Assembly (NCBI GenBank): GCA_035506275.1
Contig: DATJPT010000003.1
Coordinates: 1 to 64,000 of the forward strand
Source of the DNA: Bacteroidota bacterium
Lineage (GTDB): Bacteria; Bacteroidota; Ignavibacteria; UBA10030; UBA8401
Direction of reading: 5' to 3'
Length of the DNA stretch: 64,000 bases
A program made the translations under genes and the position numbers. Below the pieces are notes generated by a model. The model ran no database searches and was not told the origin of the DNA. It worked only from the letters and a program-made list of their open reading frames with translations. This document shows, one piece after another, positions 1 to 64,000 of this stretch (position 1 is the stretch's first letter; every line of letters begins with the position of its first letter).

Positions 1-342
1 CATAGTTTTTCGATCTAGGTGCGCCTCTATTGTTATCAGAAGATTCCTCCAAACCCAGAAGACCGTATCCGCTTGGGCGTGTTCAAGAGGCAAGATCAAG
101 GTGAGCCTATGCATTCCTTCCGTTGCTATAAATTGATATCCAGCCGTCATAAAGAGACTGTCACTGTATGCGCGGCATTCGCCGAAGGTTGTGGTGTCAC
201 ATTTACAAATTAGCGAGTCTCCTTGAAATCCAGAGGAAAATGCAAGAGTAACGCCAACTGCCATTGGTGGAGATGTGACCTCCGACCTGTTGCATCCACA
301 AAAGGCTATGAGGGTAAGGAAGATGATCGCGTAATTTGTCAT
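1..342 (-). CDS. Cassette-borne putative lipoprotein (3' end outside window)
   Basis: An open minus-strand frame starts with ATG at 342 and runs off the window edge after 114 codons without a stop. The N-terminus is a short hydrophobic segment (MTNYAIIFLTLIAFCGC), so it resembles a lipoprotein signal with Cys17 (preceded by Gly) as the likely acylation site, although the box is not classical. The next residues are Ser/Thr/Pro rich, and the later part has no domain I recognise. It begins 43 bases inside the second integron cassette, whose left boundary is the attC end at 385/386, and it is read in the same direction as arr. That position supports a real cassette gene. Function unknown. Confidence 0.55.
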   Translation of the reverse strand, partial: MTNYAIIFLTLIAFCGCNRSEVTSPPMAVGVTLAFSSGFQGDSLICKCDTTTFGECRAYSDSLFMTAGYQFIATEGMHRLTLILPLEHAQADTVFWVWRNLLITIEAHLDRKTM

Positions 343-379
343 TTGAACGCTATCGAGAGTTTCTTGATTTGTGCCAACC

Positions 380-534
380 GCCTAACGGACCGGCGCTAAG
401 CTGACGGCGGCGAACTGATGGCGCCATGTAGTTCGGTGCGCGGATGTTCCAGAATCAAGTTTCGTTGCGGCCAACTGCCGCGCGGCGTAGACGCAGACTG
501 TTTTATCCGCAGCTTCAGCGCCTGGTTAGAACGC
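380..534 (-). other. attC recombination site of the arr cassette
   Basis: Read on the minus strand, the site opens with an R'' box (TTCTAAC, 531-525) and closes with an R' box GTTAGGC (386-380), which fits the GTTRRRY consensus. Just inside lie the L boxes: plus-strand GGCGCTAAGCTG (392-403) and CAGCTTCAGCGCC (510-522). These are complementary apart from one extra C, the unpaired extrahelical base typical of attC bottom-strand folding. The intervening 106 bases form the variable terminal structure. At about 155 bp the site is slightly longer than the usual range. It lies directly after the arr stop codon, as expected of a cassette. Confidence 0.85.
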
Positions 535-1085
535 ACACATCGGGCTGGGCATTGGCAGCTCGGGAACTAATTGATAATTTCTCCTCTAGAATGGGGTTTG
601 ACATTCGCCAACTTGTCGCGCCATTTTTGGAGTTCCTCAGGTGTTTGTCTTACCCAATCTGTAACTTCGCCAACAATTTTCAATGGAGCTTTGGTGCGAT
701 ATGATCGTGTCGGATTACCCGGGAATTTTTTGTCGGTAACGTTCGGGTCATTTTCAAAAATCCCAGTCGGTTCGACGATATAGACACGTTCGCGTCCTTC
801 GCCTTTGGCCAAGGCCGCAGCAAGTCCCGCGCCATTTACCAAGGCTGTAAAATAAATGTGATTCATTATAACCTCTGGGTTGTAATTTGAATTGAACCCA
901 GCTGTCAGCAGATCGCCAACCCGCAAATCCGCTTTCGTCCCGTGGTAGAAGGGGCCATTGTCTAAAACGTCAGACACGCCAAGTGTAGTAATTGTGTCTT
1001 TCATTCTTTAGTGCTGTGTTATGAGCATCTGGCTGCAATGTCCGCTAATTGTTCGAAAATCGATACAGCATGTTGTGCGTTCTAA
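386..1085 (-). mobile_element. Integron gene cassette carrying arr (about 700 bp)
   Basis: The cassette is bounded by the attI crossover (minus-strand G^TTAGAAC, bases 1086/1085) and the attC crossover (G^TTAGGC, 386/385). The first bases of the cassette, TTAGAACGC, are complementary to the R'' arm of its own attC (GCGTTCTAAC at 534-525). Excision would therefore recreate a perfectly paired attC, showing that this is an intact cassette and not a chance neighbour. It carries one gene, arr, read away from attI and intI in the classical orientation. Confidence 0.82.
567..1004 (-). CDS. arr: Rifampin ADP-ribosyltransferase Arr
   Basis: Arr inactivates rifamycins by transferring ADP-ribose from NAD+ to the antibiotic. 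The 145-residue product has the family length and its hallmark motifs: FYHGTKADL (His21), HIYF (Tyr51), YIVEPTGIFENDPN (Asp86) and FPGNPTRSYRT. His21, Tyr51 and Asp86 keep the same mutual spacing as the catalytic His19/Tyr49/Asp84 set described for mycobacterial Arr and cassette Arr-2, shifted by two. The ATG at 1004 is preceded by a weak AAAGA element. The gene sits in an integron cassette next to attI, where expression would depend on a promoter in or near intI/attI. Substrate specificity is inferred from the family, and environmental Arr homologues may have other substrates. Confidence 0.93.
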   Translation of the reverse strand: MKDTITTLGVSDVLDNGPFYHGTKADLRVGDLLTAGFNSNYNPEVIMNHIYFTALVNGAGLAAALAKGEGRERVYIVEPTGIFENDPNVTDKKFPGNPTRSYRTKAPLKIVGEVTDWVRQTPEELQKWRDKLANVKPHSRGEIIN

Positions 1086-1135
1086 CTATGTTTAGATTGT
1101 GCGAAGCAGGTATGTGCCCTGATTTGATTACATAG
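1072..1135 (-). other. attI site of the integron
   Basis: Between intI and the first cassette the minus strand contains a simple core site with inverted boxes: TCTAAAC (1096-1090), a 3-base spacer, and GTTAGAA (1086-1080), cut after the first G at 1086. The outer limits of attI, including accessory integrase sites, cannot be set by eye, so the ends given are approximate. Position directly upstream of intI, and the orientation of the following cassette, agree with the classical integron layout. Confidence 0.6.
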
Positions 1136-1160
1136 ACTGCTCCCCGCAGTATACTATAAT
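1133..1160 (+). promoter_or_regulatory. Candidate intI promoter
   Basis: TAGACT (1133-1138) and a perfect TATAAT (1155-1160) are separated by 16 bases, about 130 bases before the intI start. The -10 overlaps a short C-run/G-run inverted repeat (CTCCCC and GGGGGA flanking the AT-rich centre) that could fold or be an operator. The assignment is weak because the -35 matches only partly. I saw no convincing LexA box and no clear outward Pc promoter. Confidence 0.3.
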
Positions 1161-1292
1161 AGTGGGGGATTGCCCGGAAGGATATTGCATGCCCCCTCGC
1201 TTTTTTCTGTGAGTTTTACTATCTTCCCATTGTTACAACCGCAAAACTACTGCATTCCGCTGTAAAATGCAACTTCACAAAGGGGGAGTCCA

Positions 1293-2252
1293 ATGGAAAA
1301 AGGAAAATTGCTCGACCAGGTTCGGTCCCGTATGCGGCTTCGGCACTTCAGCATGCGAACTGAACAAGCATATCTTTATTGGATCAAACGATTTATCCTC
1401 TTTCATCATAAACGACATCCGCGCGAAATGGGGGAGAAAGAAGTTGAGGCGTTCCTCTCTAATCTCGCTGTTATCGGAAAGGTCTCTGCATCAACACAAA
1501 ATCAGGCGTTCAATGCACTTCTTTTCCTCTATAGAACAATCTTCGGACGTGAGCTTGGCAATGTTGCAGACGTCGTGCGTGCTAACCGGCCTCGCCGGCT
1601 TCCTGTCGTCTTTACAAGAGAAGAAATGCAGGCTATCCTCGCACGGCTGCACGGGACAAATAAATTGATCGCTAGCCTGCTCTACGGGTCAGGCTTCCGT
1701 CTGCAGGAGTGCCTTAAGCTCAGGGTCAAGGATATCGACTTCGGAAGGGGACTTATCATTGTGAGGGAAGCGAAAAGAAATAAAGACCGCATCGTCCCTC
1801 TCCCCGAAAAAATCAAAGAAGAACTGAAGCTCCATTTAAGAATGGTAACGATCTTGCACGAGCGTGATTTGATGCACGGGGAAGGGGAGGTTATGTTGCC
1901 GGATGCGCTCGCGAGAAAATATCCGGGCGCGGGAAAAGAAATTGCCTGGCAATACGTTTTCCCCGCTTCGAAACTCTCGGTCGATCCCCGCACCAAGAAA
2001 AAAATGCGCCATCATCTCGATGAAAGCGCTGTGCAAAGAGCGGTGAAGGAAGCGATCACCCTCACCTGCCCCCGGAAGAATGGCAGTTGCCACTCATTCA
2101 GGCACTCGTTTGCAACGCATTTGCTCGAACAAGGGTATGATATCCGTACTGTGCAGGAACTGCTCGGACACCAGAATCTGCAGACAACGATGATCTATAC
2201 TCACGTCCTCAATAAGGGGGGGCTCGCCGTTCTGAGTCCGCTGGATCGATAG
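1293..2252 (+). CDS. intI: Integron integrase (tyrosine recombinase)
   Basis: IntI catalyses attI x attC and attC x attC recombination to capture and shuffle cassettes. The 319-residue protein has the N-terminal SAM-like DNA-binding domain (about 5-90) and the C-terminal catalytic domain with Arg136 (GSGFRLQE), His267 and Arg270 (HSFRHSF), His293 (LLGHQ) and the nucleophile Tyr302 (MIYTHV). The integron-specific insert is present around 215-255 ([14 protein letters not shown] through [14 protein letters not shown]), which separates it from XerC/D. The ATG at 1293 follows a strong GGGGGAG site. It is divergent from the cassettes on its left and convergent with the GH2 gene on its right. All catalytic residues are intact, so it is probably active. 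Confidence 0.96.
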
Positions 2253-2365
2253 GGCCCGAATTTTTTGTTGGCTGCCATGAAAGCCCAAAATCACGAGAAA
2301 ATATCTAAAACTTTTCTAACTCGTCTTACCGGCTTAGTGTCATTGTGGCAATACAACGATTCCTG

Positions 2366-5300
2366 CTATTGGATGTTGAACCCTTCAATTTCAACGTCGG
2401 GTTTCTCGCCGCGCGTGTCGGCATCCTCAATCTCTATAGTGATCGTCCGTTTCTCGCCCGGCATCAACGAGAAATAGTTATCGCTGAAGATCGCCGGCAG
2501 AATGCGGTCGCGGCTTGCCGACCTGACAGCTTTTAATTTTATCATTAATGCCGGCTGTGCATTGGCGTTTCCGATCTCTGTAGTCAGACGCCATCCGCTG
2601 CCTTCTTTCACGGCTTTTGTATCTGCTCGCAGCTTTACTTTTGGCAATCCTCGAACGGCTTTCAAGTCATCTTCCTTTACTCCGCGCCAGTAGAGATTCT
2701 CCGAAATCACATTTGAGCCTCGTGAAAGCTTGAGCCTGATGAAATATGTGGAGCTGAGCCCTTCGGGATATTCGAGCTTATAGCAGCGGACAGTCTGATC
2801 CTCTGAACAATCAAGCCTTGTTGTCTTTTCTTGTTTCACTGAGCCGTCGAGATTGATCAATTGCATCGTCGCTGTGAGTCCGGCTCCATTCTCAAGGCTG
2901 TAATTCACAACCTCGATGCTGTCGGTCAGCGCATTCCATTGAATATGGAGCGGCTCATTCGCCTTCCTGCATCCAAAATATGCGGCAGTGGGCTCAAAAT
3001 AGTAGTCGTAGGTATCCCAGACCATCGAAGGCCATGCCGAATGACTCATCCACAACAACACACCCATCCTGTTCCTGCTCTGCGCTTCGAACATTCCCCT
3101 GTATCCCTGGTAGTTCACCCACTGGGCCAGCATGAGCCAATCTTTCACGTTGTCAACAGGACCGAAGTGATCGGTAATTTCTTGGATGAAGGACAAACCA
3201 TACTGCGCGCTTTCAAGGTTGAAATCATGAACGCCCCACATCCTTCCGATCGGCCACAATGTTGAGTCCGGAAGCATTTGCGTCAGGCTCTCGTATGAAA
3301 CCATATTCGGCATGCCTATTTCGCTGTGCAGTTTCTCCGTCGCTCTTTTTTCAAAATAGAATTTCAACGGCATAGCACGGTACGGCCCGCCCCCGCTCAC
3401 CGGGCCGAAAGAAGAGCTCGAAACATAATGAAGGCCGGGATGCAGCTGCGGCAACAACGCTCTGTTCGCTGAATCGATCGGCTGCGGCGGATTCCCTTCG
3501 TTCCGTCCGCAATATAATCCGATCGAAGGATGATTGCGGATGCGCTTTACAAAATCGACGACATTCCGCATGAACATCCCGTTATCGTTCGGGTCGGGAC
3601 CGTCCAACGGATTGGCAAGCCAAAAATCCTGCCAGACCATGATGCCGTACTTGTCGCAGGCATCGTAAAAGGCATCGTCGCCAATTTGGCCAACCCAGTT
3701 CCGGATCATCGTGAAATTCATTTCTTTATGATACCGCACTGCTACGTCGTATTCTCTCGCCCGATAACGAAGCATCGACTCGGAAAATCCCCAATTTCCC
3801 CCTCGTCCGATAAAACGTCTTCCGTTGACCCAGATCTTCAAAACATCGCCGTCTTCGGAATAGGTCATTTGTCTGAGCCCTGTTTTGAACGATTGCGAAT
3901 CCGATACACTTTTGTCCGCGGTCGTGAATTCCAGTTTCACATCGTAAAGACTCTGTTCGCCGTATCCGTTCGGCCACCAGAGTTTTGGATTTCTCAAGTG
4001 GAGGGAAGGACATACCGATGAATTGAAATGTACCGTTTTTGATTCCGATGGATTCAGTAGAATCACCTGTTCGAATTTTGCGTCGCCAACGCTTCCCTGT
4101 ATTGTCCCTTCTTGTTCTTTGGCTGTATGATTGCGGAGAGTTACTTCGACGTTTACATCGGCCGATGATGTATCGGGAAGAGGCAGAGTGGTCGAAACGA
4201 ACGGGTTTTCGATCGTCACTGCACCGGTTGTCGTGAGATAGACGTCACTCCAAATCCCGATCTCCCGTCCCCGGATGGTCGGGATCCAATCCCACCCGAT
4301 AGAGGCGTGAAACGTTGGATTGTCGGCGCCGAGTTCGCCGCCGTTGGCATCGTGGCTGAGTTTCGTCTGCTCCTTTACAAATCCTGGCGTGTCGTTTTTC
4401 TTGACACGAACAGCTATGACATTTTTTTCTCCCGGGTGAATAATGTCAGTGACATCAAATTGTGCCCGCGTAAATGCTCCTTCGATCGATCCGAGTTTTC
4501 TCCCGTTCAGATAGACTTCTGCCTTCCAGTTAATTCCATTAAAATTGAGAAAAGTCTTCTGCCCCTGAGTGGAAGAGGGGGGAATAAATTCATCCCGATA
4601 CCAAAAGTCAGACCAAAAGAATGAATCGGAAATGAGAAGCTGGTTGTCGGCAAAGTTCGGATCGGGGAGAGCGCCGTCGTTCAAATAACTCACAAGCACT
4701 GTCCCCGGAACAGTCGCGATCATCCAGTCATGATCATCGACACCCGTTTTGGAAAGCGATTCGCCGTCTCCCCTCACTAACGATTCGCGCTGGAGTCTCC
4801 ATCCCCCTCCTGCAAGATCGACTCTTCCATTTTTTGCTGCTGACGCGGAAGGATGTGCAACAGGAACCGGTCCGCCGGTGCCAAAAACTTCCATCTCGCT
4901 CAGAATATATCCGTCGGCGGACTCCGCTTGCTTCATCATCACTCTGACGTATCTTCCCTTGACTGATGAAACGAGTTTGATGTCGTCGGTCTCATTGTTC
5001 TCAGAATGTTGAGGGATCGCCGCTATGTCATTCCAGCTTGCGGCATCGTCGGATGATTGGATCGTTCCGACTGTGGCCCGGCGTATCCAGCTCAATACGA
5101 CTCGATCAAACGTACATTCTGCGCCAAGATCGACATAGACCCATTCATCCTGTACACTGCGACTCATCCATGCACTGGTGAAGCTGTATGGTCCGCCAAT
5201 CTCTGCATGTTTGCGGTTGCGCAGCATCCCGATTTCTCCTACCGACCAGCTCTTTACGTTCGGTGAGATCATGTTGAGACGATAAAAGCTGAAATGAGCG

Positions 5301-5938
5301 GTTGAGGTTGGTTTGATCGAATAACTGAACGACCGCAGGTTCGGAGGGGAGACTCTCCGCCAGTAGCCGGTAAGGGAGTCGCCGGGCAATGAATCGCCGC
5401 TTACCATGCCTATCTGCCGCCAATTTTTTCCGTCGTTCGAGCCGGTTACGGAAATTTCCCAATGCCTTACCGGGAGACTGTCAACGAGAAGGTTGCCGGT
5501 GAGATAAATACTGTCGATGTCTGGTATGAGGCTGTTTCCTGCAAGCTCGATCTGAATCCAGGCATTTCCGCCATCCACATTTTTTCGCGTCATCGGATTC
5601 CTGTCGATCACCCACCCGCGCTCGTTCCTTTTCAAAGGCCCTTCACTGCTTGTGGTGACAATAACCCATCCCGGCAGTTTCGTCTCTTTTATACCGTCGG
5701 TAATGAGCTGCGCCGTGCAATTGAAATCGTAGCTGCTCGATTGGTACGCCGGACGATGCAGCGCGAGATTCCGATAATTCATTGCGTCGATTTTCATTGA
5801 CGGAGAGAAATCAGCATTAACCTCCCCGGGGTAAATGCCGACGCCCCGTGTGTATTCCTGTGCCTGAATCGTGAATAATGAAGCGCTCATCGACATGGCG
5901 ATGAGAATTGAGACGGCGACTTGTTTGGCGATGATCAT
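2366..5938 (-). CDS. Secreted GH2-family glycoside hydrolase with discoidin-like domains
   Basis: A 1190-residue exported enzyme that probably releases sugars from oligosaccharides or glycans in the periplasm or outside the cell. A signal peptide occupies about 1-27 (ends IQAQ). Two F5/8 type C-like carbohydrate-binding regions follow at about 58-240 and 245-355. Next come the GH2 sugar-binding jelly roll (about 375-560), the immunoglobulin-like domain (about 570-680) and the TIM barrel. The predicted acid/base is Glu814 (YCGRNEGNP) and the nucleophile Glu873 (HSEIGMP). The overall pattern is nearest to beta-mannosidase/exo-glucosaminidase-type GH2 members, but the substrate cannot be read from sequence. 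It is divergent from the Gfo/Idh/MocA and GH31 genes across a 250-base gap, suggesting one carbohydrate-use locus. Confidence 0.88.
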   Translation of the reverse strand: MIIAKQVAVSILIAMSMSASLFTIQAQEYTRGVGIYPGEVNADFSPSMKIDAMNYRNLALHRPAYQSSSYDFNCTAQLITDGIKETKLPGWVIVTTSSEGPLKRNERGWVIDRNPMTRKNVDGGNAWIQIELAGNSLIPDIDSIYLTGNLLVDSLPVRHWEISVTGSNDGKNWRQIGMVSGDSLPGDSLTGYWRRVSPPNLRSFSYSIKPTSTAHFSFYRLNMISPNVKSWSVGEIGMLRNRKHAEIGGPYSFTSAWMSRSVQDEWVYVDLGAECTFDRVVLSWIRRATVGTIQSSDDAASWNDIAAIPQHSENNETDDIKLVSSVKGRYVRVMMKQAESADGYILSEMEVFGTGGPVPVAHPSASAAKNGRVDLAGGGWRLQRESLVRGDGESLSKTGVDDHDWMIATVPGTVLVSYLNDGALPDPNFADNQLLISDSFFWSDFWYRDEFIPPSSTQGQKTFLNFNGINWKAEVYLNGRKLGSIEGAFTRAQFDVTDIIHPGEKNVIAVRVKKNDTPGFVKEQTKLSHDANGGELGADNPTFHASIGWDWIPTIRGREIGIWSDVYLTTTGAVTIENPFVSTTLPLPDTSSADVNVEVTLRNHTAKEQEGTIQGSVGDAKFEQVILLNPSESKTVHFNSSVCPSLHLRNPKLWWPNGYGEQSLYDVKLEFTTADKSVSDSQSFKTGLRQMTYSEDGDVLKIWVNGRRFIGRGGNWGFSESMLRYRAREYDVAVRYHKEMNFTMIRNWVGQIGDDAFYDACDKYGIMVWQDFWLANPLDGPDPNDNGMFMRNVVDFVKRIRNHPSIGLYCGRNEGNPPQPIDSANRALLPQLHPGLHYVSSSSFGPVSGGGPYRAMPLKFYFEKRATEKLHSEIGMPNMVSYESLTQMLPDSTLWPIGRMWGVHDFNLESAQYGLSFIQEITDHFGPVDNVKDWLMLAQWVNYQGYRGMFEAQSRNRMGVLLWMSHSAWPSMVWDTYDYYFEPTAAYFGCRKANEPLHIQWNALTDSIEVVNYSLENGAGLTATMQLINLDGSVKQEKTTRLDCSEDQTVRCYKLEYPEGLSSTYFIRLKLSRGSNVISENLYWRGVKEDDLKAVRGLPKVKLRADTKAVKEGSGWRLTTEIGNANAQPALMIKLKAVRSASRDRILPAIFSDNYFSLMPGEKRTITIEIEDADTRGEKPDVEIEGFNIQ

Positions 5939-6189
5939 AATGGTGGATCGGGCCGAGTGGCAGCAAGGGTTGATTACAGAGCAAGATGAATATACAGATT
6001 CTTGCGTAGTGTACGCAAGTATTTCTTGGAAGCTGAATGTCTTCTTCCAAACCGGCCTTCAATATGAAACTTCGTTCGTTCTCTCCGTTATTGATTCTCT
6101 ACCCCTTTTTCCTGATATTGTTTCCCGAGAATTCAATCTGTCAACAAACTTCCTGATCTTCATCAGCCGGACATTTTTCCTTCCATCAC

Positions 6190-7191
6190 ATGAAATCCTC
6201 ACCGTCTAAAATTCGCTATGGCATTCTCGGATTAGGGCTGTTTGCAGAGCGCGCCATCGCGCCGGCGATCCGGGCATCATCCAATTCAGAATTGATCGCG
6301 ATCCAAAAGCGCTCGATGGCCGCTGCAAATGCCAAAGCCAAAGAGCTCAGCATTCCACTGGCCTTCGACTCTGTGGAAAAATTGGTCGCACACAATGACG
6401 TCGATGCGGTCTACATCGTTTCCGCGAACGCATTTCACGCTCCGTCGGCGATCGCCGCAGCCCGCGCGAAGAAGCACGTGCTTGTCGAAAAGCCGATGGC
6501 AATGAATGCTGCGGAGGCCCGGAAAATGATTGCCGCCTGCAAGCAGCACCGAGTGAAGCTTATGGTCGGACACATGCTGAGGCTCTCGCCATTGGTTCGC
6601 CGCATGCGCGACATCGTCCAGTCGGGAATGATCGGCGACATTACTGCGGCGCGAGCGGATTTTGTCTACGACGGCAAGATCAGCCATCGAACCTGGCTCC
6701 TGGACCGAAAACTCGCCGGCGGCGGTCCTGTCTATGATATCGGAGTCCACGGCCTCGACACGCTCCGGTTCATCTTGAACGATGAAGTCGTTTCGGTCAA
6801 AAGCGATCTGTCGCCTCGTCCGACCGCAAAAAAAACGGAAGAAAGCGCCAATATTATTCTGCGGTTCTCGCGGGGAACTCTTGCTTCCATCTACTGCTCG
6901 TTCGCTGCACCCCTGCGAAGGACATTCATTGAATTTATCGGGACAAAGGGAATCATATCGGCATACGGCTTTACTCAAAACAATGCCACGATTTCCCTCC
7001 GAACGACGATGGGGATTGATGGAAAAGAACAGCCGCCCGCCATTGAAGAGGTCGTTGTGCCCAATCTTTATATAGAGCAGATCACCAGATTTTCCACCGC
7101 AATAATAGAGGGGACAGAGCCGTATGCGCCGGGCAGCACCGGATTGAAAAATCAAATCGTGCTTGACGCAGTGATGAAAGAAGGAAAATGA
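6190..7191 (+). CDS. Gfo/Idh/MocA family oxidoreductase
   Basis: A 333-residue NAD(P)-dependent dehydrogenase-like protein of the family that oxidises or isomerises sugars and inositols. The N-terminal Rossmann fold opens with YGILGLGLFAERAI (about 8-22). VYIVSANAFHAPSAIAAARAKKHVLVEKPMA contains the EKP motif of the cofactor/substrate site (about 100). The C-terminal alpha/beta domain includes GGGPVYDIGVHGLDTLRF, with the conserved Asp and His of the active site. There is no signal peptide, so it is cytoplasmic. It lies just upstream of the GH31 gene with 37 bases between stop and the chosen GH31 start, so they are probably co-transcribed. The substrate is unknown. Confidence 0.9.
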   Translation: MKSSPSKIRYGILGLGLFAERAIAPAIRASSNSELIAIQKRSMAAANAKAKELSIPLAFDSVEKLVAHNDVDAVYIVSANAFHAPSAIAAARAKKHVLVEKPMAMNAAEARKMIAACKQHRVKLMVGHMLRLSPLVRRMRDIVQSGMIGDITAARADFVYDGKISHRTWLLDRKLAGGGPVYDIGVHGLDTLRFILNDEVVSVKSDLSPRPTAKKTEESANIILRFSRGTLASIYCSFAAPLRRTFIEFIGTKGIISAYGFTQNNATISLRTTMGIDGKEQPPAIEEVVVPNLYIEQITRFSTAIIEGTEPYAPGSTGLKNQIVLDAVMKEGK

Positions 7192-7228
7192 GTAAGTGCA
7201 TCGGCATGAACATGCGGAGATCATTTCA

Positions 7229-9670
7229 ATGAAGTTTCATCTCTTAATCGCGGGACTTTTTGGCATGGCACTCACAACCGTTACTGCCGGATGGAAAACC
7301 ATCGGGGATGCGCAACTTGTGCTGAACTCCGACCAACAGCTCGTCGTGAACTGCGGCGAGGCGGAGGTCCAGATCACTCCGTTCGCCGACGACATGGTGC
7401 GCGTCCGCGTGGTGCGCGGCAGCGCTTCTAAAGAACTCGGATCATGGGCTGTCGCGAAAGAGAAATGGGATCTCCCTGCTCATCAATTTGTCCAGGACCA
7501 AAAAAGCATTACCCTCACACTGAAGGATCTTACCGTCAAAATTTCGAAATCCCCGCTGAGAATCACTTTTCTTGCACCGGATGGAGAGATCATCAATCAA
7601 GACGACTCGTCCAAAGGAATGGCGTGGGACGGCGATCAGGTCCACGTTTGGAAGACGATGCCGGAGAACGAATTCTATTACGGCTTCGGCGAAAAGACCG
7701 GCAAACTCGACCGGCGCGGGCTGGCAATGACGAATTGGAACTTCGACATCCCCGCATATACCGCGGGCACCGACCCAATCTACCAGACGATACCGTTCTT
7801 TCTCGGCATGAAGAACGGAAAGTTCTACGGGATATTCTTCGATAATACCTTCCGCAGCTCGTTCGACATGGGGAAAGAATCCGAACGGTATTATTCATTC
7901 GGCGCGGAGGGGGGAATGATCGATTATTATTTTTTCTATGGTCCGAGTCCGAAGAAGGTGATCGAACGCTTCACCGAACTGACAGGGCGCATGAACCTTC
8001 CGCCAAAGTGGTCGATCGGGTACCAGCAATGCCGCTGGAGTTATTATCCCGAATCGAGAGTGCGCGAGATCGCAGAGAATTTTCGCAAGCGCGAAATCCC
8101 GTGCGATGTCATCTATCTCGACATCGATTACATGGACGGCTTCCGCTGCTTCACCTGGAACAACAAAAATTTCCCCGACCCCAAGAAAATGATCTCTGAC
8201 CTGAAGGCCGATGGGTTCAAGATCGTTACGATCATCGACCCGGGCATCAAACAGGATTCGTCGTATTGGGTTTTTAAGGAGGGATTGAAAGGGAAGCATT
8301 TCGTCCTCAACCCCGACAGCACGCTGTTCATCGGCCCCGTTTGGCCCGGTGATTGCGCCTTTCCCGATTTTGCAAATTCGCAGGCCCGTGCTTGGTGGGG
8401 GACGCTCTATAAGGATCTCGTGAATACCGGGGTCAAAGGATTTTGGAATGATATGAACGAGCCGTCGGTCTTCGATGTGCCGACGAAGACGTTTCCGGTC
8501 GATGTTCGCCATAATGTCGACGGAGAGGTCCGCACTCACGCTGAGATCCATAATGTGTTCGGCATGCAGATGGCCCGCGGGACGTACGAAGGACTGCGCC
8601 GGCTTGATCCGAACGAACGGCCGTTCGTGTTGACGCGTGCCGGTTACGCAGGCACGCAGCGTTACTCGGCGGCATGGACCGGCGACAACGTGAGCAGCTG
8701 GGAACATGTCGCGATGGCGATCCCGATGTGCCTGAATTTCGGATTGTCCGGACAATCGTTCGTCGGCCCGGACATTGGAGGATTCATCGGCACGCCGACG
8801 GGCGAAATGTACACCCGCTGGCTGCAGTACGGCGTCTTTCTTCCGCTTTGCCGCTCGCACTCCGTGCGCGGAAGCATCAACAAGGAGCCTTGGGCATACG
8901 GCGAAGCGTACGAGAAGATCAATAAGAAATTCATCGAACTCCGGTATCAACTGCTGCCGTTTCTCTACACTGAATTCTATAAGGCGTCTGTCTCCGGCGT
9001 GCCGATCATGCGGCCGCTTGTGCTCGAATTTCCCGATGATAAAACGACCTACCGCATCGACACGCAGTTTATGGTCGGAGAGAATATTCTGATCTCTCCG
9101 GTGCTGGAAGCTGGCGCGAAGACACGGTATATGTATTTGCCGAAAGGGGATTGGTACGATTTCTGGACAAGGGAGAAAGTGACAGGGGGAAAATGGATCG
9201 ACGCAAACGCTCCACTCGACGAGATGCCTATCTTCATCCGCGCGGGCGCCGTTGTGCCGATGCAGCAGGTGATTCAATACACCGACCAGGCACCTGCCGA
9301 TCCGCTGACATTCGAAATTTTTCCTTCCAGCGAAGCGAAAGGCATATGCTACGAGGATGATGGAATCAGCTTCGACTATCAAAAAGGAAAATACAGAACT
9401 GTCGGTATAAAGGCCGCCGTCCAGGGGGGAGAAATTGCGATCACACGTTCTGCCGCAGAAGGGGAGTTTGTTCCCGGCCAACGTTCCGTTGTTTTCGCGG
9501 TCAACGGCGTTTCACAGAAGCCGGCTTCAGTGACGTTGAGCGGAAAACGAATTGCAGAAGTGCCGTCCCTGGCAGGCGCGAATGAGGGCTGGGTCTATGA
9601 CCTATCACTCCAACGGTTGAGTGTGAAGACGCAGGACTCCCAGAATCAGATCGATGTGTCCATAAAATAA
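7229..9670 (+). CDS. GH31 family alpha-glucosidase, exported
   Basis: A retaining alpha-glycosidase that removes terminal alpha-linked glucose (or xylose in some members). I chose the ATG at 7229, which starts a clear signal peptide (MKFHLLIAGLFGMALTTVTAG). An upstream in-frame ATG at 7196 would add eleven charged residues before it. From this start the protein is 813 residues: an N-terminal beta-sandwich (about 25-230), a (beta/alpha)8 barrel with nucleophile Asp408 (GFWNDMNEPS) and acid/base Asp486 (WTGDN), and C-terminal beta domains including a DUF5110-like tail. All catalytic residues are present. The product likely acts in the periplasm, feeding sugars to the oxidoreductase pathway encoded upstream. 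Confidence 0.93.
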   Translation: MKFHLLIAGLFGMALTTVTAGWKTIGDAQLVLNSDQQLVVNCGEAEVQITPFADDMVRVRVVRGSASKELGSWAVAKEKWDLPAHQFVQDQKSITLTLKDLTVKISKSPLRITFLAPDGEIINQDDSSKGMAWDGDQVHVWKTMPENEFYYGFGEKTGKLDRRGLAMTNWNFDIPAYTAGTDPIYQTIPFFLGMKNGKFYGIFFDNTFRSSFDMGKESERYYSFGAEGGMIDYYFFYGPSPKKVIERFTELTGRMNLPPKWSIGYQQCRWSYYPESRVREIAENFRKREIPCDVIYLDIDYMDGFRCFTWNNKNFPDPKKMISDLKADGFKIVTIIDPGIKQDSSYWVFKEGLKGKHFVLNPDSTLFIGPVWPGDCAFPDFANSQARAWWGTLYKDLVNTGVKGFWNDMNEPSVFDVPTKTFPVDVRHNVDGEVRTHAEIHNVFGMQMARGTYEGLRRLDPNERPFVLTRAGYAGTQRYSAAWTGDNVSSWEHVAMAIPMCLNFGLSGQSFVGPDIGGFIGTPTGEMYTRWLQYGVFLPLCRSHSVRGSINKEPWAYGEAYEKINKKFIELRYQLLPFLYTEFYKASVSGVPIMRPLVLEFPDDKTTYRIDTQFMVGENILISPVLEAGAKTRYMYLPKGDWYDFWTREKVTGGKWIDANAPLDEMPIFIRAGAVVPMQQVIQYTDQAPADPLTFEIFPSSEAKGICYEDDGISFDYQKGKYRTVGIKAAVQGGEIAITRSAAEGEFVPGQRSVVFAVNGVSQKPASVTLSGKRIAEVPSLAGANEGWVYDLSLQRLSVKTQDSQNQIDVSIK

Positions 9671-9968
9671 GAGAAATTCGATGACATTACGGATCGTGGA
9701 ACCCGCAGGCGTTGCTGATGAAGGATCCTGCCATCATCGCAGCACAGTGTCATGGATTCTCCCGAAGGGAAGCCCCGGCATTCGCCGCGCTTGGACAAAG
9801 CTGGATGCCGAGTATGTTTCATCCGGGTTGACCGCTGAAAGCATTCAAAAAATCAGTGGTCAAACGAGAACGCTCCCTGCCTCATTTCCCCTTTACGATG
9901 TCCGATAAATTCCGTACATTAAAGCTTGAAAAAGAAATACCTGTTCAATTAAAAATGAAGGATTATAC
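9671..9968. other. Intergenic region before pfkA; no gene supported
   Basis: About 300 bases with a 75-codon open frame at 9681-9908 that I do not accept. It has no recognisable motif or good ribosome site, and it overlaps the likely pfkA promoter. Nothing else was seen apart from that promoter. Confidence 0.6.
9892..9920 (+). promoter_or_regulatory. Sigma-70-type promoter for pfkA
   Basis: TTTACG (9892-9897) and TACATT (9915-9920) are spaced by exactly 17 bases, giving a leader of about 40 bases before the GTG start. A closely matching element (TTGATA, 17 bases, TACATT) precedes ccdA, so TACATT may be a favoured -10 form in this genome. Assigned by pattern only. Confidence 0.5.
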
Positions 9969-11069
9969 GTGGCTGAAAAGAAAGTGAAGCGAGTTGGAAT
10001 TCTCACCGGAGGAGGCGACTGCCCCGGACTTAATGCTGTGATCCGGGGCGTTGGCAAGTCAGCGATCAATGATCACGCATTGACGGTCGTCGGCATTGAA
10101 GACGGTTTTGAAGGTTTTGTGGAAGGGAAAATGCACGAAATCTCCCGGAGGGAGATCTCAGGGATCATCGGTCTGGGAGGGACGATCCTCGGCACATCGA
10201 ACAAAGGGGACCCATTCCATTATCCGACGGAGGGAAATGACGGAATTGAGATCGTCGATGCATCGGCGCGAACGCTGAAACACTATAAAGGATGGGGGCT
10301 CGACTGCCTGATCGCGATCGGCGGCGACGGCACGATGCACATCTCCAACAAGCTGGGGGAAATGGGGATGAACATCATCGGCGTCCCGAAAACGATCGAC
10401 AATGACCTCGAGGCGACCGACCAGACGTTCGGCTTTGATACAGCTCTGTCAATCGCGACGGAAGCGATCGACCGTCTTCATACCACCGGCTCGGCGCATC
10501 ATCGGGTGATGGTCATCGAAGTGATGGGGCGCTATGCGGGATGGATCGCGCTGCAGGCAGGGCTTGCCGGCGGAGCGGATATCATTCTTATTCCCGAGAT
10601 CCCGTTCAAGTGGAGCTCCGTGTTTGAAAAAGTCATCGAACGAGGAACTCGCGGCAATCGCTTCAGCATCGTTTGCGTTGCGGAAGGCGCGAAAGCGGCG
10701 GATGAGGAAGTGGTGGTGAAAGAAACGGACATCAAGCGCACCGACCCTGTTCGCTTCGGCGGCATCGGCGAACACGTATCGCGGCGGATCACGACAGAGA
10801 CCGGATTGGAATCCCGCGTGACGGTGCTCGGACATCTCCAGCGCGGAGGAAGCCCGACAGCCTACGACAGAATTCTTGCGACGCGCTACGGCACCAAAGC
10901 GGTCGAACTTGCTATGCACGGAAAATTTGCACATATGGTCAGCCTCCGCGGCCTCCATATTACCGCAGTTCCGATCGCAGAGGCGATCGCGCACCAGCGC
11001 CTCGTTCCCGTCGACGGGGAGATCGTGAAATCAGCCCGCGCCGTCGGTATCAATTTCGGCGATGAATAA
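9969..11069 (+). CDS. pfkA: 6-phosphofructokinase
   Basis: Phosphorylates fructose 6-phosphate to the 1,6-bisphosphate, the committed step of glycolysis, in the cytoplasm. The 366 residues carry the phosphate-donor loop GGGDCPGLN (about 14-22), GGDGT (118-122), the catalytic PKTIDND (140-146) and MGRYAGWIA. The donor is uncertain: Gly in GGDGT is typical of ATP enzymes, whereas Lys in PKTIDND is common in pyrophosphate-dependent ones. This mixed pair is seen in group III PFKs. It starts with GTG at 9969 after GAAGGA; the ATG at 9955 is out of frame. A sigma-70-type promoter lies just upstream, and the gene appears monocistronic. Confidence 0.93.
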   Translation: MAEKKVKRVGILTGGGDCPGLNAVIRGVGKSAINDHALTVVGIEDGFEGFVEGKMHEISRREISGIIGLGGTILGTSNKGDPFHYPTEGNDGIEIVDASARTLKHYKGWGLDCLIAIGGDGTMHISNKLGEMGMNIIGVPKTIDNDLEATDQTFGFDTALSIATEAIDRLHTTGSAHHRVMVIEVMGRYAGWIALQAGLAGGADIILIPEIPFKWSSVFEKVIERGTRGNRFSIVCVAEGAKAADEEVVVKETDIKRTDPVRFGGIGEHVSRRITTETGLESRVTVLGHLQRGGSPTAYDRILATRYGTKAVELAMHGKFAHMVSLRGLHITAVPIAEAIAHQRLVPVDGEIVKSARAVGINFGDE

Positions 11070-11109
11070 GCAAAAGCCTTGTCTTTGTTGAAATGCAGTT
11101 TTGCGTAGG

Positions 11110-11162
11110 TCGGACATTCCTGTCTGGCCTATCGCCTAAGGCATGAATGCCTGAGCTGCCAA
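11110..11162. repeat. Dispersed double-hairpin repeat, copy 1
   Basis: Two short stem-loops in tandem, each with a TTCC/GGAA-type loop: GGTCGGACA-TTCC-TGTCTGGCC, and a second built on AGGCATGAATGCCT. The same two-part unit recurs at 24192-24246 with a few substitutions that mostly keep the stems paired. It lies in the pfkA 3' flank and belongs to a REP-like class; similar units are common between genes in many bacterial genomes. Confidence 0.7.
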
Positions 11163-11186
11163 TGGTTCTGTGCAAGGGAACGACTC

Positions 11187-11402
11187 ATGACCCGCGTTGA
11201 ACAACATGCGATGATCGGCGAGCTGAAAGATTATTCCCGCTTCATGAAAGGGAAGGATGCTTCCGACTTTGAAATGTTCGTCAAGCGCGATAAAGATGAT
11301 GAAGATCTCGACGAGCTGTCTCAGCGCCGCCTCGAGTCTCTCTACGATATGTACAAAGCGATGCGGCCAAAGCCGAAGATGAAGAACCCGTTCGAGAAAT
11401 AA
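11187..11402 (+). CDS. Small conserved-looking hypothetical protein
   Basis: A 71-residue, highly charged and soluble product with many Asp, Glu, Lys and Arg residues (for example FVKRDKDDEDLDELSQRRLESLYDMYKAMRPK) and probably helical throughout. There are no cysteines, membrane segments or known motif. The ATG lies 16 bases after a GGGAA element, and the gene fills the gap between pfkA and the aldo/keto reductase on the same strand, which supports coding. I do not recognise the family. Confidence 0.6.
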   Translation: MTRVEQHAMIGELKDYSRFMKGKDASDFEMFVKRDKDDEDLDELSQRRLESLYDMYKAMRPKPKMKNPFEK

Positions 11403-11463
11403 GCCGTTTCCTTCGCTTTCCGTCCTCCAACATCCGCAAGACAATGTTCTTTGGAGCCCCGCT

Positions 11464-12435
11464 ATGAAATTTCGTCCGTTAGGTAAAATTGGCATCAATG
11501 TTTCCGAGATCGGTTTCGGCGCTTGGGGAATCGGTGCAGACATGTGGAAAGGGTCCACCGACAAAGAGGCGATGAACGCCTTGCGGAAAGCGGTCGACCT
11601 CGGCGTGAATTTTTTTGACACTGCGCTCGCGTACGGCGGCGGGCACAGCGAGCGGCTTCTCTCCAAACTCTACCGGGGCATGAAAGGGAAGATTTTCATC
11701 GCAACGAAAGTGCCGCCGAAAAACCGTCAGTGGCCTGCGCGGCCGGGAGTTCCGTTCAACGAGGCGTTTCCCAAGAATTACATCATTGAGTCGGCGAACC
11801 TCAGTTTGAAAAATCTCGGCGTTGAACGGATCGATCTTCTCCAATTTCACGTATGGAGCGATGAGTGGGCAGACGTTGAAGAAATCTGGGACACGGTTCG
11901 GCGGTTGAAATCGGACGGGAAGATCCGGGCGTTCGGAATTTCCATCAACGACCACGAGCCGGAGTCGGCGTTGAAGGCCGCCAGAACCGGATTGGTTGAT
12001 TCGTTCCAGGTCATCTATAACATCTTCGACCAGTCGCCTGAAGAAGAACTTTTTCCCTTCTGCCAGAAGAACAATATCGCCGTCATAGCGCGCGTTCCAT
12101 TCGACGAAGGAGGGCTCACCGGACGCATCAGGCCGGACACGGTTTTTATGAAGGAGGATTGGCGGAATGATTACTTCCGCGGAGACAGAAAGCAGCAGGT
12201 CTACGACCGCGTCGAAAAATTGAAACTTCTCCTCGGCCCCGAAGCGAAAACGCTTGCTGAGTTGTCGCTGCGCTTTATCCTTTCGCGGCCGGTCGTCTCG
12301 ACCGTCATCCCGGGGATGCGGACCATTCCTAATGTCGAGACCAACACCGCGGTTTCCGATGGCAAAGTTCTTTCAGAAAAATTGCTGAAAGAACTGAAGA
12401 AACACAAATGGCCGAGGAATTTCTACGGGGAATAG
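11464..12435 (+). CDS. Aldo/keto reductase
   Basis: An NADPH-dependent oxidoreductase of the AKR superfamily, cytoplasmic, 323 residues. It shows the (beta/alpha)8 barrel signatures: start strand MKFRPLGKIGINVSEIGFGAWGIG, catalytic Asp and Tyr in NFFDTALAYGGGHSE, catalytic Lys in KIFIATKVP, and the His of DLLQFHVW. The cofactor-binding end includes VVSTVIPGMRT. No iron-sulfur cysteine cluster is visible, unlike the longer AKRs of anaerobes. The substrate is unknown; an aldehyde or keto-sugar reduction role is plausible. Confidence 0.92.
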   Translation: MKFRPLGKIGINVSEIGFGAWGIGADMWKGSTDKEAMNALRKAVDLGVNFFDTALAYGGGHSERLLSKLYRGMKGKIFIATKVPPKNRQWPARPGVPFNEAFPKNYIIESANLSLKNLGVERIDLLQFHVWSDEWADVEEIWDTVRRLKSDGKIRAFGISINDHEPESALKAARTGLVDSFQVIYNIFDQSPEEELFPFCQKNNIAVIARVPFDEGGLTGRIRPDTVFMKEDWRNDYFRGDRKQQVYDRVEKLKLLLGPEAKTLAELSLRFILSRPVVSTVIPGMRTIPNVETNTAVSDGKVLSEKLLKELKKHKWPRNFYGE

Positions 12436-12522
12436 TACCAATCTCCCGTAGCGTTTCGCACTCTCACTTAGGAACTGAATCCGCCCCCTTTTTTTTTATT
12501 CCGAAATTGGCTACATTGAAAC

Positions 12523-12855
12523 GTGCAGCCAGTTCGCGTACAACAGACCTCCACGCAGGACCTCTCGATCACTTGGAACGACGGACATGCCGGCCGCTAC
12601 ACGCTGCGGCATCTCCGGACATCCTGTCCGTGCGCTTCATGCAAAATCGAACGGGAAGAAAATCGAGACAAAGCCCTTCTTCCTATTTTCAGGGAGGGAG
12701 AGTTCCGGATTGCCTCAGCTGCCCCGGTCGGGCAGTACGCGCTGCAGATCGTGTGGGGGGACGGACATAGTTCCGGGATTTATCCGTTCAGCTATCTCCG
12801 AAGTCTGTGCCAATGCGAACAATGCTCTGTTCCCATTTCGTCGGATGCCCATTGA
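12523..12855 (+). CDS. DUF971 (GBBH-like N-terminal domain) protein
   Basis: A 110-residue stand-alone copy of the small domain found at the N-terminus of gamma-butyrobetaine hydroxylase. It has the typical SITWNDGHAGRYTLRHLRTSCPCASC opening and a second half QIVWGDGHSSGIYPFSYLRSLCQCEQC. The four paired Cys (CPCASC and CQCEQC) suggest metal binding. The GTG at 12523 is the best start in frame. In other bacteria such proteins neighbour Mrp/Fe-S assembly genes, and an Mrp homologue occurs 5.5 kb downstream here, but a direct functional link is inference. Confidence 0.8.
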   Translation: MQPVRVQQTSTQDLSITWNDGHAGRYTLRHLRTSCPCASCKIEREENRDKALLPIFREGEFRIASAAPVGQYALQIVWGDGHSSGIYPFSYLRSLCQCEQCSVPISSDAH

Positions 12856-12911
12856 TTCTGTCGGAATTATTCGCTCACCAATTTTTTGCCGATCCACTCT
12901 TCATTGGAGTT

Positions 12912-14273
12912 ATGATGATAAAACTTTCTGGTGCAGTTCTGCTTGCTGGTGCGATGCTGGCTCTTGTGGCTACGGGCCGGGCAGCCGAACCGGGCACATC
13001 GAATGACATTTTCCCTTATCCCGTTACCAAGACAGTCCTGGACAACGGGCTTACCGTTCTCACGATTCCCTACGACAGCCCGGGGCTTGTTGCGTACTAT
13101 ACCGTCGTGCGCACCGGTTCGCGCAATGAGGTCGAGCCGGGACACTCCGGCTTCGCGCATTTCTTCGAGCATTGTATGTTCCGCGGCACAGTCAAATACC
13201 CGGCGGATAAATACAACGATATCCTGAAACGCCTCGGCGCTGATTCCAACGCGTTCACGACCGACGACTGGACCTGCTACCATATCGTCGCAAGCGCGGA
13301 TGCTCTGGAGACGCTCGCAGATATCGAGAGCGACCGCTTTATGAACCTTAAATATTCCGAGGAGGCATTCAAGACCGAAGCCGGCGCAATTCTCGGCGAG
13401 TATAATAAGAATTACTCCGTACCGTTTCAGTCGATGTACGAGACGCTCCAGAACACTGCCTTCACGACGCATACCTACAAGCACACGACGATGGGCTTCC
13501 TCGCGGATATTAAAGACATGCCGAATCAATACGACTACAGTTTGAAGTTTTTCGACCGCTTCTACCGGCCTGAGAACTGCACCGTCGTTGTCGTCGGCGA
13601 CGTGAAGAACGACGAGGTCATCAGGATCGTGAGGAAATATTATTCCGGCTGGAAGCGTGGAAACTATCAGGTGCAGGTCCCTGTCGAGCCGCCGCAGAAG
13701 GAAGAAAAGGTCGTTCATATGCCGTGGAAGAATCGGACGCTTCCGTACCTCATGATCGGGTACCATGTGCCGGCCTTCAGCGATGACGATGTGCAGCGGG
13801 CATCGCTCGACATTCTTTCACAGCTTGTGTTCTCCGAAAGCTCGCCGCTGTATCAATCGCTCGTCATTAAGAAGCAGCTTGTGGAATTTGTCAACGGCGG
13901 AGTCGATGACCATCGCGACCCGTTTCTGTTTACCGCACTCTCCCGCATAAAGGATGTAAAAGACGTCGACTCTGTCCTGGATGAGATCTACGCAGCCCTC
14001 GAGAACGCAAAAACAGTCCCGGTCGATGCGCAAAAACTTCGGGACATCAAGTCTTATATTCGCTACGCCTTTGCGATGCAACTGAACAAGCCGGATAACG
14101 TCGCCGTCACGATCGCGACCTATATCGCCTTGACCGGCAATTACGACTCCGTTAATAAGCTGTATGCCCTGTACGAAAAAGTGACTCCCGAGGATATCAT
14201 GCATGCGGCGCAGAAATATTTCAGAAAAGAAAACCGTACCGTCGTCATACTCGAGCATGAGGCCGCCCAATGA
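12912..14273 (+). CDS. M16 zinc peptidase, catalytic subunit, exported
   Basis: A pitrilysin/processing-peptidase family protein that degrades or processes peptides in the cell envelope. I chose the ATG at 12912, preceded by TTGGAG and starting a signal peptide (MMIKLSGAVLLAGAMLALVATGRA), rather than an upstream in-frame start at 12807 that would add an unlikely leader. The protein is 453 residues and carries the inverted zinc motif HFFEH (His83, Glu86, His87), with the third ligand Glu expected in the EEAFKTEAGAILGEYNK segment. It overlaps the next gene by ATGA. The pair resembles two-subunit M16B proteases, with this as the active half. Confidence 0.92.
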   Translation: MMIKLSGAVLLAGAMLALVATGRAAEPGTSNDIFPYPVTKTVLDNGLTVLTIPYDSPGLVAYYTVVRTGSRNEVEPGHSGFAHFFEHCMFRGTVKYPADKYNDILKRLGADSNAFTTDDWTCYHIVASADALETLADIESDRFMNLKYSEEAFKTEAGAILGEYNKNYSVPFQSMYETLQNTAFTTHTYKHTTMGFLADIKDMPNQYDYSLKFFDRFYRPENCTVVVVGDVKNDEVIRIVRKYYSGWKRGNYQVQVPVEPPQKEEKVVHMPWKNRTLPYLMIGYHVPAFSDDDVQRASLDILSQLVFSESSPLYQSLVIKKQLVEFVNGGVDDHRDPFLFTALSRIKDVKDVDSVLDEIYAALENAKTVPVDAQKLRDIKSYIRYAFAMQLNKPDNVAVTIATYIALTGNYDSVNKLYALYEKVTPEDIMHAAQKYFRKENRTVVILEHEAAQ

Positions 14274-15778
14274 ACCTCCGCACTTGTTCCATTTTCGCCT
14301 TTATTTTCTCTTTTCTTATGAGCACACCATCAGTTGACGCACAGCAAGCGACCAGGATCACAGAAGTGTACGTCCCCAATTCACCGCTCGTCTCGTTCCG
14401 CATCGTCGTTCGCACCGGGTCGGTCAACGATCCCGCCGGCAAGGAAGGGTTGAACGCCCTGACCGCAGCGATGATCGGACAGGGGGGCTCGCAGTCATTG
14501 ACCTACCAGCAAATCGTCGATAAACTTTATCCGTGGGCCGCGAGGATCTCTGCCCAGGCGGATAAAGAGATCACAACGATCGTCGGTGAAGTGCACCGAG
14601 ATCACGTGCAGGAATTTTACGGATTGCTTTGGGAACTCGTCTCGGCCCCGCGGTTTGATGCCGACGATTTTGCGCGCAACAAGGACGATCAGCTTAATTA
14701 TCTTAAGAATACCCTCCGCGGAAACGATGACGAAAACCTCGGCAAAGCCGGATTGAACCTGCTGATGTACGCCAATCATCCCTACCATGCCGTCGTGGCC
14801 GGAACGGTTCAAGGGCTCAACGCGGTTTCACTCGATGACGTGAGAACCTTCCACCGCGCGATGTATACGCAGAGCCGCATCATCTTCGGCATCGCCGGCG
14901 GCTATCCAAAGGAATTGATCGACCGGATCAAGAATGACCTTTCGGCTCTTCCCGCCGGGTCGTTCAGCGAAGTGCCGCTTCCTTCTCCTGTGCAACCGGT
15001 CGGAGTGGAGGGGATGATCATCCAGAAGGATAACCGGGCAACGGCCGTATCGTTCGGCTACCCGATCGATGTCACGCGTAAAGACAGAGATTTTTACGCC
15101 CTGCTGGTCGCGAACTCTTACCTCGGCGAACACCGGACGTTTAACGGCGTGCTGATGAACCACCTGCGGGGCGACCGCGGATTGAACTACGGCGATTATT
15201 CGTATATCGAGAATTTTATTCAGGACGGCGGATCGACCTTCCCCGACCCGAACATTCCCCGGCGCCAGCAGTTCTTCAGCGTCTGGATCCGTCCCGTCGA
15301 GCCCAAGAACGCCCACTTCGCTATCCGCGCTGCGATGCGTGAAGTTCAACTGCTCGTTGACAATGGACTGACGAAGGATCAATTTGAAACGACCAGAGAC
15401 TTTCTGATCCATTATTCGAAGCTCTGGGTGCAGACGCAAAGCCGGAGGCTCGGCTATGTGATGGACTCCGAAGTCTACGGCATTCCGTATTACATCGACT
15501 ATCTCGCCAAACAGCTTTCGTTGCTGACCGTTGATGATGTCAATGCGGCAATAAAGAAGCACCTGCAGGCCAAGAATTATTATCTGTCGATCGTTGCGAA
15601 GGATGCCGGTCCGCTCAGTGACGCTCTGCTTTCCAACGCTCCGTCGCCGATCCAATACAATAACCCGAACGTTCCGGCAGAGATTCTCGCTCAGGATAAA
15701 GAAATTCAAGTGCTGCCCGTCAACATCAATAAAGAGAAATTCACGATCGTCCCGTCGGGCGACCTTTTTGAGAAATGA
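14270..15778 (+). CDS. M16 peptidase-like partner lacking the zinc motif, exported
   Basis: 502 residues with a signal peptide (about 1-25). The M16 fold is recognisable from the opening strand pattern (SPLVSFRIVVRTGSVNDPAGKEGLNALTAAMIGQGG) and from the C-terminal domain. Where the catalytic HxxEH should be, the sequence reads GLNALTAAMIG, so this subunit cannot bind zinc in the usual way. It is translationally coupled (ATGA) to the catalytic subunit, as in heterodimeric M16 proteases where the second chain supplies substrate-binding residues. Confidence 0.9.
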   Translation: MNLRTCSIFAFIFSFLMSTPSVDAQQATRITEVYVPNSPLVSFRIVVRTGSVNDPAGKEGLNALTAAMIGQGGSQSLTYQQIVDKLYPWAARISAQADKEITTIVGEVHRDHVQEFYGLLWELVSAPRFDADDFARNKDDQLNYLKNTLRGNDDENLGKAGLNLLMYANHPYHAVVAGTVQGLNAVSLDDVRTFHRAMYTQSRIIFGIAGGYPKELIDRIKNDLSALPAGSFSEVPLPSPVQPVGVEGMIIQKDNRATAVSFGYPIDVTRKDRDFYALLVANSYLGEHRTFNGVLMNHLRGDRGLNYGDYSYIENFIQDGGSTFPDPNIPRRQQFFSVWIRPVEPKNAHFAIRAAMREVQLLVDNGLTKDQFETTRDFLIHYSKLWVQTQSRRLGYVMDSEVYGIPYYIDYLAKQLSLLTVDDVNAAIKKHLQAKNYYLSIVAKDAGPLSDALLSNAPSPIQYNNPNVPAEILAQDKEIQVLPVNINKEKFTIVPSGDLFEK

Positions 15779-15856
15779 GTCGCACGTTGTTCCGGAGCCA
15801 GAGAGTTACGAGTTTCCCGGGTAAGCGGCATCATAATTAACTTTGCGGAGGATGGC

Positions 15857-16390
15857 ATGAGCACTCACGAACTTGATGATGAGCTGCAGGAGATGTTCGA
15901 GCACGAGAAGAAAGTCAAGAAGGTCCTGTCGAACGAGACGATCCAGCAGCCGATCAGGATTCTCGACCTGAGGCGCGCGCTCGTCGTCGACAGCGCCGCG
16001 GACGTCGGCACGACGATCGAGGCGATGCAGCAGCGCAAGACCGGGTCAGTGCTTGTGGTGAAGGATGGCCTGCTTGTTGGGATATTCACTGAACGCGACA
16101 TCCTGATGAAGGTGGTCAATAAGAAAACGGATCTCTATAAAGTGAAGGTGAGCGAGTTCATGAAAGCTTCCCCCGAAGCGCTGCACCTCGATGACTCGAT
16201 CGCGTATGCGATGAATATCATGTCGGTCGGCGGTTACCGCCATGTGCCGATCGTTGACGACCAGAAGAGGCCTGTCAGCATTCTTTCGGTAAAGGATGTC
16301 ATTTCGTATATTGTAGAACATTTTCCGGACGAGATCCTCAACCTTCCGCCGAAACCTCTGCGCACGACCTCGGAACGCGAGGGTGCTTAA
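15857..16390 (+). CDS. CBS-domain protein
   Basis: 177 residues with an N-terminal acidic/basic helical stretch (about 1-35) and one pair of CBS motifs (about 40-160), including GSVLVVKDGLLVGIFTERDILMKVV and GYRHVPIVDDQKRPVSILSVKDVI. Such pairs bind adenosine nucleotides and regulate partner proteins. There is no attached enzyme domain. The ATG at 15857 follows GCGGAGGATGGC. The gene lies between the M16 pair and aat on the same strand with short gaps. Partner unknown. Confidence 0.88.
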   Translation: MSTHELDDELQEMFEHEKKVKKVLSNETIQQPIRILDLRRALVVDSAADVGTTIEAMQQRKTGSVLVVKDGLLVGIFTERDILMKVVNKKTDLYKVKVSEFMKASPEALHLDDSIAYAMNIMSVGGYRHVPIVDDQKRPVSILSVKDVISYIVEHFPDEILNLPPKPLRTTSEREGA

Positions 16391-16404
16391 GTCTTTGTCA
16401 AGGT

Positions 16405-17001
16405 ATGACCGGAGCGATTACCCGCGACTGCATTGATCCAAAGCTCCTTCTCAACGCTTATCGCAACGGAATTTTTCCGATGGCGGAGAGCAAAGAAGGA
16501 GAGATCTATTGGTACGAGCCGAAGCTCCGGGCAGTGATTCCGCTCGACGGTTTGAAAGTGTCGCGAAGCCTTCGGCAGACGCTGAGGAAAAAAGTTTACG
16601 AGATTCGCTTTAACACCTCGTTCGAGCAGGTCATGCGCCTGTGCGCCGACCGCGAGGAAACATGGATTTCGGAAACGATCGTTCAAAGTTACTGTGAGCT
16701 TCAGCGCAGAGGGCATGCGTATTCGGTCGAAGCGTGGCACGACGGTGCGCTCGCCGGCGGCCTGTACGGAGTCGCACTCGGCGGAGCCTTTTTCGGAGAA
16801 TCGATGTTTAGCAGAATGAAGGACGCTTCGAAGTCGGTGCTTGTCGGCCTGGTCGAACGGCTCCGGCAGCAGCAGTTCGTGCTGCTCGATGCCCAGTTCA
16901 TGACGCCCCACTTGAGGAGTCTGGGCGCGGTCGAAATTACCCAGCGTGAATATCTAAGCCGCCTCCGGTCGTCGCTCCGCCTCGAGCGTTCGTTTTTATA
17001 G
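16405..17001 (+). CDS. aat: Leucyl/phenylalanyl-tRNA-protein transferase
   Basis: Aat adds Leu or Phe from charged tRNA to N-terminal Arg/Lys of proteins, creating N-degrons for ClpS/ClpAP. The 198-residue product has the family signatures: GIFPMAESKEGEIYWYEPKLRAVIPL at the N-terminus, the TWISETIVQSY motif, and the core SVEAWHDGALAGGLYGVALGGAFFGESMFSRMKDASK, then the LLDAQFMTPHLRSLGAVEI tail. It is cytoplasmic. It starts 14 bases after the CBS gene and is probably co-transcribed. Confidence 0.95.
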   Translation: MTGAITRDCIDPKLLLNAYRNGIFPMAESKEGEIYWYEPKLRAVIPLDGLKVSRSLRQTLRKKVYEIRFNTSFEQVMRLCADREETWISETIVQSYCELQRRGHAYSVEAWHDGALAGGLYGVALGGAFFGESMFSRMKDASKSVLVGLVERLRQQQFVLLDAQFMTPHLRSLGAVEITQREYLSRLRSSLRLERSFL

Positions 17002-17092
17002 CAGATGCATAGCCGAGATTTCAACACATATGGTTGCCTTAAATTAGCAATTCTTAATCCTTCATTTTCAAACTTTTAATTCTCTTTCATCC

Positions 17093-17986
17093 ATGTCATC
17101 AGTCATCATCGAAACCAATTTTTCCAGGCTCCGCTTCGTCAAGCGCGGCAAGGTCCGCGATATGTACGACGTCGGTGATTACTTTCTCATCGTCGCCACC
17201 GACCGTCTTTCGGCATACGATGTCGTCATGCCTCAGGGAATACCCGACAAAGGGAAGGTCCTCACGCAAATCTCGAAATACTGGTTCGACCTCACGAAGG
17301 GGATCATCAAGAACCATCTTGTCTCGACCAACGTCGATGATTTTCCGGCGGAGTGCCGGCCGTATGCGGAAGAGTTGCGCGGCCGCAGCATGCTGGTGAA
17401 AAAGACGCGCCCGCTCGGCGTCGAGTGCATCGTACGCGGCTACCTCTCCGGGTCCGGGTGGGCAGAATACCAGGAGGCGAAAAGCGTTTGCGGCATAGCG
17501 CTTCCTGCGGGACTTGTCGAAAGCTCCCGCCTTCCCTCGCCGATCTTCACTCCGTCCACGAAGGCTGAACTCGGCGTTCACGATGAAAACATCACCTACG
17601 AGGAAATGGTGAAGCTCGAAGGGGAAGCGGTCAGCAAGAAGGTCAAGGATATTGCGATCCGGATTTTCAACGAAGCGTCCCAGATCGCTGAAGCGAAAGG
17701 GATCATCATCGCCGATACGAAAATGGAATTCGGCATACTCAACGACGAGTTGATCCTCATCGACGAACTGTTGACTCCCGATTCCTCCCGGTTCTGGCCG
17801 AAAAGCAAGTATGTCCCGGGGGGAAGCCAGCCGAGCTTCGACAAACAATTTGTCCGCGATTACCTGACCTCGATAAAATTCAACAGACGGCCGCCGGGAC
17901 CGATGATGCCGGAGGAAATTATTCAGAAGACCGCTGCGTTATACAGAGAGGCGTTGCGGACGCTGACTGGAAAAAGCGTTGAATAA
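17093..17986 (+). CDS. purC: Phosphoribosylaminoimidazole-succinocarboxamide synthase
   Basis: PurC ligates aspartate to CAIR using ATP in de novo purine synthesis. At 297 residues this is the longer form of the family, with the opening [41 protein letters not shown], the SAICAR signature around [17 protein letters not shown], and [11 protein letters not shown] plus [15 protein letters not shown] at the ATP/Mg site. No purine riboswitch was seen in the 90-base upstream gap. No other pur gene is adjacent. Confidence 0.96.
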
Positions 17987-18066
17987 GTCATGAAGTCAAT
18001 TGAAGCCGGAACTGTTATCGTCCGCTGGCACCAAATATTCAGTCTACCACGTCCATACTATATCGC

Positions 18067-19170
18067 ATGAAATCACTTACTCAAGATAATGTGCTGGAGG
18101 CATTGCGCAGTGTGCATGACCCGGACCTTCGGAAAGATATCGTCGCTCTTAATTTTGTTAAAGATGTGAAGATCGCCGGGAACGATCTGCGCTTCACGAT
18201 CGAACTCACGACCCCGTCGTGTCCGGTGCGCGACGAATTGAAGGCCGAATCCGAAAAGGCGATTCGCTCAGCAATTTCAGGCGTCGGTGCGATCGACATT
18301 GCGATGACCTCGAACGTGACGTCGCGCCAGGCAGTCCAGCCGAGTCCATTGTTGACCGGGGTGAAGAATACGATCGCTGTGGCCAGCGGAAAAGGGGGCG
18401 TCGGCAAATCGACCGTTGCCGTCAACCTCGCAGTCGCGCTGGCGATGGACGGCGCGAGCGTGGGACTGATCGACTGTGATGTTTACGGACCGAGCATTCC
18501 GCTGATGTTCAATATCAACGAGAAGCCGAAGCTCCATAATCAAAAGCTGCAGCCGCTGGAAAAATACGGCGTGAAGGTGATGTCGATCGGCTTTCTGGTC
18601 GACCCGATGCAGGCGGTGATCTGGCGCGGACCGATGGCGAGCGGCGCGGTGCGCCAGTTCATGTCCGACGTGGACTGGGGAACGCTCGATTATCTGATCT
18701 TCGACATGCCACCGGGAACGGGAGATATTCAACTGACGCTGGTGCAGCAGATACCGTTGACGGGTGCTGTCATTGTCACGACGCCGCAGGAAATATCCCT
18801 CGCCGATGCGCGCAAGGGCCTGATGATGTTCAACAAGGTCAATGTGCCGATCCTCGGCATCATCGAAAATATGAGTTACTTCATCTGTTCCCACTGCGGC
18901 GCACGCGAAAATATTTTTGATGCAGGTGGAGGAGCGAAAGCGTCGAAAGAGTTGGGCGTTCCGTTCCTTGGAGAAATTCCGATCGATACGAACATCCGGA
19001 TCGGCGGCGATGTCGGACGGCCTATCGTAGAGTCCGACCCGAAGAGCGCTCAGTCGAAGATCATTGCACAGATCGCGCGCAACCTTGCGGCGCAAATCAG
19101 CATCAAAAATCTGACGCAGTCTTCGGCTCCGTCGATCGAGATTTCTTTAGGGACTGCACAGGCAAACTGA
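18067..19170 (+). CDS. apbC: Mrp/ApbC family Fe-S cluster carrier ATPase
   Basis: A P-loop ATPase that binds and transfers 4Fe-4S clusters to apo-proteins in the cytoplasm. 367 residues: an N-terminal MIP18/DUF59 domain (about 5-80), the deviant Walker A of the MinD class (ASGKGGVGKST, about 107-117), Walker B region DYLIFDMPPGTGD, and the cluster-binding CxxC in YFICSHCGARE (about 280). The downstream nfu-like gene overlaps its stop codon (TGATG), indicating a coupled Fe-S delivery module. The symbol mrp is equally used for this family. Confidence 0.94.
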   Translation: MKSLTQDNVLEALRSVHDPDLRKDIVALNFVKDVKIAGNDLRFTIELTTPSCPVRDELKAESEKAIRSAISGVGAIDIAMTSNVTSRQAVQPSPLLTGVKNTIAVASGKGGVGKSTVAVNLAVALAMDGASVGLIDCDVYGPSIPLMFNINEKPKLHNQKLQPLEKYGVKVMSIGFLVDPMQAVIWRGPMASGAVRQFMSDVDWGTLDYLIFDMPPGTGDIQLTLVQQIPLTGAVIVTTPQEISLADARKGLMMFNKVNVPILGIIENMSYFICSHCGARENIFDAGGGAKASKELGVPFLGEIPIDTNIRIGGDVGRPIVESDPKSAQSKIIAQIARNLAAQISIKNLTQSSAPSIEISLGTAQAN

Positions 19171-19397
19171 TGGAAGAAAAAGTCTTGTCGACCCTGGGGC
19201 GTGTCCGTCCGTATTTGCAGATAGATGGCGGGGATGTAGAGCTTGTAAAGGTCTCCCCCGACGGGATCGTCGAGGTAAAGCTCGTGGGTGCGTGCGCATC
19301 ATGTCCGATGTCGATCATGACATTGCGCGGCGGAATCGAGCGGGCGTTGATGCTGGAAATTCCTGAAGTGCGTAGAGTTGAGGCGGTTAACGGTTGA
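19170..19397 (+). CDS. Nfu-type Fe-S scaffold domain protein
   Basis: 75 residues comprising only the NifU C-terminal domain: LGRVRPYLQIDGGDVELVKV, then GACASCPMSIMTLRGGIERAL with the CxxC pair that ligates the shared 4Fe-4S cluster, and ending VRRVEAVNG. It probably acts as a cluster carrier working with the Mrp ATPase encoded immediately upstream, to which it is translationally coupled. Confidence 0.93.
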   Translation: MEEKVLSTLGRVRPYLQIDGGDVELVKVSPDGIVEVKLVGACASCPMSIMTLRGGIERALMLEIPEVRRVEAVNG

Positions 19398-19477
19398 GAA
19401 TATTTTATCGCGCACGCACATGGCCGCTAGAACTTCTGTTCCAAAAGACATGGTGAGAGCCTTCGTGGCCGATCTTC

Positions 19478-20146
19478 CTAATGCTTTAGCTTCACGTCGA
19501 AAACTTTCCTATCCTTGATCTGCACGATCCTTCCCTGAGCTTTCCTGACCAGATCATAATTGTGCGTTGCCATCAGCACGGCTGTTCCTTTTGCATTGAT
19601 ATCTTTCAATAATCGCAGAATTTCGAGCGATGTCGAGGGGTCAAGGTTCCCCGTGGGCTCGTCGGCCAGCAACAGGATCGGTTCGTTCACGAGCGCCCGT
19701 GCGATCGCAACACGCTGCTGTTCTCCACCGGAGAGCTGATGCGGCATACTGTTCCGTTTATGGCTCAACCCTACGTTCGCGAGAACGTTCAACACTTTCT
19801 TTTTGATGTCTGTCGAGCGCACGTTCGTGACGTACAGGGAAAAGGCGACGTTGTCGTAGACTGAACGGTCCTCCAGCAGCTTAAAATCCTGGAAGACAAT
19901 GCCGAGCTTCCTTCTCAACAACGGGATCTGTTTTGACGTGATCCCGCTCGACGAGAACTTTCCGACCGTGACCGTGCCGGAATCGGGGAACAGATCCATG
20001 TAAAGGAGCCGCAGCAGCGTGCTCTTGCCGCTCCCGGTCGTGCCGACGAGGGAAACGAATTCCCCCGCATCGATCTCGAGGCCGACGCGGTCGAGGACTG
20101 CCTGCTTGCTGAACGAAACGGTAACGTTGGAAAGGCGAACCATCAT
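19478..20146 (-). CDS. ftsE: FtsE-like ABC transporter ATP-binding protein
   Basis: A 222-residue ATPase with Walker [10 protein letters not shown] (about 36-44), the Q-loop FQDFKLL, ABC signature [15 protein letters not shown] (about 138-152), Walker [13 protein letters not shown] and the H-loop ATHNYD. The best match by motif is FtsE, which with FtsX activates cell-wall hydrolases at division. FtsX is not next to it in this window, so a LolD/MacB-type role cannot be excluded. It follows pdxA with a 20-base gap at the end of a four-gene minus-strand operon. Confidence 0.85.
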
Positions 20147-20166
20147 GAAGGCCGACAGGTTGAGTA

Positions 20167-21162
20167 TTATTTCTTTCTGTTGAGAACGATTGTCCGCGCC
20201 AGCTGGATCGCGGCATTCATGCTTCGCGGGTCTGCGATACCCTTGCCGGCAATATTGAACGCCGTCCCGTGGTCGGGGGACGTTCTGATGATATTCAATC
20301 CTGCAGAAAAATTCACCCCTTCATTGAAGCCGGTCATTTTCAAAGGGATCAGGCCCTGGTCGTGGTACATCGCCAGCACCGCATCATATTTCTTCTGTTC
20401 CGATGTTGCAAAAAATCCGTCAGCAGGAAAAGGGCCCGATGCGTTGATGCCTTTCTCTTTCGCTTTCAGGATGGCCGGTTCAATCACCTCTATTTCTTCA
20501 AGCCCGATCGCGCCATGCTCGCCTGCGTGCGGGTTGAGCGCCAGAACGGCAATGGAGGGCATCGCGATCCGGAAATCTCTTTTCAGCGATGCATCGATCG
20601 TCTCGAGCTTGTCGATGATCCGCTCCGCAAAAATATTTTCGGAAACTTTTTGGATCGGAATGTGGATCGTCGCGAGACCGACGCGGAAGGATTTTGCGAT
20701 CAGCATCATCGTCACGCGGTTAGACCGGCTCAGCATCGCCAGCATTTCCGTCTGCCCCGGAAAGTTGTAGCCCGCAATGTGGAGCGATTCCTTCGACACC
20801 GGTCCGGTCACCAGCGCATCGACCTCTCCGTCGAGGCACATGCGGACGCTCCGTTCGACCGCCATTCCCGCGCAGATGCCGGCGTCGGGAGCCGCTTTCC
20901 CGATCTGAAGATTTTTCGCCGTGCCGTTGTAGGCATTGATCACCGGTACGGCGTTCGCCGCCACACGTTCCTTCGGCGACTGCACAGCAACGAGCTTCTT
21001 TTTGGTCTTCAGCCTTTTAGCGTAGTAATCGAAGACCTCCAATGAACCGACGAGAACCGGTTCAATGGTCTTGAGGAGGGGAGCGTTGTCAATATTTTTA
21101 AGGATAACTTCGGGTGCAATGCCGTTAAAGTCTCCGATGGTAAGCGCAATGCGAGGCTTCAT
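20167..21162 (-). CDS. pdxA: 4-hydroxythreonine-4-phosphate dehydrogenase
   Basis: PdxA oxidises 4-phosphohydroxy-L-threonine on the way to pyridoxal 5'-phosphate. 331 residues with the family opening ITIGDFNGIAPEVILKN, the DALVTGPVSKESLHIAGYNFPGQTEMLA core with a metal-ligand His, LNPHAGEHGAIGLEE, and MYHDQGLIPLKM plus IIRTSPDHGTAFNIAGKG at the metal/substrate site. The start codon overlaps the stop of the GWxTD gene (ATGA). Confidence 0.96.
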   Translation of the reverse strand: MKPRIALTIGDFNGIAPEVILKNIDNAPLLKTIEPVLVGSLEVFDYYAKRLKTKKKLVAVQSPKERVAANAVPVINAYNGTAKNLQIGKAAPDAGICAGMAVERSVRMCLDGEVDALVTGPVSKESLHIAGYNFPGQTEMLAMLSRSNRVTMMLIAKSFRVGLATIHIPIQKVSENIFAERIIDKLETIDASLKRDFRIAMPSIAVLALNPHAGEHGAIGLEEIEVIEPAILKAKEKGINASGPFPADGFFATSEQKKYDAVLAMYHDQGLIPLKMTGFNEGVNFSAGLNIIRTSPDHGTAFNIAGKGIADPRSMNAAIQLARTIVLNRKK

Positions 21163-22562
21163 CTGGTTCCGGATTCGATAAGTTTATAGTTCCCCTGGCG
21201 GCTCGGGTCTTCGAAAATGAATTGTTTGTTGAGCGAAGCATAGATCCAGGTTTCCCTCGGCGGTCCCCCCGGCGCGAGCGAGCGCTCAATGCTCGAGGGC
21301 TTGCCGTAGAGAATATAGACCTTGCCGCGGTCGGTCAGGACTCCGTTCTCTTCCTTGAGGGTCCTGAAATTTGAAAATGCATAATCAACTCTCCGGAAAT
21401 AAACCGCCATCATCTCATTATACGCCGAACCCTGTACCGTATTCCGTTTCGCCCAAAAATCTTCGAACTTCTTGATCCTGCTTTCCCTGTTTCCGCTTCG
21501 GAGGTCGTCGTATTCGCTGTCGGTCGTTATGTATCTCATTGCCGTGACGGCAAAATCCAAATCGTACAATGATAACGGCATGTCCGTCCAGCGGACTGAA
21601 AATTCTTTGTTGACCGTTGCCGTGTCTCCGGCGGATATATGGATGTGCGCAGCATAGCGTCCTTGTCTCAGGCGGGAGGTGGCAAGAGGAAAATATACCG
21701 TTTCCATCGTCGCGCTGGAATCCAAGACATATTCCACTTTTTCCCCCGTTGTTTGTGCAAGCCGGAGTATGGCGTGGTGAAAAACGGCTGCGGCGGCCGC
21801 AGTATCTTCCTGGACGATCGTGCGATTGCTTCCTTCTGGAAGGAATTTTGTGAGCGAGTATCTCACGGAGGGAACCGCATCTCCGTCTTTCAGCGTGAGA
21901 AGGGTCCCGGCGTTCTTGGAAAGCTGCGAGGAATTGTTATCGTTGAGAGCCGCAAATCTTTTCACCTCGGCCGGATCCCCGACAGGTTCAACGAAGAGAG
22001 GCGTCGACTGGACCAGCTCACTTGCGCGGAACGAAGCGACACGCATGATTTGCTTTCGATCGCCGAATTCACGCCGCGATTCCTTGTCCTCCAGATGATA
22101 GAGGGAGGTAAATCGCCCCGGGTGAACGACAAAGGAGGCAGCCCCCTGGTAGTAATGAAGCCGCAGCTGCGTGCTTTCGTTGTCGTCCGATTGTAAGCTG
22201 ATCGCCTGCACTTTGCGCGATACCGACGTGTCGGTGGAATCGATAAGCTCGATGAGAAGCTCCCCGTGAGCGCGGTATAACGGCCCGTCGGCCGAGAAAT
22301 CTCGCGTAAAGACAAAAAAATCGTACCGTACTCGGTAGAGGATGTCCACCCTCACCATTCCCGAATCGGCGGCGAACATGTGGGATTCAAAGTTGATGAC
22401 ATCCTGGCCGGATTGTTCCCTTGACCGGGATTCGTCTCCATACCGTTCCCGTGAACGATCTTCCTCTTGGGATCGAAGCTGACAAAGGCTTCCCCAAAGA
22501 GAGAGCAATGAGACCACGGCAAAAAAAAGACCGATCCAGCGTCTACGTAAGTTTAAGGTCAT
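21159..22562 (-). CDS. GWxTD-domain protein, exported
   Basis: 467 residues starting with a basic, hydrophobic export signal (about 1-32). The N-terminal two thirds form beta-rich repeats of unknown role. The C-terminus (about 345-460) matches the GWxTD domain confined mainly to FCB-group bacteria: SRIKKFEDFWAKRNTV, AYNEMMAVYFRRVDYA, and GVLTDRGKVYILYGKP where the name-giving motif is GVLTD rather than GWxTD. It lies between glcD-like and pdxA with overlaps on both sides, so it is co-transcribed. Function unknown. Confidence 0.88.
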   Translation of the reverse strand: MTLNLRRRWIGLFFAVVSLLSLWGSLCQLRSQEEDRSRERYGDESRSREQSGQDVINFESHMFAADSGMVRVDILYRVRYDFFVFTRDFSADGPLYRAHGELLIELIDSTDTSVSRKVQAISLQSDDNESTQLRLHYYQGAASFVVHPGRFTSLYHLEDKESRREFGDRKQIMRVASFRASELVQSTPLFVEPVGDPAEVKRFAALNDNNSSQLSKNAGTLLTLKDGDAVPSVRYSLTKFLPEGSNRTIVQEDTAAAAAVFHHAILRLAQTTGEKVEYVLDSSATMETVYFPLATSRLRQGRYAAHIHISAGDTATVNKEFSVRWTDMPLSLYDLDFAVTAMRYITTDSEYDDLRSGNRESRIKKFEDFWAKRNTVQGSAYNEMMAVYFRRVDYAFSNFRTLKEENGVLTDRGKVYILYGKPSSIERSLAPGGPPRETWIYASLNKQFIFEDPSRQGNYKLIESGTR

Positions 22563-24114
22563 GGAGAAAAACCCTGTCCTGCCTGCCGATTATTTTTTGT
22601 GGATTGAGAATGTTCTGCGGGTCGAGCGTTTGCTTGATTTCCTTGAATATGCCGTATACTTCCGGGCCGAATGCCTGCTCTAAAAAGGGCGTCCGGACAA
22701 AACCGTCGCCATGTTCGGCCGACAGGACCCCGCCGAGCTTGATGATAAGCTCGAAGATCTCCTGTGTCGCCTGGTCGATCCGCTCTCTTCCGGATTCCGT
22801 CGTGAGTTCTCCGAAAGTGGAGCAATGGATATGCCCCATTCCGGCATGTCCATAGACCGTGAAAAGGATGGAGTACTTGTCGAGAATTCTCTTCAGACCG
22901 TTGATGTACTCGGGAAGATTGTGAAGCGGCACTGCTCCGTCTTCTACCGTCGAAATTTTATGTTCATGGGTCGGGAGATGGTTGATCATGTCCGAAACCG
23001 TCTCGCGGACCATCCAGAGCGACCGGCGTTCGTCGTCGGTCTTCAGCGTGATCCAGTCGCTGAGAACGTTCGCTCGTTGCAGCGCCTCGCGAAGCGCGGC
23101 TGCCTCGTTTTGCATTCCCGCCGCATCATCCCCCTCAAATTCAATCAGAAGCATCGTCTGAAATTCCCGGTCGATGAACCGGTCGCTCGTCGGGCTTAAA
23201 CCTTTGCCAACATCCGTATACGATTTATCGAGCAGCTCAAGAGCGGCGGGGGAGAATCTGCGGGCAATATGAATTGCCTCCGCCGTTGTTTGGTATGAAT
23301 CAAAATATGCGGCGGCAGCGACGGCGGCTTTCGGCACAGGGAGAATATTCAACGTTGCTTCGGTGACGATCGCAAGGGTCCCTTCGGAACCACAGACCAG
23401 ACGTGTCGCGTCAAAATGTCCCCCTTGGAGGGCTTCAAAAATATTGTATCCGCTCGAATATTTTTCTACCGACGGTTTGTGCTTCTCGATGGTTTGCCGA
23501 TGTGTGGAAAGGATATCCTTCACCCGTGAGAACCGCACCGAACCTTCAGCGCTTAGACGGTTGTTCTCTTCGTTTGGATTAATGACGGCGGTATCGCCGT
23601 TCGAAAGGACCGTCGTCAGGCTTTTGATCTGGTTTTTTGTCGAGCCATACTTCAGGCCGTGAGCCCCCGCGGCGTTAGTGGCGACGATGCCGCCGACGGT
23701 GCACAGCTTCGTGCTTTGAGGATCGACCGGATAAAATTGTCCGATCGGAAGGAGGAGATTGTTGACGTCATTGAGGATACACCCTGCCTCGGCCGTGACA
23801 GAAGCGGTCTCTGTCGAAATCCGCCTGACGTGGTTCATATGTTTCGTGAAATCAAGAACCACTCCGAATCCCACAGCTTGTCCAACCAGGCCCGAGCCCC
23901 CCCCTCTTGGTATGACAGCGATCTCATGTTCGGAACAAACGCGAACGGATTGTTGAACGTCATCGATGGTCTTCGGCGCGATGACACCGATCGGCATTAC
24001 CCTATACATGCACGTCGCGGTGCTGTACTCCGTCCGCCTGCCGACATCGAACCAGACCTCACCTGAAATTCGACTGCGCAATTCTCGTTCGACGGATTGA
24101 AATTGAGAGTACAT
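22543..24114 (-). CDS. glcD: GlcD-like FAD-linked oxidase (glycolate/D-lactate dehydrogenase)
   Basis: 523 residues from the ATG at 24114. A longer frame reaches 24252 but only by reading through a dispersed repeat, so I reject it. The FAD-binding PCMH domain (about 40-220) includes VIPRGGGSGLVGQA and NAAGAHGLKYGSTKNQI. The FAD-oxidase C-terminal domain follows with YGHAGMGHIHCS and LSAEHGDGFVRTPFLEQAFG. Proteins of this type oxidise D-lactate or glycolate and pass electrons to quinones or a partner subunit. No GlcE/GlcF or FeS subunit is adjacent, so the natural acceptor is unclear. First gene of the glcD-GWxTD-pdxA-ftsE operon. Confidence 0.88.
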   Translation of the reverse strand: MYSQFQSVERELRSRISGEVWFDVGRRTEYSTATCMYRVMPIGVIAPKTIDDVQQSVRVCSEHEIAVIPRGGGSGLVGQAVGFGVVLDFTKHMNHVRRISTETASVTAEAGCILNDVNNLLLPIGQFYPVDPQSTKLCTVGGIVATNAAGAHGLKYGSTKNQIKSLTTVLSNGDTAVINPNEENNRLSAEGSVRFSRVKDILSTHRQTIEKHKPSVEKYSSGYNIFEALQGGHFDATRLVCGSEGTLAIVTEATLNILPVPKAAVAAAAYFDSYQTTAEAIHIARRFSPAALELLDKSYTDVGKGLSPTSDRFIDREFQTMLLIEFEGDDAAGMQNEAAALREALQRANVLSDWITLKTDDERRSLWMVRETVSDMINHLPTHEHKISTVEDGAVPLHNLPEYINGLKRILDKYSILFTVYGHAGMGHIHCSTFGELTTESGRERIDQATQEIFELIIKLGGVLSAEHGDGFVRTPFLEQAFGPEVYGIFKEIKQTLDPQNILNPQKIIGRQDRVFLHDLKLT

Positions 24115-24191
24115 AAATAAAAGATAGAAAGATGGCGCCGTAAACGCAAGGCAAGATCCACACCGGCGGGACTCATTGTTGAGCAAATGCC

Positions 24192-24246
24192 GGTCAGACA
24201 CTCCTGTCTGACCTTTTACGCGGAGAGGCAGGAATGCCTGTCCTGC
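24192..24246. repeat. Dispersed double-hairpin repeat, copy 2
   Basis: GGTCAGACA-CTCC-TGTCTGACC is a perfect 9-base stem. It is followed by AGGCAGGAATGCCT and TCCTGC, the same two-hairpin unit as at 11110-11162. It lies between serA and the glcD-like gene. A spurious N-terminal extension of the latter translates through it. Confidence 0.75.
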
Positions 24247-24305
24247 AAACATGGATTTCGAACTGGGTCACCGCCGCCGCGCGCGCGATATCTCTCCGGC
24301 AAAAC

Positions 24306-24337
24306 AAAAAAAGGTGATGTGTGAGCATCACCTTTTT
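24306..24337 (-). terminator. Rho-independent terminator of serA
   Basis: Stem GGTGATG/CATCACC (24313-24319 and 24326-24332) with a 6-base loop, flanked by A-run and T-run, so it could act on both strands. Read on the minus strand it follows the serA stop codon by about 25 bases. Confidence 0.85.
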
Positions 24338-24362
24338 GGATCGATGAGTATGCGTATCGCTC

Positions 24363-25562
24363 TTAAAGCCCGATCAACGACACCTGAATGATCTCGTCTC
24401 CTCTCTTCCGGATCTCGCTGAGAATATCATCGGAAGGACGCGAGTCGAGTTTCATCGTGCAGCATGCCGTCTGCTGTCCTTCAAAGATCACGTTCTCTAT
24501 TTCCTGAACGTTGATCTTCGAGGTCTTCAGATACTCGAGCACGTTGGCGAGGACGCCCGGTTTGTCGAAGTGGCGGACCACGAGTTCCCATTTTGCGGCG
24601 GTCTTCTTCGCTCGGTTCACCCAATTCCGGACGGTCCCGTGATGGATGTATTCGCCGATGATGGAGACGGCTTCGGCTGCAACGGCATTCTGCGCCTGGT
24701 TCGTGGACGCGCCGATGTGGTGCGTTCCGTACACTCCGGCCATCGACGCCAGCGGATGGGAGAACGGCCCGCTTTTTTCTTCCGGCTCGTTCGAAAACAC
24801 GTCCGCGCCGACCTTCAGCGTTCCTGCCGTCACCGCTTCGCGCAAGGCCGCTTCATCCACGACCTCGGCACGGGAGGTATTCAGGAAAATTGTGCCCGGT
24901 TTCATCACTTGAATGATGCTTTTGTTGATCAGATTGCGCGTCTCGGGCTTCAATGCCACGTGGATGGAAATGATGTTGCATTGGGGGACGAGCGCTTCGA
25001 CCGACGGTGCGTATTCGATCTCCAATTTTTCGGCTTTCTCCGGCGTCAGCGAACGCGACCAAGCGATCACATGGAGGCCGAACGCTTTTGCACGGATAAT
25101 CACTTCTTTGCCGATCTGTCCCACGCCGATAATGCCGATGGTCTTGCCGAAAATGCCGTCAGCTTTCGAGTACTCGCTCTTGTTCCATTTGTTGTTCCGC
25201 AGATCGGTCACGTTTTCCACGACACGTCTGTCGAGAGATAGAAGGAGCGCCATCGTCAATTCCGCAACGGCGATGGAGTTCTTCCCGGGGCAGTTCGCAA
25301 CATAAATACCCCGTGCGTTTGCCGCTTTCACGTCGATGGTGTTGACGCCGGCTCCCGCGCGGATGATCAGGCTGAGGTTCTTGCCCGCATTGATGCAGTC
25401 GGCATGAACTTCGGTGGAACGGACTATAAGAATGGAGGCGTCACCGATGTTTGCTGCGAGCTCTTCCGCTTTGAGTTTCGGTTTATACTGAGCTTCGACG
25501 CCGAGGTTTGAAATATCTGAGATGTATGACTGGGGGAATGAATCTGCGATGAGAATTTTCAT
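24363..25562 (-). CDS. serA: D-3-phosphoglycerate dehydrogenase
   Basis: First step of serine synthesis, oxidising 3-phosphoglycerate with NAD+. 399 residues: substrate domain halves around a Rossmann NAD domain (IGIIGVGQIGKEVI, about 139-152), catalytic Arg/Glu region LNTSRAEVVDE and NEPEE, and the catalytic His in GVYGTHHIGAST. A C-terminal ACT domain (about 325-399, WELVVRHFDKPGVLANVLEYL) suggests serine feedback control. It is preceded by an upstream GGAACG ribosome site and followed by a strong terminator. It ends a run of minus-strand genes starting at nrnA. Confidence 0.94.
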   Translation of the reverse strand: MKILIADSFPQSYISDISNLGVEAQYKPKLKAEELAANIGDASILIVRSTEVHADCINAGKNLSLIIRAGAGVNTIDVKAANARGIYVANCPGKNSIAVAELTMALLLSLDRRVVENVTDLRNNKWNKSEYSKADGIFGKTIGIIGVGQIGKEVIIRAKAFGLHVIAWSRSLTPEKAEKLEIEYAPSVEALVPQCNIISIHVALKPETRNLINKSIIQVMKPGTIFLNTSRAEVVDEAALREAVTAGTLKVGADVFSNEPEEKSGPFSHPLASMAGVYGTHHIGASTNQAQNAVAAEAVSIIGEYIHHGTVRNWVNRAKKTAAKWELVVRHFDKPGVLANVLEYLKTSKINVQEIENVIFEGQQTACCTMKLDSRPSDDILSEIRKRGDEIIQVSLIGL

Positions 25563-25653
25563 GGAACGTTCCTTTCACTAAAAAAGATTTAATGAAAGGT
25601 AACGTACATTTGGTCAATTATCAATGAACAATCAACAATGAGTCAGCGGGCCG

Positions 25654-26181
25654 TCAAAAATCTTTTAGGTGCAGGACCGAATCAAGCTTCGTTTTGAAAA
25701 CCGAGAGCGGGCTTTGTCCGAACATAAATACCTGCCGTTTCCCTTGAGCGTCGAACATTACGGTTGCCGGGATCGCGCCGCTCCATGAAGGGTTGACTTC
25801 ATTAATGAGGTCTTCGTCTTTCTTCACGTTCGCGACATAGACGTTGAAGGGAACGTTGTGTGCCGCGACAAAGGGGCGGACTTTCGATTCGAGTTCATCC
25901 GGGTAATCAACGCTGACGGCGGCGAAGTCTATTTTCTCTTCCCGGTACATCCCGGAGAGTTTGACGATATCGGGAAATTCTTCGACACAAGGCTGACACC
26001 ACGTTGCCCAGATATTGAGGAAAAGAACTTTTCCGTTCCTGTTGTGGATGAGGCTGTCAAGCTCCTTGTCATTGATTGTCCTGACAGCCGGGCGGGTATC
26101 GTTCTGCTGCGCAACCACAGTTCTCGCACCGCCGCATAATGTGCTCAGCAGTAAAGCGGCGAAGAGTCTCTGTCTCATCAA
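25654..26181 (-). CDS. TlpA/ResA-like thiol-disulfide oxidoreductase, exported
   Basis: 175 residues with a signal peptide (about 1-24, ending TVVAQ) and a thioredoxin fold with active site WATWCQPCVEEFP (CxxC). It likely reduces disulfides or serves cytochrome c maturation in the periplasm. It overlaps the upstream redoxin gene by ATGA. A CcdA-type electron donor is encoded about 7 kb away at 32398-33132. Confidence 0.9.
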   Translation of the reverse strand: MMRQRLFAALLLSTLCGGARTVVAQQNDTRPAVRTINDKELDSLIHNRNGKVLFLNIWATWCQPCVEEFPDIVKLSGMYREEKIDFAAVSVDYPDELESKVRPFVAAHNVPFNVYVANVKKDEDLINEVNPSWSGAIPATVMFDAQGKRQVFMFGQSPLSVFKTKLDSVLHLKDF

Positions 26182-26747
26182 TCTATTTTCTTGATGGTGC
26201 AGCCGAACGCCTTTGTCGTTGTGACGGTGACCGGTTTGCCGGCAAGGATCTCGTCGAGCGCGTTCCGAAGGTCGTGGGAGGTCACATCGGACTCCCGGCG
26301 CGAATCGTCGATCCTGCCGTGGTAGAGAATGTCGAAGGAAGGGTTGAGAACGAAGATCTCCGGAGTGACCGAAGCTCCGAATTTATCGGCGATGACATTT
26401 TTATCGTCTTTAAGAATGGTGAATTCGAACCCATGGTCCTTTGCGTGCTGCTTCACTTCTTCGGCGCTTTCCTGCTTGTTGGAGTTGATGCCGATGACAA
26501 CGACATTTTTATTTTTGTAGTCATTGTAGAGCGACACCATGCGTGTGTTGTATCCGTTGGAGACCGGGCATTGCGTCGCAATGAACATCAGCACGATCGC
26601 TTTTGCTTTCTTGAAATCCGAGAGGGAGTGTTTGACGCCGTTATAGTCGGGGAGAGTGAAATTTTCAGCCTTGGCCGGCGGAGCTGCAAGAAGCAGGTTT
26701 GAGACAAAGAAGGAGAGAAAGAAAAGAACCAAAACATTCCGTTTCAT
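26178..26747 (-). CDS. AhpC/TSA-family redoxin, exported
   Basis: 189 residues with a signal peptide (about 1-27) followed by a peroxiredoxin-like fold: NFTLPDYNGVKHSLSDFKKAKAIVLMFIATQCPVSNGYNTRM. The active-site region has a single Cys (QCPVSN), as in the redoxin-domain subfamily of Bacteroidota; a classical CxxC is absent. Translationally coupled to the TlpA-like gene downstream, suggesting a periplasmic thiol/peroxide pair. Confidence 0.87.
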   Translation of the reverse strand: MKRNVLVLFFLSFFVSNLLLAAPPAKAENFTLPDYNGVKHSLSDFKKAKAIVLMFIATQCPVSNGYNTRMVSLYNDYKNKNVVVIGINSNKQESAEEVKQHAKDHGFEFTILKDDKNVIADKFGASVTPEIFVLNPSFDILYHGRIDDSRRESDVTSHDLRNALDEILAGKPVTVTTTKAFGCTIKKID

Positions 26748-26811
26748 ACAACGCTCCTTTCGATTATTTTCGTTAGATGGATTGCGACGGCAAAAGTTGA
26801 ACCCGCTCAGG

Positions 26812-28317
26812 CTATTTTCTGTTCTTTAAAAATTCAACCAGCAGCCGGACCCCGACGCCGGAACCCCCTTTAGGGATGTACTCCATAGATTCTTCCAAAA
26901 TTGCGGTCCCCGCGATATCCAAATGCACCCATTTATATTCGCCGATGAATTTTTTCAAAAACCATCCGGCGGTGATCGCGCCTCCCCAGCGCCCGCCGAC
27001 GTTTTTGACGTCCGCCACGTCGCTTTTGATCAGCTTCTCGAACTCATCAAAAAGCGGAAGCTGCCAGACACGCTCGTACGTCGTCTCTCCGGCAACTTTC
27101 AGAGCATCCATTGTCGGCTGATCGTTCCCCATCATTCCGGTCGCCAGGTGGCCGAGCGCCACAACGCATGCTCCGGTGAGCGTCGCAAGATCGATGACGA
27201 CGTCGGGTTTGTATTGGGACGCATAGCCAAGCGCATCGGCGAGGATCAGCCGTCCTTCTGCATCAGTGTTGTCGACCTCCGAAGTCTTCCCGCCGTAATG
27301 ACGGACGATGTCCCCCGGTTTCATCGAAGTTCCGCTCGGCATATTTTCGACCGCAGGGATCAATCCGATGACGTGCACCTGAAGCTGCAACTCCGCAAGC
27401 GCCTGAAACGTTCCGATGACCGCCGCGGCGCCGCTCATGTCCATTTTCATCTCGGCCATGTTCGCCGCCGGCTTGATGGAAATACCGCCGCTGTCGAACG
27501 TCACTCCCTTGCCGACAAGCACCACGGTTCCCGTTTTCACCTTGCCCGGATTGTGCTCAAGAATAATGAATCGCGGAGGATGATTGCTCCCTTTGCCGAC
27601 GGTGAGAACTCCTCCCATATTCAAACTCTCTATCTTTCTCTGGTCAAATACCGTCACTTTAAATCCATGCTCGTTCCCATTTTGCTGCGCCTGATGAGCG
27701 AGCGTTTCCGGATAAATTTCGTTGGAAGGAGCGTTCTGCAGATCCCGCGCAGCGCACGCCGCCGCAACAAGGATCTCGCCGCGCCGGACACCGTCCCGAA
27801 TTTCGTTTCCTCTTTTTTTATCGGGAGTAAAGATCGTGAGTCGATTGAGCTTCTTCCCGTTGTCCTTCGAGGTGATGTATTTGTCGTATTTATAGGCCGA
27901 GAGTGCTGCGCCTTCGACAATGGCCTGCGCTATTTCGGATGGGGAGATTTTCGAATTTCCGTTGGGGAGCGAGAGGGAAAATTCGATGGCGAGCGACCCG
28001 AGCTTCATTTTCTGAGCAGCTGTAGCGGCTGCGGCTGATCCGCGGCGGATCTTCTCTAGGGAGAGCTTTTCCGGTTCACCCATTCCAACAAGGAACAATC
28101 GGGGAGCGGTCAGCGATCTCTCGGTATAGAGCGAAAGCAGTTCGCCCGCCTTCCCGGTAAAGTCTTTGAGTGCGACGGCCGGCTGTATCTTTTCGCCGAC
28201 CTGTTTTCCCAGCGCGGCGATTTGCTGCGCAATCCCGTTCTTTTCCTGGACAATGAATACCGCAGCCGCATCTCCTTTGATTTCGGCGAGTGAAGCAAGC
28301 TCGAACTTGATTTCCAT
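26812..28317 (-). CDS. pepA: Leucyl aminopeptidase (M17)
   Basis: A cytoplasmic two-metal aminopeptidase of 501 residues. The C-terminal catalytic domain has VLVGKGVTFDSGGISIKP (metal-binding Lys/Asp), MKMDMSGAAAV, and the signature NTDAEGRLILAD (Asp/Glu ligands and catalytic Arg). The N-terminal macro-like domain spans about 1-170. It lies 20 bases downstream of nrnA on the same strand. Confidence 0.95.
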   Translation of the reverse strand: MEIKFELASLAEIKGDAAAVFIVQEKNGIAQQIAALGKQVGEKIQPAVALKDFTGKAGELLSLYTERSLTAPRLFLVGMGEPEKLSLEKIRRGSAAAATAAQKMKLGSLAIEFSLSLPNGNSKISPSEIAQAIVEGAALSAYKYDKYITSKDNGKKLNRLTIFTPDKKRGNEIRDGVRRGEILVAAACAARDLQNAPSNEIYPETLAHQAQQNGNEHGFKVTVFDQRKIESLNMGGVLTVGKGSNHPPRFIILEHNPGKVKTGTVVLVGKGVTFDSGGISIKPAANMAEMKMDMSGAAAVIGTFQALAELQLQVHVIGLIPAVENMPSGTSMKPGDIVRHYGGKTSEVDNTDAEGRLILADALGYASQYKPDVVIDLATLTGACVVALGHLATGMMGNDQPTMDALKVAGETTYERVWQLPLFDEFEKLIKSDVADVKNVGGRWGGAITAGWFLKKFIGEYKWVHLDIAGTAILEESMEYIPKGGSGVGVRLLVEFLKNRK

Positions 28318-28337
28318 TATGGCTCCTTAAAAAAATG

Positions 28338-29327
28338 TCACACGTACTGTTTAGACCTTTCGGTCACGGATCTTACAATTTCATCGAGGCTCCTGCCGCG
28401 AATTCTTGCCCCGGCAGCGTTCGTATGCCCGTTGCCGCCGAATTCTTTCGCAAGCTTGTTGATCGGAATTGTTCCCTTTGAGCGGAAGCTCACCTTGATC
28501 CCGTCTTCAAGCTCCACGAACATCAGGCCGATTCTCACTCCGCCGATCGTCAAAGCAAAGTTGACCATATTGTCGGTGTCTTCTTCGGAGGTCATGGTTT
28601 CGGTAAAATCCTTTCTCCGAAGCGTCATCGATGCAACCCTGCCGTGATGATCAACCATCAACGAGTCGAGTGCCCGTCCAAGAAGCTTTAATTTATTCGC
28701 CGGACCCTCCTCGAAAATCCTCTGATAGATTTTTGCCGGGTCGGCTCCGGCCTGCAGAAGCTCGGCGGCGATCGCGTGGGTCTCTGGGTCGGTCTTGGGA
28801 AACCGAAACGAGCCGGTATCGGTCATGATCGCAGCATACAATGCTTCGGCGACCGGGGCGGTGATGGAGTTCGGGTTCAGGTATTTCAAAAGCTTGAAGA
28901 CGATCTCGCCCGTTGCTGTCGCCTGTTCGTCGATGATATAGAGGTCGGCAAACGCCTCCTGATCGGGATGATGGTCGATACAAAGTTTTGCAGCAGAACT
29001 TTTTGCGACAGCCTCCTTTAAGGCAGAAAAACGGGAAGGGGTATTCGTGTCGAGTGCAATGATTACGTCGGCGTCTCCGACAAGTTGTTTATGCATTTCC
29101 GGAACGAATGTCGCGATCGGGAAGAGCGAATTCATGAACATGTAATACTCGGGGGTCTTGCTCTGGTTAATGATGGAGACGCTTTTCCCTTCGCCGGTCA
29201 GGTATAACGCGAGCGCAACTTCGCTTCCCAAACCGTCGCCGTCCGGATTGATGTGCGTTGTCAGGACGAAACTTTTCTTTTCAGCGAAGATTGCCTTACA
29301 TCGCTCGAATAACTGACCTAGATCCAT
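28338..29327 (-). CDS. nrnA: DHH-family phosphoesterase NrnA (oligoribonuclease/pAp phosphatase)
   Basis: Degrades very short RNAs and/or 3'-phosphoadenosine 5'-phosphate. The ATG at 29327 (MDLGQLFERCK) is preferred; the frame is open further upstream, but that extension runs into the korB terminator. 329 residues with metal motifs THINPDGDGLGSE, ALDTNTPSR and CIDHHPDQE in the DHH domain, and GGNGHTNAAGARI in the C-terminal DHHA1 domain. All motif residues are intact. Confidence 0.92.
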   Translation of the reverse strand: MDLGQLFERCKAIFAEKKSFVLTTHINPDGDGLGSEVALALYLTGEGKSVSIINQSKTPEYYMFMNSLFPIATFVPEMHKQLVGDADVIIALDTNTPSRFSALKEAVAKSSAAKLCIDHHPDQEAFADLYIIDEQATATGEIVFKLLKYLNPNSITAPVAEALYAAIMTDTGSFRFPKTDPETHAIAAELLQAGADPAKIYQRIFEEGPANKLKLLGRALDSLMVDHHGRVASMTLRRKDFTETMTSEEDTDNMVNFALTIGGVRIGLMFVELEDGIKVSFRSKGTIPINKLAKEFGGNGHTNAAGARIRGRSLDEIVRSVTERSKQYV

Positions 29328-29426
29328 TGGAATCGCGCTGAAATGTTCCAGAGAATAATCATGATGAATCGGAAGCGGGGAAGAGAGCGGGTTAAAGATA
29401 CGAACAGCACCCTTTCCGTTCAAGGC

Positions 29427-29463
29427 AAAAAAAGAACGCACTTCCTCATGCAAGAAAGTGCGT
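29427..29463 (-). terminator. Terminator of the ccdA-korA-korB operon
   Basis: On the minus strand, ACGCACTT and AAGTGCGT form an 8-base stem (29463-29456 with 29443-29436) followed by a run of seven T residues, 20 bases after the korB stop. Confidence 0.82.
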
Positions 29464-29483
29464 CGATAAATTGCAATCCCGGA

Positions 29484-30533
29484 TTACTGGATCGTCCAGG
29501 TGTCGCCCGAGCCGAGCAGTTTTTCCAGATCGCCTCTGCCCTTCTTGTCGGTTGCGTTTCTGATCTGGAGGGACATTTGCGATTCGTACGTCGGACGGTC
29601 GATGCTGAGGAAAATGCCCACAGGACGGGGGAGCGACGCGTTGTACGTCATGTTCGCAAGGATAAATGCCAACGTCGAATCATTCTCGTTGTGGACGATG
29701 AGATCGTTCACCGAATGTTTTCCATCCTTCAACGAAACGACCGCCGGTCTGAATCCGTCGAGAATGACCCCCTTGTCCCGTTCTTTGCCGAAGATCAGCG
29801 GTTTGCCGTGCTCGAGGTAGACGACGTTTTCGTCCTTCGATTCCTTTTCGGTGAACATGAAGAACGCTCCGTCGTTAAAAACGTTGCAGTTCTGGTAGAT
29901 CTCGACGAAGGAGGTTCCCTTATGCTCGGCGGCCCGTTTGACCATTTGCTGAAGGTGCTTCGGGTCGCGGTCCATTGTCCGTGCGACGAACGTGCCGCTT
30001 GCGCCCAGGGCAAGGCTGACCGGGTTGAAGGGATAGTCGATCGATCCCATTGGGGTGGACTTCGTCACCTTGCCGAACTCGGACGTCGGCGAATATTGTC
30101 CCTTCGTCAATCCATAGATCTGATTGTTGAAGAGCATTACGTTCACGTCGATGTTGCGGCGGATAAGATGGATCATGTGGTTGCCGCCGATGCTCAATCC
30201 GTCCCCGTCCCCCGTGACCACCCACACCGAAAGATCGGGCCGAGCCATTTTCAACCCGGAGGCGATCGCGGTTGCCCGTCCGTGAATGCTGTGGAATCCA
30301 TACGTGTCCATATAATACGGAAAACGGCTCGAGCAGCCGATCCCGGAGATGAACACGGTATTCTCTCTTTTAATCGGAAGCTCGGGCATGATCCGCTGCA
30401 CCTGGGCGAGGATCGAATAATCGCCGCACCCGGGACACCAACGCACATCCTGGTCGGACTGAAATTCCTTTGTCGTGTACTTTGTTGCGGGAGGTTCGTT
30501 CTTCGACACTACTTCTTCAACAAGGGTACTCAT
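29484..30533 (-). CDS. korB: 2-oxoacid:ferredoxin oxidoreductase, beta subunit
   Basis: The thiamine-pyrophosphate subunit of an enzyme converting 2-oxoglutarate (or another 2-oxoacid) to its CoA thioester with ferredoxin, reversible in the reductive TCA cycle. 349 residues with the CPGCGDY cluster motif (Cys33, Cys36), GIGCSSRFP, and the TPP-binding VTGDGDGLSIGGNHMIHLIRRN plus NNQIYGLTKGQ. It overlaps korA by ATGA. The two-subunit layout fits the KorAB class; exact 2-oxoacid preference is inference. Confidence 0.93.
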   Translation of the reverse strand: MSTLVEEVVSKNEPPATKYTTKEFQSDQDVRWCPGCGDYSILAQVQRIMPELPIKRENTVFISGIGCSSRFPYYMDTYGFHSIHGRATAIASGLKMARPDLSVWVVTGDGDGLSIGGNHMIHLIRRNIDVNVMLFNNQIYGLTKGQYSPTSEFGKVTKSTPMGSIDYPFNPVSLALGASGTFVARTMDRDPKHLQQMVKRAAEHKGTSFVEIYQNCNVFNDGAFFMFTEKESKDENVVYLEHGKPLIFGKERDKGVILDGFRPAVVSLKDGKHSVNDLIVHNENDSTLAFILANMTYNASLPRPVGIFLSIDRPTYESQMSLQIRNATDKKGRGDLEKLLGSGDTWTIQ

Positions 30534-32371
30534 GCTTTTTTACCTTCCAAAATTTCTTCAATTTTTGCCTCGATCTCCGACGACTTAAAGGGGAGACCCT
30601 GAACTTTGTTCAATCCAACGGCGGGGACCAAATATTTCGACCGCAGGACCTTGATGAGCTGGCCGAGGTTGATTTCCGGCACCAGAACATGCTTGAAACT
30701 GTAGAGGATTTCTCCGACGTTCTTCGGGAGCGGGTTGAGGTGGCGGAGGTGGAGATGCGACACCGACTTTCCGTGCGCCCGTGCCGCTTCGACCGCAGAC
30801 CGGATAGCGCCATATGTGCCCCCCCAACCGACCACAAGCAAATCACCCTTCTCATCTCCATCAACAGTTGCGAGAGGAATGTCGTTCGCGATGCGTTCGA
30901 CTTTTTCGGCGCGGAGCCGGACCATCTTGTCGTGATTTTCAGGTTCGTAGTTGACGTTTCCCGTCTTATCCTGTTTTTCAAGTCCGCCGATCCGGTGCTC
31001 GAGCCCCGGTGTTCCCGGTATCGCCCATTCGCGCGCGAGCGTCGTCTCGTTGCGCAAATACGGGAGATAATTATTGGGATCGGTCCTGAATTTGGGTGAA
31101 ATGTCGGGGATGTCGGCGAGGTTCGGAAGCTTCCATGGCTCGGATCCGTTGCCGAGATATCCGTCGGACAACACCATCACCGGAGTCATGTACTTCAGTG
31201 CGATCCTTGCAGCCTGAAAGACGGTGTCGAAACAATCGCTCGGCGTCGCGGAGGCAAGGATCGGAACGGGAGCTTCGCCGTTGCGTCCATAAAGGGCCTG
31301 AAGCAGATCCGCCTGCTCCGTTTTCGTCGGAAGCCCTGTGCTCGGTCCGCCGCGCTGGATGTTGATGATGAGCAGAGGGAGCTCAACCATCACCGCGAGG
31401 CCGATCGCTTCGGTCTTCAAAGCGACCCCGGGACCGCTCGTCGTCGTTACGGCGAGCGCGCCGCCGAAGGAAGCGCCGATGGCGCTGGTGATCGCGGCAA
31501 TCTCATCCTCCGCCTGGAACGTTTTTACGCCGTATTCTTTATACATCGACAACTCGTGGAGAATGTCGCTCGCCGGAGTGATCGGGTAGCTGCCGAGGAA
31601 CAGGTCGAGCTTCGCCTTGCTCGCCGCTACGACGAGGCCGAGCGCGACCGCGGTATTGCCGGTGATGTTCCGGTATTTTCCGCGCGGAAGGGAGGCTGCC
31701 TTCACTTCATACCGGACGTTGAAAATTTCCGTCGTCTCTGCAAAGTTCCATCCCGCCTTCAGCACTCGGGTGTTCGCTTCGATGATGTCCGGCTTGCTCT
31801 TGAATTTTGACTTGATCCACTCGACGGTGTTGTCGATCGGACGGTTGTACATCCAGTACATCATCCCCAGCGCGAAAAAGTTCTTCGTCCTGTCGACGAT
31901 CTTTGTCGGCAAATTCATGTCGGCGAGCGCAAGGCTGGTGAGCTTCGTGATGTCGGCCTGATAGACGGGATGATTGGCAAGAGAATTGTCGGTCAACGGA
32001 TTGGACGCGTAGCCGGCAAGTTTCAGGTTCTTGTCGTTGAAACCGTCCGTGTTGACGATGATAGCGCCGCCATCAACAAGCCCGCGAAGGTTCACCTTCA
32101 GCGCGGCGGCATTCATCGCCACGAGGACGTCGCATTGGTCCCCCGGCGTGTTGATCTCTGTGCTGCCGAAATGGATCTGAAATCCGCTGACGCCGAAGAG
32201 CGTCCCTTGCGGCGCCCGAATTTCCGCCGGGTAATCCGGGAGCGTGCTCAGGTCATTCCCCATGATGGCGGATGTGTTCGTGAACTGCGTTCCGGTCAAC
32301 TGCATTCCGTCCCCCGAATCGCCCGCAAAGCGGATCGTCACTTCATCAAGGGATTTTGTTTTCTTAACCAT
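30530..32371 (-). CDS. korA: 2-oxoacid:ferredoxin oxidoreductase, fused gamma-alpha subunit
   Basis: 613 residues combining an N-terminal gamma domain (about 10-200, opening VTIRFAGDSGDGMQLTGTQF) with the alpha/pyrimidine-binding domain (about 225-600: GLVVAASKAKLDLFLGSYPITPASDILHELS). The segment FQAEDEIAAITSAIGASFGGALAVTTTSGPG lines the TPP pocket and YGRNGEAPVPILASATPSDCF follows. It is the partner of KorB. No ferredoxin-like delta subunit is encoded alongside. Gene order ccdA-korA-korB with short gaps indicates one transcript. Confidence 0.93.
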   Translation of the reverse strand: MVKKTKSLDEVTIRFAGDSGDGMQLTGTQFTNTSAIMGNDLSTLPDYPAEIRAPQGTLFGVSGFQIHFGSTEINTPGDQCDVLVAMNAAALKVNLRGLVDGGAIIVNTDGFNDKNLKLAGYASNPLTDNSLANHPVYQADITKLTSLALADMNLPTKIVDRTKNFFALGMMYWMYNRPIDNTVEWIKSKFKSKPDIIEANTRVLKAGWNFAETTEIFNVRYEVKAASLPRGKYRNITGNTAVALGLVVAASKAKLDLFLGSYPITPASDILHELSMYKEYGVKTFQAEDEIAAITSAIGASFGGALAVTTTSGPGVALKTEAIGLAVMVELPLLIINIQRGGPSTGLPTKTEQADLLQALYGRNGEAPVPILASATPSDCFDTVFQAARIALKYMTPVMVLSDGYLGNGSEPWKLPNLADIPDISPKFRTDPNNYLPYLRNETTLAREWAIPGTPGLEHRIGGLEKQDKTGNVNYEPENHDKMVRLRAEKVERIANDIPLATVDGDEKGDLLVVGWGGTYGAIRSAVEAARAHGKSVSHLHLRHLNPLPKNVGEILYSFKHVLVPEINLGQLIKVLRSKYLVPAVGLNKVQGLPFKSSEIEAKIEEILEGKKA

Positions 32372-32397
32372 GTATAGCGATTCCTTTACATTTGTCG

Positions 32398-33132
32398 TTA
32401 TGACAGTTCATTGAGAAATGGAAGCCATCGTGAAAAGTACGATGAGAGAATTGTCAGAGAGTTCGTGATGATGAGGATGCCCAGGGCAACGAGCATGGCG
32501 CCCCCCACGACTTCGATCGCATGAAAATATTTCTTAATTCTGTTGAACATCGAGAAGAACATATTGATGCTCACGCCCGTCAGAAAGAACGGGATGCCGA
32601 GTCCAAGCGAGTAACTTCCCAATAACACAATTCCTTTATACACGGTGTCCTGCCGGCTTGCGATCACCAGGATGGCCGCTAGCACCGGTCCGATGCACGG
32701 CGTCCACCCGAAAGCGAACGCGGTGCCGACTAAAAACGATCCCAGCATGCCGAGCTTCTTCTGCTGGACGTGAAATCTCTGTTCGTAGTTCAGGAACTTG
32801 ATCTTGAACAATCCCATCATGTGCAGGCCGAAGACGATGATCAGCACGCCGGCGACCTTGCTGATCGTCGCATAGTATTCGTTGAACGCCTTGCCGAGTG
32901 TCGTTGCGGTTGCGCCGAGAAGGACAAAGACCAGCGTAAACCCGCCGATGAAAAATATGGAGTTCAATATAATTGAACGCAGGGCAGACCTGTTCTGTTC
33001 CACCCCCTTCATTTCATCGAGCGAAACGCCCGAAATGAAGGAAATGTATCCTGGTACTATCGGAAGCACACAAGGGGATACAAAGGAGAGCAATCCAAAA
33101 ATAAAAGCTGTTAAGATTCCTACATTCTGCAA
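32398..33132 (-). CDS. ccdA: CcdA-type thiol-disulfide transporter (cytochrome c biogenesis)
   Basis: Moves reducing equivalents from cytoplasmic thioredoxin across the membrane to periplasmic redoxins. 244 residues with six predicted membrane segments and the two functional cysteines in FVSPCVLPIVPGY (Cys21) and FGWTPCIGPVLAAI. It is the first gene of the korAB operon, an unusual but plausible pairing, and lies within a few kb of two exported redoxins that could be its clients. Confidence 0.93.
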   Translation of the reverse strand: MQNVGILTAFIFGLLSFVSPCVLPIVPGYISFISGVSLDEMKGVEQNRSALRSIILNSIFFIGGFTLVFVLLGATATTLGKAFNEYYATISKVAGVLIIVFGLHMMGLFKIKFLNYEQRFHVQQKKLGMLGSFLVGTAFAFGWTPCIGPVLAAILVIASRQDTVYKGIVLLGSYSLGLGIPFFLTGVSINMFFSMFNRIKKYFHAIEVVGGAMLVALGILIITNSLTILSSYFSRWLPFLNELS

Positions 33133-33155
33133 TCAAAACCTCATCTTCCTGTAAT

Positions 33156-33184
33156 AATGTAACTCATTCCGCCAAAAATATCAA
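33156..33184 (-). promoter_or_regulatory. Sigma-70-type promoter for ccdA-korAB
   Basis: On the minus strand TTGATA (33184-33179), 17 bases, TACATT (33161-33156), about 25 bases before the ccdA start. Near-consensus spacing and hexamers, and the same -10 as at pfkA. Confidence 0.6.
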
Positions 33185-33267
33185 GGCAAAGAAGCCGACC
33201 GAAATGGATCACCGCCCAAATTGGCAGAAATCCGGACAATAAATCCCCCTCTGTGACCTGAGACAAA

Positions 33268-33303
33268 TAAAAAAGCCATCCTTTTTATCGGATGGCTTTT
33301 CTC
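33268..33303 (-). terminator. Terminator of the arginine operon
   Basis: Stem AAAAGCCATCC/GGATGGCTTTT (33271-33281 and 33290-33300) with an 8-base loop. On the minus strand it follows argG and ends in a T-run; the symmetric A/T flanks could also stop transcription on the other strand. Confidence 0.85.
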
Positions 33304-33341
33304 TGACTCCTGTCAACCGTTCGGTTATTTCTGTCTCCCGA

Positions 33342-34577
33342 CTACTTTCTTCGCAACAATCCCTTCACTTTTCCTTCCTTCGCCTTGTTGATCTTGTGGA
33401 ACGTTTTCGACGGAAGGCCGTAGATCTTGATAAAGCCTTCGGCCGCCGAATGGTCGAAGGTGTCTTCAACAGTATACGTTGCCAAATTTGTATCGTAGAG
33501 GGAGTAAGGAGATGTGCGTCCGCCGACGGTGAGGTTGCCTTTATACATTCTCACTTTCACCAGCCCCGAAACATTTTTTTGCGTTTCGTTGATGAATCCG
33601 TCCATGGCTTCTTTCAGCGGCGAGAACCAGAGCCCGTTGTAAATGATCGTCGCGTATTCGTCCGCCAGTTTCGATTTATAGTGGAAAACTTCTTTGTCGA
33701 GGGTCAATCGTTCCAGCTCGAGATGAGCGAAGTGAAGGGTGACGGCCGCCGGAGCTTCATAGACTTCGCGGGACTTGATTCCGACCAGCCGGTTTTCGAC
33801 GAGATCAATTCTTCCGATGCCGTTTGCTCCGGCGACCGCGTTCAGCTCTTCGATCAGCGCAACGCCGCTCATCTTCTTGCCGTTAAGGGCCACCGGGATG
33901 CCTTCTTTGAATTCGATTGACACATACGTCGCCTTGTTCGGCGCGTCTTCGGGGGCGACCGTCCGCTGGTACGCGTCCTGCGGCGGCTCGACCATCGGGT
34001 CCTCGAGGATACCGCATTCGATCGCCGTTCCCCAGATATTTTCATCGATCGAATACGGATTCTTCTTGGTGGCGGAAACGGGAATGCCGTGCTTTTCGCA
34101 GTAGGCGATTTCTTCCTCGCGCGATTTGAATTCCCACACGCGCAGCGGAGCGAGCACTTTCAATTCCGGCGCAAGCGCCATCACCGACACCTCGAAACGA
34201 ACCTGGTCGTTTCCTTTCCCCGTGCATCCGTGAGCAACGGCCGTGCATTTTTCTCTCTTCGCGACGTCGACCAGGGCTTTTGCAAGAAGAGGGCGGCCGA
34301 GCGACGTGGCCATCGGATACACGTGCTCGTACAAGGCTCCCGCTTTGAGGGCGGGAAAGATATATTCTTCCACGAATTCTTTTTTCAGGTCCTGGACGTA
34401 TACTTTCTTTGCGCCCGTTTTATAGGCTTTGTCGGCAACGCCGACAAGTTCCTTCTGCTGTCCCAGATTTCCTGTGACGGTGATGACATCCGCATCATAT
34501 TTTTCCTGCAGCCATTTGACGATGACGGAGGTATCGAGGCCGCCCGAATATGCGACGGCAATTCTTTCCTTTTTCAA
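33342..34577 (-). CDS. argG: Argininosuccinate synthase
   Basis: Joins citrulline and aspartate with ATP in arginine synthesis. 411 residues with the PP-loop [10 protein letters not shown] (about 9-18), [14 protein letters not shown], and [22 protein letters not shown]. It is the last gene of the argC-argJ-argB-argR-argG operon. No argH or argF is present in this window. Confidence 0.97.
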
Positions 34578-34627
34578 GAGTATTCTTCCTTATGGTTGTC
34601 CATGATAGTGTGAACGTACATTATTCA

Positions 34628-35086
34628 TCAACGTGTTCCGGCTCGTTCAACAAGAGCGTCCTTGACGTCCTTCAACGCCGCCTGAATTTTTTTGATCGTC
34701 GACGGCAGCACCAGGACAGTGTCGTCACCGGCGACCGTCCCGAGAAGGTGCGGGTGGTGGAGCGAATCGAGGAACGAGGCGACGCCCGGCGCTCTCCCCG
34801 GCAGCGTTCGAATGACGATCATCGCCTCGTTTGCGTCGACGCTTGTCACTTCGAAACCGACAAGCGATTTCAGCTTTCGTTCCTCGCTCCCGGTACTGAG
34901 AACGTACCGCATGCCGTCTTCAGCATGGATGCGGTCGACGCCGAGTTCGTTGAGGTCGCGCGACAGCGTTGCCTGGGTGACGTCAAAACCCCGTTTCTTC
35001 AGGTCGACGGAGAGCTCCTCCTGGCTGGAGATCGCCTTCGACTGGATGATCTCCTTGATCGTAAAATGTCGTTTGGACTTGTTCAC
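34628..35086 (-). CDS. argR: Arginine repressor ArgR
   Basis: 152 residues: an N-terminal winged helix (about 5-70, TIKEIIQSKAISSQEEL and VTQATLSRDLNELGVDRI) and a C-terminal arginine-binding hexamerisation domain with VRTLPGRAPGVASFLDSLHHPHLLGTVAGDDTVLVLP. It represses arginine genes with arginine as co-repressor. It is encoded inside the arginine operon that carries two ARG boxes at its head, implying autoregulation. Confidence 0.95.
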   Translation of the reverse strand: MNKSKRHFTIKEIIQSKAISSQEELSVDLKKRGFDVTQATLSRDLNELGVDRIHAEDGMRYVLSTGSEERKLKSLVGFEVTSVDANEAMIVIRTLPGRAPGVASFLDSLHHPHLLGTVAGDDTVLVLPSTIKKIQAALKDVKDALVERAGTR

Positions 35087-35095
35087 GATGATGCG

Positions 35096-35956
35096 TTACG
35101 ATTTTCTTTTGATCAGGCTCTCGCGGACCATTTGTGTTCCGATACCTTCATCGGTGAAGATCTCCAGAAGGAGCGAATGCTTGATGCGTCCGTCGACGAT
35201 GTGAACTTTCTTCACCCCCGCGTTCAATGTTTTGAACGCCGAACGGACTTTTGGGATCATCCCCCCGAAGATCGCTCCCTGTTCAATGAGACGCTCGGCC
35301 TCTTTTTCGGTGAGCGAAGATATCCGCTCGTTATTGATGACGATCCCTTCGATGTCGCTCAGGTACACGAGTTTCTCTGCCTTCAGCGCGTCGGCGATGG
35401 TTCCTGCGGCAAGGTCGGCGTTGACATTATAGATCGTTCCCTTTTTGCCGACGCCCAGCGGTGCGATCACCGGCATCATTCCGTTCTTTAAGAGAAGCTC
35501 GATGAAGGGGACATTGACCGATGTGACTCGTCCAACCAGGCCGAGGTCATTTTCGCCGTCAAGAATTTTTTCGGCCCGAAGGAGCGTGTTGTCCACGCCG
35601 CTCAAGCCGATGGCGTCGCCGTCGTTGCCGTTGATCAGATTGACGATCTCCTTGTTGATCTTTCCCGCCAGGACCATCTGCACGACCTCAACCATTGCTT
35701 CGTCCGTGTAGCGTTGCCCGTTCACGAATTTCGTCTCGATGCCGAGCTTCCTGGCGATCTCGGTGATCTCTTTCCCGCCGCCGTGGACGATGACAATGTT
35801 GATCCCGATCTTCCGAAGGATCGTCACGTCTTTGCCGAATGTTTCGCGCAGCGACGGATCGGTCATTGCCGCACCGCCGTACTTTATGACGAACGTCTTC
35901 CCCTCATACTTTTGGATGTAGGGGAGGGCTTCAATGAGGACTTCTTCTTTTTTCAT
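35096..35956 (-). CDS. argB: Acetylglutamate kinase
   Basis: Phosphorylates N-acetylglutamate. 286 residues with the amino-acid-kinase opening FVIKYGGAAMTDPSL, IVHGGGKEIT, FVNGQRYTDEAMVEVVQMVLAGKINKEIV, and VYLSDIEGI plus GGMIPKVRSA. Nine bases separate it from argR. The arginine-feedback N-terminal helix seen in some hexameric forms is short here. Confidence 0.96.
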   Translation of the reverse strand: MKKEEVLIEALPYIQKYEGKTFVIKYGGAAMTDPSLRETFGKDVTILRKIGINIVIVHGGGKEITEIARKLGIETKFVNGQRYTDEAMVEVVQMVLAGKINKEIVNLINGNDGDAIGLSGVDNTLLRAEKILDGENDLGLVGRVTSVNVPFIELLLKNGMMPVIAPLGVGKKGTIYNVNADLAAGTIADALKAEKLVYLSDIEGIVINNERISSLTEKEAERLIEQGAIFGGMIPKVRSAFKTLNAGVKKVHIVDGRIKHSLLLEIFTDEGIGTQMVRESLIKRKS

Positions 35957-35991
35957 CTTCTTCTTAGCACAAAAAGACTTTTGGGGCTTTC

Positions 35992-37215
35992 TTAACTTCT
36001 ATAACTCGCGTTGATGTCGACGTATCCCTTGGACAGATCGCATGTCCATAGTGTCGCAGCGTGTTTCCCTCCGTGAAGATCGACGGTGATGGTGATTTCT
36101 TTCTGTTTCAGAATAGTTTTCGCCTTCTGTTCGGAGAATGAAATATTGTAGTTTTTGCCGAGGATCCTGAGGCCGCCGAAAAAGATCTCTGTTGTGTCGG
36201 GATTGAACTGTATTCCCGAGCGTCCGACTGCGGCAAGAATCCTCCCCCAATTGGCGTCCTCGCCATGAATGGCAGTCTTAACTAATAGCGAATTGCAAAT
36301 TGTCTTTCCTGCCGCTTCGGCTTCCGCAGTCGACTTTGCTCCTTTGACAGTGACTTCGACGAACTTTGTAGCGCCTTCGCCGTCCTTCACGATCATTTTC
36401 GACAGAACGACCAGAACATGCTCAAATGCCTCGTAAAAAAGTCGGTATGATGAAGAGCTTTCCTTCAGCAGGAGGTTTCCGGATTTCCGATTCGCCAATG
36501 CGATGACCATGTCGTTCGTGCTCGTGTCGCCGTCGACGGTGATCCTGTTGAACGATCGTTCCGTCGCGCGCCGCAAAGTCGTTTTCAGAAGAGGATGGGA
36601 GATGTTTGCATCCGTGGTGATGAAGGCGAGCATCGTTGCCATGTTTGGCGCGATCATTCCCGAGCCTTTGGCCATGCCGCCGATGCGGACCGGGACATCC
36701 CCGATCGTAATTTCAACGGCATATTCTTTCGTAAACGTATCGGTCGTACAGATTCCCAGCGCGGCATCAGCGTTGCCGTCGGTTCGAAGGTGGTGCGACG
36801 CCGCAATGATGCCGGAGCGTAGGGCCTTCATCGGAAGGAACTGGCCGATCACGCCGGTAGAGGAAACGAGCACCTGCGATGAAGGAACGTGCAGAGCCTG
36901 CGCTGTCGCTGCAACCGACCGGACAGCATCCCGCATTCCTCTTTTCCCCGTGCACGCGTTCGCGTTGCCGCTGTTCACTAAAATTGCCGAGGCAACTTTC
37001 GATTGTCTCAGCTGCTGCTGGTCGAGCGTAACGCACGCGGCCTTCGTGATGCTTTGTGTGAAGACTCCGGCGGAAAGTGCCGGAACTTCGGAGACGACCA
37101 ACGCGACGTCTTTCTTCTGCCTCTTGATGCCGCAATGAACGCCGGAAGCCATAAATCCTTTTGGTGCGCAGACACCCCCAGTGACAATTTTGATTTTTCC
37201 ATCTTTCTTTTTCAC
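35992..37215 (-). CDS. argJ: Bifunctional ornithine acetyltransferase/N-acetylglutamate synthase
   Basis: Recycles the acetyl group from N-acetylornithine to glutamate. 407 residues with the autocleavage site in KGSGMIAPNMATMLAFITTD, where the Thr of MATML becomes the N-terminal nucleophile of the beta chain, and NRITVDGDTSTNDMV. Its presence indicates the cyclic, acetyl-recycling arginine pathway, so no argE is required. Confidence 0.96.
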   Translation of the reverse strand: MKKKDGKIKIVTGGVCAPKGFMASGVHCGIKRQKKDVALVVSEVPALSAGVFTQSITKAACVTLDQQQLRQSKVASAILVNSGNANACTGKRGMRDAVRSVAATAQALHVPSSQVLVSSTGVIGQFLPMKALRSGIIAASHHLRTDGNADAALGICTTDTFTKEYAVEITIGDVPVRIGGMAKGSGMIAPNMATMLAFITTDANISHPLLKTTLRRATERSFNRITVDGDTSTNDMVIALANRKSGNLLLKESSSSYRLFYEAFEHVLVVLSKMIVKDGEGATKFVEVTVKGAKSTAEAEAAGKTICNSLLVKTAIHGEDANWGRILAAVGRSGIQFNPDTTEIFFGGLRILGKNYNISFSEQKAKTILKQKEITITVDLHGGKHAATLWTCDLSKGYVDINASYRS

Positions 37216-37217
37216 TC

Positions 37218-38231
37218 TTACAACAGTCCTTCCGTTTCCGCGAACCCGAACATGAGATTCATATTTTGTATCGCCTGGCCGGCGGCTCCCTTTACGAGAT
37301 TGTCGATCACGCTCAGGAGAATGAGCGTATTGTTCCTTTCATCGATGTGGAAGCCGATATCGCAGAAATTGGTATAATTCACATTCTTGATCTCGGGAAC
37401 CGATGAGCCGTCCACCCGGACAAACGGAGCGCCGGAATAGTATTTTTTGTAGATCGAAGAAATTTCTCCGTGCTCGACGGCCTTCTTCAGCCTTAGATAG
37501 ATCGTAGAATAAATTCCGCGCGTGATCGGGATGAGATGGGGAACGAACGTCACCTTGATGTTCGATGGTCCGTTTTCCATAATTGCTGATTCGATCTCAG
37601 GGGTATGCTGGTGGACGCTCACCTTGTATGCTCTGACGCTTTCGTTTACTTCTGAAAATGAATAGTTGAGCGAGGCGCTGCGCCCTGCCCCCGAAACCCC
37701 CGACTGAGAACTGATGATGATGCCCGTTTCTTCAGCGATCCCTTCTTTGAGCATTGGAATCAAGGGAAGGACGGCGCTCGTGGCATAGCATCCCGGGTTT
37801 GCGACAAGCCGGGCAGTTTTGATCTTCGCGCAGTTCCATTCCGGCAGGCCGTACACCGATTCAGAAAGAAACTCCGCCGAGACGTGTTCGCGCTGATAAT
37901 ACTTCTGGTATGACTGCAAATTCTTGAGCCTGAAGTCCCCGCCGAGGTCGATGACTCTTTTTTTCGCCTTCAACAGCTCGGGCACAATGTGCATCGCTTC
38001 CCCCGAAGGCAGGGCGACGAACACGGCATCTGCATCGGCAACCAGGCCAACGGAATATTCCTTGAACACGAGGTCGGTCTGTCCGCGGAAGACCCCGTAG
38101 AGTTCGTCGACGCGTTTTCCGGCGCTGCTGTGCGCAAAGACGTTCGTGATCGTGATGTTGGGATGTTTTAACAACAGCCTCATCAACTCCGCTCCCGAAT
38201 ATCCGGAAGCGCCTACGATCGATACGTTCAT
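37218..38231 (-). CDS. argC: N-acetyl-gamma-glutamyl-phosphate reductase
   Basis: Reduces acetylglutamyl phosphate with NADPH. 337 residues with the Rossmann motif VSIVGASGYSGAELMRLL, the catalytic Cys in LVANPGCYATSAVLPLIP and the GVSGAGRSASLNYSFSEVN segment. It is the first gene of the arginine operon, with tandem ARG boxes centred about 30 and 50 bases upstream of its start. Confidence 0.96.
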   Translation of the reverse strand: MNVSIVGASGYSGAELMRLLLKHPNITITNVFAHSSAGKRVDELYGVFRGQTDLVFKEYSVGLVADADAVFVALPSGEAMHIVPELLKAKKRVIDLGGDFRLKNLQSYQKYYQREHVSAEFLSESVYGLPEWNCAKIKTARLVANPGCYATSAVLPLIPMLKEGIAEETGIIISSQSGVSGAGRSASLNYSFSEVNESVRAYKVSVHQHTPEIESAIMENGPSNIKVTFVPHLIPITRGIYSTIYLRLKKAVEHGEISSIYKKYYSGAPFVRVDGSSVPEIKNVNYTNFCDIGFHIDERNNTLILLSVIDNLVKGAAGQAIQNMNLMFGFAETEGLL

Positions 38232-38252
38232 ACATTCATCCTTCGAATTGCA

Positions 38253-38290
38253 AGGGTATAAATATACAGTATGTTGTATAATTATGCAAG
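38253..38290 (-). promoter_or_regulatory. Tandem ARG boxes (ArgR operator) before argC
   Basis: On the minus strand TGCATAATTATACA (38288-38275) fits the ARG-box core TGNATWWWWATNCA at every position, and TGTATATTTATACC (38268-38255) fits at all but one. Their centres are 20 bases apart, the helical spacing that ArgR hexamers require. The site lies immediately upstream of argC in an operon that encodes ArgR. Confidence 0.82.
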
Positions 38291-38381
38291 TTATTTTTCG
38301 AAGTTTTTGAAACGTGGCGAATTTTCAGTATCTTTAGTTCATTCGTGAATAATTTTTCAATTTTGACATTCGCCGGGAACC

Positions 38382-39479
38382 ATGGGTTTTAACTGCGGTA
38401 TCGTCGGCTTGCCGAACGTCGGGAAGTCGACTCTATTCAATGCGATCACGGCCGCCGGAGCGGAAGCGGCAAACTATCCTTTTTGCACCATCGACCCGAA
38501 CGTAGGCATCGTCGCGGTCCCCGATTCCCGCATCGACGGGCTCGTCACTCTTTATCATCCGGCCAAGACCATCCCCTCTGTCATCGAATTTGTCGATATC
38601 GCGGGATTGGTGAAAGGGGCCAGCAAAGGCGAGGGGCTCGGCAACCAATTCCTGTCGCACATCCGCGAGGTTGACGCCATCGCGCATGTGGTCCGCTGCT
38701 TCGACGACCCGAATGTAATCCATGTGGACGGGAGCGTCAATCCGAAACGGGACATTGAAGTCATCGAGGCCGAGCTCATATTCAAGGACCTTGAGACTGT
38801 TGAGAAGAAAACGGGGGAGGCGGAAAAAAGAGCAAAGACCGGAGATAAAAAAAACAAGGCCGAACACGAATTCTGCCTGCGGCTTCAACGGCATCTTCTG
38901 GAGGGCCGGCTTGCCCAGTACATGATCCTCAACGGCGACGAGGAGCGCTTTTGGATCCGGGATATGCATCTGTTGACAAACAAGCCGGTCATGTACGTAT
39001 GCAATGTCCACGAAAAAGATGTTGCGGGAGCAAATGCCTACGTTTCGCAGGTGAAAGAAATAGCGCAAAAAGAAAATGCAAAAGCAGTCGTCGTAAGCGC
39101 GGCGGTTGAAGCAGAAGTCGCGGAACTGCCGATTGAAGAACGAGCCGGGTTTCTTTCCGGGCTGGGATTGAAAGAATCCGGGCTGGAACAGGTCATCCAT
39201 ACCGGGTATGACCTTCTTCAACTGTTGACTTTTTATACAGCAGGCCCTAAAGAGGTCCACGCATGGACAATTCGGCGCCGGCTTGCTGCACCCGAAGCGG
39301 CGGGCGTTATTCACACCGACTTTGAAAAAGGTTTTATTCGAGCGGAAATAATGAAATATGACGATCTGATCAGACTTGGAAGTGAACAGGCCGTCAAGGA
39401 TAAAGGACTGCTTCGCATAGAGGGGAGAGAGTACATTATTGAGGATGGCGACATCGTTCATTTTAGATTCAATGTTTGA
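38382..39479 (+). CDS. ychF: Redox-regulated ATPase YchF
   Basis: A universally conserved Obg-family P-loop protein associated with ribosomes and stress responses that prefers ATP. 365 residues: G1 GLPNVGKSTLFNAIT (about 8-22), the G3 region FVDIAGLVKGASKGEGLGNQFLSHIREVDAIAHVVRCF, a helical hairpin insertion (about 125-190), and the C-terminal TGS domain (about 280-363, LLTFYTAGPKEVHAWTIRRRLAAPEAAGVIHTDFEKGFIRAE). Monocistronic. Confidence 0.97.
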   Translation: MGFNCGIVGLPNVGKSTLFNAITAAGAEAANYPFCTIDPNVGIVAVPDSRIDGLVTLYHPAKTIPSVIEFVDIAGLVKGASKGEGLGNQFLSHIREVDAIAHVVRCFDDPNVIHVDGSVNPKRDIEVIEAELIFKDLETVEKKTGEAEKRAKTGDKKNKAEHEFCLRLQRHLLEGRLAQYMILNGDEERFWIRDMHLLTNKPVMYVCNVHEKDVAGANAYVSQVKEIAQKENAKAVVVSAAVEAEVAELPIEERAGFLSGLGLKESGLEQVIHTGYDLLQLLTFYTAGPKEVHAWTIRRRLAAPEAAGVIHTDFEKGFIRAEIMKYDDLIRLGSEQAVKDKGLLRIEGREYIIEDGDIVHFRFNV

Positions 39480-39628
39480 CACGGCTCACAAGAAAGCCGC
39501 ACGGTCAAAAAAAATAGTTTTGTCTTTGCAATTTAGAGAGCCTTTCGTTAATTTTAGAGCAGATCATTTGTGGCCGTCCTTCTTGCCGGCAGAACGGTTT
39601 CACCAGCATACCTAAGTTTCAAGACTCA

Positions 39629-40936
39629 ATGTTACGACAGCGCCACACTCTTCGTCTGCGGAGGGAAGGGGTAATCCTCTTTGCCCTTGTTCTTGCAACG
39701 CTAAATTTTCATTGTCAACGCGGCAAGGCGGCGTTCCCCCCCGACCATTATCTTCTCATCACCCATTCTGCCCTCAATCGAATTACGATATTCGATCTTG
39801 CAGCTGATACCATCGTTGGTGCGCTGCCGACGCAGAAGCTCCCTCACGACATGATTGTTTCGCGCGACCGTTTGTTGTATGTCGTCAACAGCGGGGCACA
39901 AAGCATAACGACTTACGATCTCAAGAACCCGGAGTTCTGGGAATATGCGAGACAATTCATCAAAAAAGATTCTTCAAACCTCTCCGCCTTCCGTTCCCCG
40001 TCGCCGAGCATGATGGGACAAGGACATGAGGGCAATGGTCAAGGGGCAATGAAAGACAGTTCGGCATGGATCACCTTGAACAGAGCTCCGGCCCAGCTTC
40101 TCCCTGCATCCTTCGCGAGAACTTATCTTACGGATCCGAATTTTCCTGACATCGCAAAACCGATGCATGAGAAAGTCAACGCGATGGCCCATGCGACATG
40201 CTACGATTGCCATGACCGATCTGTCGGAGCGAAACCATTCGCCCCGAAGTATTCTTCCGACAGTTCCGAGATCTTCATCGTGCAGCTCGGCTATCGCACC
40301 GTCTCGTTCCTGGATTCAAAGACCCTTTCGGTCAAGCGGCGTATTCCTGTCCCATGCTCATCCCATTATTCGCCGATCGAAGCATGGATCACGCCGGATC
40401 AACGCCAGTGCTTTGTGACGTGCCGCAACGAGATAGGGCAGAGTAAGCCCGGATTGATACTAGTTCTGGACCTTCATGATGGCAGGCTGCTGAAATCTAT
40501 CACGGCGGGGATTTATCCGTGGCATCTTCTTCCGTCCGCCGACGGGAGCACGTTGTACGTCAATAATTTTCAAAGCAGCCGGATTTCAATTGTGGATGTC
40601 AAGAAAATGCAGATCGTCGATTCGATTGTTGTGCAAAATGGCCCATCCATGATGCTGCTGCAGCCGGAGAACGGCCGGATTGTGGTGAGCTGCTTTTACA
40701 CCGACCGTGTGCTGTTTGTGGATTTGAAAACAAAAGAAGTGCTGAAGGAGATCCCGGTCGACGCAAACCCTACGTCACTGGAATTCTCTCCCGGCGGAAA
40801 ACTGTTATATGTCTTGTGCGGTGGGGAGAGCTCACTGGACATGATCGACGTTGATCAGGGAAAGGTCATCGAGAAGCACAAGATGCTATTCGGCGCGTAT
40901 GCATTTCATTCCATGGACGAACGAGAACATCAATAA
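39629..40936 (+). CDS. YVTN-type beta-propeller protein with a c-type heme motif, exported
   Basis: 435 residues. An N-terminal hydrophobic segment (about 14-30) should direct export. The body is a YVTN/NHL-like beta-propeller with repeats such as SRISIVDVKKMQIVDSIVV and DRVLFVDLKTKEVLKEIPVDANPTSLEFSPGGKLLYVL. In the middle (about 190-200) is a CxxCH heme c attachment site, CYDCH, preceded by a run of His/Met-rich sequence, so it may be a monoheme cytochrome/propeller fusion. Similar propeller cytochromes serve electron transfer in the periplasm. The partner is unknown. The downstream surface lipoprotein gene follows after 40 bases. Confidence 0.82.
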   Translation: MLRQRHTLRLRREGVILFALVLATLNFHCQRGKAAFPPDHYLLITHSALNRITIFDLAADTIVGALPTQKLPHDMIVSRDRLLYVVNSGAQSITTYDLKNPEFWEYARQFIKKDSSNLSAFRSPSPSMMGQGHEGNGQGAMKDSSAWITLNRAPAQLLPASFARTYLTDPNFPDIAKPMHEKVNAMAHATCYDCHDRSVGAKPFAPKYSSDSSEIFIVQLGYRTVSFLDSKTLSVKRRIPVPCSSHYSPIEAWITPDQRQCFVTCRNEIGQSKPGLILVLDLHDGRLLKSITAGIYPWHLLPSADGSTLYVNNFQSSRISIVDVKKMQIVDSIVVQNGPSMMLLQPENGRIVVSCFYTDRVLFVDLKTKEVLKEIPVDANPTSLEFSPGGKLLYVLCGGESSLDMIDVDQGKVIEKHKMLFGAYAFHSMDEREHQ

Positions 40937-40976
40937 CTCTACTTCATCTATCAATCAATAAACTAAAGGGAGGATC

Positions 40977-42974
40977 ATGAAAAAACGATCTCGCTTTGCA
41001 ATGCGCCTCGGCGTCTCAGTCCTGTTCATCGTTGGAGTTGGGATGTGGGTGGCGAGCTGCAGCAAAAATAATTCCATGACAGGACCGGGCGGTGGCGGCA
41101 GTACATCATCCGGCCCGGCGAAGGTTGTGGGGGTCGTCAACGACGCTAGCACGACGGGCAATCCTGTGTTGGCCGGAGCAACTGTACAGATCGTCGGCTC
41201 AAGCACGTCGACGACCACGGATGCGAACGGGGCCTTTTCCATCTCTGTCCCGACCGATTCCACCAAAACCATCAACATATCAAAAACTGGATACTCCTTG
41301 AATCAGGTCGTGGTTACCCTGAAGGGAGACAGCACCAGGAACATCACGGTAAGTCTTTTAAAAGTGGGGGGAAGCCAAAGCGTTCCGGCGAACGCGGGCG
41401 GCAGCGTTGCCGATACAAAATCAAACGCCGTCATCACCTTGCCGCCGAATTTTGTTTCCGCGTCGGGAAATGTCACCGTAACGGTGACCGGGCTTGATCC
41501 GACGACGGATCAGGTTCGCGCGCTCCCGGGCGGGCTTCAGGCGGTGGATGCGACCGGCAACACGGTGTATCTCCAACCCGTTTCGTTCGCCGAGTACACC
41601 GTGACCGACGCCAACGGCAATGTCCTGCCGTTCAATACGTCCGCCGGATCGGGGGCAAATATCGAGCTTCCCATTCCGGCTTCGTTGCGCGGCAAACCCG
41701 GGTATAGAAACGGAGACCCGATCGAATGTTATTTGTACGATCCATCCGACGGAAAATGGAAAACGCCCGTACCCGGAGTCATCGGGCCCTCCTCGGTTGA
41801 CGCTTCCATCCCCGCGATAAAAGCAACGATCATGCATCTTTCGTGGTACGGCGGAGCTCCCGCTGTCAATCAGCGCGCTTGCATCAAAGGCTACGTGAAA
41901 AATTCAAACGGCACACCGGCCGCCGGTGCAGAGGTCGACTTGTATCCCGGGGCGAATGGCTCGACCGATAAGAACGGGTATTTCGACCTGGATGCATCTC
42001 CGTCATCGAACGTGCGCATCGTGGCCACGGTGCTTTCCGGCTCGAAGGTGAGCACGGCTGAAGAAGTGGTCTACACAGGCTCCGCGGGGGATTCCTGCTA
42101 CACGGCTCCCGACCTGACGCTGGGGCTTCCTCAACAGGGAAATTTTCAGGTGAATGCTTCCTTATATCACAGCGGCAGCGGCAGCGAGGCTTTTGATTAT
42201 GCTATCGCCTCGATCCAGCTGACCACGCCGGATAACTCTACGAGCGATTGGGACAGTGCAGCTGTGCAGATAGGGTACGGCAGCCAATTCACGACCCTCA
42301 CCCCTCTTGGGGGTGGATCGTACTATGCATTCACCGGTTCCCCCGCCAATTTCGCGCTGACGCCCGGCGAGATGTATCAGATCAAGATCGATTTTGATAA
42401 GAACGGAACAATCGATGCCGAGGGCTCTGTGAGGATGGTCGGTGTCACTGCAATTACGAATCCGGCCGATAACGGAACGGTCCCGAAGACGTTTACCGCG
42501 ACGTGGGTGGACAGCGGGGCCACACACTCAGGATACAGCGCCAACTATTGGGGTTTCCTCTCGGGCGACAGCACGTTCCTGTATTTTCTGACGACCAACA
42601 CTCAAAAGGTCATCGGCGACAACACTATCGATTCTTCATTCTGGGGGTATCCGCAGGTAAATTCGCCGCTTCCTGCAGGTTCATACAGTTTGAGCCTTTG
42701 GTCGTTCAACGGTCCCGGAAACTTTCTTTCGGAGGTCGGCGACCAACTTCCAAACATCAGCGGTCAGAACGTAACGGGATATTTTTATTCCTACTATTTC
42801 GGGACCCCGGTGAATTTCACTTCATCCGGGACTGGCTCCGGGAAAGCAGCGGGTTCAATTTCGCGCATGCTGCCTCGCCGGACGAAAACGCCGCCGCTCG
42901 CGCTGAAGAATTTCTTTAAGCATATCCCCGCTTCCATCAGGAAGAAAGCTGGGATTTCGCTTGCACGCAGATAA
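40977..42974 (+). CDS. Surface lipoprotein with carboxypeptidase regulatory-like domains
   Basis: 665 residues. A lipoprotein signal ends at Cys28 (VGMWVASCSKNN), followed by a Gly/Ser linker. Two carboxypeptidase regulatory-like/CnaB beta-sandwiches are visible at about 45-130 (VVGVVNDAS through TVSLLKVG) and 305-390 (ACIKGYVKNSNGTPAAGAEVDLYPGANGSTDKNGYFDLDA). The remainder is Gly/Ser/Thr-rich and beta-strand-like. Probably anchored in the outer membrane. The ATG follows a strong GGGAGG. Function unknown; it is likely co-transcribed with the propeller cytochrome. Confidence 0.82.
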   Translation: MKKRSRFAMRLGVSVLFIVGVGMWVASCSKNNSMTGPGGGGSTSSGPAKVVGVVNDASTTGNPVLAGATVQIVGSSTSTTTDANGAFSISVPTDSTKTINISKTGYSLNQVVVTLKGDSTRNITVSLLKVGGSQSVPANAGGSVADTKSNAVITLPPNFVSASGNVTVTVTGLDPTTDQVRALPGGLQAVDATGNTVYLQPVSFAEYTVTDANGNVLPFNTSAGSGANIELPIPASLRGKPGYRNGDPIECYLYDPSDGKWKTPVPGVIGPSSVDASIPAIKATIMHLSWYGGAPAVNQRACIKGYVKNSNGTPAAGAEVDLYPGANGSTDKNGYFDLDASPSSNVRIVATVLSGSKVSTAEEVVYTGSAGDSCYTAPDLTLGLPQQGNFQVNASLYHSGSGSEAFDYAIASIQLTTPDNSTSDWDSAAVQIGYGSQFTTLTPLGGGSYYAFTGSPANFALTPGEMYQIKIDFDKNGTIDAEGSVRMVGVTAITNPADNGTVPKTFTATWVDSGATHSGYSANYWGFLSGDSTFLYFLTTNTQKVIGDNTIDSSFWGYPQVNSPLPAGSYSLSLWSFNGPGNFLSEVGDQLPNISGQNVTGYFYSYYFGTPVNFTSSGTGSGKAAGSISRMLPRRTKTPPLALKNFFKHIPASIRKKAGISLARR

Positions 42975-42992
42975 GGTCTCCGGCATATCATT

Positions 42993-43029
42993 AAAAAAGG
43001 CATCTCACGGATCGTGAGATGCCTTTTTT
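42993..43029 (+). terminator. Bidirectional terminator
   Basis: Perfect 11-base stem GGCATCTCACG/CGTGAGATGCC (42999-43009 and 43013-43023), 3-base loop, A-run before and T6 after. It serves the lipoprotein gene on the plus strand and the SufT-like gene on the minus strand. Confidence 0.9.
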
Positions 43030-43052
43030 GTTTTCGTGTGACGCGAATTATC

Positions 43053-43379
43053 TTATGTCCAGCCGAGCTTCTTGCGCGCTTCGGGGGCTATCATTGCGGG
43101 ATTCCATTGGGGCTGCCAGACAATGCGTACGTCGGCGTCGCTGACACCGGCGATCTTCTTTACACGGTCACGCACGTTGTTCGCGATCATCGATGACATG
43201 CCGCAGCCCGGTGAGGTCAACGTCATTTTCACGCCGACCCAGCCGTCAATGATCTTAACATCGTAGACCAACCCGAGGTCCACAATGCTGACGGGAATTT
43301 CCGGATCGTGCACATCTTTGAGAGCTTCATAGACAAGCTCCTTTGTGACCGCTGTCGGCTGAACGCTGGTATTGTCCAT
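43053..43379 (-). CDS. MIP18/DUF59 (SufT/PaaD-like) Fe-S assembly factor
   Basis: 108 residues made of a single DUF59 domain: ALKDVHDPEIPVSIVDLGLVYDVKI, the MTLTSPGCGMSSMIANNVRDRVKKI segment with the conserved Cys, and VRIVWQPQWNPAMIAPEARKKLGW at the end, typical of metal-sulfur cluster biosynthesis proteins. It has the same fold as the N-terminus of the Mrp homologue at 18067-19170. Cytoplasmic. Confidence 0.9.
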   Translation of the reverse strand: MDNTSVQPTAVTKELVYEALKDVHDPEIPVSIVDLGLVYDVKIIDGWVGVKMTLTSPGCGMSSMIANNVRDRVKKIAGVSDADVRIVWQPQWNPAMIAPEARKKLGWT

Positions 43380-43454
43380 TGTCTCCTCGAAGTAATGTAC
43401 TTCAATCTACAAATTTTCTTTTAAAGTTGAAACCTGTCCTCATGGACATATTCG

Positions 43455-45647
43455 TCACATTGTTTCCGAGAGTCCGATGTAGATCATTCGGCCGATGGAG
43501 GGAATGATGCCCGGACCAGGATACTCGTCGGTTCTCATCGTGAAATAAGCGGCATCGGTGAGATTGTTCACCCCCAACCTAAATTCATATTTTGCAACTT
43601 TATAGGTTGCGGACAGATCGATGACCCCATACGATGGGATTGTCCCCACCAATCCGTCGGAAGAAAACTTGGCATCGCCGGGGTCGCTGAAGCAGAGCGA
43701 TGTGTACGAGTATTGGAGGTTCATGGAAAAGCCTCTGTAGCTGTAATCGAGCCCGACACGCTCAACGTACTTCGGCGCGTAGGGGACAGAGTTGCCCGAG
43801 TATTCGCCGGAAGTATACCGCGCGTCCGTGTAGGCGAACGAATTGTAAATGCCCAATCTTCCAAAATCATCGTTCGGAATGATGCCTCCGAGAAGATTCA
43901 TTTCGATATACGTTTCGGCGCCTTTGTGGTCGTCCACTCCGGTGTTGGTTTCAAATTGGTATACCGCCGTATCTTCCCTTTGCTCGACAATGCCGATGTC
44001 GTTTCTAACGTGCATGTAGAACAAGCTTATGTCAAAATTAAGGAAGCTGTCGATCGTCCCCCGGTACCCGATGTCGGCATTGTTTGAAGAAGCATCTTTC
44101 AGATGCTGATCGATGCGGGCGATGGTGCCGAACGGCGTCAGATCATCGTAGGTCACCGGCCGGTATGACTGGCTAACGTTGGCATACAGTTCGCCGGCAT
44201 CATAAATTTTCAACTGGGATCCAATTGACCCAAGAAAGAATGTTCTCGAATGGCTTTCGTTGGCAACAGTGACATACGGTTGATCAAGGTCTCCATCCTC
44301 GTTCTCGGCATACCCGTTAGCTGTCGTGTTCAGGTATTCGAATCGCAACGCCGGCGTGACACTTAACGCGTCGCCGATTCTGAAAATATTTTGAATGTAT
44401 GGAGCGATGTTTGTGGTGTAGAAATCCATGTCCTGTCCCCACGGCGAAACGGTTGTCAGGTCGAAATCCGATCCGGTCGTTCCGTCGGCGCCGTCCTTTC
44501 TTATGAGATGAGAATATGCATAACGAACGCCGAAAGAGAAGGTGTGCCCCTGATCGAAGAGATGATAGTTCGACAAAAGCCTGAGTTCGGTGGTGAATGT
44601 ATTAAAAAATTCTTCCTCAACTTCGCGCGGTGCGTACGTGAGGTTTGCCATAATGGTATCGGGGACGTACGCCGGCACATCTTCATTCCTCCAAACAAGA
44701 TTGCGCTGACTGGAAAGATACGACGAAACAAGGTTGAGGGAAGTGTTGTCGTTTATTCTATAATCAATGTGAGAGGCGAGAATGTTCCACGGGCTGTTGA
44801 GCCAATTCCTGCTGCGAAGCGAACCCTGCGGGTTTGCGTAGAACATCGAATCGTTCTCGCCGCCGGGCATTTGAATAAGGTTGCGCAAGATCGTGTACTC
44901 CAATCCGACGTGCAGCCTTTCGGAAGCGTCATACTTCACGCTTCCGTACCCCGACCACTGCGTTTGCTGCGAGTTTTCTCTCCATCCCTGAATGCGCCGG
45001 TATTGCAGAAAACCGTAATACTTGAAATCACCGTCGGTTCCACCGATGGAATTGAAACTGTTGAAGAGCCCGTAGCTTCCCGCAGTTTGAGAGGAATTGA
45101 TTTGCAGCGGATCCGGCCCGCCGTCCTTCAGTTCATAATTTACCACGCCCCCGAGCTGCGGGCCGAATGCGAGCGCAGAGCCGTCCTCCAAAATAGTAAT
45201 GTTGTTGACCGCTTCCATCGGCGGAAGGTAGTACGATTCATTGTAGCCGTACAGGTCGGCGGAAATGTTATATCCGTTCTGCCGGGTGTTCGTCTCGATG
45301 CTTTGGTACGGATTGAATCCGCGAAAGCCGATTCCGTTCGCAGTGAATCCTCCCATTTCATTTTCGGTAATGTCGATCCCCGGGATCCGTCCGAGAATCT
45401 GCCGGGTGTTGTTGATCGCCTTGTTGGCATCGAGGCTGTCGATCTCGAGCACTTCGTTCTTCATCCCGGCGTAGATGATGCCGCGTGAATAGTCTTTCAT
45501 CTGGCCGATCCCGTCCATGCTTTTGTAGGCCGGGACAAGAACTTCCCCCATGACGTACGTCGAGTCCGCTGTTGAGAATTGAGCGAGAGAAAAGTGTGGG
45601 ATGGTAAGGATGAAAAGGACGAGGAGAAATCCACGCGGCACGGTCAT
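43455..45647 (-). CDS. TonB-dependent outer-membrane receptor
   Basis: Imports a ligand, here probably a ferric chelate, through the outer membrane using TonB energy. I chose the ATG at 45647: it follows CAGGAG and opens a signal peptide (MTVPRGFLLVLFILTIPHFSLAQ), unlike the longer frame from 45929. 730 residues: a plug domain (about 45-165, INNTRQILGRIPGIDITENEMGGFTANGIGFRGFNPYQS) and a 22-strand-type barrel ending IPSIGRMIYIGLSE. There is no carboxypeptidase-like N-terminal extension, so it is not SusC. It lies beside fur-feo, which suggests iron as the cargo; this is inference. The last residue is Met rather than the usual aromatic. Confidence 0.9.
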   Translation of the reverse strand: MTVPRGFLLVLFILTIPHFSLAQFSTADSTYVMGEVLVPAYKSMDGIGQMKDYSRGIIYAGMKNEVLEIDSLDANKAINNTRQILGRIPGIDITENEMGGFTANGIGFRGFNPYQSIETNTRQNGYNISADLYGYNESYYLPPMEAVNNITILEDGSALAFGPQLGGVVNYELKDGGPDPLQINSSQTAGSYGLFNSFNSIGGTDGDFKYYGFLQYRRIQGWRENSQQTQWSGYGSVKYDASERLHVGLEYTILRNLIQMPGGENDSMFYANPQGSLRSRNWLNSPWNILASHIDYRINDNTSLNLVSSYLSSQRNLVWRNEDVPAYVPDTIMANLTYAPREVEEEFFNTFTTELRLLSNYHLFDQGHTFSFGVRYAYSHLIRKDGADGTTGSDFDLTTVSPWGQDMDFYTTNIAPYIQNIFRIGDALSVTPALRFEYLNTTANGYAENEDGDLDQPYVTVANESHSRTFFLGSIGSQLKIYDAGELYANVSQSYRPVTYDDLTPFGTIARIDQHLKDASSNNADIGYRGTIDSFLNFDISLFYMHVRNDIGIVEQREDTAVYQFETNTGVDDHKGAETYIEMNLLGGIIPNDDFGRLGIYNSFAYTDARYTSGEYSGNSVPYAPKYVERVGLDYSYRGFSMNLQYSYTSLCFSDPGDAKFSSDGLVGTIPSYGVIDLSATYKVAKYEFRLGVNNLTDAAYFTMRTDEYPGPGIIPSIGRMIYIGLSETM

Positions 45648-45816
45648 GAAGCGCTCCTGGCAATTGGTTTGGAGCGTATTCGTGTTGACAAACCATCGCT
45701 TCTTCCGTACATTAAAAACGAGAGGGGTGTGCACAACGCGCTCCTTTTGATCTGATGCATTGCCGTTGACCTTTGGCGAGGAAGCGGCAGTGCATTTTTT
45801 TTGTATGGTTTTTACT

Positions 45817-45975
45817 TCAAGATTTTTTTGGCGGAACAGCAGATTCGGCGCATCCGCAATCGGCGGCGCAGCCGTTGAGTCGGGACCGTTTTCGCTTTTG
45901 GATCTGATTCCGAACCAAGAGCACGGCACTCAAAGCTACAATCGACAAAGAAACTATTTGCTGCCAGTCACCCAT
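45817..45975 (-). CDS. FeoB-associated Cys-rich membrane protein
   Basis: 52 residues: one membrane helix (IVSLSIVALSAVLLV, about 7-21), a basic stretch (RNQIQKRKRSR) and a Cys-rich tail NGCAADCGCAES. This is the pattern of the small Cys-rich proteins encoded after feoB. It starts at 45975, three bases after the feoB stop, with an AGGAT site within feoB. The role is thought to be support of the FeoB ferrous iron transporter; metal binding by the four-Cys tail is inference. A longer in-frame start at 46116 lies wholly inside feoB and is unlikely. Confidence 0.82.
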   Translation of the reverse strand: MGDWQQIVSLSIVALSAVLLVRNQIQKRKRSRLNGCAADCGCAESAVPPKKS

Positions 45976-45977
45976 CG

Positions 45978-48092
45978 TTATCCTGCGATCAAAAGGCCGG
46001 CCCGGTAAACAATGAACGTTCCCACATACGCAAGCGCCGACATATACCCCATCTGAAACAGCGGCCATTTCCATCCGTTTGTTTCCCGCCGCATCACGGC
46101 AAATGTCGACATACACTGCATTGCAAGCACATAATACACCATCAGGCAGATCGCTGTCAATGCGGTAAAAGCGGGGAGTCCGGTGGCAGGATTGATGTCT
46201 TTATGGAGGTGCTCCTGCAGCGACATAATGCCGCTTTCCTGTTTCGCGTCTCTGATGTTGTAGATCGTTCCGAGCGTGCTCACAAAAACTTCGCGCTGCA
46301 AAATGGACCCGATCAGGCCGATGCCGATCTTCCAATCGAACCCAAGCGGCTTGATCGCCGGCTCGATGAAATGCCCCGCCCGACCGGCGAAGCTTCTGTC
46401 CAGGCTTTCCGATGCGGAAGCATTTTCCGTTTTCGGGTATGTCGCGAGGAACCACAAAACTATTGAGACGCCGAGGATGATCGTGCCGGCTCGTTTCAGA
46501 AACAGGGCCGACCGTTCCCACATATGGAGCAGCACAGACTTCAACGACGGCATTTTATACGGCGGGAGTTCCATGATGAACGCCGGAGTTTCGCTCCGCA
46601 GCAACGTTTTCTTGAAAAACCATGCCATGACCAGCGCGGCGGTCAGTCCGAGAAGATACATCGATACGAGCGTGAGGCCCGGGAGCGAAAATACTCCGAA
46701 CATACGCTTTTGTGGAATGAATGCCGCGATCATCAGCGCGTAGACGGGAAGCCGTGCGCTGCAGCTGACGAGAGGTGCAACAAGCATTGTCACAAGGCGG
46801 TCCTTCCGGTTCTCGATCGTTCTTGTTGCCATGATCCCGGGGATCGCGCATGCAAACGAGCTGAGGAGAGGGATGAATGACTTTCCGTGCAGTCCTACCT
46901 TGCTCATAGTCCGGTCCATGATGAACGCTGCCCGCGCCATGTACCCGGTGTCCTCAAGGAATCCGATGAACAGGAACAAGAAAAGGATCTGCGGGAGGAA
47001 TGTCACCACGGCGCCGACGCCGGCGATCGCTCCGTCGATCAGCAGGTTTCGCAGGTCGCCGGCGGGCAACACCTGCATGATCTGTGCATCGATCCAATTA
47101 ATGCCGTCGCCGATCAGAAGCATCGGCACATTGGCCCACGAAAAGATCGCCTGGAACATCACCGCCATCAGGCCGATGAAGATTGCGAAGCCCCATATTC
47201 GGTGCGTAAGCACTCGGTCGATCTTGTCGCTTGTCGTATTCTCATTGCGTCGTTGGGCGACGACGGCAGAGGTGCAGACGCGCTTGATCCATTCGTACCG
47301 CGATTCAACGACGACCGAGTTTCGGTCGATGCCGAGCCTTTCTAAATTGGCGTGATCTTTCTTTACGTGGTCGAGCAATTCGGGAGCGTACCGATCGTTG
47401 TGCTCGGAGAGCGCCGCGGAAGATGTTAACAGGACGATCGCTTCATGGAAGGCAAGAGGCTCGGCAAGATGATGCAACGTCTGCAGCATCCCCTTGAGCT
47501 CATCGCATTCGCGCTGGACGGGTTCCGGGAGGATCCATTGGCGCGATTTTTCGGACGGTTCGACGGTGCCGGCGATCGCGGATTTCAACGCATCAATCCC
47601 GATCGATTTGCTTCCGACGGTCGGAACAATCCTCACTCCGAGCTCGGCGGATAATTTCTGCACATCGATGGTCAGCCCCGCCCGTTCGGCAACATCGATC
47701 ATATTCAAGGCGATGACGATCGGGAGGCGGTTGTCGATAATCTGGCTTATCAGGTAGAGATTCCGTTCGAGGTTGCTTGCGTCGACGACGCAGACGACGA
47801 GTTCCGGCAGGGGAGTGTGGTCGACGCGGCCGAGCAGGACGTCGGTCGCCACGCGTTCATCGGGAGAATTTGCCGTGAGACTGTAGGTGCCGGGGAGGTC
47901 GAGCAGGATCGCTTCGCTGCCGTCGTCAAAAACAATTCTTCCTTCCTTCTTTTCGACCGTCACGCCGGGATAATTCCCAACCTTCTGGCGAAGGCCGGTG
48001 AGCGCGTTGAAGATCGTTGTCTTCCCCGCATTCGGGTTTCCGATGATGGCGATGTGACGAACCCGCGTTTCGGTATGAAGGGAATTGATCAT
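45978..48092 (-). CDS. feoB: Ferrous iron transporter FeoB
   Basis: 704 residues. The N-terminal G domain has G1 GNPNAGKT (18-25), switch NYPGVTVEKKEG, G3 LLDLPGTYSL, and G4 NMID. A helical GDI-like region precedes two Gate domains with about eight to ten membrane helices, containing the conserved Cys regions VSCSARLPVYALMIAAF and FACAIPGIMATRTIENRKDR. It takes up Fe2+ across the inner membrane. Overlaps feoA by ATGA. Confidence 0.97.
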   Translation of the reverse strand: MINSLHTETRVRHIAIIGNPNAGKTTIFNALTGLRQKVGNYPGVTVEKKEGRIVFDDGSEAILLDLPGTYSLTANSPDERVATDVLLGRVDHTPLPELVVCVVDASNLERNLYLISQIIDNRLPIVIALNMIDVAERAGLTIDVQKLSAELGVRIVPTVGSKSIGIDALKSAIAGTVEPSEKSRQWILPEPVQRECDELKGMLQTLHHLAEPLAFHEAIVLLTSSAALSEHNDRYAPELLDHVKKDHANLERLGIDRNSVVVESRYEWIKRVCTSAVVAQRRNENTTSDKIDRVLTHRIWGFAIFIGLMAVMFQAIFSWANVPMLLIGDGINWIDAQIMQVLPAGDLRNLLIDGAIAGVGAVVTFLPQILFLFLFIGFLEDTGYMARAAFIMDRTMSKVGLHGKSFIPLLSSFACAIPGIMATRTIENRKDRLVTMLVAPLVSCSARLPVYALMIAAFIPQKRMFGVFSLPGLTLVSMYLLGLTAALVMAWFFKKTLLRSETPAFIMELPPYKMPSLKSVLLHMWERSALFLKRAGTIILGVSIVLWFLATYPKTENASASESLDRSFAGRAGHFIEPAIKPLGFDWKIGIGLIGSILQREVFVSTLGTIYNIRDAKQESGIMSLQEHLHKDINPATGLPAFTALTAICLMVYYVLAMQCMSTFAVMRRETNGWKWPLFQMGYMSALAYVGTFIVYRAGLLIAG

Positions 48093-48331
48093 GCCGGTTT
48101 CTTATTGACGATGACCGATTCGGCTTCGACCCGCCGGAGCGAGAGACGGTAGCCTCGGACCGAGATCTCGATCGGGTCTCCCATCGGCGCAAAGCGGATC
48201 AGTTCAATATCCGTTCCTCTTGTTAGTCCCATCTCGAGAAGACGCTGCCTGATCGATGAAGCGGCCGAGTCGACGTGTTCGATCGTCCCTTGTTCCCCCG
48301 GACGGAGAGCGTTGAGCGTGATGCGCGGCAT
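48089..48331 (-). CDS. feoA: FeoA domain protein (proximal to feoB)
   Basis: 80 residues of the SH3-like FeoA fold: LNALRPGEQGTIEHVDSAASSIRQRLLEMGLTRGTDIELIRFAPMGDPIEISVRGYRLSLRRVEAESV. This is the canonical FeoA with the RLLEMG and GDP signature. It probably binds FeoB and modulates iron transport. Coupled to feoB and preceded by a second feoA. Confidence 0.95.
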   Translation of the reverse strand: MPRITLNALRPGEQGTIEHVDSAASSIRQRLLEMGLTRGTDIELIRFAPMGDPIEISVRGYRLSLRRVEAESVIVNKKPA

Positions 48332-48334
48332 GGC

Positions 48335-48571
48335 TTACTCGAACGGTGAAACGATAATATCGTCCGCGAGCGTCTGGTTCAATCCGATTCGCGTATTGCA
48401 CACTTCGCAGATGAGATTTCCTTCCGCGTTGACGACGAGGCGGACAACGGCATTTTCGCAGAAGCCCATTTCGCGAAGTCGGAAGGAGACATCCGGCTTC
48501 GATTGAAGCTGATGGATCCGGACGTACCGTCCGGCAGGTATTTCAGAAAGCGATGTGGTGAAATCACTCAT
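48335..48571 (-). CDS. feoA: FeoA domain protein (second, divergent)
   Basis: 78 residues with the FeoA pattern (IPAGRYVRIHQLQSKPDVSFRLREMGFCENAVVRLVVNAEGNLICEVCNTRIGLNQTLADDIIV). It differs from the first copy in carrying three cysteines and NLICEV in place of the GDP loop. Two tandem FeoA proteins are common in this lineage. It lies between fur and the canonical feoA with gaps of 3-6 bases. Confidence 0.92.
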   Translation of the reverse strand: MSDFTTSLSEIPAGRYVRIHQLQSKPDVSFRLREMGFCENAVVRLVVNAEGNLICEVCNTRIGLNQTLADDIIVSPFE

Positions 48572-48577
48572 ACTGTT

Positions 48578-49018
48578 CTATCCCTTTTCCTGGCACTTCT
48601 TACATACTCCAAAAATTTGCAGCGTTGAACTTTGGGGCTTGAATGAATTTTCTTTACAAACATCTGTCTGAATTTTTGAAAGTCTATCGCTGACGAACTC
48701 GATAATATCTCCGCATTCAAGACAGATCAAATGATCGTGATGCGGGCGGCCGAATGCTTTCTCGTATCTCGAGTGATTTTCCCCGAAGCGGTATTTTGAG
48801 ATCAGCCCGCAATCCTGGAGCAGCTCGAGTGTGTTGTAGACCGTCGCGCGCGAAACCTTCGAACCGTTGGACTTCATCTGCAGAAACAGTCCGTCGGCAT
48901 CGAAGTGACCATCATTACTCATGATCGATTCCAGAACCTGGAACCGCTCCGGTGTGATCCTGAAACTTCCCGCCTTCAGATACTTTGTAAAACTGTCTTT
49001 TGCCGCTTCAATATCCAT
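48578..49018 (-). CDS. fur: Fur-family iron-responsive repressor
   Basis: 146 residues from the ATG at 49018, which follows AAGGTG with good spacing; a GTG at 49030 would add four residues. N-terminal winged helix (FRITPERFQVLESIMSNDGHFDADGLF and SKVSRATVYNTLELL), metal-binding HHDH (FGRPHHDHLIC), structural zinc pair CLECG and a C-terminal CKKC. It heads the fur-feoA-feoA-feoB operon, so it is probably autoregulated and controls iron uptake. Zur or PerR specificity cannot be fully excluded, but the neighbours argue for iron. Confidence 0.92.
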   Translation of the reverse strand: MDIEAAKDSFTKYLKAGSFRITPERFQVLESIMSNDGHFDADGLFLQMKSNGSKVSRATVYNTLELLQDCGLISKYRFGENHSRYEKAFGRPHHDHLICLECGDIIEFVSDRLSKIQTDVCKENSFKPQSSTLQIFGVCKKCQEKG

Positions 49019-49080
49019 GAAACTGAACACCTTATTGATTCGGATACATAACTTATCGTCAAAATCCGTACCAATAATTT

Positions 49081-49101
49081 TATTTAGACTTAATCTAAAT
49101 A
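49081..49101. promoter_or_regulatory. Candidate Fur/metalloregulator operator
   Basis: Inverted repeat TATTTAGA-N5-TCTAAATA with perfect 8-base arms, 63 bases upstream of the fur start codon and in the intergenic region shared with the divergent SDR gene. The AT-rich palindrome resembles metal-responsive Fur/DtxR-class sites. Assignment to Fur rests on position. Confidence 0.6.
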
Positions 49102-49165
49102 AATATAAGGATGATATTCAGATGAGTCAACAAAAATCTTTGAAATTGTGCTGAATTCGTAAATT

Positions 49166-49180
49166 GGACTAAATTAGTCC
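49166..49180. promoter_or_regulatory. Candidate Rrf2 (IscR/NsrR)-type operator
   Basis: GGACTAAATTAGTCC is a perfect 7-1-7 palindrome, and its core GACTAAATTAGTC fits the IscR type-1 core GACTRWWWYAGTC. It lies between fur and the SDR gene. Fur-family proteins also use 7-1-7 geometry, so the cognate regulator is not settled. Confidence 0.5.
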
Positions 49181-49299
49181 TGGTTTGTCCAAATAATTTG
49201 ATTGCAGACTGACCATATAATTTGTATATTTGTTAAGAAAAATCTCGCAGAATTTGGAAAATGCAAACCAACCAATTGAAGAGGGAAAACGAAGGAAAA

Positions 49300-50061
49300 A
49301 TGGTCATTGACTTAGAAAATCAGGTTGCAATCATCACAGGCGGCTCCAGGGGGATAGGTGCTTCGGCGGCAATAACGCTGGCGAAGGCGGGGGCAAACAT
49401 CGTCTTCACCTACAATAACAACGAAAAGGCGGCTGAAGAAGTGCGCGATGAGATCGTTTCGTTGGGGCGGAAGTGTATCATGATGAAGGCCAATGTCTCA
49501 AAGCCAAAGAACGCAAAAAAGGTGGCAGAAAAGGCTATTCAAAAATTCGGACAGATCGATATTCTCGTAAATAACGCCGGCATATGGACGTACGGCGAAA
49601 TCGGGAAGATCACAGAAGAGATCTGGCACGAGACAATGGAAATTAATCTCGACGGCACGTTTTACATGATCAACGCGGTCGTTCCGTACATGAAAAAACG
49701 CCATTTTGGGAAGATCATAAACCTCTCAAGTACTGCCGGGCAACGGGGGGAGGCATTCCATTCGCACTATGCAGCGACAAAAGGGGCAATAATTTCACTT
49801 ACCAAATCGCTTTCGACGGAACTTGGTGTCTATAATATCAACGTTAACAGCGTTGCGCCGGGATGGGTGAAGACCGATATGAGCATGGAGGTGCTGCGGA
49901 ATCCGAGATTCGTGGATGAAGTGGTGAAAGGGATTCCGCTGGGCAGAATTCCCTCCGGCGACGACATTGCGGGACCGATCTTGTTTTTGGCCTCCGACCT
50001 TGCGAGACACATTACAGGGGAGATCCTTAACGTCAACGGCGGCAGTGTTCTGGTGGGGTGA
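49300..50061 (+). CDS. Short-chain dehydrogenase/reductase, FabG-like
   Basis: 253 residues from the ATG at 49300 (preceded by GAAGGA); an alternative ATG at 49261 adds 13 residues. The NAD(P) motif TGGSRGIG (about 12-19), NNAG (about 89-92), catalytic Ser in LSSTAGQRG, and YAATK (Tyr/Lys pair) are intact, with VAPGWVKTDMS and a C-terminal GGSVLVG. Most similar in pattern to 3-oxoacyl-ACP reductases, but isolated from fatty-acid genes, so the substrate is open. Two operator-like palindromes lie upstream. Confidence 0.92.
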   Translation: MVIDLENQVAIITGGSRGIGASAAITLAKAGANIVFTYNNNEKAAEEVRDEIVSLGRKCIMMKANVSKPKNAKKVAEKAIQKFGQIDILVNNAGIWTYGEIGKITEEIWHETMEINLDGTFYMINAVVPYMKKRHFGKIINLSSTAGQRGEAFHSHYAATKGAIISLTKSLSTELGVYNINVNSVAPGWVKTDMSMEVLRNPRFVDEVVKGIPLGRIPSGDDIAGPILFLASDLARHITGEILNVNGGSVLVG

Positions 50062-50071
50062 ACTCTCTTCA

Positions 50072-50920
50072 ATGATCGGCCAGGCATCGAAGCAGATGAG
50101 AAGAGCCAATTTTTCCTTCTTTTTCTTTGCAGCGGTTCTTCTCGTATTGATGGTCGTTGCGCTGCTGGACCGCGCCGGCGTGCCATCTCAATTTTACGTT
50201 TGGGAAATTAAGATCGATCTAAAACCGATCCTTTTCTTTGGTCTCTGTTATTTTTTCGCAAAGAAGTATTCTGTGCAGATCGGCCGGATCAATAGCCAGG
50301 TCTGGAAGTGGAGTTGGAAAGTAAACCTCCTCGCCTTTTTTTCGCCGGTTTTTCTTTGCGGAACGGTCATTTTAGCTGGGCTTATATCGAAGGGGATTGT
50401 ATACCAAGGAGTTGACAACGCAGCGACTTTCCTGCTCGGAATCCTTATCGACATTCCGGCATTTTTTTTCTTTTCTGCGACGACGCTTCTTTTAGAAGAA
50501 ATAGTTTTCAGAGGATACGTTTTTCATTATATCTCATCTGAACGCAGCTTCATCGCTGCGGTGCTCTTAACTTCAGCTCTATGGGGATTGCTTTTTTATG
50601 TCAATTTTTTTGATGTCCGGCAATTGAGTTTTTCGTCGATCGCAGGCGGATTCATATATTTAGTGTCGATCGGGTTTGTTTGCTCTTCGCTGTTTTACTA
50701 TTCGCGGTCAATATGGTCGAGTTATTCGTTCCGGGTTGGCCTAGCGACGTTTCTCATTCCCCTCTTATGCGGAAAGCTGGATGACGCAAATTCCTTCTTC
50801 GTTTCAGGCCTTTCCCCATTTTCCAACAGTGGAATTATCCTTTCTTCGTTAAACTTCATTTTTGCCGCATGCATATTTAAGGCCTCGAAGCCTCAAATTA
50901 AGCCGCAATTTAGCGTTTAA
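50072..50920 (+). CDS. CPBP-family (Abi-like) membrane protein, histidines missing
   Basis: 282 residues from the ATG at 50072, about eight membrane segments. The CPBP motif 1 is present as LLEEIVFRGYVF, but the motif 2 His (normally FxxxH) reads LWGLLFYVNFF, and the motif 3 HxxxN/D at the end is also absent (WSSYSFRVGLATFLIP). It is therefore a CPBP fold with a probably disabled metalloprotease site. It starts ten bases after the SDR stop. Function unknown. Confidence 0.72.
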   Translation: MIGQASKQMRRANFSFFFFAAVLLVLMVVALLDRAGVPSQFYVWEIKIDLKPILFFGLCYFFAKKYSVQIGRINSQVWKWSWKVNLLAFFSPVFLCGTVILAGLISKGIVYQGVDNAATFLLGILIDIPAFFFFSATTLLLEEIVFRGYVFHYISSERSFIAAVLLTSALWGLLFYVNFFDVRQLSFSSIAGGFIYLVSIGFVCSSLFYYSRSIWSSYSFRVGLATFLIPLLCGKLDDANSFFVSGLSPFSNSGIILSSLNFIFAACIFKASKPQIKPQFSV

Positions 50921-51046
50921 TTTTGACAATTCCCATACCCCCTAAAACAGAGTATTTTGGCAAGTTTTTCCTTGACTCTAAGGCAAAATTTTGCTTTCTT
51001 ATGCCCAGAAAGAGTTAAGTTAATCCTTAAAAGCAAAAGACTAACA

Positions 51047-52159
51047 ATGGCCTCTAAATCGAAGTATTTGAAAGGAAAAGCTATTGTTCCCGAGCCGATG
51101 GCAAAAAACGCCAAAATCGTGGAAATTGTTGATTCTTATTTCCAGGCGTATAATGCGGGTCGTCTTCGCGAGGCATGCCAGCTCTTTGTCACACGATACC
51201 TGGCTCCGGAGGTGACAGTTGGCATGACAATCACAGGGGCTTTAACACCGGCCGGTTTAGGGGGTTCATGCATTGTTCCCCTCATGAAGGCTGGTTTTGT
51301 TGATTGGATCGTAAGCACCGGAGCAAACTTATATCACGATACTCATTTTGCGATTGGAAAGACGCTCCACCAAGGAAGTCCATTTATCGATGACAGGGTG
51401 CTCCGGCGCGAAGGAGTGATTCGAATTTACGATATCTTATTCGAGTATGATGTTCTCCTGTCAACTGATGCTTTTTATCGAAAGATCATCATGTCGCCGG
51501 AGTTTCAAAAACCGCTGAGTACGGCCGAATTTCATTACAAGGTCGGCAAATATGTTTATGAGCGGGAGAAGGCGCTTGGGATAAAAAGAAGCAGTGTGCT
51601 GGCATCTGCCTACAAATTCGGCGTCCCGATCTACACTTCTTCTCCGGGAGACAGTTCGATCGGCATGAACGTCGCGGAGCAGCAGCTCGCCGGGAACAAG
51701 CTGAATTTCGACACGCTTGCCGATGTGAATGAAACGGCGTCGATTGTATTCAACGCGAAGAGGACCGGCGGCAAAAGCGCGGTATTGATCTTCGGCGGCG
51801 GTTCGCCGAAGAACTTCATTCTGCAAACTGAGCCGCAGATTCAGGAAGTGCTAGGAATTGAAGAAAAAGGGCATGACTACTTCATCCAGATTACAGATGC
51901 CCGTCCCGACACTGGCGGCCTTTCCGGTGCGACCCCTTCCGAAGCTGTCAGCTGGGGGAAAATTGATCCCGACAAGCTGCCGGACACCGTGGTTGCTTAC
52001 CTGGATTCTACTGTTGCCATGCCAATACTTACGGCCTATGCTCTGGCAAAGCACAAGCCGCGAAAGCTAAAACGGCTTGTCGAGCACAGAGTTGAGAATC
52101 TTGAGAAGCTGAAAAAGGAATATTTCAGGGTGAAGGATAAGCGAAAATACGCAACGTAA
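51047..52159 (+). CDS. Deoxyhypusine synthase-like protein
   Basis: 370 residues from the ATG at 51047. The fold is recognisable from the NAD-binding segments ([76 protein letters not shown]). Lys305 in AVSWGKI corresponds to the lysine that forms the covalent butylimine intermediate in eukaryotic deoxyhypusine synthase, so catalytic capacity is likely. Bacteria lack eIF5A, and some bacterial relatives make homospermidine or act on polyamines; which applies here is unknown. The next gene encodes a Lys-rich H1-like protein. Confidence 0.9.
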
Positions 52160-52214
52160 TTAAGAACGCGCCGGAGTCGGTCCGGCACATTATTAACTTA
52201 TTGAGGAGGTATCA

Positions 52215-52421
52215 ATGAGCCGCTTCAGCGAACTAGTAGAGCTGGTGCAGAGTTTTGAAAAGGACTTCATAAAATTCTACGACAAAGGCAATAAATCGGC
52301 TGGCACTCGTGTTCGAAAATCAATGAACGAACTGAAACGAAAGGCGCAGGAGATCCGGAAGGAAGTGCAGGAAGTCAAAGCGCAGGCAAAAGAAGAAGCT
52401 CCGAACACGCCCGCCGTATAG
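52215..52421 (+). CDS. Histone H1-like (Hc1-type) DNA-binding protein
   Basis: 68 residues, Lys/Glu/Arg-rich and helical: MSRFSELVELVQSFEKDFIKFYDKGNKSAGTRVRKSMNELKRKAQEIRKEV. This is the N-terminal pattern of the Hc1 family, which condenses chlamydial DNA, without the long Lys/Ala tail. It probably helps shape the nucleoid. It follows GAGGAGG-type spacing (TTGAGGAGGTATCA) and is ended by a terminator. Downstream of the deoxyhypusine synthase-like gene by 55 bases. Confidence 0.88.
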   Translation: MSRFSELVELVQSFEKDFIKFYDKGNKSAGTRVRKSMNELKRKAQEIRKEVQEVKAQAKEEAPNTPAV

Positions 52422-52438
52422 TTTGGTCATACCTGGTG

Positions 52439-52473
52439 TAAAGCCGACGGGACCTTTTCCGCCGGCTTTTTTA
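52439..52473 (+). terminator. Terminator after the H1-like gene
   Basis: Stem built from AAAGCCGACGG and CCGCCGGCTTT around an ACCTTTT-containing loop, ending in a T-run, 18 bases after the H1-like stop codon. Confidence 0.85.
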
Positions 52474-52546
52474 TTTCCCCCGTTTTGCCGTTGGCACCCG
52501 TCTTCTGTATATTTCCCGGGAACATCTCTTCACTTTGCCCGTCTAA

Positions 52547-53173
52547 ATGAGTGAATCCAATAACATACCGCGGATGGTTAACCAGGCAGTTATTCGCACG
52601 AGCGATACATCGTTGGACCAGATGAGCGACGACGTTCTTATCACCCTCTTTCAGGGGGGTGAGGAGGATGTATTCCGCATCCTCGTGGAGCGGTATGCCC
52701 AGAGGGTGAGAAACCTCATTTTTTCCATTTTCAACGAAAGTTCTCTGGTTGACGACATCGCCCAAGAAGTGTTCATCCGGGTCTACGAAGCGCTCCCCAA
52801 ATTCAGGTTCGAGTCTTCGTTCTATACATGGCTTTATCGGATCACCGTCAACAAAAGCCGGGACGAGCTGAGGAAACGGAAAGCGAGAAGATTTTTTTCT
52901 CTGCATGCGATGCTGGATTCATCGAATGCGGAGCTTCAATCGAAGATACGTGTTCTCCCCGACGACGATTCGACGAAGGAACTTGTCAACAAAGGGTTGC
53001 AGGAACTCCCCGAAAAATTCCGCATCCCGATCGTCCTAAAAGACATCGACGGCTTATCGTATGAGGAGATGGCGGAAATACTTCAATGCGAGGTCGGCAC
53101 GGTGAAATCGCGGCTGTCGAGGGCGAGGGCCATGCTGCGCAAAATTCTGGCGCCAATGCTCGACGCGTCATGA
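52547..53173 (+). CDS. ECF-type RNA polymerase sigma factor
   Basis: 208 residues. Region 2 (about 38-110) reads YAQRVRNLIFSIFNESSLVDDIAQEVFIRVYEALPKFRFESSFYTWLYRITVNKSRDELRK, and region 4 (about 140-200) has LQELPEKFRIPIVLKDIDGLSYEEMAEILQCEVGTVKSRLSRARAMLRK. The SigE/RpoE-like group is the closest by pattern. The downstream gene is its likely anti-sigma factor (22-base gap). The start at 52547 lacks a clear ribosome site, and an ATG at 52574 is possible. Confidence 0.93.
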   Translation: MSESNNIPRMVNQAVIRTSDTSLDQMSDDVLITLFQGGEEDVFRILVERYAQRVRNLIFSIFNESSLVDDIAQEVFIRVYEALPKFRFESSFYTWLYRITVNKSRDELRKRKARRFFSLHAMLDSSNAELQSKIRVLPDDDSTKELVNKGLQELPEKFRIPIVLKDIDGLSYEEMAEILQCEVGTVKSRLSRARAMLRKILAPMLDAS

Positions 53174-53195
53174 CGGTTACGGAAGGAACGCCACT

Positions 53196-54635
53196 ATGAA
53201 ATCACTTTCTACAAACGAGTTGCAACGAATGATGTCTCTTTATCTCGACGACGCTCTTGATGAAGAGGACAAAATTCGGTTCGAAAATTATCTGGCAGAG
53301 AACCCTGACGTTGCCGCGGAGCTGCGGGCATGGAAAAAGCAGCAACAGCTCCTGAGGTCCAATCAGGGCATTCGGCCGAACGAGTGGTTCTGGCAAAAGC
53401 TCTCGGTTCGTCTCGGACAACGGGAGAAGAAGGCGGAAAATATTTTTCCGTTCTCAAAGAAATATGTTCCGCTCGCAGCGGCGCTGACAGTTCTTGTCGC
53501 CCTGCTCGGCGGAATCGCGGTCTTTCAGCAGCGAGCGCTTTTGACGAGCTTTTTTTCCGAAAAGCAGCAACAGGTGCAGCAGATCTATGAAGGGAGTGTT
53601 TTGCCGGGAAAGCTTCTGCCGCTCTTCACGAACCTGAACAAAGACCAGGTGCTTCAGTTTGCGCTGTTCGGTACGCTTCCGGTCGATGCGCAGGCCAAGA
53701 CGGCGCTCCGCGTGGACGAGAGCAAGGAGAAGGGGACGCGCATTGAATTCGCCAGCGACGAGACGGAACATTATCCTCAGCTCACTGTTAAAAAGTTTTG
53801 CGACGAGATCGGCGCGACGTCCGATGAGCATAGATCAGTTGACTCCATTCTTTCGGAAGCGCGCGACAAAATTCAAGCGTCGGTCTTCTTAGGAGAGAAT
53901 AGGTCGCTGGCTGTCCATGCCGACCTTCCGATGATGAATCGTACGATGATGTCGAACATCGCCGCAAGCCTGGATCAGCCGCAGCGGATGAAATTCAAGA
54001 AGTTCCTTGCAGTGTCGGGATCGCCGTACACTTTCGTGATTCCGCCGTCGCTTCCCGGTCATGCGCCGGCGCCGGCGCGGCGGATGCCTCCTCATCCGGG
54101 CATGGAACAATTCGTCCTGATCACTCCGGACAGCTGCACCATAGCGCACCTGAAGATCGACCTTCAACAAGTTATGCGCTCGCAGGATTTATCGGTGCAG
54201 GAAGTTCGGACGATGAACGAGCGGGCACATGCGCTCATACGGGAATTTGCCCAGCATGCCCGCCGGCCGATAGCGCCGAATTCACCGCTCTCCGTATTTT
54301 CCGGTTCGAATTATCTGAGTATCAAGGTGGAAGAGAATGCGCTGGAAGCGCCGCCGGGTGAGATGCCATTTGAGGTTGTTGCGCGCGCGCCGAGGGCTCT
54401 TCAATTTCAGTACGAGATGCATCAAACGCCCGGGATGCCGAAATTTTTCAATGGCGATTCCGAAGCATCGGACCGTTTCTTCCAGAACACTCCGCCTCCG
54501 GGTGTTTGGAACGAAGGCGCTCCACAAAGCCGCAATATCGACCTTGATTCCGTGATCAGCGCGCCGAGGGACAGGAAATCGCGGCCGCATTCGGATCAAA
54601 GCAAAAAACGATACAAGAGTCCGTTCGAGCTGTAA
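53196..54635 (+). CDS. Membrane anti-sigma factor without zinc motif
   Basis: 479 residues. N-terminal cytoplasmic anti-sigma-like helices (about 1-60, LQRMMSLYLDDALDEEDKIRFENYLAENPDVAAELRAWKKQQQLLR) that lack the HxxxCxxC zinc ligands. One membrane helix at about 90-110 (VPLAAALTVLVALLGGIAVFQ). A long extracytoplasmic region follows, Pro-rich in the second half with no family I recognise. Directly follows the ECF sigma gene and probably sequesters it, releasing it after an envelope signal. Role inferred from context. Confidence 0.8.
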   Translation: MKSLSTNELQRMMSLYLDDALDEEDKIRFENYLAENPDVAAELRAWKKQQQLLRSNQGIRPNEWFWQKLSVRLGQREKKAENIFPFSKKYVPLAAALTVLVALLGGIAVFQQRALLTSFFSEKQQQVQQIYEGSVLPGKLLPLFTNLNKDQVLQFALFGTLPVDAQAKTALRVDESKEKGTRIEFASDETEHYPQLTVKKFCDEIGATSDEHRSVDSILSEARDKIQASVFLGENRSLAVHADLPMMNRTMMSNIAASLDQPQRMKFKKFLAVSGSPYTFVIPPSLPGHAPAPARRMPPHPGMEQFVLITPDSCTIAHLKIDLQQVMRSQDLSVQEVRTMNERAHALIREFAQHARRPIAPNSPLSVFSGSNYLSIKVEENALEAPPGEMPFEVVARAPRALQFQYEMHQTPGMPKFFNGDSEASDRFFQNTPPPGVWNEGAPQSRNIDLDSVISAPRDRKSRPHSDQSKKRYKSPFEL

Positions 54636-54687
54636 ATTCTTAGAGGGATTTCAGAGTGGGGGCAGAAAAGGGAAGGGCCGGCAAGAA

Positions 54688-54723
54688 AAAACCCGTCACG
54701 AGAGTTTCGTGACGGGTTTTTTT
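54688..54723. terminator. Bidirectional terminator between the anti-sigma gene and rpsU
   Basis: Perfect 11-base stem ACCCGTCACGA/TCGTGACGGGT (54691-54701 and 54707-54717), 5-base loop, A-run on the left and T-run on the right. It can end transcription of both convergent genes. Confidence 0.92.
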
Positions 54724-54724
54724 G

Positions 54725-54922
54725 TCACATCTTTTCTTCAGCATCCGCGCGCTGCGAGCGCCGAATGGCCTTCACTTTCTTCATGCGCTTCTTGACAGAA
54801 GGCTTTGTGAAGAACGTGCGCTTTTTAAATTCCTTCAACACGCCCGACCGCTCATATTTTTTCTTGAATCGCTTTAAAGCACGGTCGATCGGTTCATTCT
54901 CATTCACGACGATACCGACCAA
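54725..54922 (-). CDS. rpsU: 30S ribosomal protein S21
   Basis: 65 residues from a TTG start at 54922, giving VGIVVNENEPIDRALKRFKKKYERSGVLKEFKKRTFFTKPSVKKRMKKV, the standard S21 sequence pattern. A GGAGG lies 9 bases upstream. A second TTG six bases earlier is too close to the Shine-Dalgarno. S21 joins the 30S subunit near the mRNA 3' anti-SD helix. Confidence 0.95.
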   Translation of the reverse strand: MVGIVVNENEPIDRALKRFKKKYERSGVLKEFKKRTFFTKPSVKKRMKKVKAIRRSQRADAEEKM

Positions 54923-54967
54923 AAACAATCACCTCCTCAAGTTTGCAAATTGTTACACGGTCTCAAT

Positions 54968-55339
54968 TTATTCCGCCGGCAGATTCTCCACCAACCGGCG
55001 TGATCCTAACTTCTCGAAGGTCACAAGAATAGCCCGTCCGCCGCTCGACGTTTTTTCCTTCCCGGTGACCTTTCCCATATCATCCCAATCGGAATGATAA
55101 ATCAATTCTCCGACGGTGTAGCTTCGTTCGGGCGAATAGCTGATGCACTCTTCTTTGCTGAATTTTATGACATTGCTTTCGGCGGGGCTTTTGGAGGTGT
55201 CGATCATCGTGCTGTGATGGCACCTCGTGCACCGATACCAAACTTTGTTACCTTCACCTTCCATGGTGCCCACGATCGCCATCTTGGCTTCTCTATTACA
55301 GGAAACACAAAAGTGCAAAACGTACTTTGTTTTACTCAT
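54968..55339 (-). CDS. Zinc-ribbon protein of unknown function
   Basis: 123 residues from the ATG at 55339 (AAGGGAG upstream). An N-terminal zinc ribbon with CVSCNREAKMAIVGTMEGEGNKVWYRCTRCHHSTM (two CxxC pairs, about 12-48). The C-terminal half is a small beta-rich domain YTVGELIYHSDWDDMGKVTGKEKTSSGGRAILVTFEKLGSRRLVENL that resembles a CarD/KOW-like barrel by pattern, but I cannot name the family. A nucleic-acid or RNA-polymerase contact role is plausible inference. Upstream of rpsU on the same strand, 45 bases away. Confidence 0.7.
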   Translation of the reverse strand: MSKTKYVLHFCVSCNREAKMAIVGTMEGEGNKVWYRCTRCHHSTMIDTSKSPAESNVIKFSKEECISYSPERSYTVGELIYHSDWDDMGKVTGKEKTSSGGRAILVTFEKLGSRRLVENLPAE

Positions 55340-55345
55340 GAGCAA

Positions 55346-55702
55346 AACTCCCTTCGCCTTCGTCTAGCATTTAGATCAGTTGAAAAACGTCACGATGAAA
55401 AATTGGCAGGTAGAGCAACCTCGAAGAGTTATGGTCATCTGCAATTCGTTCTTAAAATTAAGCAATCGATGCCTCGAAGTCAAGCGGATTTTTGGGGGGA
55501 GATGGGGGGTGTGCTCTAGTTTACGTGAATTTGGAAGCAGTTCCGTTCGAATCACGGTGTTGTGTGCTTGTTTCCAGCCCGCATTTTCATTAGTTTCAAA
55601 CGTCCTTGTGGTCGTTGGGCATGCTGCTGGGAATGAAAATATGTCAGATTTTGCGATGAAATTTGAAGCCAACGGGATTGTCGAAAAAAACGTCATTGAG
55701 TA
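55346..55702. other. Intergenic region without a supported gene
   Basis: About 360 bases before the ATP-grasp gene. It contains short open frames on both strands (for example 55380-55703 plus, which is Cys/Val-rich with no motif), none with a good ribosome site or recognisable protein. A tRNA-like GTTCGAATC string near 55550 does not close into an arm. Nothing else seen. Confidence 0.55.
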
Positions 55703-56836
55703 ATGCAAAGGATATCGGTCCTCGTTTTTGGAAATAGTTTGCGGGGAAGAATTACCTCCTGCCTTGCAGAAGACCCGTCGGTTGACGTCCATCTTTTTAG
55801 CGATACACTGGAGGACCCGGGACGCTTTAGCCGATGCTGCCGCTCGTTCAGTGTTTTCCGGCGTCCGTTACCCGATGAAGAATTGATGGCAGATTTGCGT
55901 TCGATCGTGCGACAAAAGAGATGCGATGTAATTCTGCCGGTCAACAACGCCGACGTTAGATTTATTGCCGCCCATTTCAAAGACCTTTTGCCTCATGTAT
56001 TGGTCTGCTTTCATCCCGAGCCCAAGGTGTTTGAAATGGTCAATGATAAGTGGCTTCTTCACAATTTTTTGAAGGAGCAGCAGCTTCCATCTCCCAAGAC
56101 GGTCCTGGTTGACACCGGCGGCAGTTACATGAAGTATATATCCGAGATCACATTTCCGGTTATTTTGAAAATGCGCAGGGGAGACAATGCACTGAACATG
56201 AAGTCGTATCAAGACTTTGCAACAATTTCTGCGGCTCGAGAGATGCTCCGAGAGCTTGCAGGGGAAGCGATCATGCAGCAATACGTTCCTGGCTCCGATA
56301 TCGATTGCAGTTTTCTTGCCAGGGACGGAGCGATTCTTTATCATTCGATGCAAACAACGGCCGTGACGAGGAGAGATCCATTTAAAACCGACAGAGTAGT
56401 AAAGTTCCTGGATGACGCAATGACTTTACAGACCGTCGGCAAGCTGGTGAAGGACCTGAAGTTCAGCGGCATTGCGCACCTGGACATGAGGATCGAAAGG
56501 GGTACCGGTGCAAGGATGGTTGTCGACTTTAACGCCCGGTATTGGGGAAGCGTTTGCGGCTCCGCTGCCGCCGGAATTAATTTTCCGCTCCTAGCATGTT
56601 ACACAGCATTGGGACGTCCGGTTGCTCTTCCGGCAATGATTCCTATCCACTATATCTGGCCGGCAGAAACGGTCCTCCGCGGTGTGAGGCGTTTTTTCTT
56701 CAGGCGCGTTGAAAAATTCCCGTACTCCCGTTCGGCGCTCCGGTTTTATCTCAAGGATCCGCTCGTTTACATCGCTTTGTTGATGAGCCGTCTCAAGAAG
56801 CCGAAGTCTCTCATCAAAATGTTCTATCCGCGATGA
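55703..56836 (+). CDS. ATP-grasp domain protein
   Basis: 377 residues. The N-terminal pre-ATP-grasp region (about 1-105) includes CDVILPVNNADVRFIAAHF and is followed by the grasp core: FPVILKMRRGDNALNM (Lys for ATP), EAIMQQYVPGSDIDCSFLAR, and HLDMRIERGTGARMVVDFNARYWGSVCGSAAAG with the metal-binding Asp/Asn residues, then a hydrophobic C-terminal tail. These enzymes ligate a carboxylate to an amine or thiol. No cognate substrate gene is next to it, so the product is unknown. Confidence 0.83.
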   Translation: MQRISVLVFGNSLRGRITSCLAEDPSVDVHLFSDTLEDPGRFSRCCRSFSVFRRPLPDEELMADLRSIVRQKRCDVILPVNNADVRFIAAHFKDLLPHVLVCFHPEPKVFEMVNDKWLLHNFLKEQQLPSPKTVLVDTGGSYMKYISEITFPVILKMRRGDNALNMKSYQDFATISAAREMLRELAGEAIMQQYVPGSDIDCSFLARDGAILYHSMQTTAVTRRDPFKTDRVVKFLDDAMTLQTVGKLVKDLKFSGIAHLDMRIERGTGARMVVDFNARYWGSVCGSAAAGINFPLLACYTALGRPVALPAMIPIHYIWPAETVLRGVRRFFFRRVEKFPYSRSALRFYLKDPLVYIALLMSRLKKPKSLIKMFYPR

Positions 56837-56900
56837 TTGGGATGCGGGCCATTCTTGATATTCGAATCAATTAGTGGTAAATTATTTTCACAATAATCTT

Positions 56901-56974
56901 GGGCCCTTAGCTCAGTTGGTTAGAGCAGCTGACTCATAATCAGCGGGTCGCAGGTTCAAGTCCTGCAGGGCCCA
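56901..56974 (+). tRNA. tRNA with CAU anticodon (tRNA-Ile2 favoured, or tRNA-Met)
   Basis: A 74-base cloverleaf: acceptor GGGCCCT/AGGGCCC with discriminator A, D-arm TTAGCTCAGTTGGTTAGAGC, anticodon stem GCTGA/TCAGC enclosing loop CTCATAA (anticodon CAT at 56935-56937), and a T-arm with GGTTCAAGTCC. The acceptor pairs C4-G69 and C5-G68 are identity elements recognised by TilS in tRNA-Ile2, and the body closely resembles E. coli Ile2. CCA is not encoded. An elongator Met identity cannot be excluded by eye. Confidence 0.9.
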
Positions 56975-57177
56975 CTTTGGGATTCTCCCCGACTCTCCCC
57001 GCTAACGGCCGATATCCGGCCATACCATAATATTGTTTCGTCGCACTGTAAGGAATAGGGGATCACATGTAGTGACAAAAACTCTTAGATCGTCGAGTGG
57101 AACATCTCTAGCACTTGAACTTGACGAAATGTTTTGTCAACCCGACAATGGCCGACGTACCTGCGCAAAGATATTGT

Positions 57178-57933
57178 ATGACGGAAAACGAAAAGGATAT
57201 TGAGCTGCTTCACAAAAACCCCAATGCTCTTGTTTTGAAATATCAAGAGACGGTGAGGATCATCGTGAAGAAGTTTATACTGTCCGGAATCATCTCGCGT
57301 GCAGACTTTGAAGATGCCGTTCAGGAAGCCCTTTCAGAAGTTTTGACGAAAATTCCAACGATGCAGAAGCAGTACAACGGAATGTCTCTCTTCAAGACCT
57401 ATTTTTCCGTTATTGTTCGCAATAGCTGCATGAGGGAGTTTGCGAAAGCTAGAAGAAAAAATATCGTGCATCAGGCGGAAATTCCCGACGATGGTAAGAC
57501 CGATACTGTAGATAAGAAGATTTCTCTCGAAGAGGAGATCCGTCGATTCAAGACAGTTCTTACTCTTTACTACAAACAGCGCCCCAAGTTGTTACTGTGC
57601 TTGAAGCTTCACTATAGGATTCCATTGAACGCCGAAGATATTCGCCGATGGTATCCGGATTGCAGCTCTTCGGACCACGCCAAGCTCATAGAGAATTTCG
57701 GATCCAATTTCGATGCGAAAGACTACGCGGAAATTTTTAGGATCATCACGCCGATCATGAACAGGCGCGAAAACAAAAATAATTCGCCCGATGCCGTAAG
57801 GAAATGGATCGATTCGAAGATTGATGAGATCATTGATCTCATGAATGGAGTTTGCAAGAGAAGTAATTACGACGACGAAACATTAAAAACGCTCGTCGAT
57901 GACTTCTTTTCTCCATTTTTGCTTGATGAATGA
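57178..57933 (+). CDS. Sigma-70-like factor of the CHAT-associated type
   Basis: 251 residues from the ATG at 57178; starts at 57148 (ATG) and 57115 (TTG) are also open. Sigma region 2 is clear (about 15-95): YQETVRIIVKKFILSGIISRADFEDAVQEALSEVLTKI, then LFKTYFSVIVRNSCMREFAKARRK. The C-terminal half (about 115-250) is not a standard region 4, but has the LLLCLKLHYRIPLNAEDIRRWYP and NRRENKNNSPDAVRKWIDSKI segments, possibly a diverged DNA-binding module. Its stop overlaps the next gene's ATG (ATGA), so the pair is translated together. Confidence 0.8.
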   Translation: MTENEKDIELLHKNPNALVLKYQETVRIIVKKFILSGIISRADFEDAVQEALSEVLTKIPTMQKQYNGMSLFKTYFSVIVRNSCMREFAKARRKNIVHQAEIPDDGKTDTVDKKISLEEEIRRFKTVLTLYYKQRPKLLLCLKLHYRIPLNAEDIRRWYPDCSSSDHAKLIENFGSNFDAKDYAEIFRIITPIMNRRENKNNSPDAVRKWIDSKIDEIIDLMNGVCKRSNYDDETLKTLVDDFFSPFLLDE

Positions 57934-58733
57934 TATATATAGTACAAGCGCCATTGGTTGAGAACATCCCAGGAATAGAGATGACGGGGAAGAAGTACCT
58001 TTTTGACAGCCGGTCCCATTTAAGTGAGGAAGCCCTTGCGATGTATGTCGATGCGCTGGAGGCAGGGGAAGTTTATTCGTTGCCAGGTGGGATTCTCGAG
58101 CATGTAGAAGAATGCAAAGAATGCAAGCTGGACATTGTTGAGGTGGCATGGCTTGCGGGACCGGCCGCCGTCACTCCTGTAAGCCCGCAACTAAGGATAG
58201 TCAAAAAGGGCGCGGCAGTTGGTTTCCGCTTCTCAATAATCTATCGGATTGCCGCAGTGGTTCTGATCGGAGCCGGTGTCGGAATACTAGCAAATCATTT
58301 TGTATCGACAAAGAGTGAAAACGCCTTGCCGACAGATCTGGGGGCAGTTGAACGCGCTCATGCGCCTGAAGTACCCAAAAATTCGCCGGAGCGTAACGGA
58401 GGACCTGAAGAACATAAGAACCTTGCCGACAGTTTCTCGCCGTCACCGAATCTCGATAATCTTGTGAATGCATCCCTTCGGTCGGAATCGCCGCTTGTGC
58501 TATCACCCGCAAACAATGCAATCGTCGGCAGGGAAATCCTCTTTAAATGGAGGATTGTTCCCCCTGGATCAACGAGGCTGACAATCGTTTCAAATAGCGA
58601 AAGGGTTTTGAGAATTATCACGCTGCAGAGGTCGGCCTATCGTCTATCGCATAACTTCCCACCGGGACTATACTATTGGAAACTTGAACGTCGGGGGGAA
58701 TTACAGCATGTCGGCAAATTTATCGTCCGGTGA
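57930..58733 (+). CDS. Membrane-anchored zinc-finger anti-sigma factor
   Basis: 267 residues, translationally coupled to the sigma-like gene. The cytoplasmic N-terminus includes LSEEALAMYVDAL and the zinc motif HVEECKECK (HxxxCxxC, about 55-63). One membrane helix lies at about 104-120 (IAAVVLIGAGVGILANHF). The extracytoplasmic part has a Pro/Ser linker and a small beta-sandwich-like domain (about 188-267, PLVLSPANNAIVGREILFKWRIVPPGSTRLTIVS) of unknown ligand. It would hold the sigma factor at the membrane until proteolysed. Confidence 0.78.
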   Translation: MIYIVQAPLVENIPGIEMTGKKYLFDSRSHLSEEALAMYVDALEAGEVYSLPGGILEHVEECKECKLDIVEVAWLAGPAAVTPVSPQLRIVKKGAAVGFRFSIIYRIAAVVLIGAGVGILANHFVSTKSENALPTDLGAVERAHAPEVPKNSPERNGGPEEHKNLADSFSPSPNLDNLVNASLRSESPLVLSPANNAIVGREILFKWRIVPPGSTRLTIVSNSERVLRIITLQRSAYRLSHNFPPGLYYWKLERRGELQHVGKFIVR

Positions 58734-58738
58734 TGCGT

Positions 58739-61700
58739 CTAATCTCCAACGAGGATAAACCCACTCCACTTTGTCGGAAAGGCCGTTGTTCTGTCCGCGA
58801 TCAATCGGAGCTTTGATTTTCTTAATGCCGAAGTGAACGTTTCTCCATCGAGCACATGATTATAAAAATCTCTCATGAGCTTGTTGGTCGGTCTGTCGTA
58901 GACCTTCCACAAAGAGAAGATGACGTTGCGCGCCCCCGAATAAAAAAATCCGCGCGTCATTGCCATCATTCCCTCCCCCTTAACTAATTTTCCGAGTCCG
59001 CTCTCGCAACTGCTCAGGACGACCAGGTCCGCTTTTAAGTTCAAATTATACGTCTCGCTTGCGTATAGTACCCCGTCTTCGATCGCCGGTGTTCGTTGTG
59101 TTTGTGAGAAGAGAAGCATGGAAAGTTGGGGATGCTCTTCATTGATATAGCCATGCGTCGCGATATGAATGCACGAATACTTGCCGACGTTCGATTTGAA
59201 ATTCTCCTCGGTGGCGCCGTTGTACAGGAAGCTCAATCCAAGCAGTCCTGTTTTTTGAAAATCCTGAGCAACAGCGGAGACCTCCTGGGCCGAATATTTA
59301 AGCTCGTTGAATTTTTTGCCGTCGACGGTGATGGACCGATAGGCCGATTTGTCTTTTTCGAATTCTCGTAAAGTATTGGATGAAAACACCCCGTTACTGT
59401 CGCTGTCCCGGAACACGGGGGCAAAACCGACGAAACTCTGCTGTCCGACCGTCAGCGCTTTTTGTCTGATATGATTTACGTAGAACGAAGACGAATACGA
59501 ATAGGAAATCTCGTAATTATTGAGGAGGTAGTGTATTTTTGTAAAATCAATTGATCCTTTTGCATTAGCGTATGAATTGGCGATGAGCGCTTCAAAAGGG
59601 ATGTAATACAAAACGCCGTCCGGAATAATGATCAACCGTTTCTTCCCGACAATAGCCTTTTTGATCGGTTGAATGAGAGAATTGTACAACTTGGAGCCGT
59701 TTTGAACGTACGCAAGCTCTTCAACCGTTTTTATCGAACGGTAAAAGCTTGATACGAGACTGTTGAAAGCTGGCGGGAGGGCGATGGAAAATAGTTTGCA
59801 TGAAGTCTTTGTGATTACAAAGACCGCAAGATCCTTCTGTGTGAGACAATATTCAACAATTGCGGTTTGATCGTCGATCGCGTTTTGTGTTTCGTCAATT
59901 GATACGATATGGTTCTCATACTTCAGATCATAATATTTAGGATAATTATTTTCAAGAAACCTATACAGGTTTTCTTCTTCATTATTGCAAGCAAAGCATT
60001 GGTCTTGCAGGAACATGATTTTTGCCGTGTCAATAGACCCCCTTTTTTCCTCCTCCTTCTGAAGTTGAGTCGTGTTAAAGGCGAGCCTGACTTTCAAAGA
60101 TCTTTCTGCCTGGATAATTGAGTCGGGAACACCGGCAAATCGCTTTGCTTCGGAATCTAACAGGCCATCCAATAAAACGTTGGCCTTGCTGTTCTCAGCA
60201 AAATGAAAAGCAGATTCTTTCAATGTCCGCTCTTTTGTCAAACCAGACAATGTGAGGCACAGCCGGATTGCGTTTTGATACATTAAATAGCTCTGTTCTT
60301 GAAGAAAGAGCTTCGAGTTCTCCGTCGCGATTGTTTTCCTCATAGCATCCAGAAGACCGGAAATGTATTCATAGGTTGCAAGGGCCGAGCGGAGATCGCG
60401 GGCGTCGTGAGATTTTTGCTTATAGAGTTGTTCAAAAGCCAAAGATTTCGATGTGAGGATTCCAATAAGATCTCTACTGTTTGGAAATGTGATTATTGAT
60501 GGGTTGGCGTATACGGAGGAGTCAGTGAATCCAGGTACGAGTATGCTCAAGGATTGCTGATAATATCTAAGTGCAGTAGAAGGTTGTTTCAGGGATTCGT
60601 AGACATCACCGATTCCTTTTAGTACTGCGGCTTTATTGGGTCGATTCGGCTCCGGCAATTTATTGTGGAGGTACAAGGCCCTATTGTAATAAGCCAGGGC
60701 TTGTCCAAAATTCCTTGTTGCTGAAAATACCGAACCAATTTCCGAATAGAGGTTCGCGATGTCGTTCCGGTCATTCGAGTCCTTAAGTTGAGAACGCAGC
60801 TTAAGAGCTTTATTGAAATTTCTCAGCGAAAGAGAATATTGATGCCGTTTCTTGTAGATATTGGCCAGAATTTCGTACGTATAGGCAAGTTCCGGATGAT
60901 TTTTGCCGGATACCCTTTGGTGAATGGACAATGCTTTTTTAGAAAATGCCAACGCATGATCTAGGTCGTTTTTTTCCGCATATGCATGGCTCAATTGCCG
61001 GAGATCGATGGCAATGAATAAGTGGTTATCGCCAACATATTGCTTGTTCAATGAAATTGCCTTTTCATAGTAATCGATAGCCTTCTCTAAATCTCCCTCC
61101 GCTTCAGAAATTAGACCAAGCCTCGAGTAGCAGGATGCCAAAAACAAATTGTCGCAGCCAAAGAGCTTTCTGTAAATCTTGATAGCTGCATTGAGAAAAT
61201 TAGCGGAACGTTCGATGTCTCCCTTTTCATAATAAGTCGATCCGAGATACACGTCGCAATCAGCAAGAATGGACATATATTTTCTTTCTCCACAGTTTAC
61301 GATGTCATACGCTTGTAAAAAATAATCAAGAGCTGCATCAAAATTGCTTTGGAGAAAAAGCGCATATCCCATTCCCAACAAAGTAAGGCAACGATTAAAA
61401 TTGTCGCTGCTATCGTTTAATCTATAGATGCTCAATGCCTTAGAAAAGAGATCGAGAGCACTGTTGAAATCACCTTTTCTGATACTTGCGCTTCCGAGCA
61501 GATAATCACTGTCCGCTATGCGACGATCGCGGGAATCCAATCTTTTTTCACGTATTCTTTTTCCATCTTCAATATTGTGAACCGCTAATTCTAATTCGTC
61601 TTTATAAATATTTAATAAACCGAGTAAGCTAAGCGTAGAAGCATTCTCAATATTATCGCTCCCCAAATTACGCATACTTACACTTTGCGCAAGGCGTAAC

Positions 61701-61990
61701 ACCGCTGCCATTGAGTCAAAATTAGCTTTTCTTGATAGGCAATCGGCCATCATATTCAAGCAATGAACGTATCTCTCCCATCTCTTTGCCACCAGAAAAA
61801 TATCGCCGGCTCTTTGGAGATCCCCTAATGCACTATCATATTCCGCATTGAGATGACAATCCATTGCATGCTTCAGAATAATTTCTGCTTGTACGGTGTC
61901 ACATCCGGTCTGGGCATAGCTATAGAGAGGAAAGGCTAACATTCCAATAAGAATGTACAAATGCATCCGAAAGGTGGGTAGAAGACTCAT
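58739..61990 (-). CDS. Exported TPR-CHAT caspase-like protease
   Basis: 1083 residues. A signal peptide (about 1-28, ending SYAQ) directs export. About a dozen tetratricopeptide repeats fill residues 35-480 (for example YEKGDIERSANFLNAAIKIYR and GDLEKAIDYYEKAISLNKQ), followed by a helical linker and a C-terminal CHAT domain (about 730-1080). The caspase dyad is intact: His946 in IHIATHGY and Cys995 in VVLSSCESGLG. It is convergent with, and five bases from, the zinc-finger anti-sigma gene, whose outer part would lie in the same compartment. A protease role is inferred from the dyad. Base composition is visibly more AT-rich than the housekeeping genes. Confidence 0.9.
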   Translation of the reverse strand: MSLLPTFRMHLYILIGMLAFPLYSYAQTGCDTVQAEIILKHAMDCHLNAEYDSALGDLQRAGDIFLVAKRWERYVHCLNMMADCLSRKANFDSMAAVLRLAQSVSMRNLGSDNIENASTLSLLGLLNIYKDELELAVHNIEDGKRIREKRLDSRDRRIADSDYLLGSASIRKGDFNSALDLFSKALSIYRLNDSSDNFNRCLTLLGMGYALFLQSNFDAALDYFLQAYDIVNCGERKYMSILADCDVYLGSTYYEKGDIERSANFLNAAIKIYRKLFGCDNLFLASCYSRLGLISEAEGDLEKAIDYYEKAISLNKQYVGDNHLFIAIDLRQLSHAYAEKNDLDHALAFSKKALSIHQRVSGKNHPELAYTYEILANIYKKRHQYSLSLRNFNKALKLRSQLKDSNDRNDIANLYSEIGSVFSATRNFGQALAYYNRALYLHNKLPEPNRPNKAAVLKGIGDVYESLKQPSTALRYYQQSLSILVPGFTDSSVYANPSIITFPNSRDLIGILTSKSLAFEQLYKQKSHDARDLRSALATYEYISGLLDAMRKTIATENSKLFLQEQSYLMYQNAIRLCLTLSGLTKERTLKESAFHFAENSKANVLLDGLLDSEAKRFAGVPDSIIQAERSLKVRLAFNTTQLQKEEEKRGSIDTAKIMFLQDQCFACNNEEENLYRFLENNYPKYYDLKYENHIVSIDETQNAIDDQTAIVEYCLTQKDLAVFVITKTSCKLFSIALPPAFNSLVSSFYRSIKTVEELAYVQNGSKLYNSLIQPIKKAIVGKKRLIIIPDGVLYYIPFEALIANSYANAKGSIDFTKIHYLLNNYEISYSYSSSFYVNHIRQKALTVGQQSFVGFAPVFRDSDSNGVFSSNTLREFEKDKSAYRSITVDGKKFNELKYSAQEVSAVAQDFQKTGLLGLSFLYNGATEENFKSNVGKYSCIHIATHGYINEEHPQLSMLLFSQTQRTPAIEDGVLYASETYNLNLKADLVVLSSCESGLGKLVKGEGMMAMTRGFFYSGARNVIFSLWKVYDRPTNKLMRDFYNHVLDGETFTSALRKSKLRLIADRTTAFPTKWSGFILVGD

Positions 61991-62713
61991 CGTTCAGGCA
62001 AGTGATTACTACGAGGGGATTATGCCTAATGCTGTTTGTTATAGCAACATTGACTCGCTATCAAAATTGAGGCTCATGATAAGAATAATAGAAGACAAAA
62101 GGACGGATTTTCATCCCCCTGACTCCTTTGGTCACATTCCCCAATCAATTGCGCAAGCCGCAGCCGCTCTCCCCCAGTGGCAGACGACTTGCACAATTTT
62201 TCGTCCAGGTCGTTCCTGAGTTGGTCCCGAGCGCTTCTGTCTCCCCACTTGGAACGCACCGTCCGCTGATTGGGTTGTTTTATTTACCTATATATATCCG
62301 TTGACAGGCAATTCTGGAGATTCCTTTTGAAAATATTTTGCCTTTTTTAAAATAACGGCGCCATAACAAAATGAGCGCTTAGCAAAGATATTGTTGCTTT
62401 GCTCCTAAAAGCAGCGGCCTCTCATGTGGATAAGAACTTACTTGATGTCGATCCGACGAGCGAACAGCCACAAAAATGCCCGATAGTTTTTTGTTCCTTT
62501 ACACTTCACCCATCATTGCGCCAGCCAAAATATTGACTGAAATTTGTTTTTTTATTATTTTTGTTCCCGTCTCATCAGTAGGAAGAATTTATGCCATGGA
62601 ACAAAGTACTCTGACGTTTCGTCCAAACTGATTGAAGCAAAGTGGCATGCTGTTTATTTCGTTCCTGACGCTATCGCCTCTTTTTCTGGAAATATTATTT
62701 AGATAGAGAACTA
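61991..62713. other. Long intergenic region, no supported gene
   Basis: About 720 bases between the divergent TPR-CHAT and ABC ATPase genes. The part at 62100-62260 is more GC-rich and has a weak open frame on the minus strand (62074-62259, with GGERLRLAQLIGECDQRSQGD) that I cannot match. The part at 62290-62700 is AT-rich and holds runs of T. It must carry the promoters of both flanking genes. No RNA gene recognised. Confidence 0.5.
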
Positions 62714-63661
62714 ATGTCCATTACTGTCCGCAACCTGACAAAATTATACGGCGAAGAAAAAGCAATCGACGATATCTCGTTCGATGTGAAGACGGGAGAA
62801 ATTCTTGGATTCCTCGGACCAAACGGCGCCGGCAAAACAACGACGATGAAGATCATTACGTGCTATATGCCCCCCAGCGCTGGAACGGTCACCGTCGACG
62901 ATCTTGATGTGGCCAGCCGGTCGCTCGAAGTCCGCCGCAAGATCGGATATTTGCCCGAATTGAATCCGCTCTATCTCGACATGAACGTCCTGGAATACCT
63001 GGAATATTCCGCCCAACTCCACAAAATGACCAAGCCGCAAATCCGCCAGCGGATGCGCGAGATGGTGGATGTGTGCGGGTTGTCGGACGTGCGGCATAAA
63101 GATATCGGCGAATTGTCGAAAGGTTACCGGCAACGTGTCGGGCTGGCGCAGGCGATGATCCACGATCCCGAAGTCCTCATTCTGGATGAACCGACGAGCG
63201 GACTCGACCCGAACCAGATCGTCGAAATACGGAACCTCATCAGGAAGCTCGGCAGCGCGAAAACGGTGATCCTCTCCACGCATATTCTCTCCGAAGTCCA
63301 GGCGACGTGCGATAGAGTGATTATCATCAACGATGGAAAAATTGTCGCAGACGGAACTCCGGACCATCTGCAAAATGAGTTTCGCGGTTCGGATATTATT
63401 TCGTTGGAACTCAAAGCCGATGTCGCCAACGGTATGACGGATATTTTCCCCAAGATTAAAGCTCTTCCGAATGTCGAAAATGTCCAGTATCAGAATCCGT
63501 CGCCCGGCCTGCACCGTCTTATTATCAACGCTGCCAAAGGGTCGGATATTCGCGAAGCGCTTTTCCGCCAAGCGGTGAGCGAGAAATGGCTTTTGTTGGA
63601 AATTCACAGGGAGGCGACAAGCCTGGAAGAAGTTTTCCATAAGTTGACGACTGTTAACTGA
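62714..63661 (+). CDS. ABC-2-type transporter ATP-binding protein (GldA-like)
   Basis: 315 residues. Walker A GPNGAGKTTT (about 36-45), Q-loop YLPELNPLY, signature LSKGYRQRVGLAQAM (about 136-150), Walker B VLILDEPTSGLDPNQ and H-loop STHILSE. The long C-terminal extension (about 225-315) is typical of GldA/NatA-type ATPases of ABC-2 exporters. In Bacteroidota GldA is tied to gliding motility, but here the membrane partner lies beyond the window edge, so the substrate is unknown. Confidence 0.9.
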   Translation: MSITVRNLTKLYGEEKAIDDISFDVKTGEILGFLGPNGAGKTTTMKIITCYMPPSAGTVTVDDLDVASRSLEVRRKIGYLPELNPLYLDMNVLEYLEYSAQLHKMTKPQIRQRMREMVDVCGLSDVRHKDIGELSKGYRQRVGLAQAMIHDPEVLILDEPTSGLDPNQIVEIRNLIRKLGSAKTVILSTHILSEVQATCDRVIIINDGKIVADGTPDHLQNEFRGSDIISLELKADVANGMTDIFPKIKALPNVENVQYQNPSPGLHRLIINAAKGSDIREALFRQAVSEKWLLLEIHREATSLEEVFHKLTTVN

Positions 63662-63710
63662 TCACCGTTTTTCATCGTGGCTGATTGTGGGATCGGAAAT
63701 AAACTGCTCT

Positions 63711-64000
63711 ATGAAATATGAAGGGAAAGTCTTCAAGGGGAAAGCTCTCCTTGAAACCAATGAGCTCATCTTCCGCGGTGATCACCGGCTTACGATTCCC
63801 TTCAAGAAAATGAAATCCGTCGACGCAGACGAGAGTGAGTTGACGGTGGTCTTCGACGGCGGTACGGCTTCCTTCACTATCGAGAAAAGGGCCGAGCAAT
63901 GGCAGGATAAAATTTTACACCCGAAAAGCGTCCTGGATAAACTCGGGGTCAAAGAGGACTCGCTGGTAAGCGTGAAAGGGATAACCGATAAGGATTTTTT
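63711..64000 (+). CDS. Hypothetical protein (3' end outside window)
   Basis: An open frame from ATG 63711 with at least 96 codons and no stop before the edge: MKYEGKVFKGKALLETNELIF, then alternating charged and hydrophobic strands (SELTVVFDGGTASFTIEK) and VLDKLGVKEDSLVSVKGITDKDF. It looks like a small beta-rich domain with a helical tail, but I do not recognise the family. It follows the ABC ATPase on the same strand by 49 bases. Confidence 0.62.
   Translation, partial: MKYEGKVFKGKALLETNELIFRGDHRLTIPFKKMKSVDADESELTVVFDGGTASFTIEKRAEQWQDKILHPKSVLDKLGVKEDSLVSVKGITDKDF

Follow-up and report, generated by a model that had tools for sequence, protein, structure and literature searches.

Conserved linkage of an ECF-type sigma factor, a membrane anti-sigma and a predicted exported TPR-CHAT protein in Ignavibacteria and other bacteria

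Bacterial caspase-like enzymes have mostly been studied as death or defence effectors. The type III-E Craspase circuit comprises Csx29 (a TPR-CHAT protein), Csx30 and CASP-sigma/RpoE (PMC10028731, PMC9729208, PMC11106740). ECF54 sigma genes have CHAT, subtilase and carboxypeptidase genes nearby, and control by proteolysis has been proposed (PMC8999054); these systems are without an anti-sigma, the proposed proteolysis acts on the sigma factor itself, and the example given comes from actinobacteria. EACC2-caspase neighbourhoods with ECF sigma and TPR genes are treated, in the part of the source available, as a conflict/immunity system (PMC8195603). They resemble the module described below in joining a caspase-like domain, a TPR protein and an ECF sigma; their constant element is the EACC2-caspase pairing, and that part of the source mentions neither an exported CHAT nor a membrane anti-sigma. 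A module of sigma factor, anti-sigma and exported CHAT was not found in the literature searched, the scope of which stops short of the main ECF classification.

The locus analyzed here lies in a window of 64,000 nucleotides (contig DATJPT010000003.1, positions 1 to 64,000) from a Bacteroidota bacterium of the class Ignavibacteria, and its features are collected in Table 1. In common with type III-E Craspase, it holds at one locus a putative TPR-CHAT cysteine protease with a His-Cys dyad and a predicted inhibitor of an ECF-type sigma factor. Unlike in Craspase, the CHAT protein is predicted to be exported and is about 1080 residues long, and, unlike Csx30, the inhibitor is a zinc-finger protein with one transmembrane helix. 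Membership in the type III-E Craspase group is rejected on three grounds: no match to RAMP/Cas7-11 (PF03787) was found in the genome, no Csx30 chain among solved structures matched the anti-sigma profile in a sequence-level test, and the compartment differs. We conclude that the resemblance to type III-E is one of function alone. As in the regulated proteolysis of membrane anti-sigmas of the DegS-RseA-RpoE and RsiW types (cited in PMC10028731), there is a one-pass anti-sigma, a predicted exported protease and an RseP-like M50 homologue, whereas the predicted site-1 protease here is a CHAT of caspase/separase fold genetically tied to the anti-sigma and not a PDZ serine protease.

The initial annotation placed the sigma, anti-sigma and TPR-CHAT genes so that they converge with a spacing of five bases, and the coordinates check out, bases 58734-58738 separating the stop codons of the anti-sigma and CHAT genes, which stand tail to tail. 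It also reported an ATGA overlap between the sigma and anti-sigma genes. This holds if the anti-sigma starts at 57930, a position that has no evident Shine-Dalgarno sequence and lies before the conserved region. ATG 57981 is the likelier start because it has both an upstream Shine-Dalgarno sequence (CAGGAA) and a better fit to the alignment; with this start the overlap is lost, and a gap of about 47 bases follows the sigma gene.

Table 1. Positions of the features in the window.
Feature	Position	Strand	Basis or remark
ECF-type sigma factor, 251 aa	57178..57933	+	typical region 2 (residues 18-93); long, divergent C-terminal half
Sigma region 2 (PF04542)	57229..57456	+	Pfam match
Membrane anti-sigma, 250 aa from likelier ATG	57981..58733	+	ORF open from 57930 (57930..58733)
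Zinc-finger motif HxxxCxxC (H41, C45, C48), predicted cytoplasmic	58101..58124	+	numbered from 57981
Single transmembrane helix, residues 86-109	58236..58307	+	structure model and sequence
Conserved linker motif, candidate cleavage/docking site	58431..58484	+	ends Arg167-Ser168, codons 58479-58484
C-terminal Ig/FN3-like domain, predicted periplasmic	58494..58730	+	PGLYYWKL signature; beta-sandwich in model
TPR-CHAT protein, predicted exported, 1083 aa	58739..61990	-	domains and predicted export signal
Signal peptide, FPLYSYAQ end	61910..61990	-	sequence
Tetratricopeptide repeats, residues ~94-490	60521..61711	-	domain matches
CHAT caspase-like domain (PF12770)	58742..59698	-	profile match
Catalytic His946 codon	59153..59155	-	alignment position
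Catalytic Cys995 codon	59006..59008	-	alignment position

Upstream of the sigma gene, a tRNA-Met gene (56901-56975) is common to the window and a relative of the same genus. Insertion of an island at this tRNA was considered and rejected, no direct repeat being found across 56850-63000. In the same relative, two transposase-like ORFs stand between the sigma and anti-sigma genes (L041, 4654-5898). The window also contains, about 4.5 kb upstream (52547-54635), a second, ordinary ECF sigma of 208 aa that has both region 2 and region 4. The protein encoded after it has 479 aa and matches zf-HC2 weakly, so that the two form a separate sigma/anti-sigma pair.

The sigma factor matches Sigma70_r2 in Pfam (1.4e-6) and has no Pfam match for region 4. 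With the ECF superfamily profile TIGR02937 (NCBIfam) it scores 43.5 bits against a cut-off of 42.9. Its predicted structure is confident (pLDDT 90) and gives a weak match to the sigmaE fold over both halves (E 0.02). It is an unusual ECF-type factor, with a normal region 2 and a long, divergent C-terminal half, and proved too divergent to serve in a sigma-only homology search of genome contigs.

The anti-sigma has no Pfam match. It carries the features of the zinc-finger membrane anti-sigma (ZAS) class, namely HxxxCxxC, an N-terminus predicted to be cytoplasmic and one transmembrane helix. Across an alignment of 70 anti-sigmas, the His and first Cys of the zinc-finger motif are kept in 65 and the second Cys in 64. 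An alignment of 16 anti-sigmas was too poorly conserved to search with, and a closer set of eight was used instead. Elsewhere, an orphan of 76 aa (G000:C19, L143 5457-5687) corresponds to the cytoplasmic zinc-finger region of the anti-sigma and has no transmembrane or periplasmic domain.

Among the same 70 anti-sigmas, the linker that follows the transmembrane helix is variable except for one segment just before the FN3-like domain, of the form L-[E/D]-x-[L/M]-[V/I]-xxx-[F/V]-R-[S/G], or in short LE-x7-R-[S/G]. The Arg is present in 68/70, the residue after it is S, G, A or N in 66/70, and the segment is as conserved as the core residues of the folded FN3-like domain. In the structure model the Arg lies in a coil of somewhat lower confidence; a confidently placed segment precedes this coil, and the FN3-like domain begins its first strand after it. 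Judged from this conservation, the motif could be a newly recognised cleavage or docking site, and the fixed Arg might instead be structural. In a docking role without cutting, the TPRs of the CHAT protein would release or hold the anti-sigma through its linker or FN3-like domain, and the protease would act elsewhere or on itself. TPRs do bind peptides, the first half of the LE-x7-R segment is confidently placed and could be a docking motif, and some alternative anti-sigmas (L167, L168) have C-terminal parts that, judged by eye, are TPR-like. We nevertheless regard docking alone as improbable, the near-universal His-Cys dyad of paired CHATs arguing that catalysis matters.

The CHAT domain matches PF12770 at 8e-61 (209.8 bits against a curated cut-off of 24). 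The intact His946/Cys995 dyad of the initial annotation was confirmed at both positions, and the dyad is retained in 53 of 55 homologous CHATs; of the remaining two, one is a frameshifted copy and the other a CHAT homologue, encoded in this genome, that lacks this anti-sigma. A cytoplasmic location is disfavoured by prediction: each of the 51 CHATs whose N-terminus could be judged has a hydrophobic export signal, scored by a simple hydropathy test in place of a trained predictor, and some have a lipobox. Because all judgeable CHATs carry such signals, the CHAT and the C-terminal domain of the anti-sigma are predicted to share one compartment. By profile, the nearest solved relative of the CHAT domain is 8rot, and Craspase-type "CHAT domain protein" chains also rank among the closest structures (8d9h, E 0.005; 7x8a, E 0.006). 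Separase reads a P1 Arg through D2151 (PMC9729208), and the sites that known Craspases cleave are not conserved (PMC11106740). A separase-like P1-Arg pocket was considered for the CHAT and found unsupported: by spacing, D2151 corresponds to N1036, and this column is non-acidic in the family.

The linkage of the three genes is conserved in relatives. In the same genome, a second convergent copy of the module lies on another contig (C15). Among 23 CHAT-seeded loci of the family and order (the seeds being complete or nearly complete CHAT relatives, and the window and second copy being counted), the anti-sigma lies within about 1.5 kb in 20 and tail to tail in 19. The exceptions are two loci on short contigs with no recognisable partner (L044, L056) and one whose contig ends with part of an anti-sigma gene, two genes lying between it and the CHAT (L042). 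A reciprocal scan with the anti-sigma as sole seed yielded 60 loci in Bacteroidota (including Saprospiraceae and Bacteroidales), Ignavibacteria, KSB1/Calditrichota and Aminicenantes, the sigma gene preceding the anti-sigma in 54. Ten lie near a contig edge with unjudgeable flanks; in the other 50 a CHAT adjoins in 39, ten have full flanks and no CHAT, and one, scored convergent by the script, was set apart as having a TPR-C39 peptidase protein in place of the CHAT (L132). The two sets overlap, several contigs being identical, and their counts are not independent. The 39 adjoining CHATs are convergent in 25 loci, co-directional downstream in 9, divergent in 4 and co-directional upstream in 1. 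That linkage is kept through these changes of orientation points to function.

Among 197 genomes of the class, a strong CHAT match (E < 1e-30) is present in 11 of the 12 genomes with a strong anti-sigma match (E < 1e-20) versus 44 of the 185 others (Fisher p = 3.4e-6, a value inflated by the relatedness of the genomes). Pairwise distances of anti-sigma (last 150 residues) and CHAT (last 330) are correlated over 42 loci (Mantel r = 0.69, 0/5000 permutations as high), a correlation that, like the co-occurrence, is partly due to shared vertical descent. Paralogues sort together, subtype-2 anti-sigmas (L048, L052, L054, L058) pairing with subtype-2 CHATs; L048 and L058 have a different, more ordinary sigma. 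Passive neighbourhood by chance, with no functional link, might be suspected from the patchy distribution (18/197 class genomes), but it is highly improbable given linkage across phyla in several orientations, the paralogous copies and the co-occurrence. We conclude that the set of sigma factor, anti-sigma and CHAT is real and conserved, and that its members are very probably linked in function.

The direction of that link has to be weighed. The sigma factor could switch on the CHAT, which would then act on other envelope or surface proteins in processing or programmed death, while the anti-sigma sensed something else. Sigma factors often control neighbouring genes, and in Saprospiraceae the CHAT is co-directional and right behind the anti-sigma. 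As a control, 20 CHAT loci were taken from class genomes without this anti-sigma; a sigma gene stands directly beside the CHAT unit in four, with other anti-sigma types, and the majority without an adjoining sigma presumably have other substrates. Against the CHAT as an output, the majority convergent layout leaves it outside the sigma operon, its co-divergence with the C-terminal part of the anti-sigma favours contact, and only AT-rich words, with no shared promoter motif, were found upstream of the sigma and CHAT genes, a weak test. We consider this reading unlikely.

A different site-1 protease could also cut the anti-sigma, with the CHAT regulating or protecting that step. The Arg-Ser motif is retained in anti-sigmas without an adjoining CHAT, and two CHAT-less loci have a subtilase nearby. 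Such an arrangement is nonetheless distinctly improbable, since genomes with the anti-sigma nearly always have a strong CHAT and the neighbourhood contains no other protease that recurs constantly. One genus has the sigma/anti-sigma pair without an adjoining CHAT, and most of its genomes checked carry CHATs elsewhere.

The reading that we prefer, and to which we give about an even chance, is that the exported CHAT is a dedicated site-1 protease for the anti-sigma in a three-protein pathway of envelope-to-gene signalling. We infer its membrane topology, cleavage, cleavage site, activating signal and downstream steps as follows. The cytoplasmic zinc-finger domain of the anti-sigma would tether the sigma factor to the inner membrane, and its linker and FN3-like domain would be displayed in the periplasm. 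The signal sensed by the TPR-CHAT protein would probably be a protein that binds to its TPRs, and sensing it would turn the enzyme into an active cysteine protease. It would then cut the anti-sigma within its linker, the conserved Arg-Ser or its close surroundings being the likeliest place, so that the FN3-like domain is shed. What remains of the anti-sigma may be finished by the general intramembrane route (RseP/M50), of which a homologue is present in the genome, and the sigma factor would be released.

More broadly, exported CHATs of separase/caspase fold may be dedicated site-1 sensor-proteases of a widespread anti-sigma family, cutting at a fixed Arg-Ser, with the CRISPR Craspase-Csx30-sigma circuit as a cytoplasmic offshoot or parallel; we offer this wider proposal tentatively and hold it to be rather doubtful. 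A conserved, non-CRISPR pairing of exported CHAT and anti-sigma would place caspase-like enzymes in envelope signalling. If it is true, CHAT proteases gain a defined substrate in which the site can be tested, and the module offers a setting for asking how the Craspase-sigma circuit originated. A phage-related role, suggested in the initial annotation, was not supported: PADLOC gave no more than generic TPR models and a single match below threshold, and a search for relatives of the anti-sigma on phages, plasmids and viral contigs found none.

Several other arrangements were observed. In L148-L150 the sigma/anti-sigma pair keeps a conserved synteny with a predicted outer-membrane beta-barrel protein, with no CHAT adjoining and CHATs elsewhere in the genomes. 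A subtilase with a T9SS tail stands where the CHAT is missing in L107 and L117. Exported CHATs occur near ECF sigmas together with other anti-sigma types, which have beta-rich or TPR-like C-terminal parts (L062-L067, L167-L170); these loci suggest that the pairing arose more than once. One lipoprotein-like CHAT homologue (G000:C6, L070 7482-12539) has neither catalytic residue; it is convergent with an ECF sigma and a LiaF-like protein at a distance of about 0.57 kb, and is possibly a pseudo-enzyme version of the arrangement. Finally, an exported WD40-caspase (PF00656) protein lies near an adenylate-cyclase-like sensor (G000:C2, L071 5995-11206).
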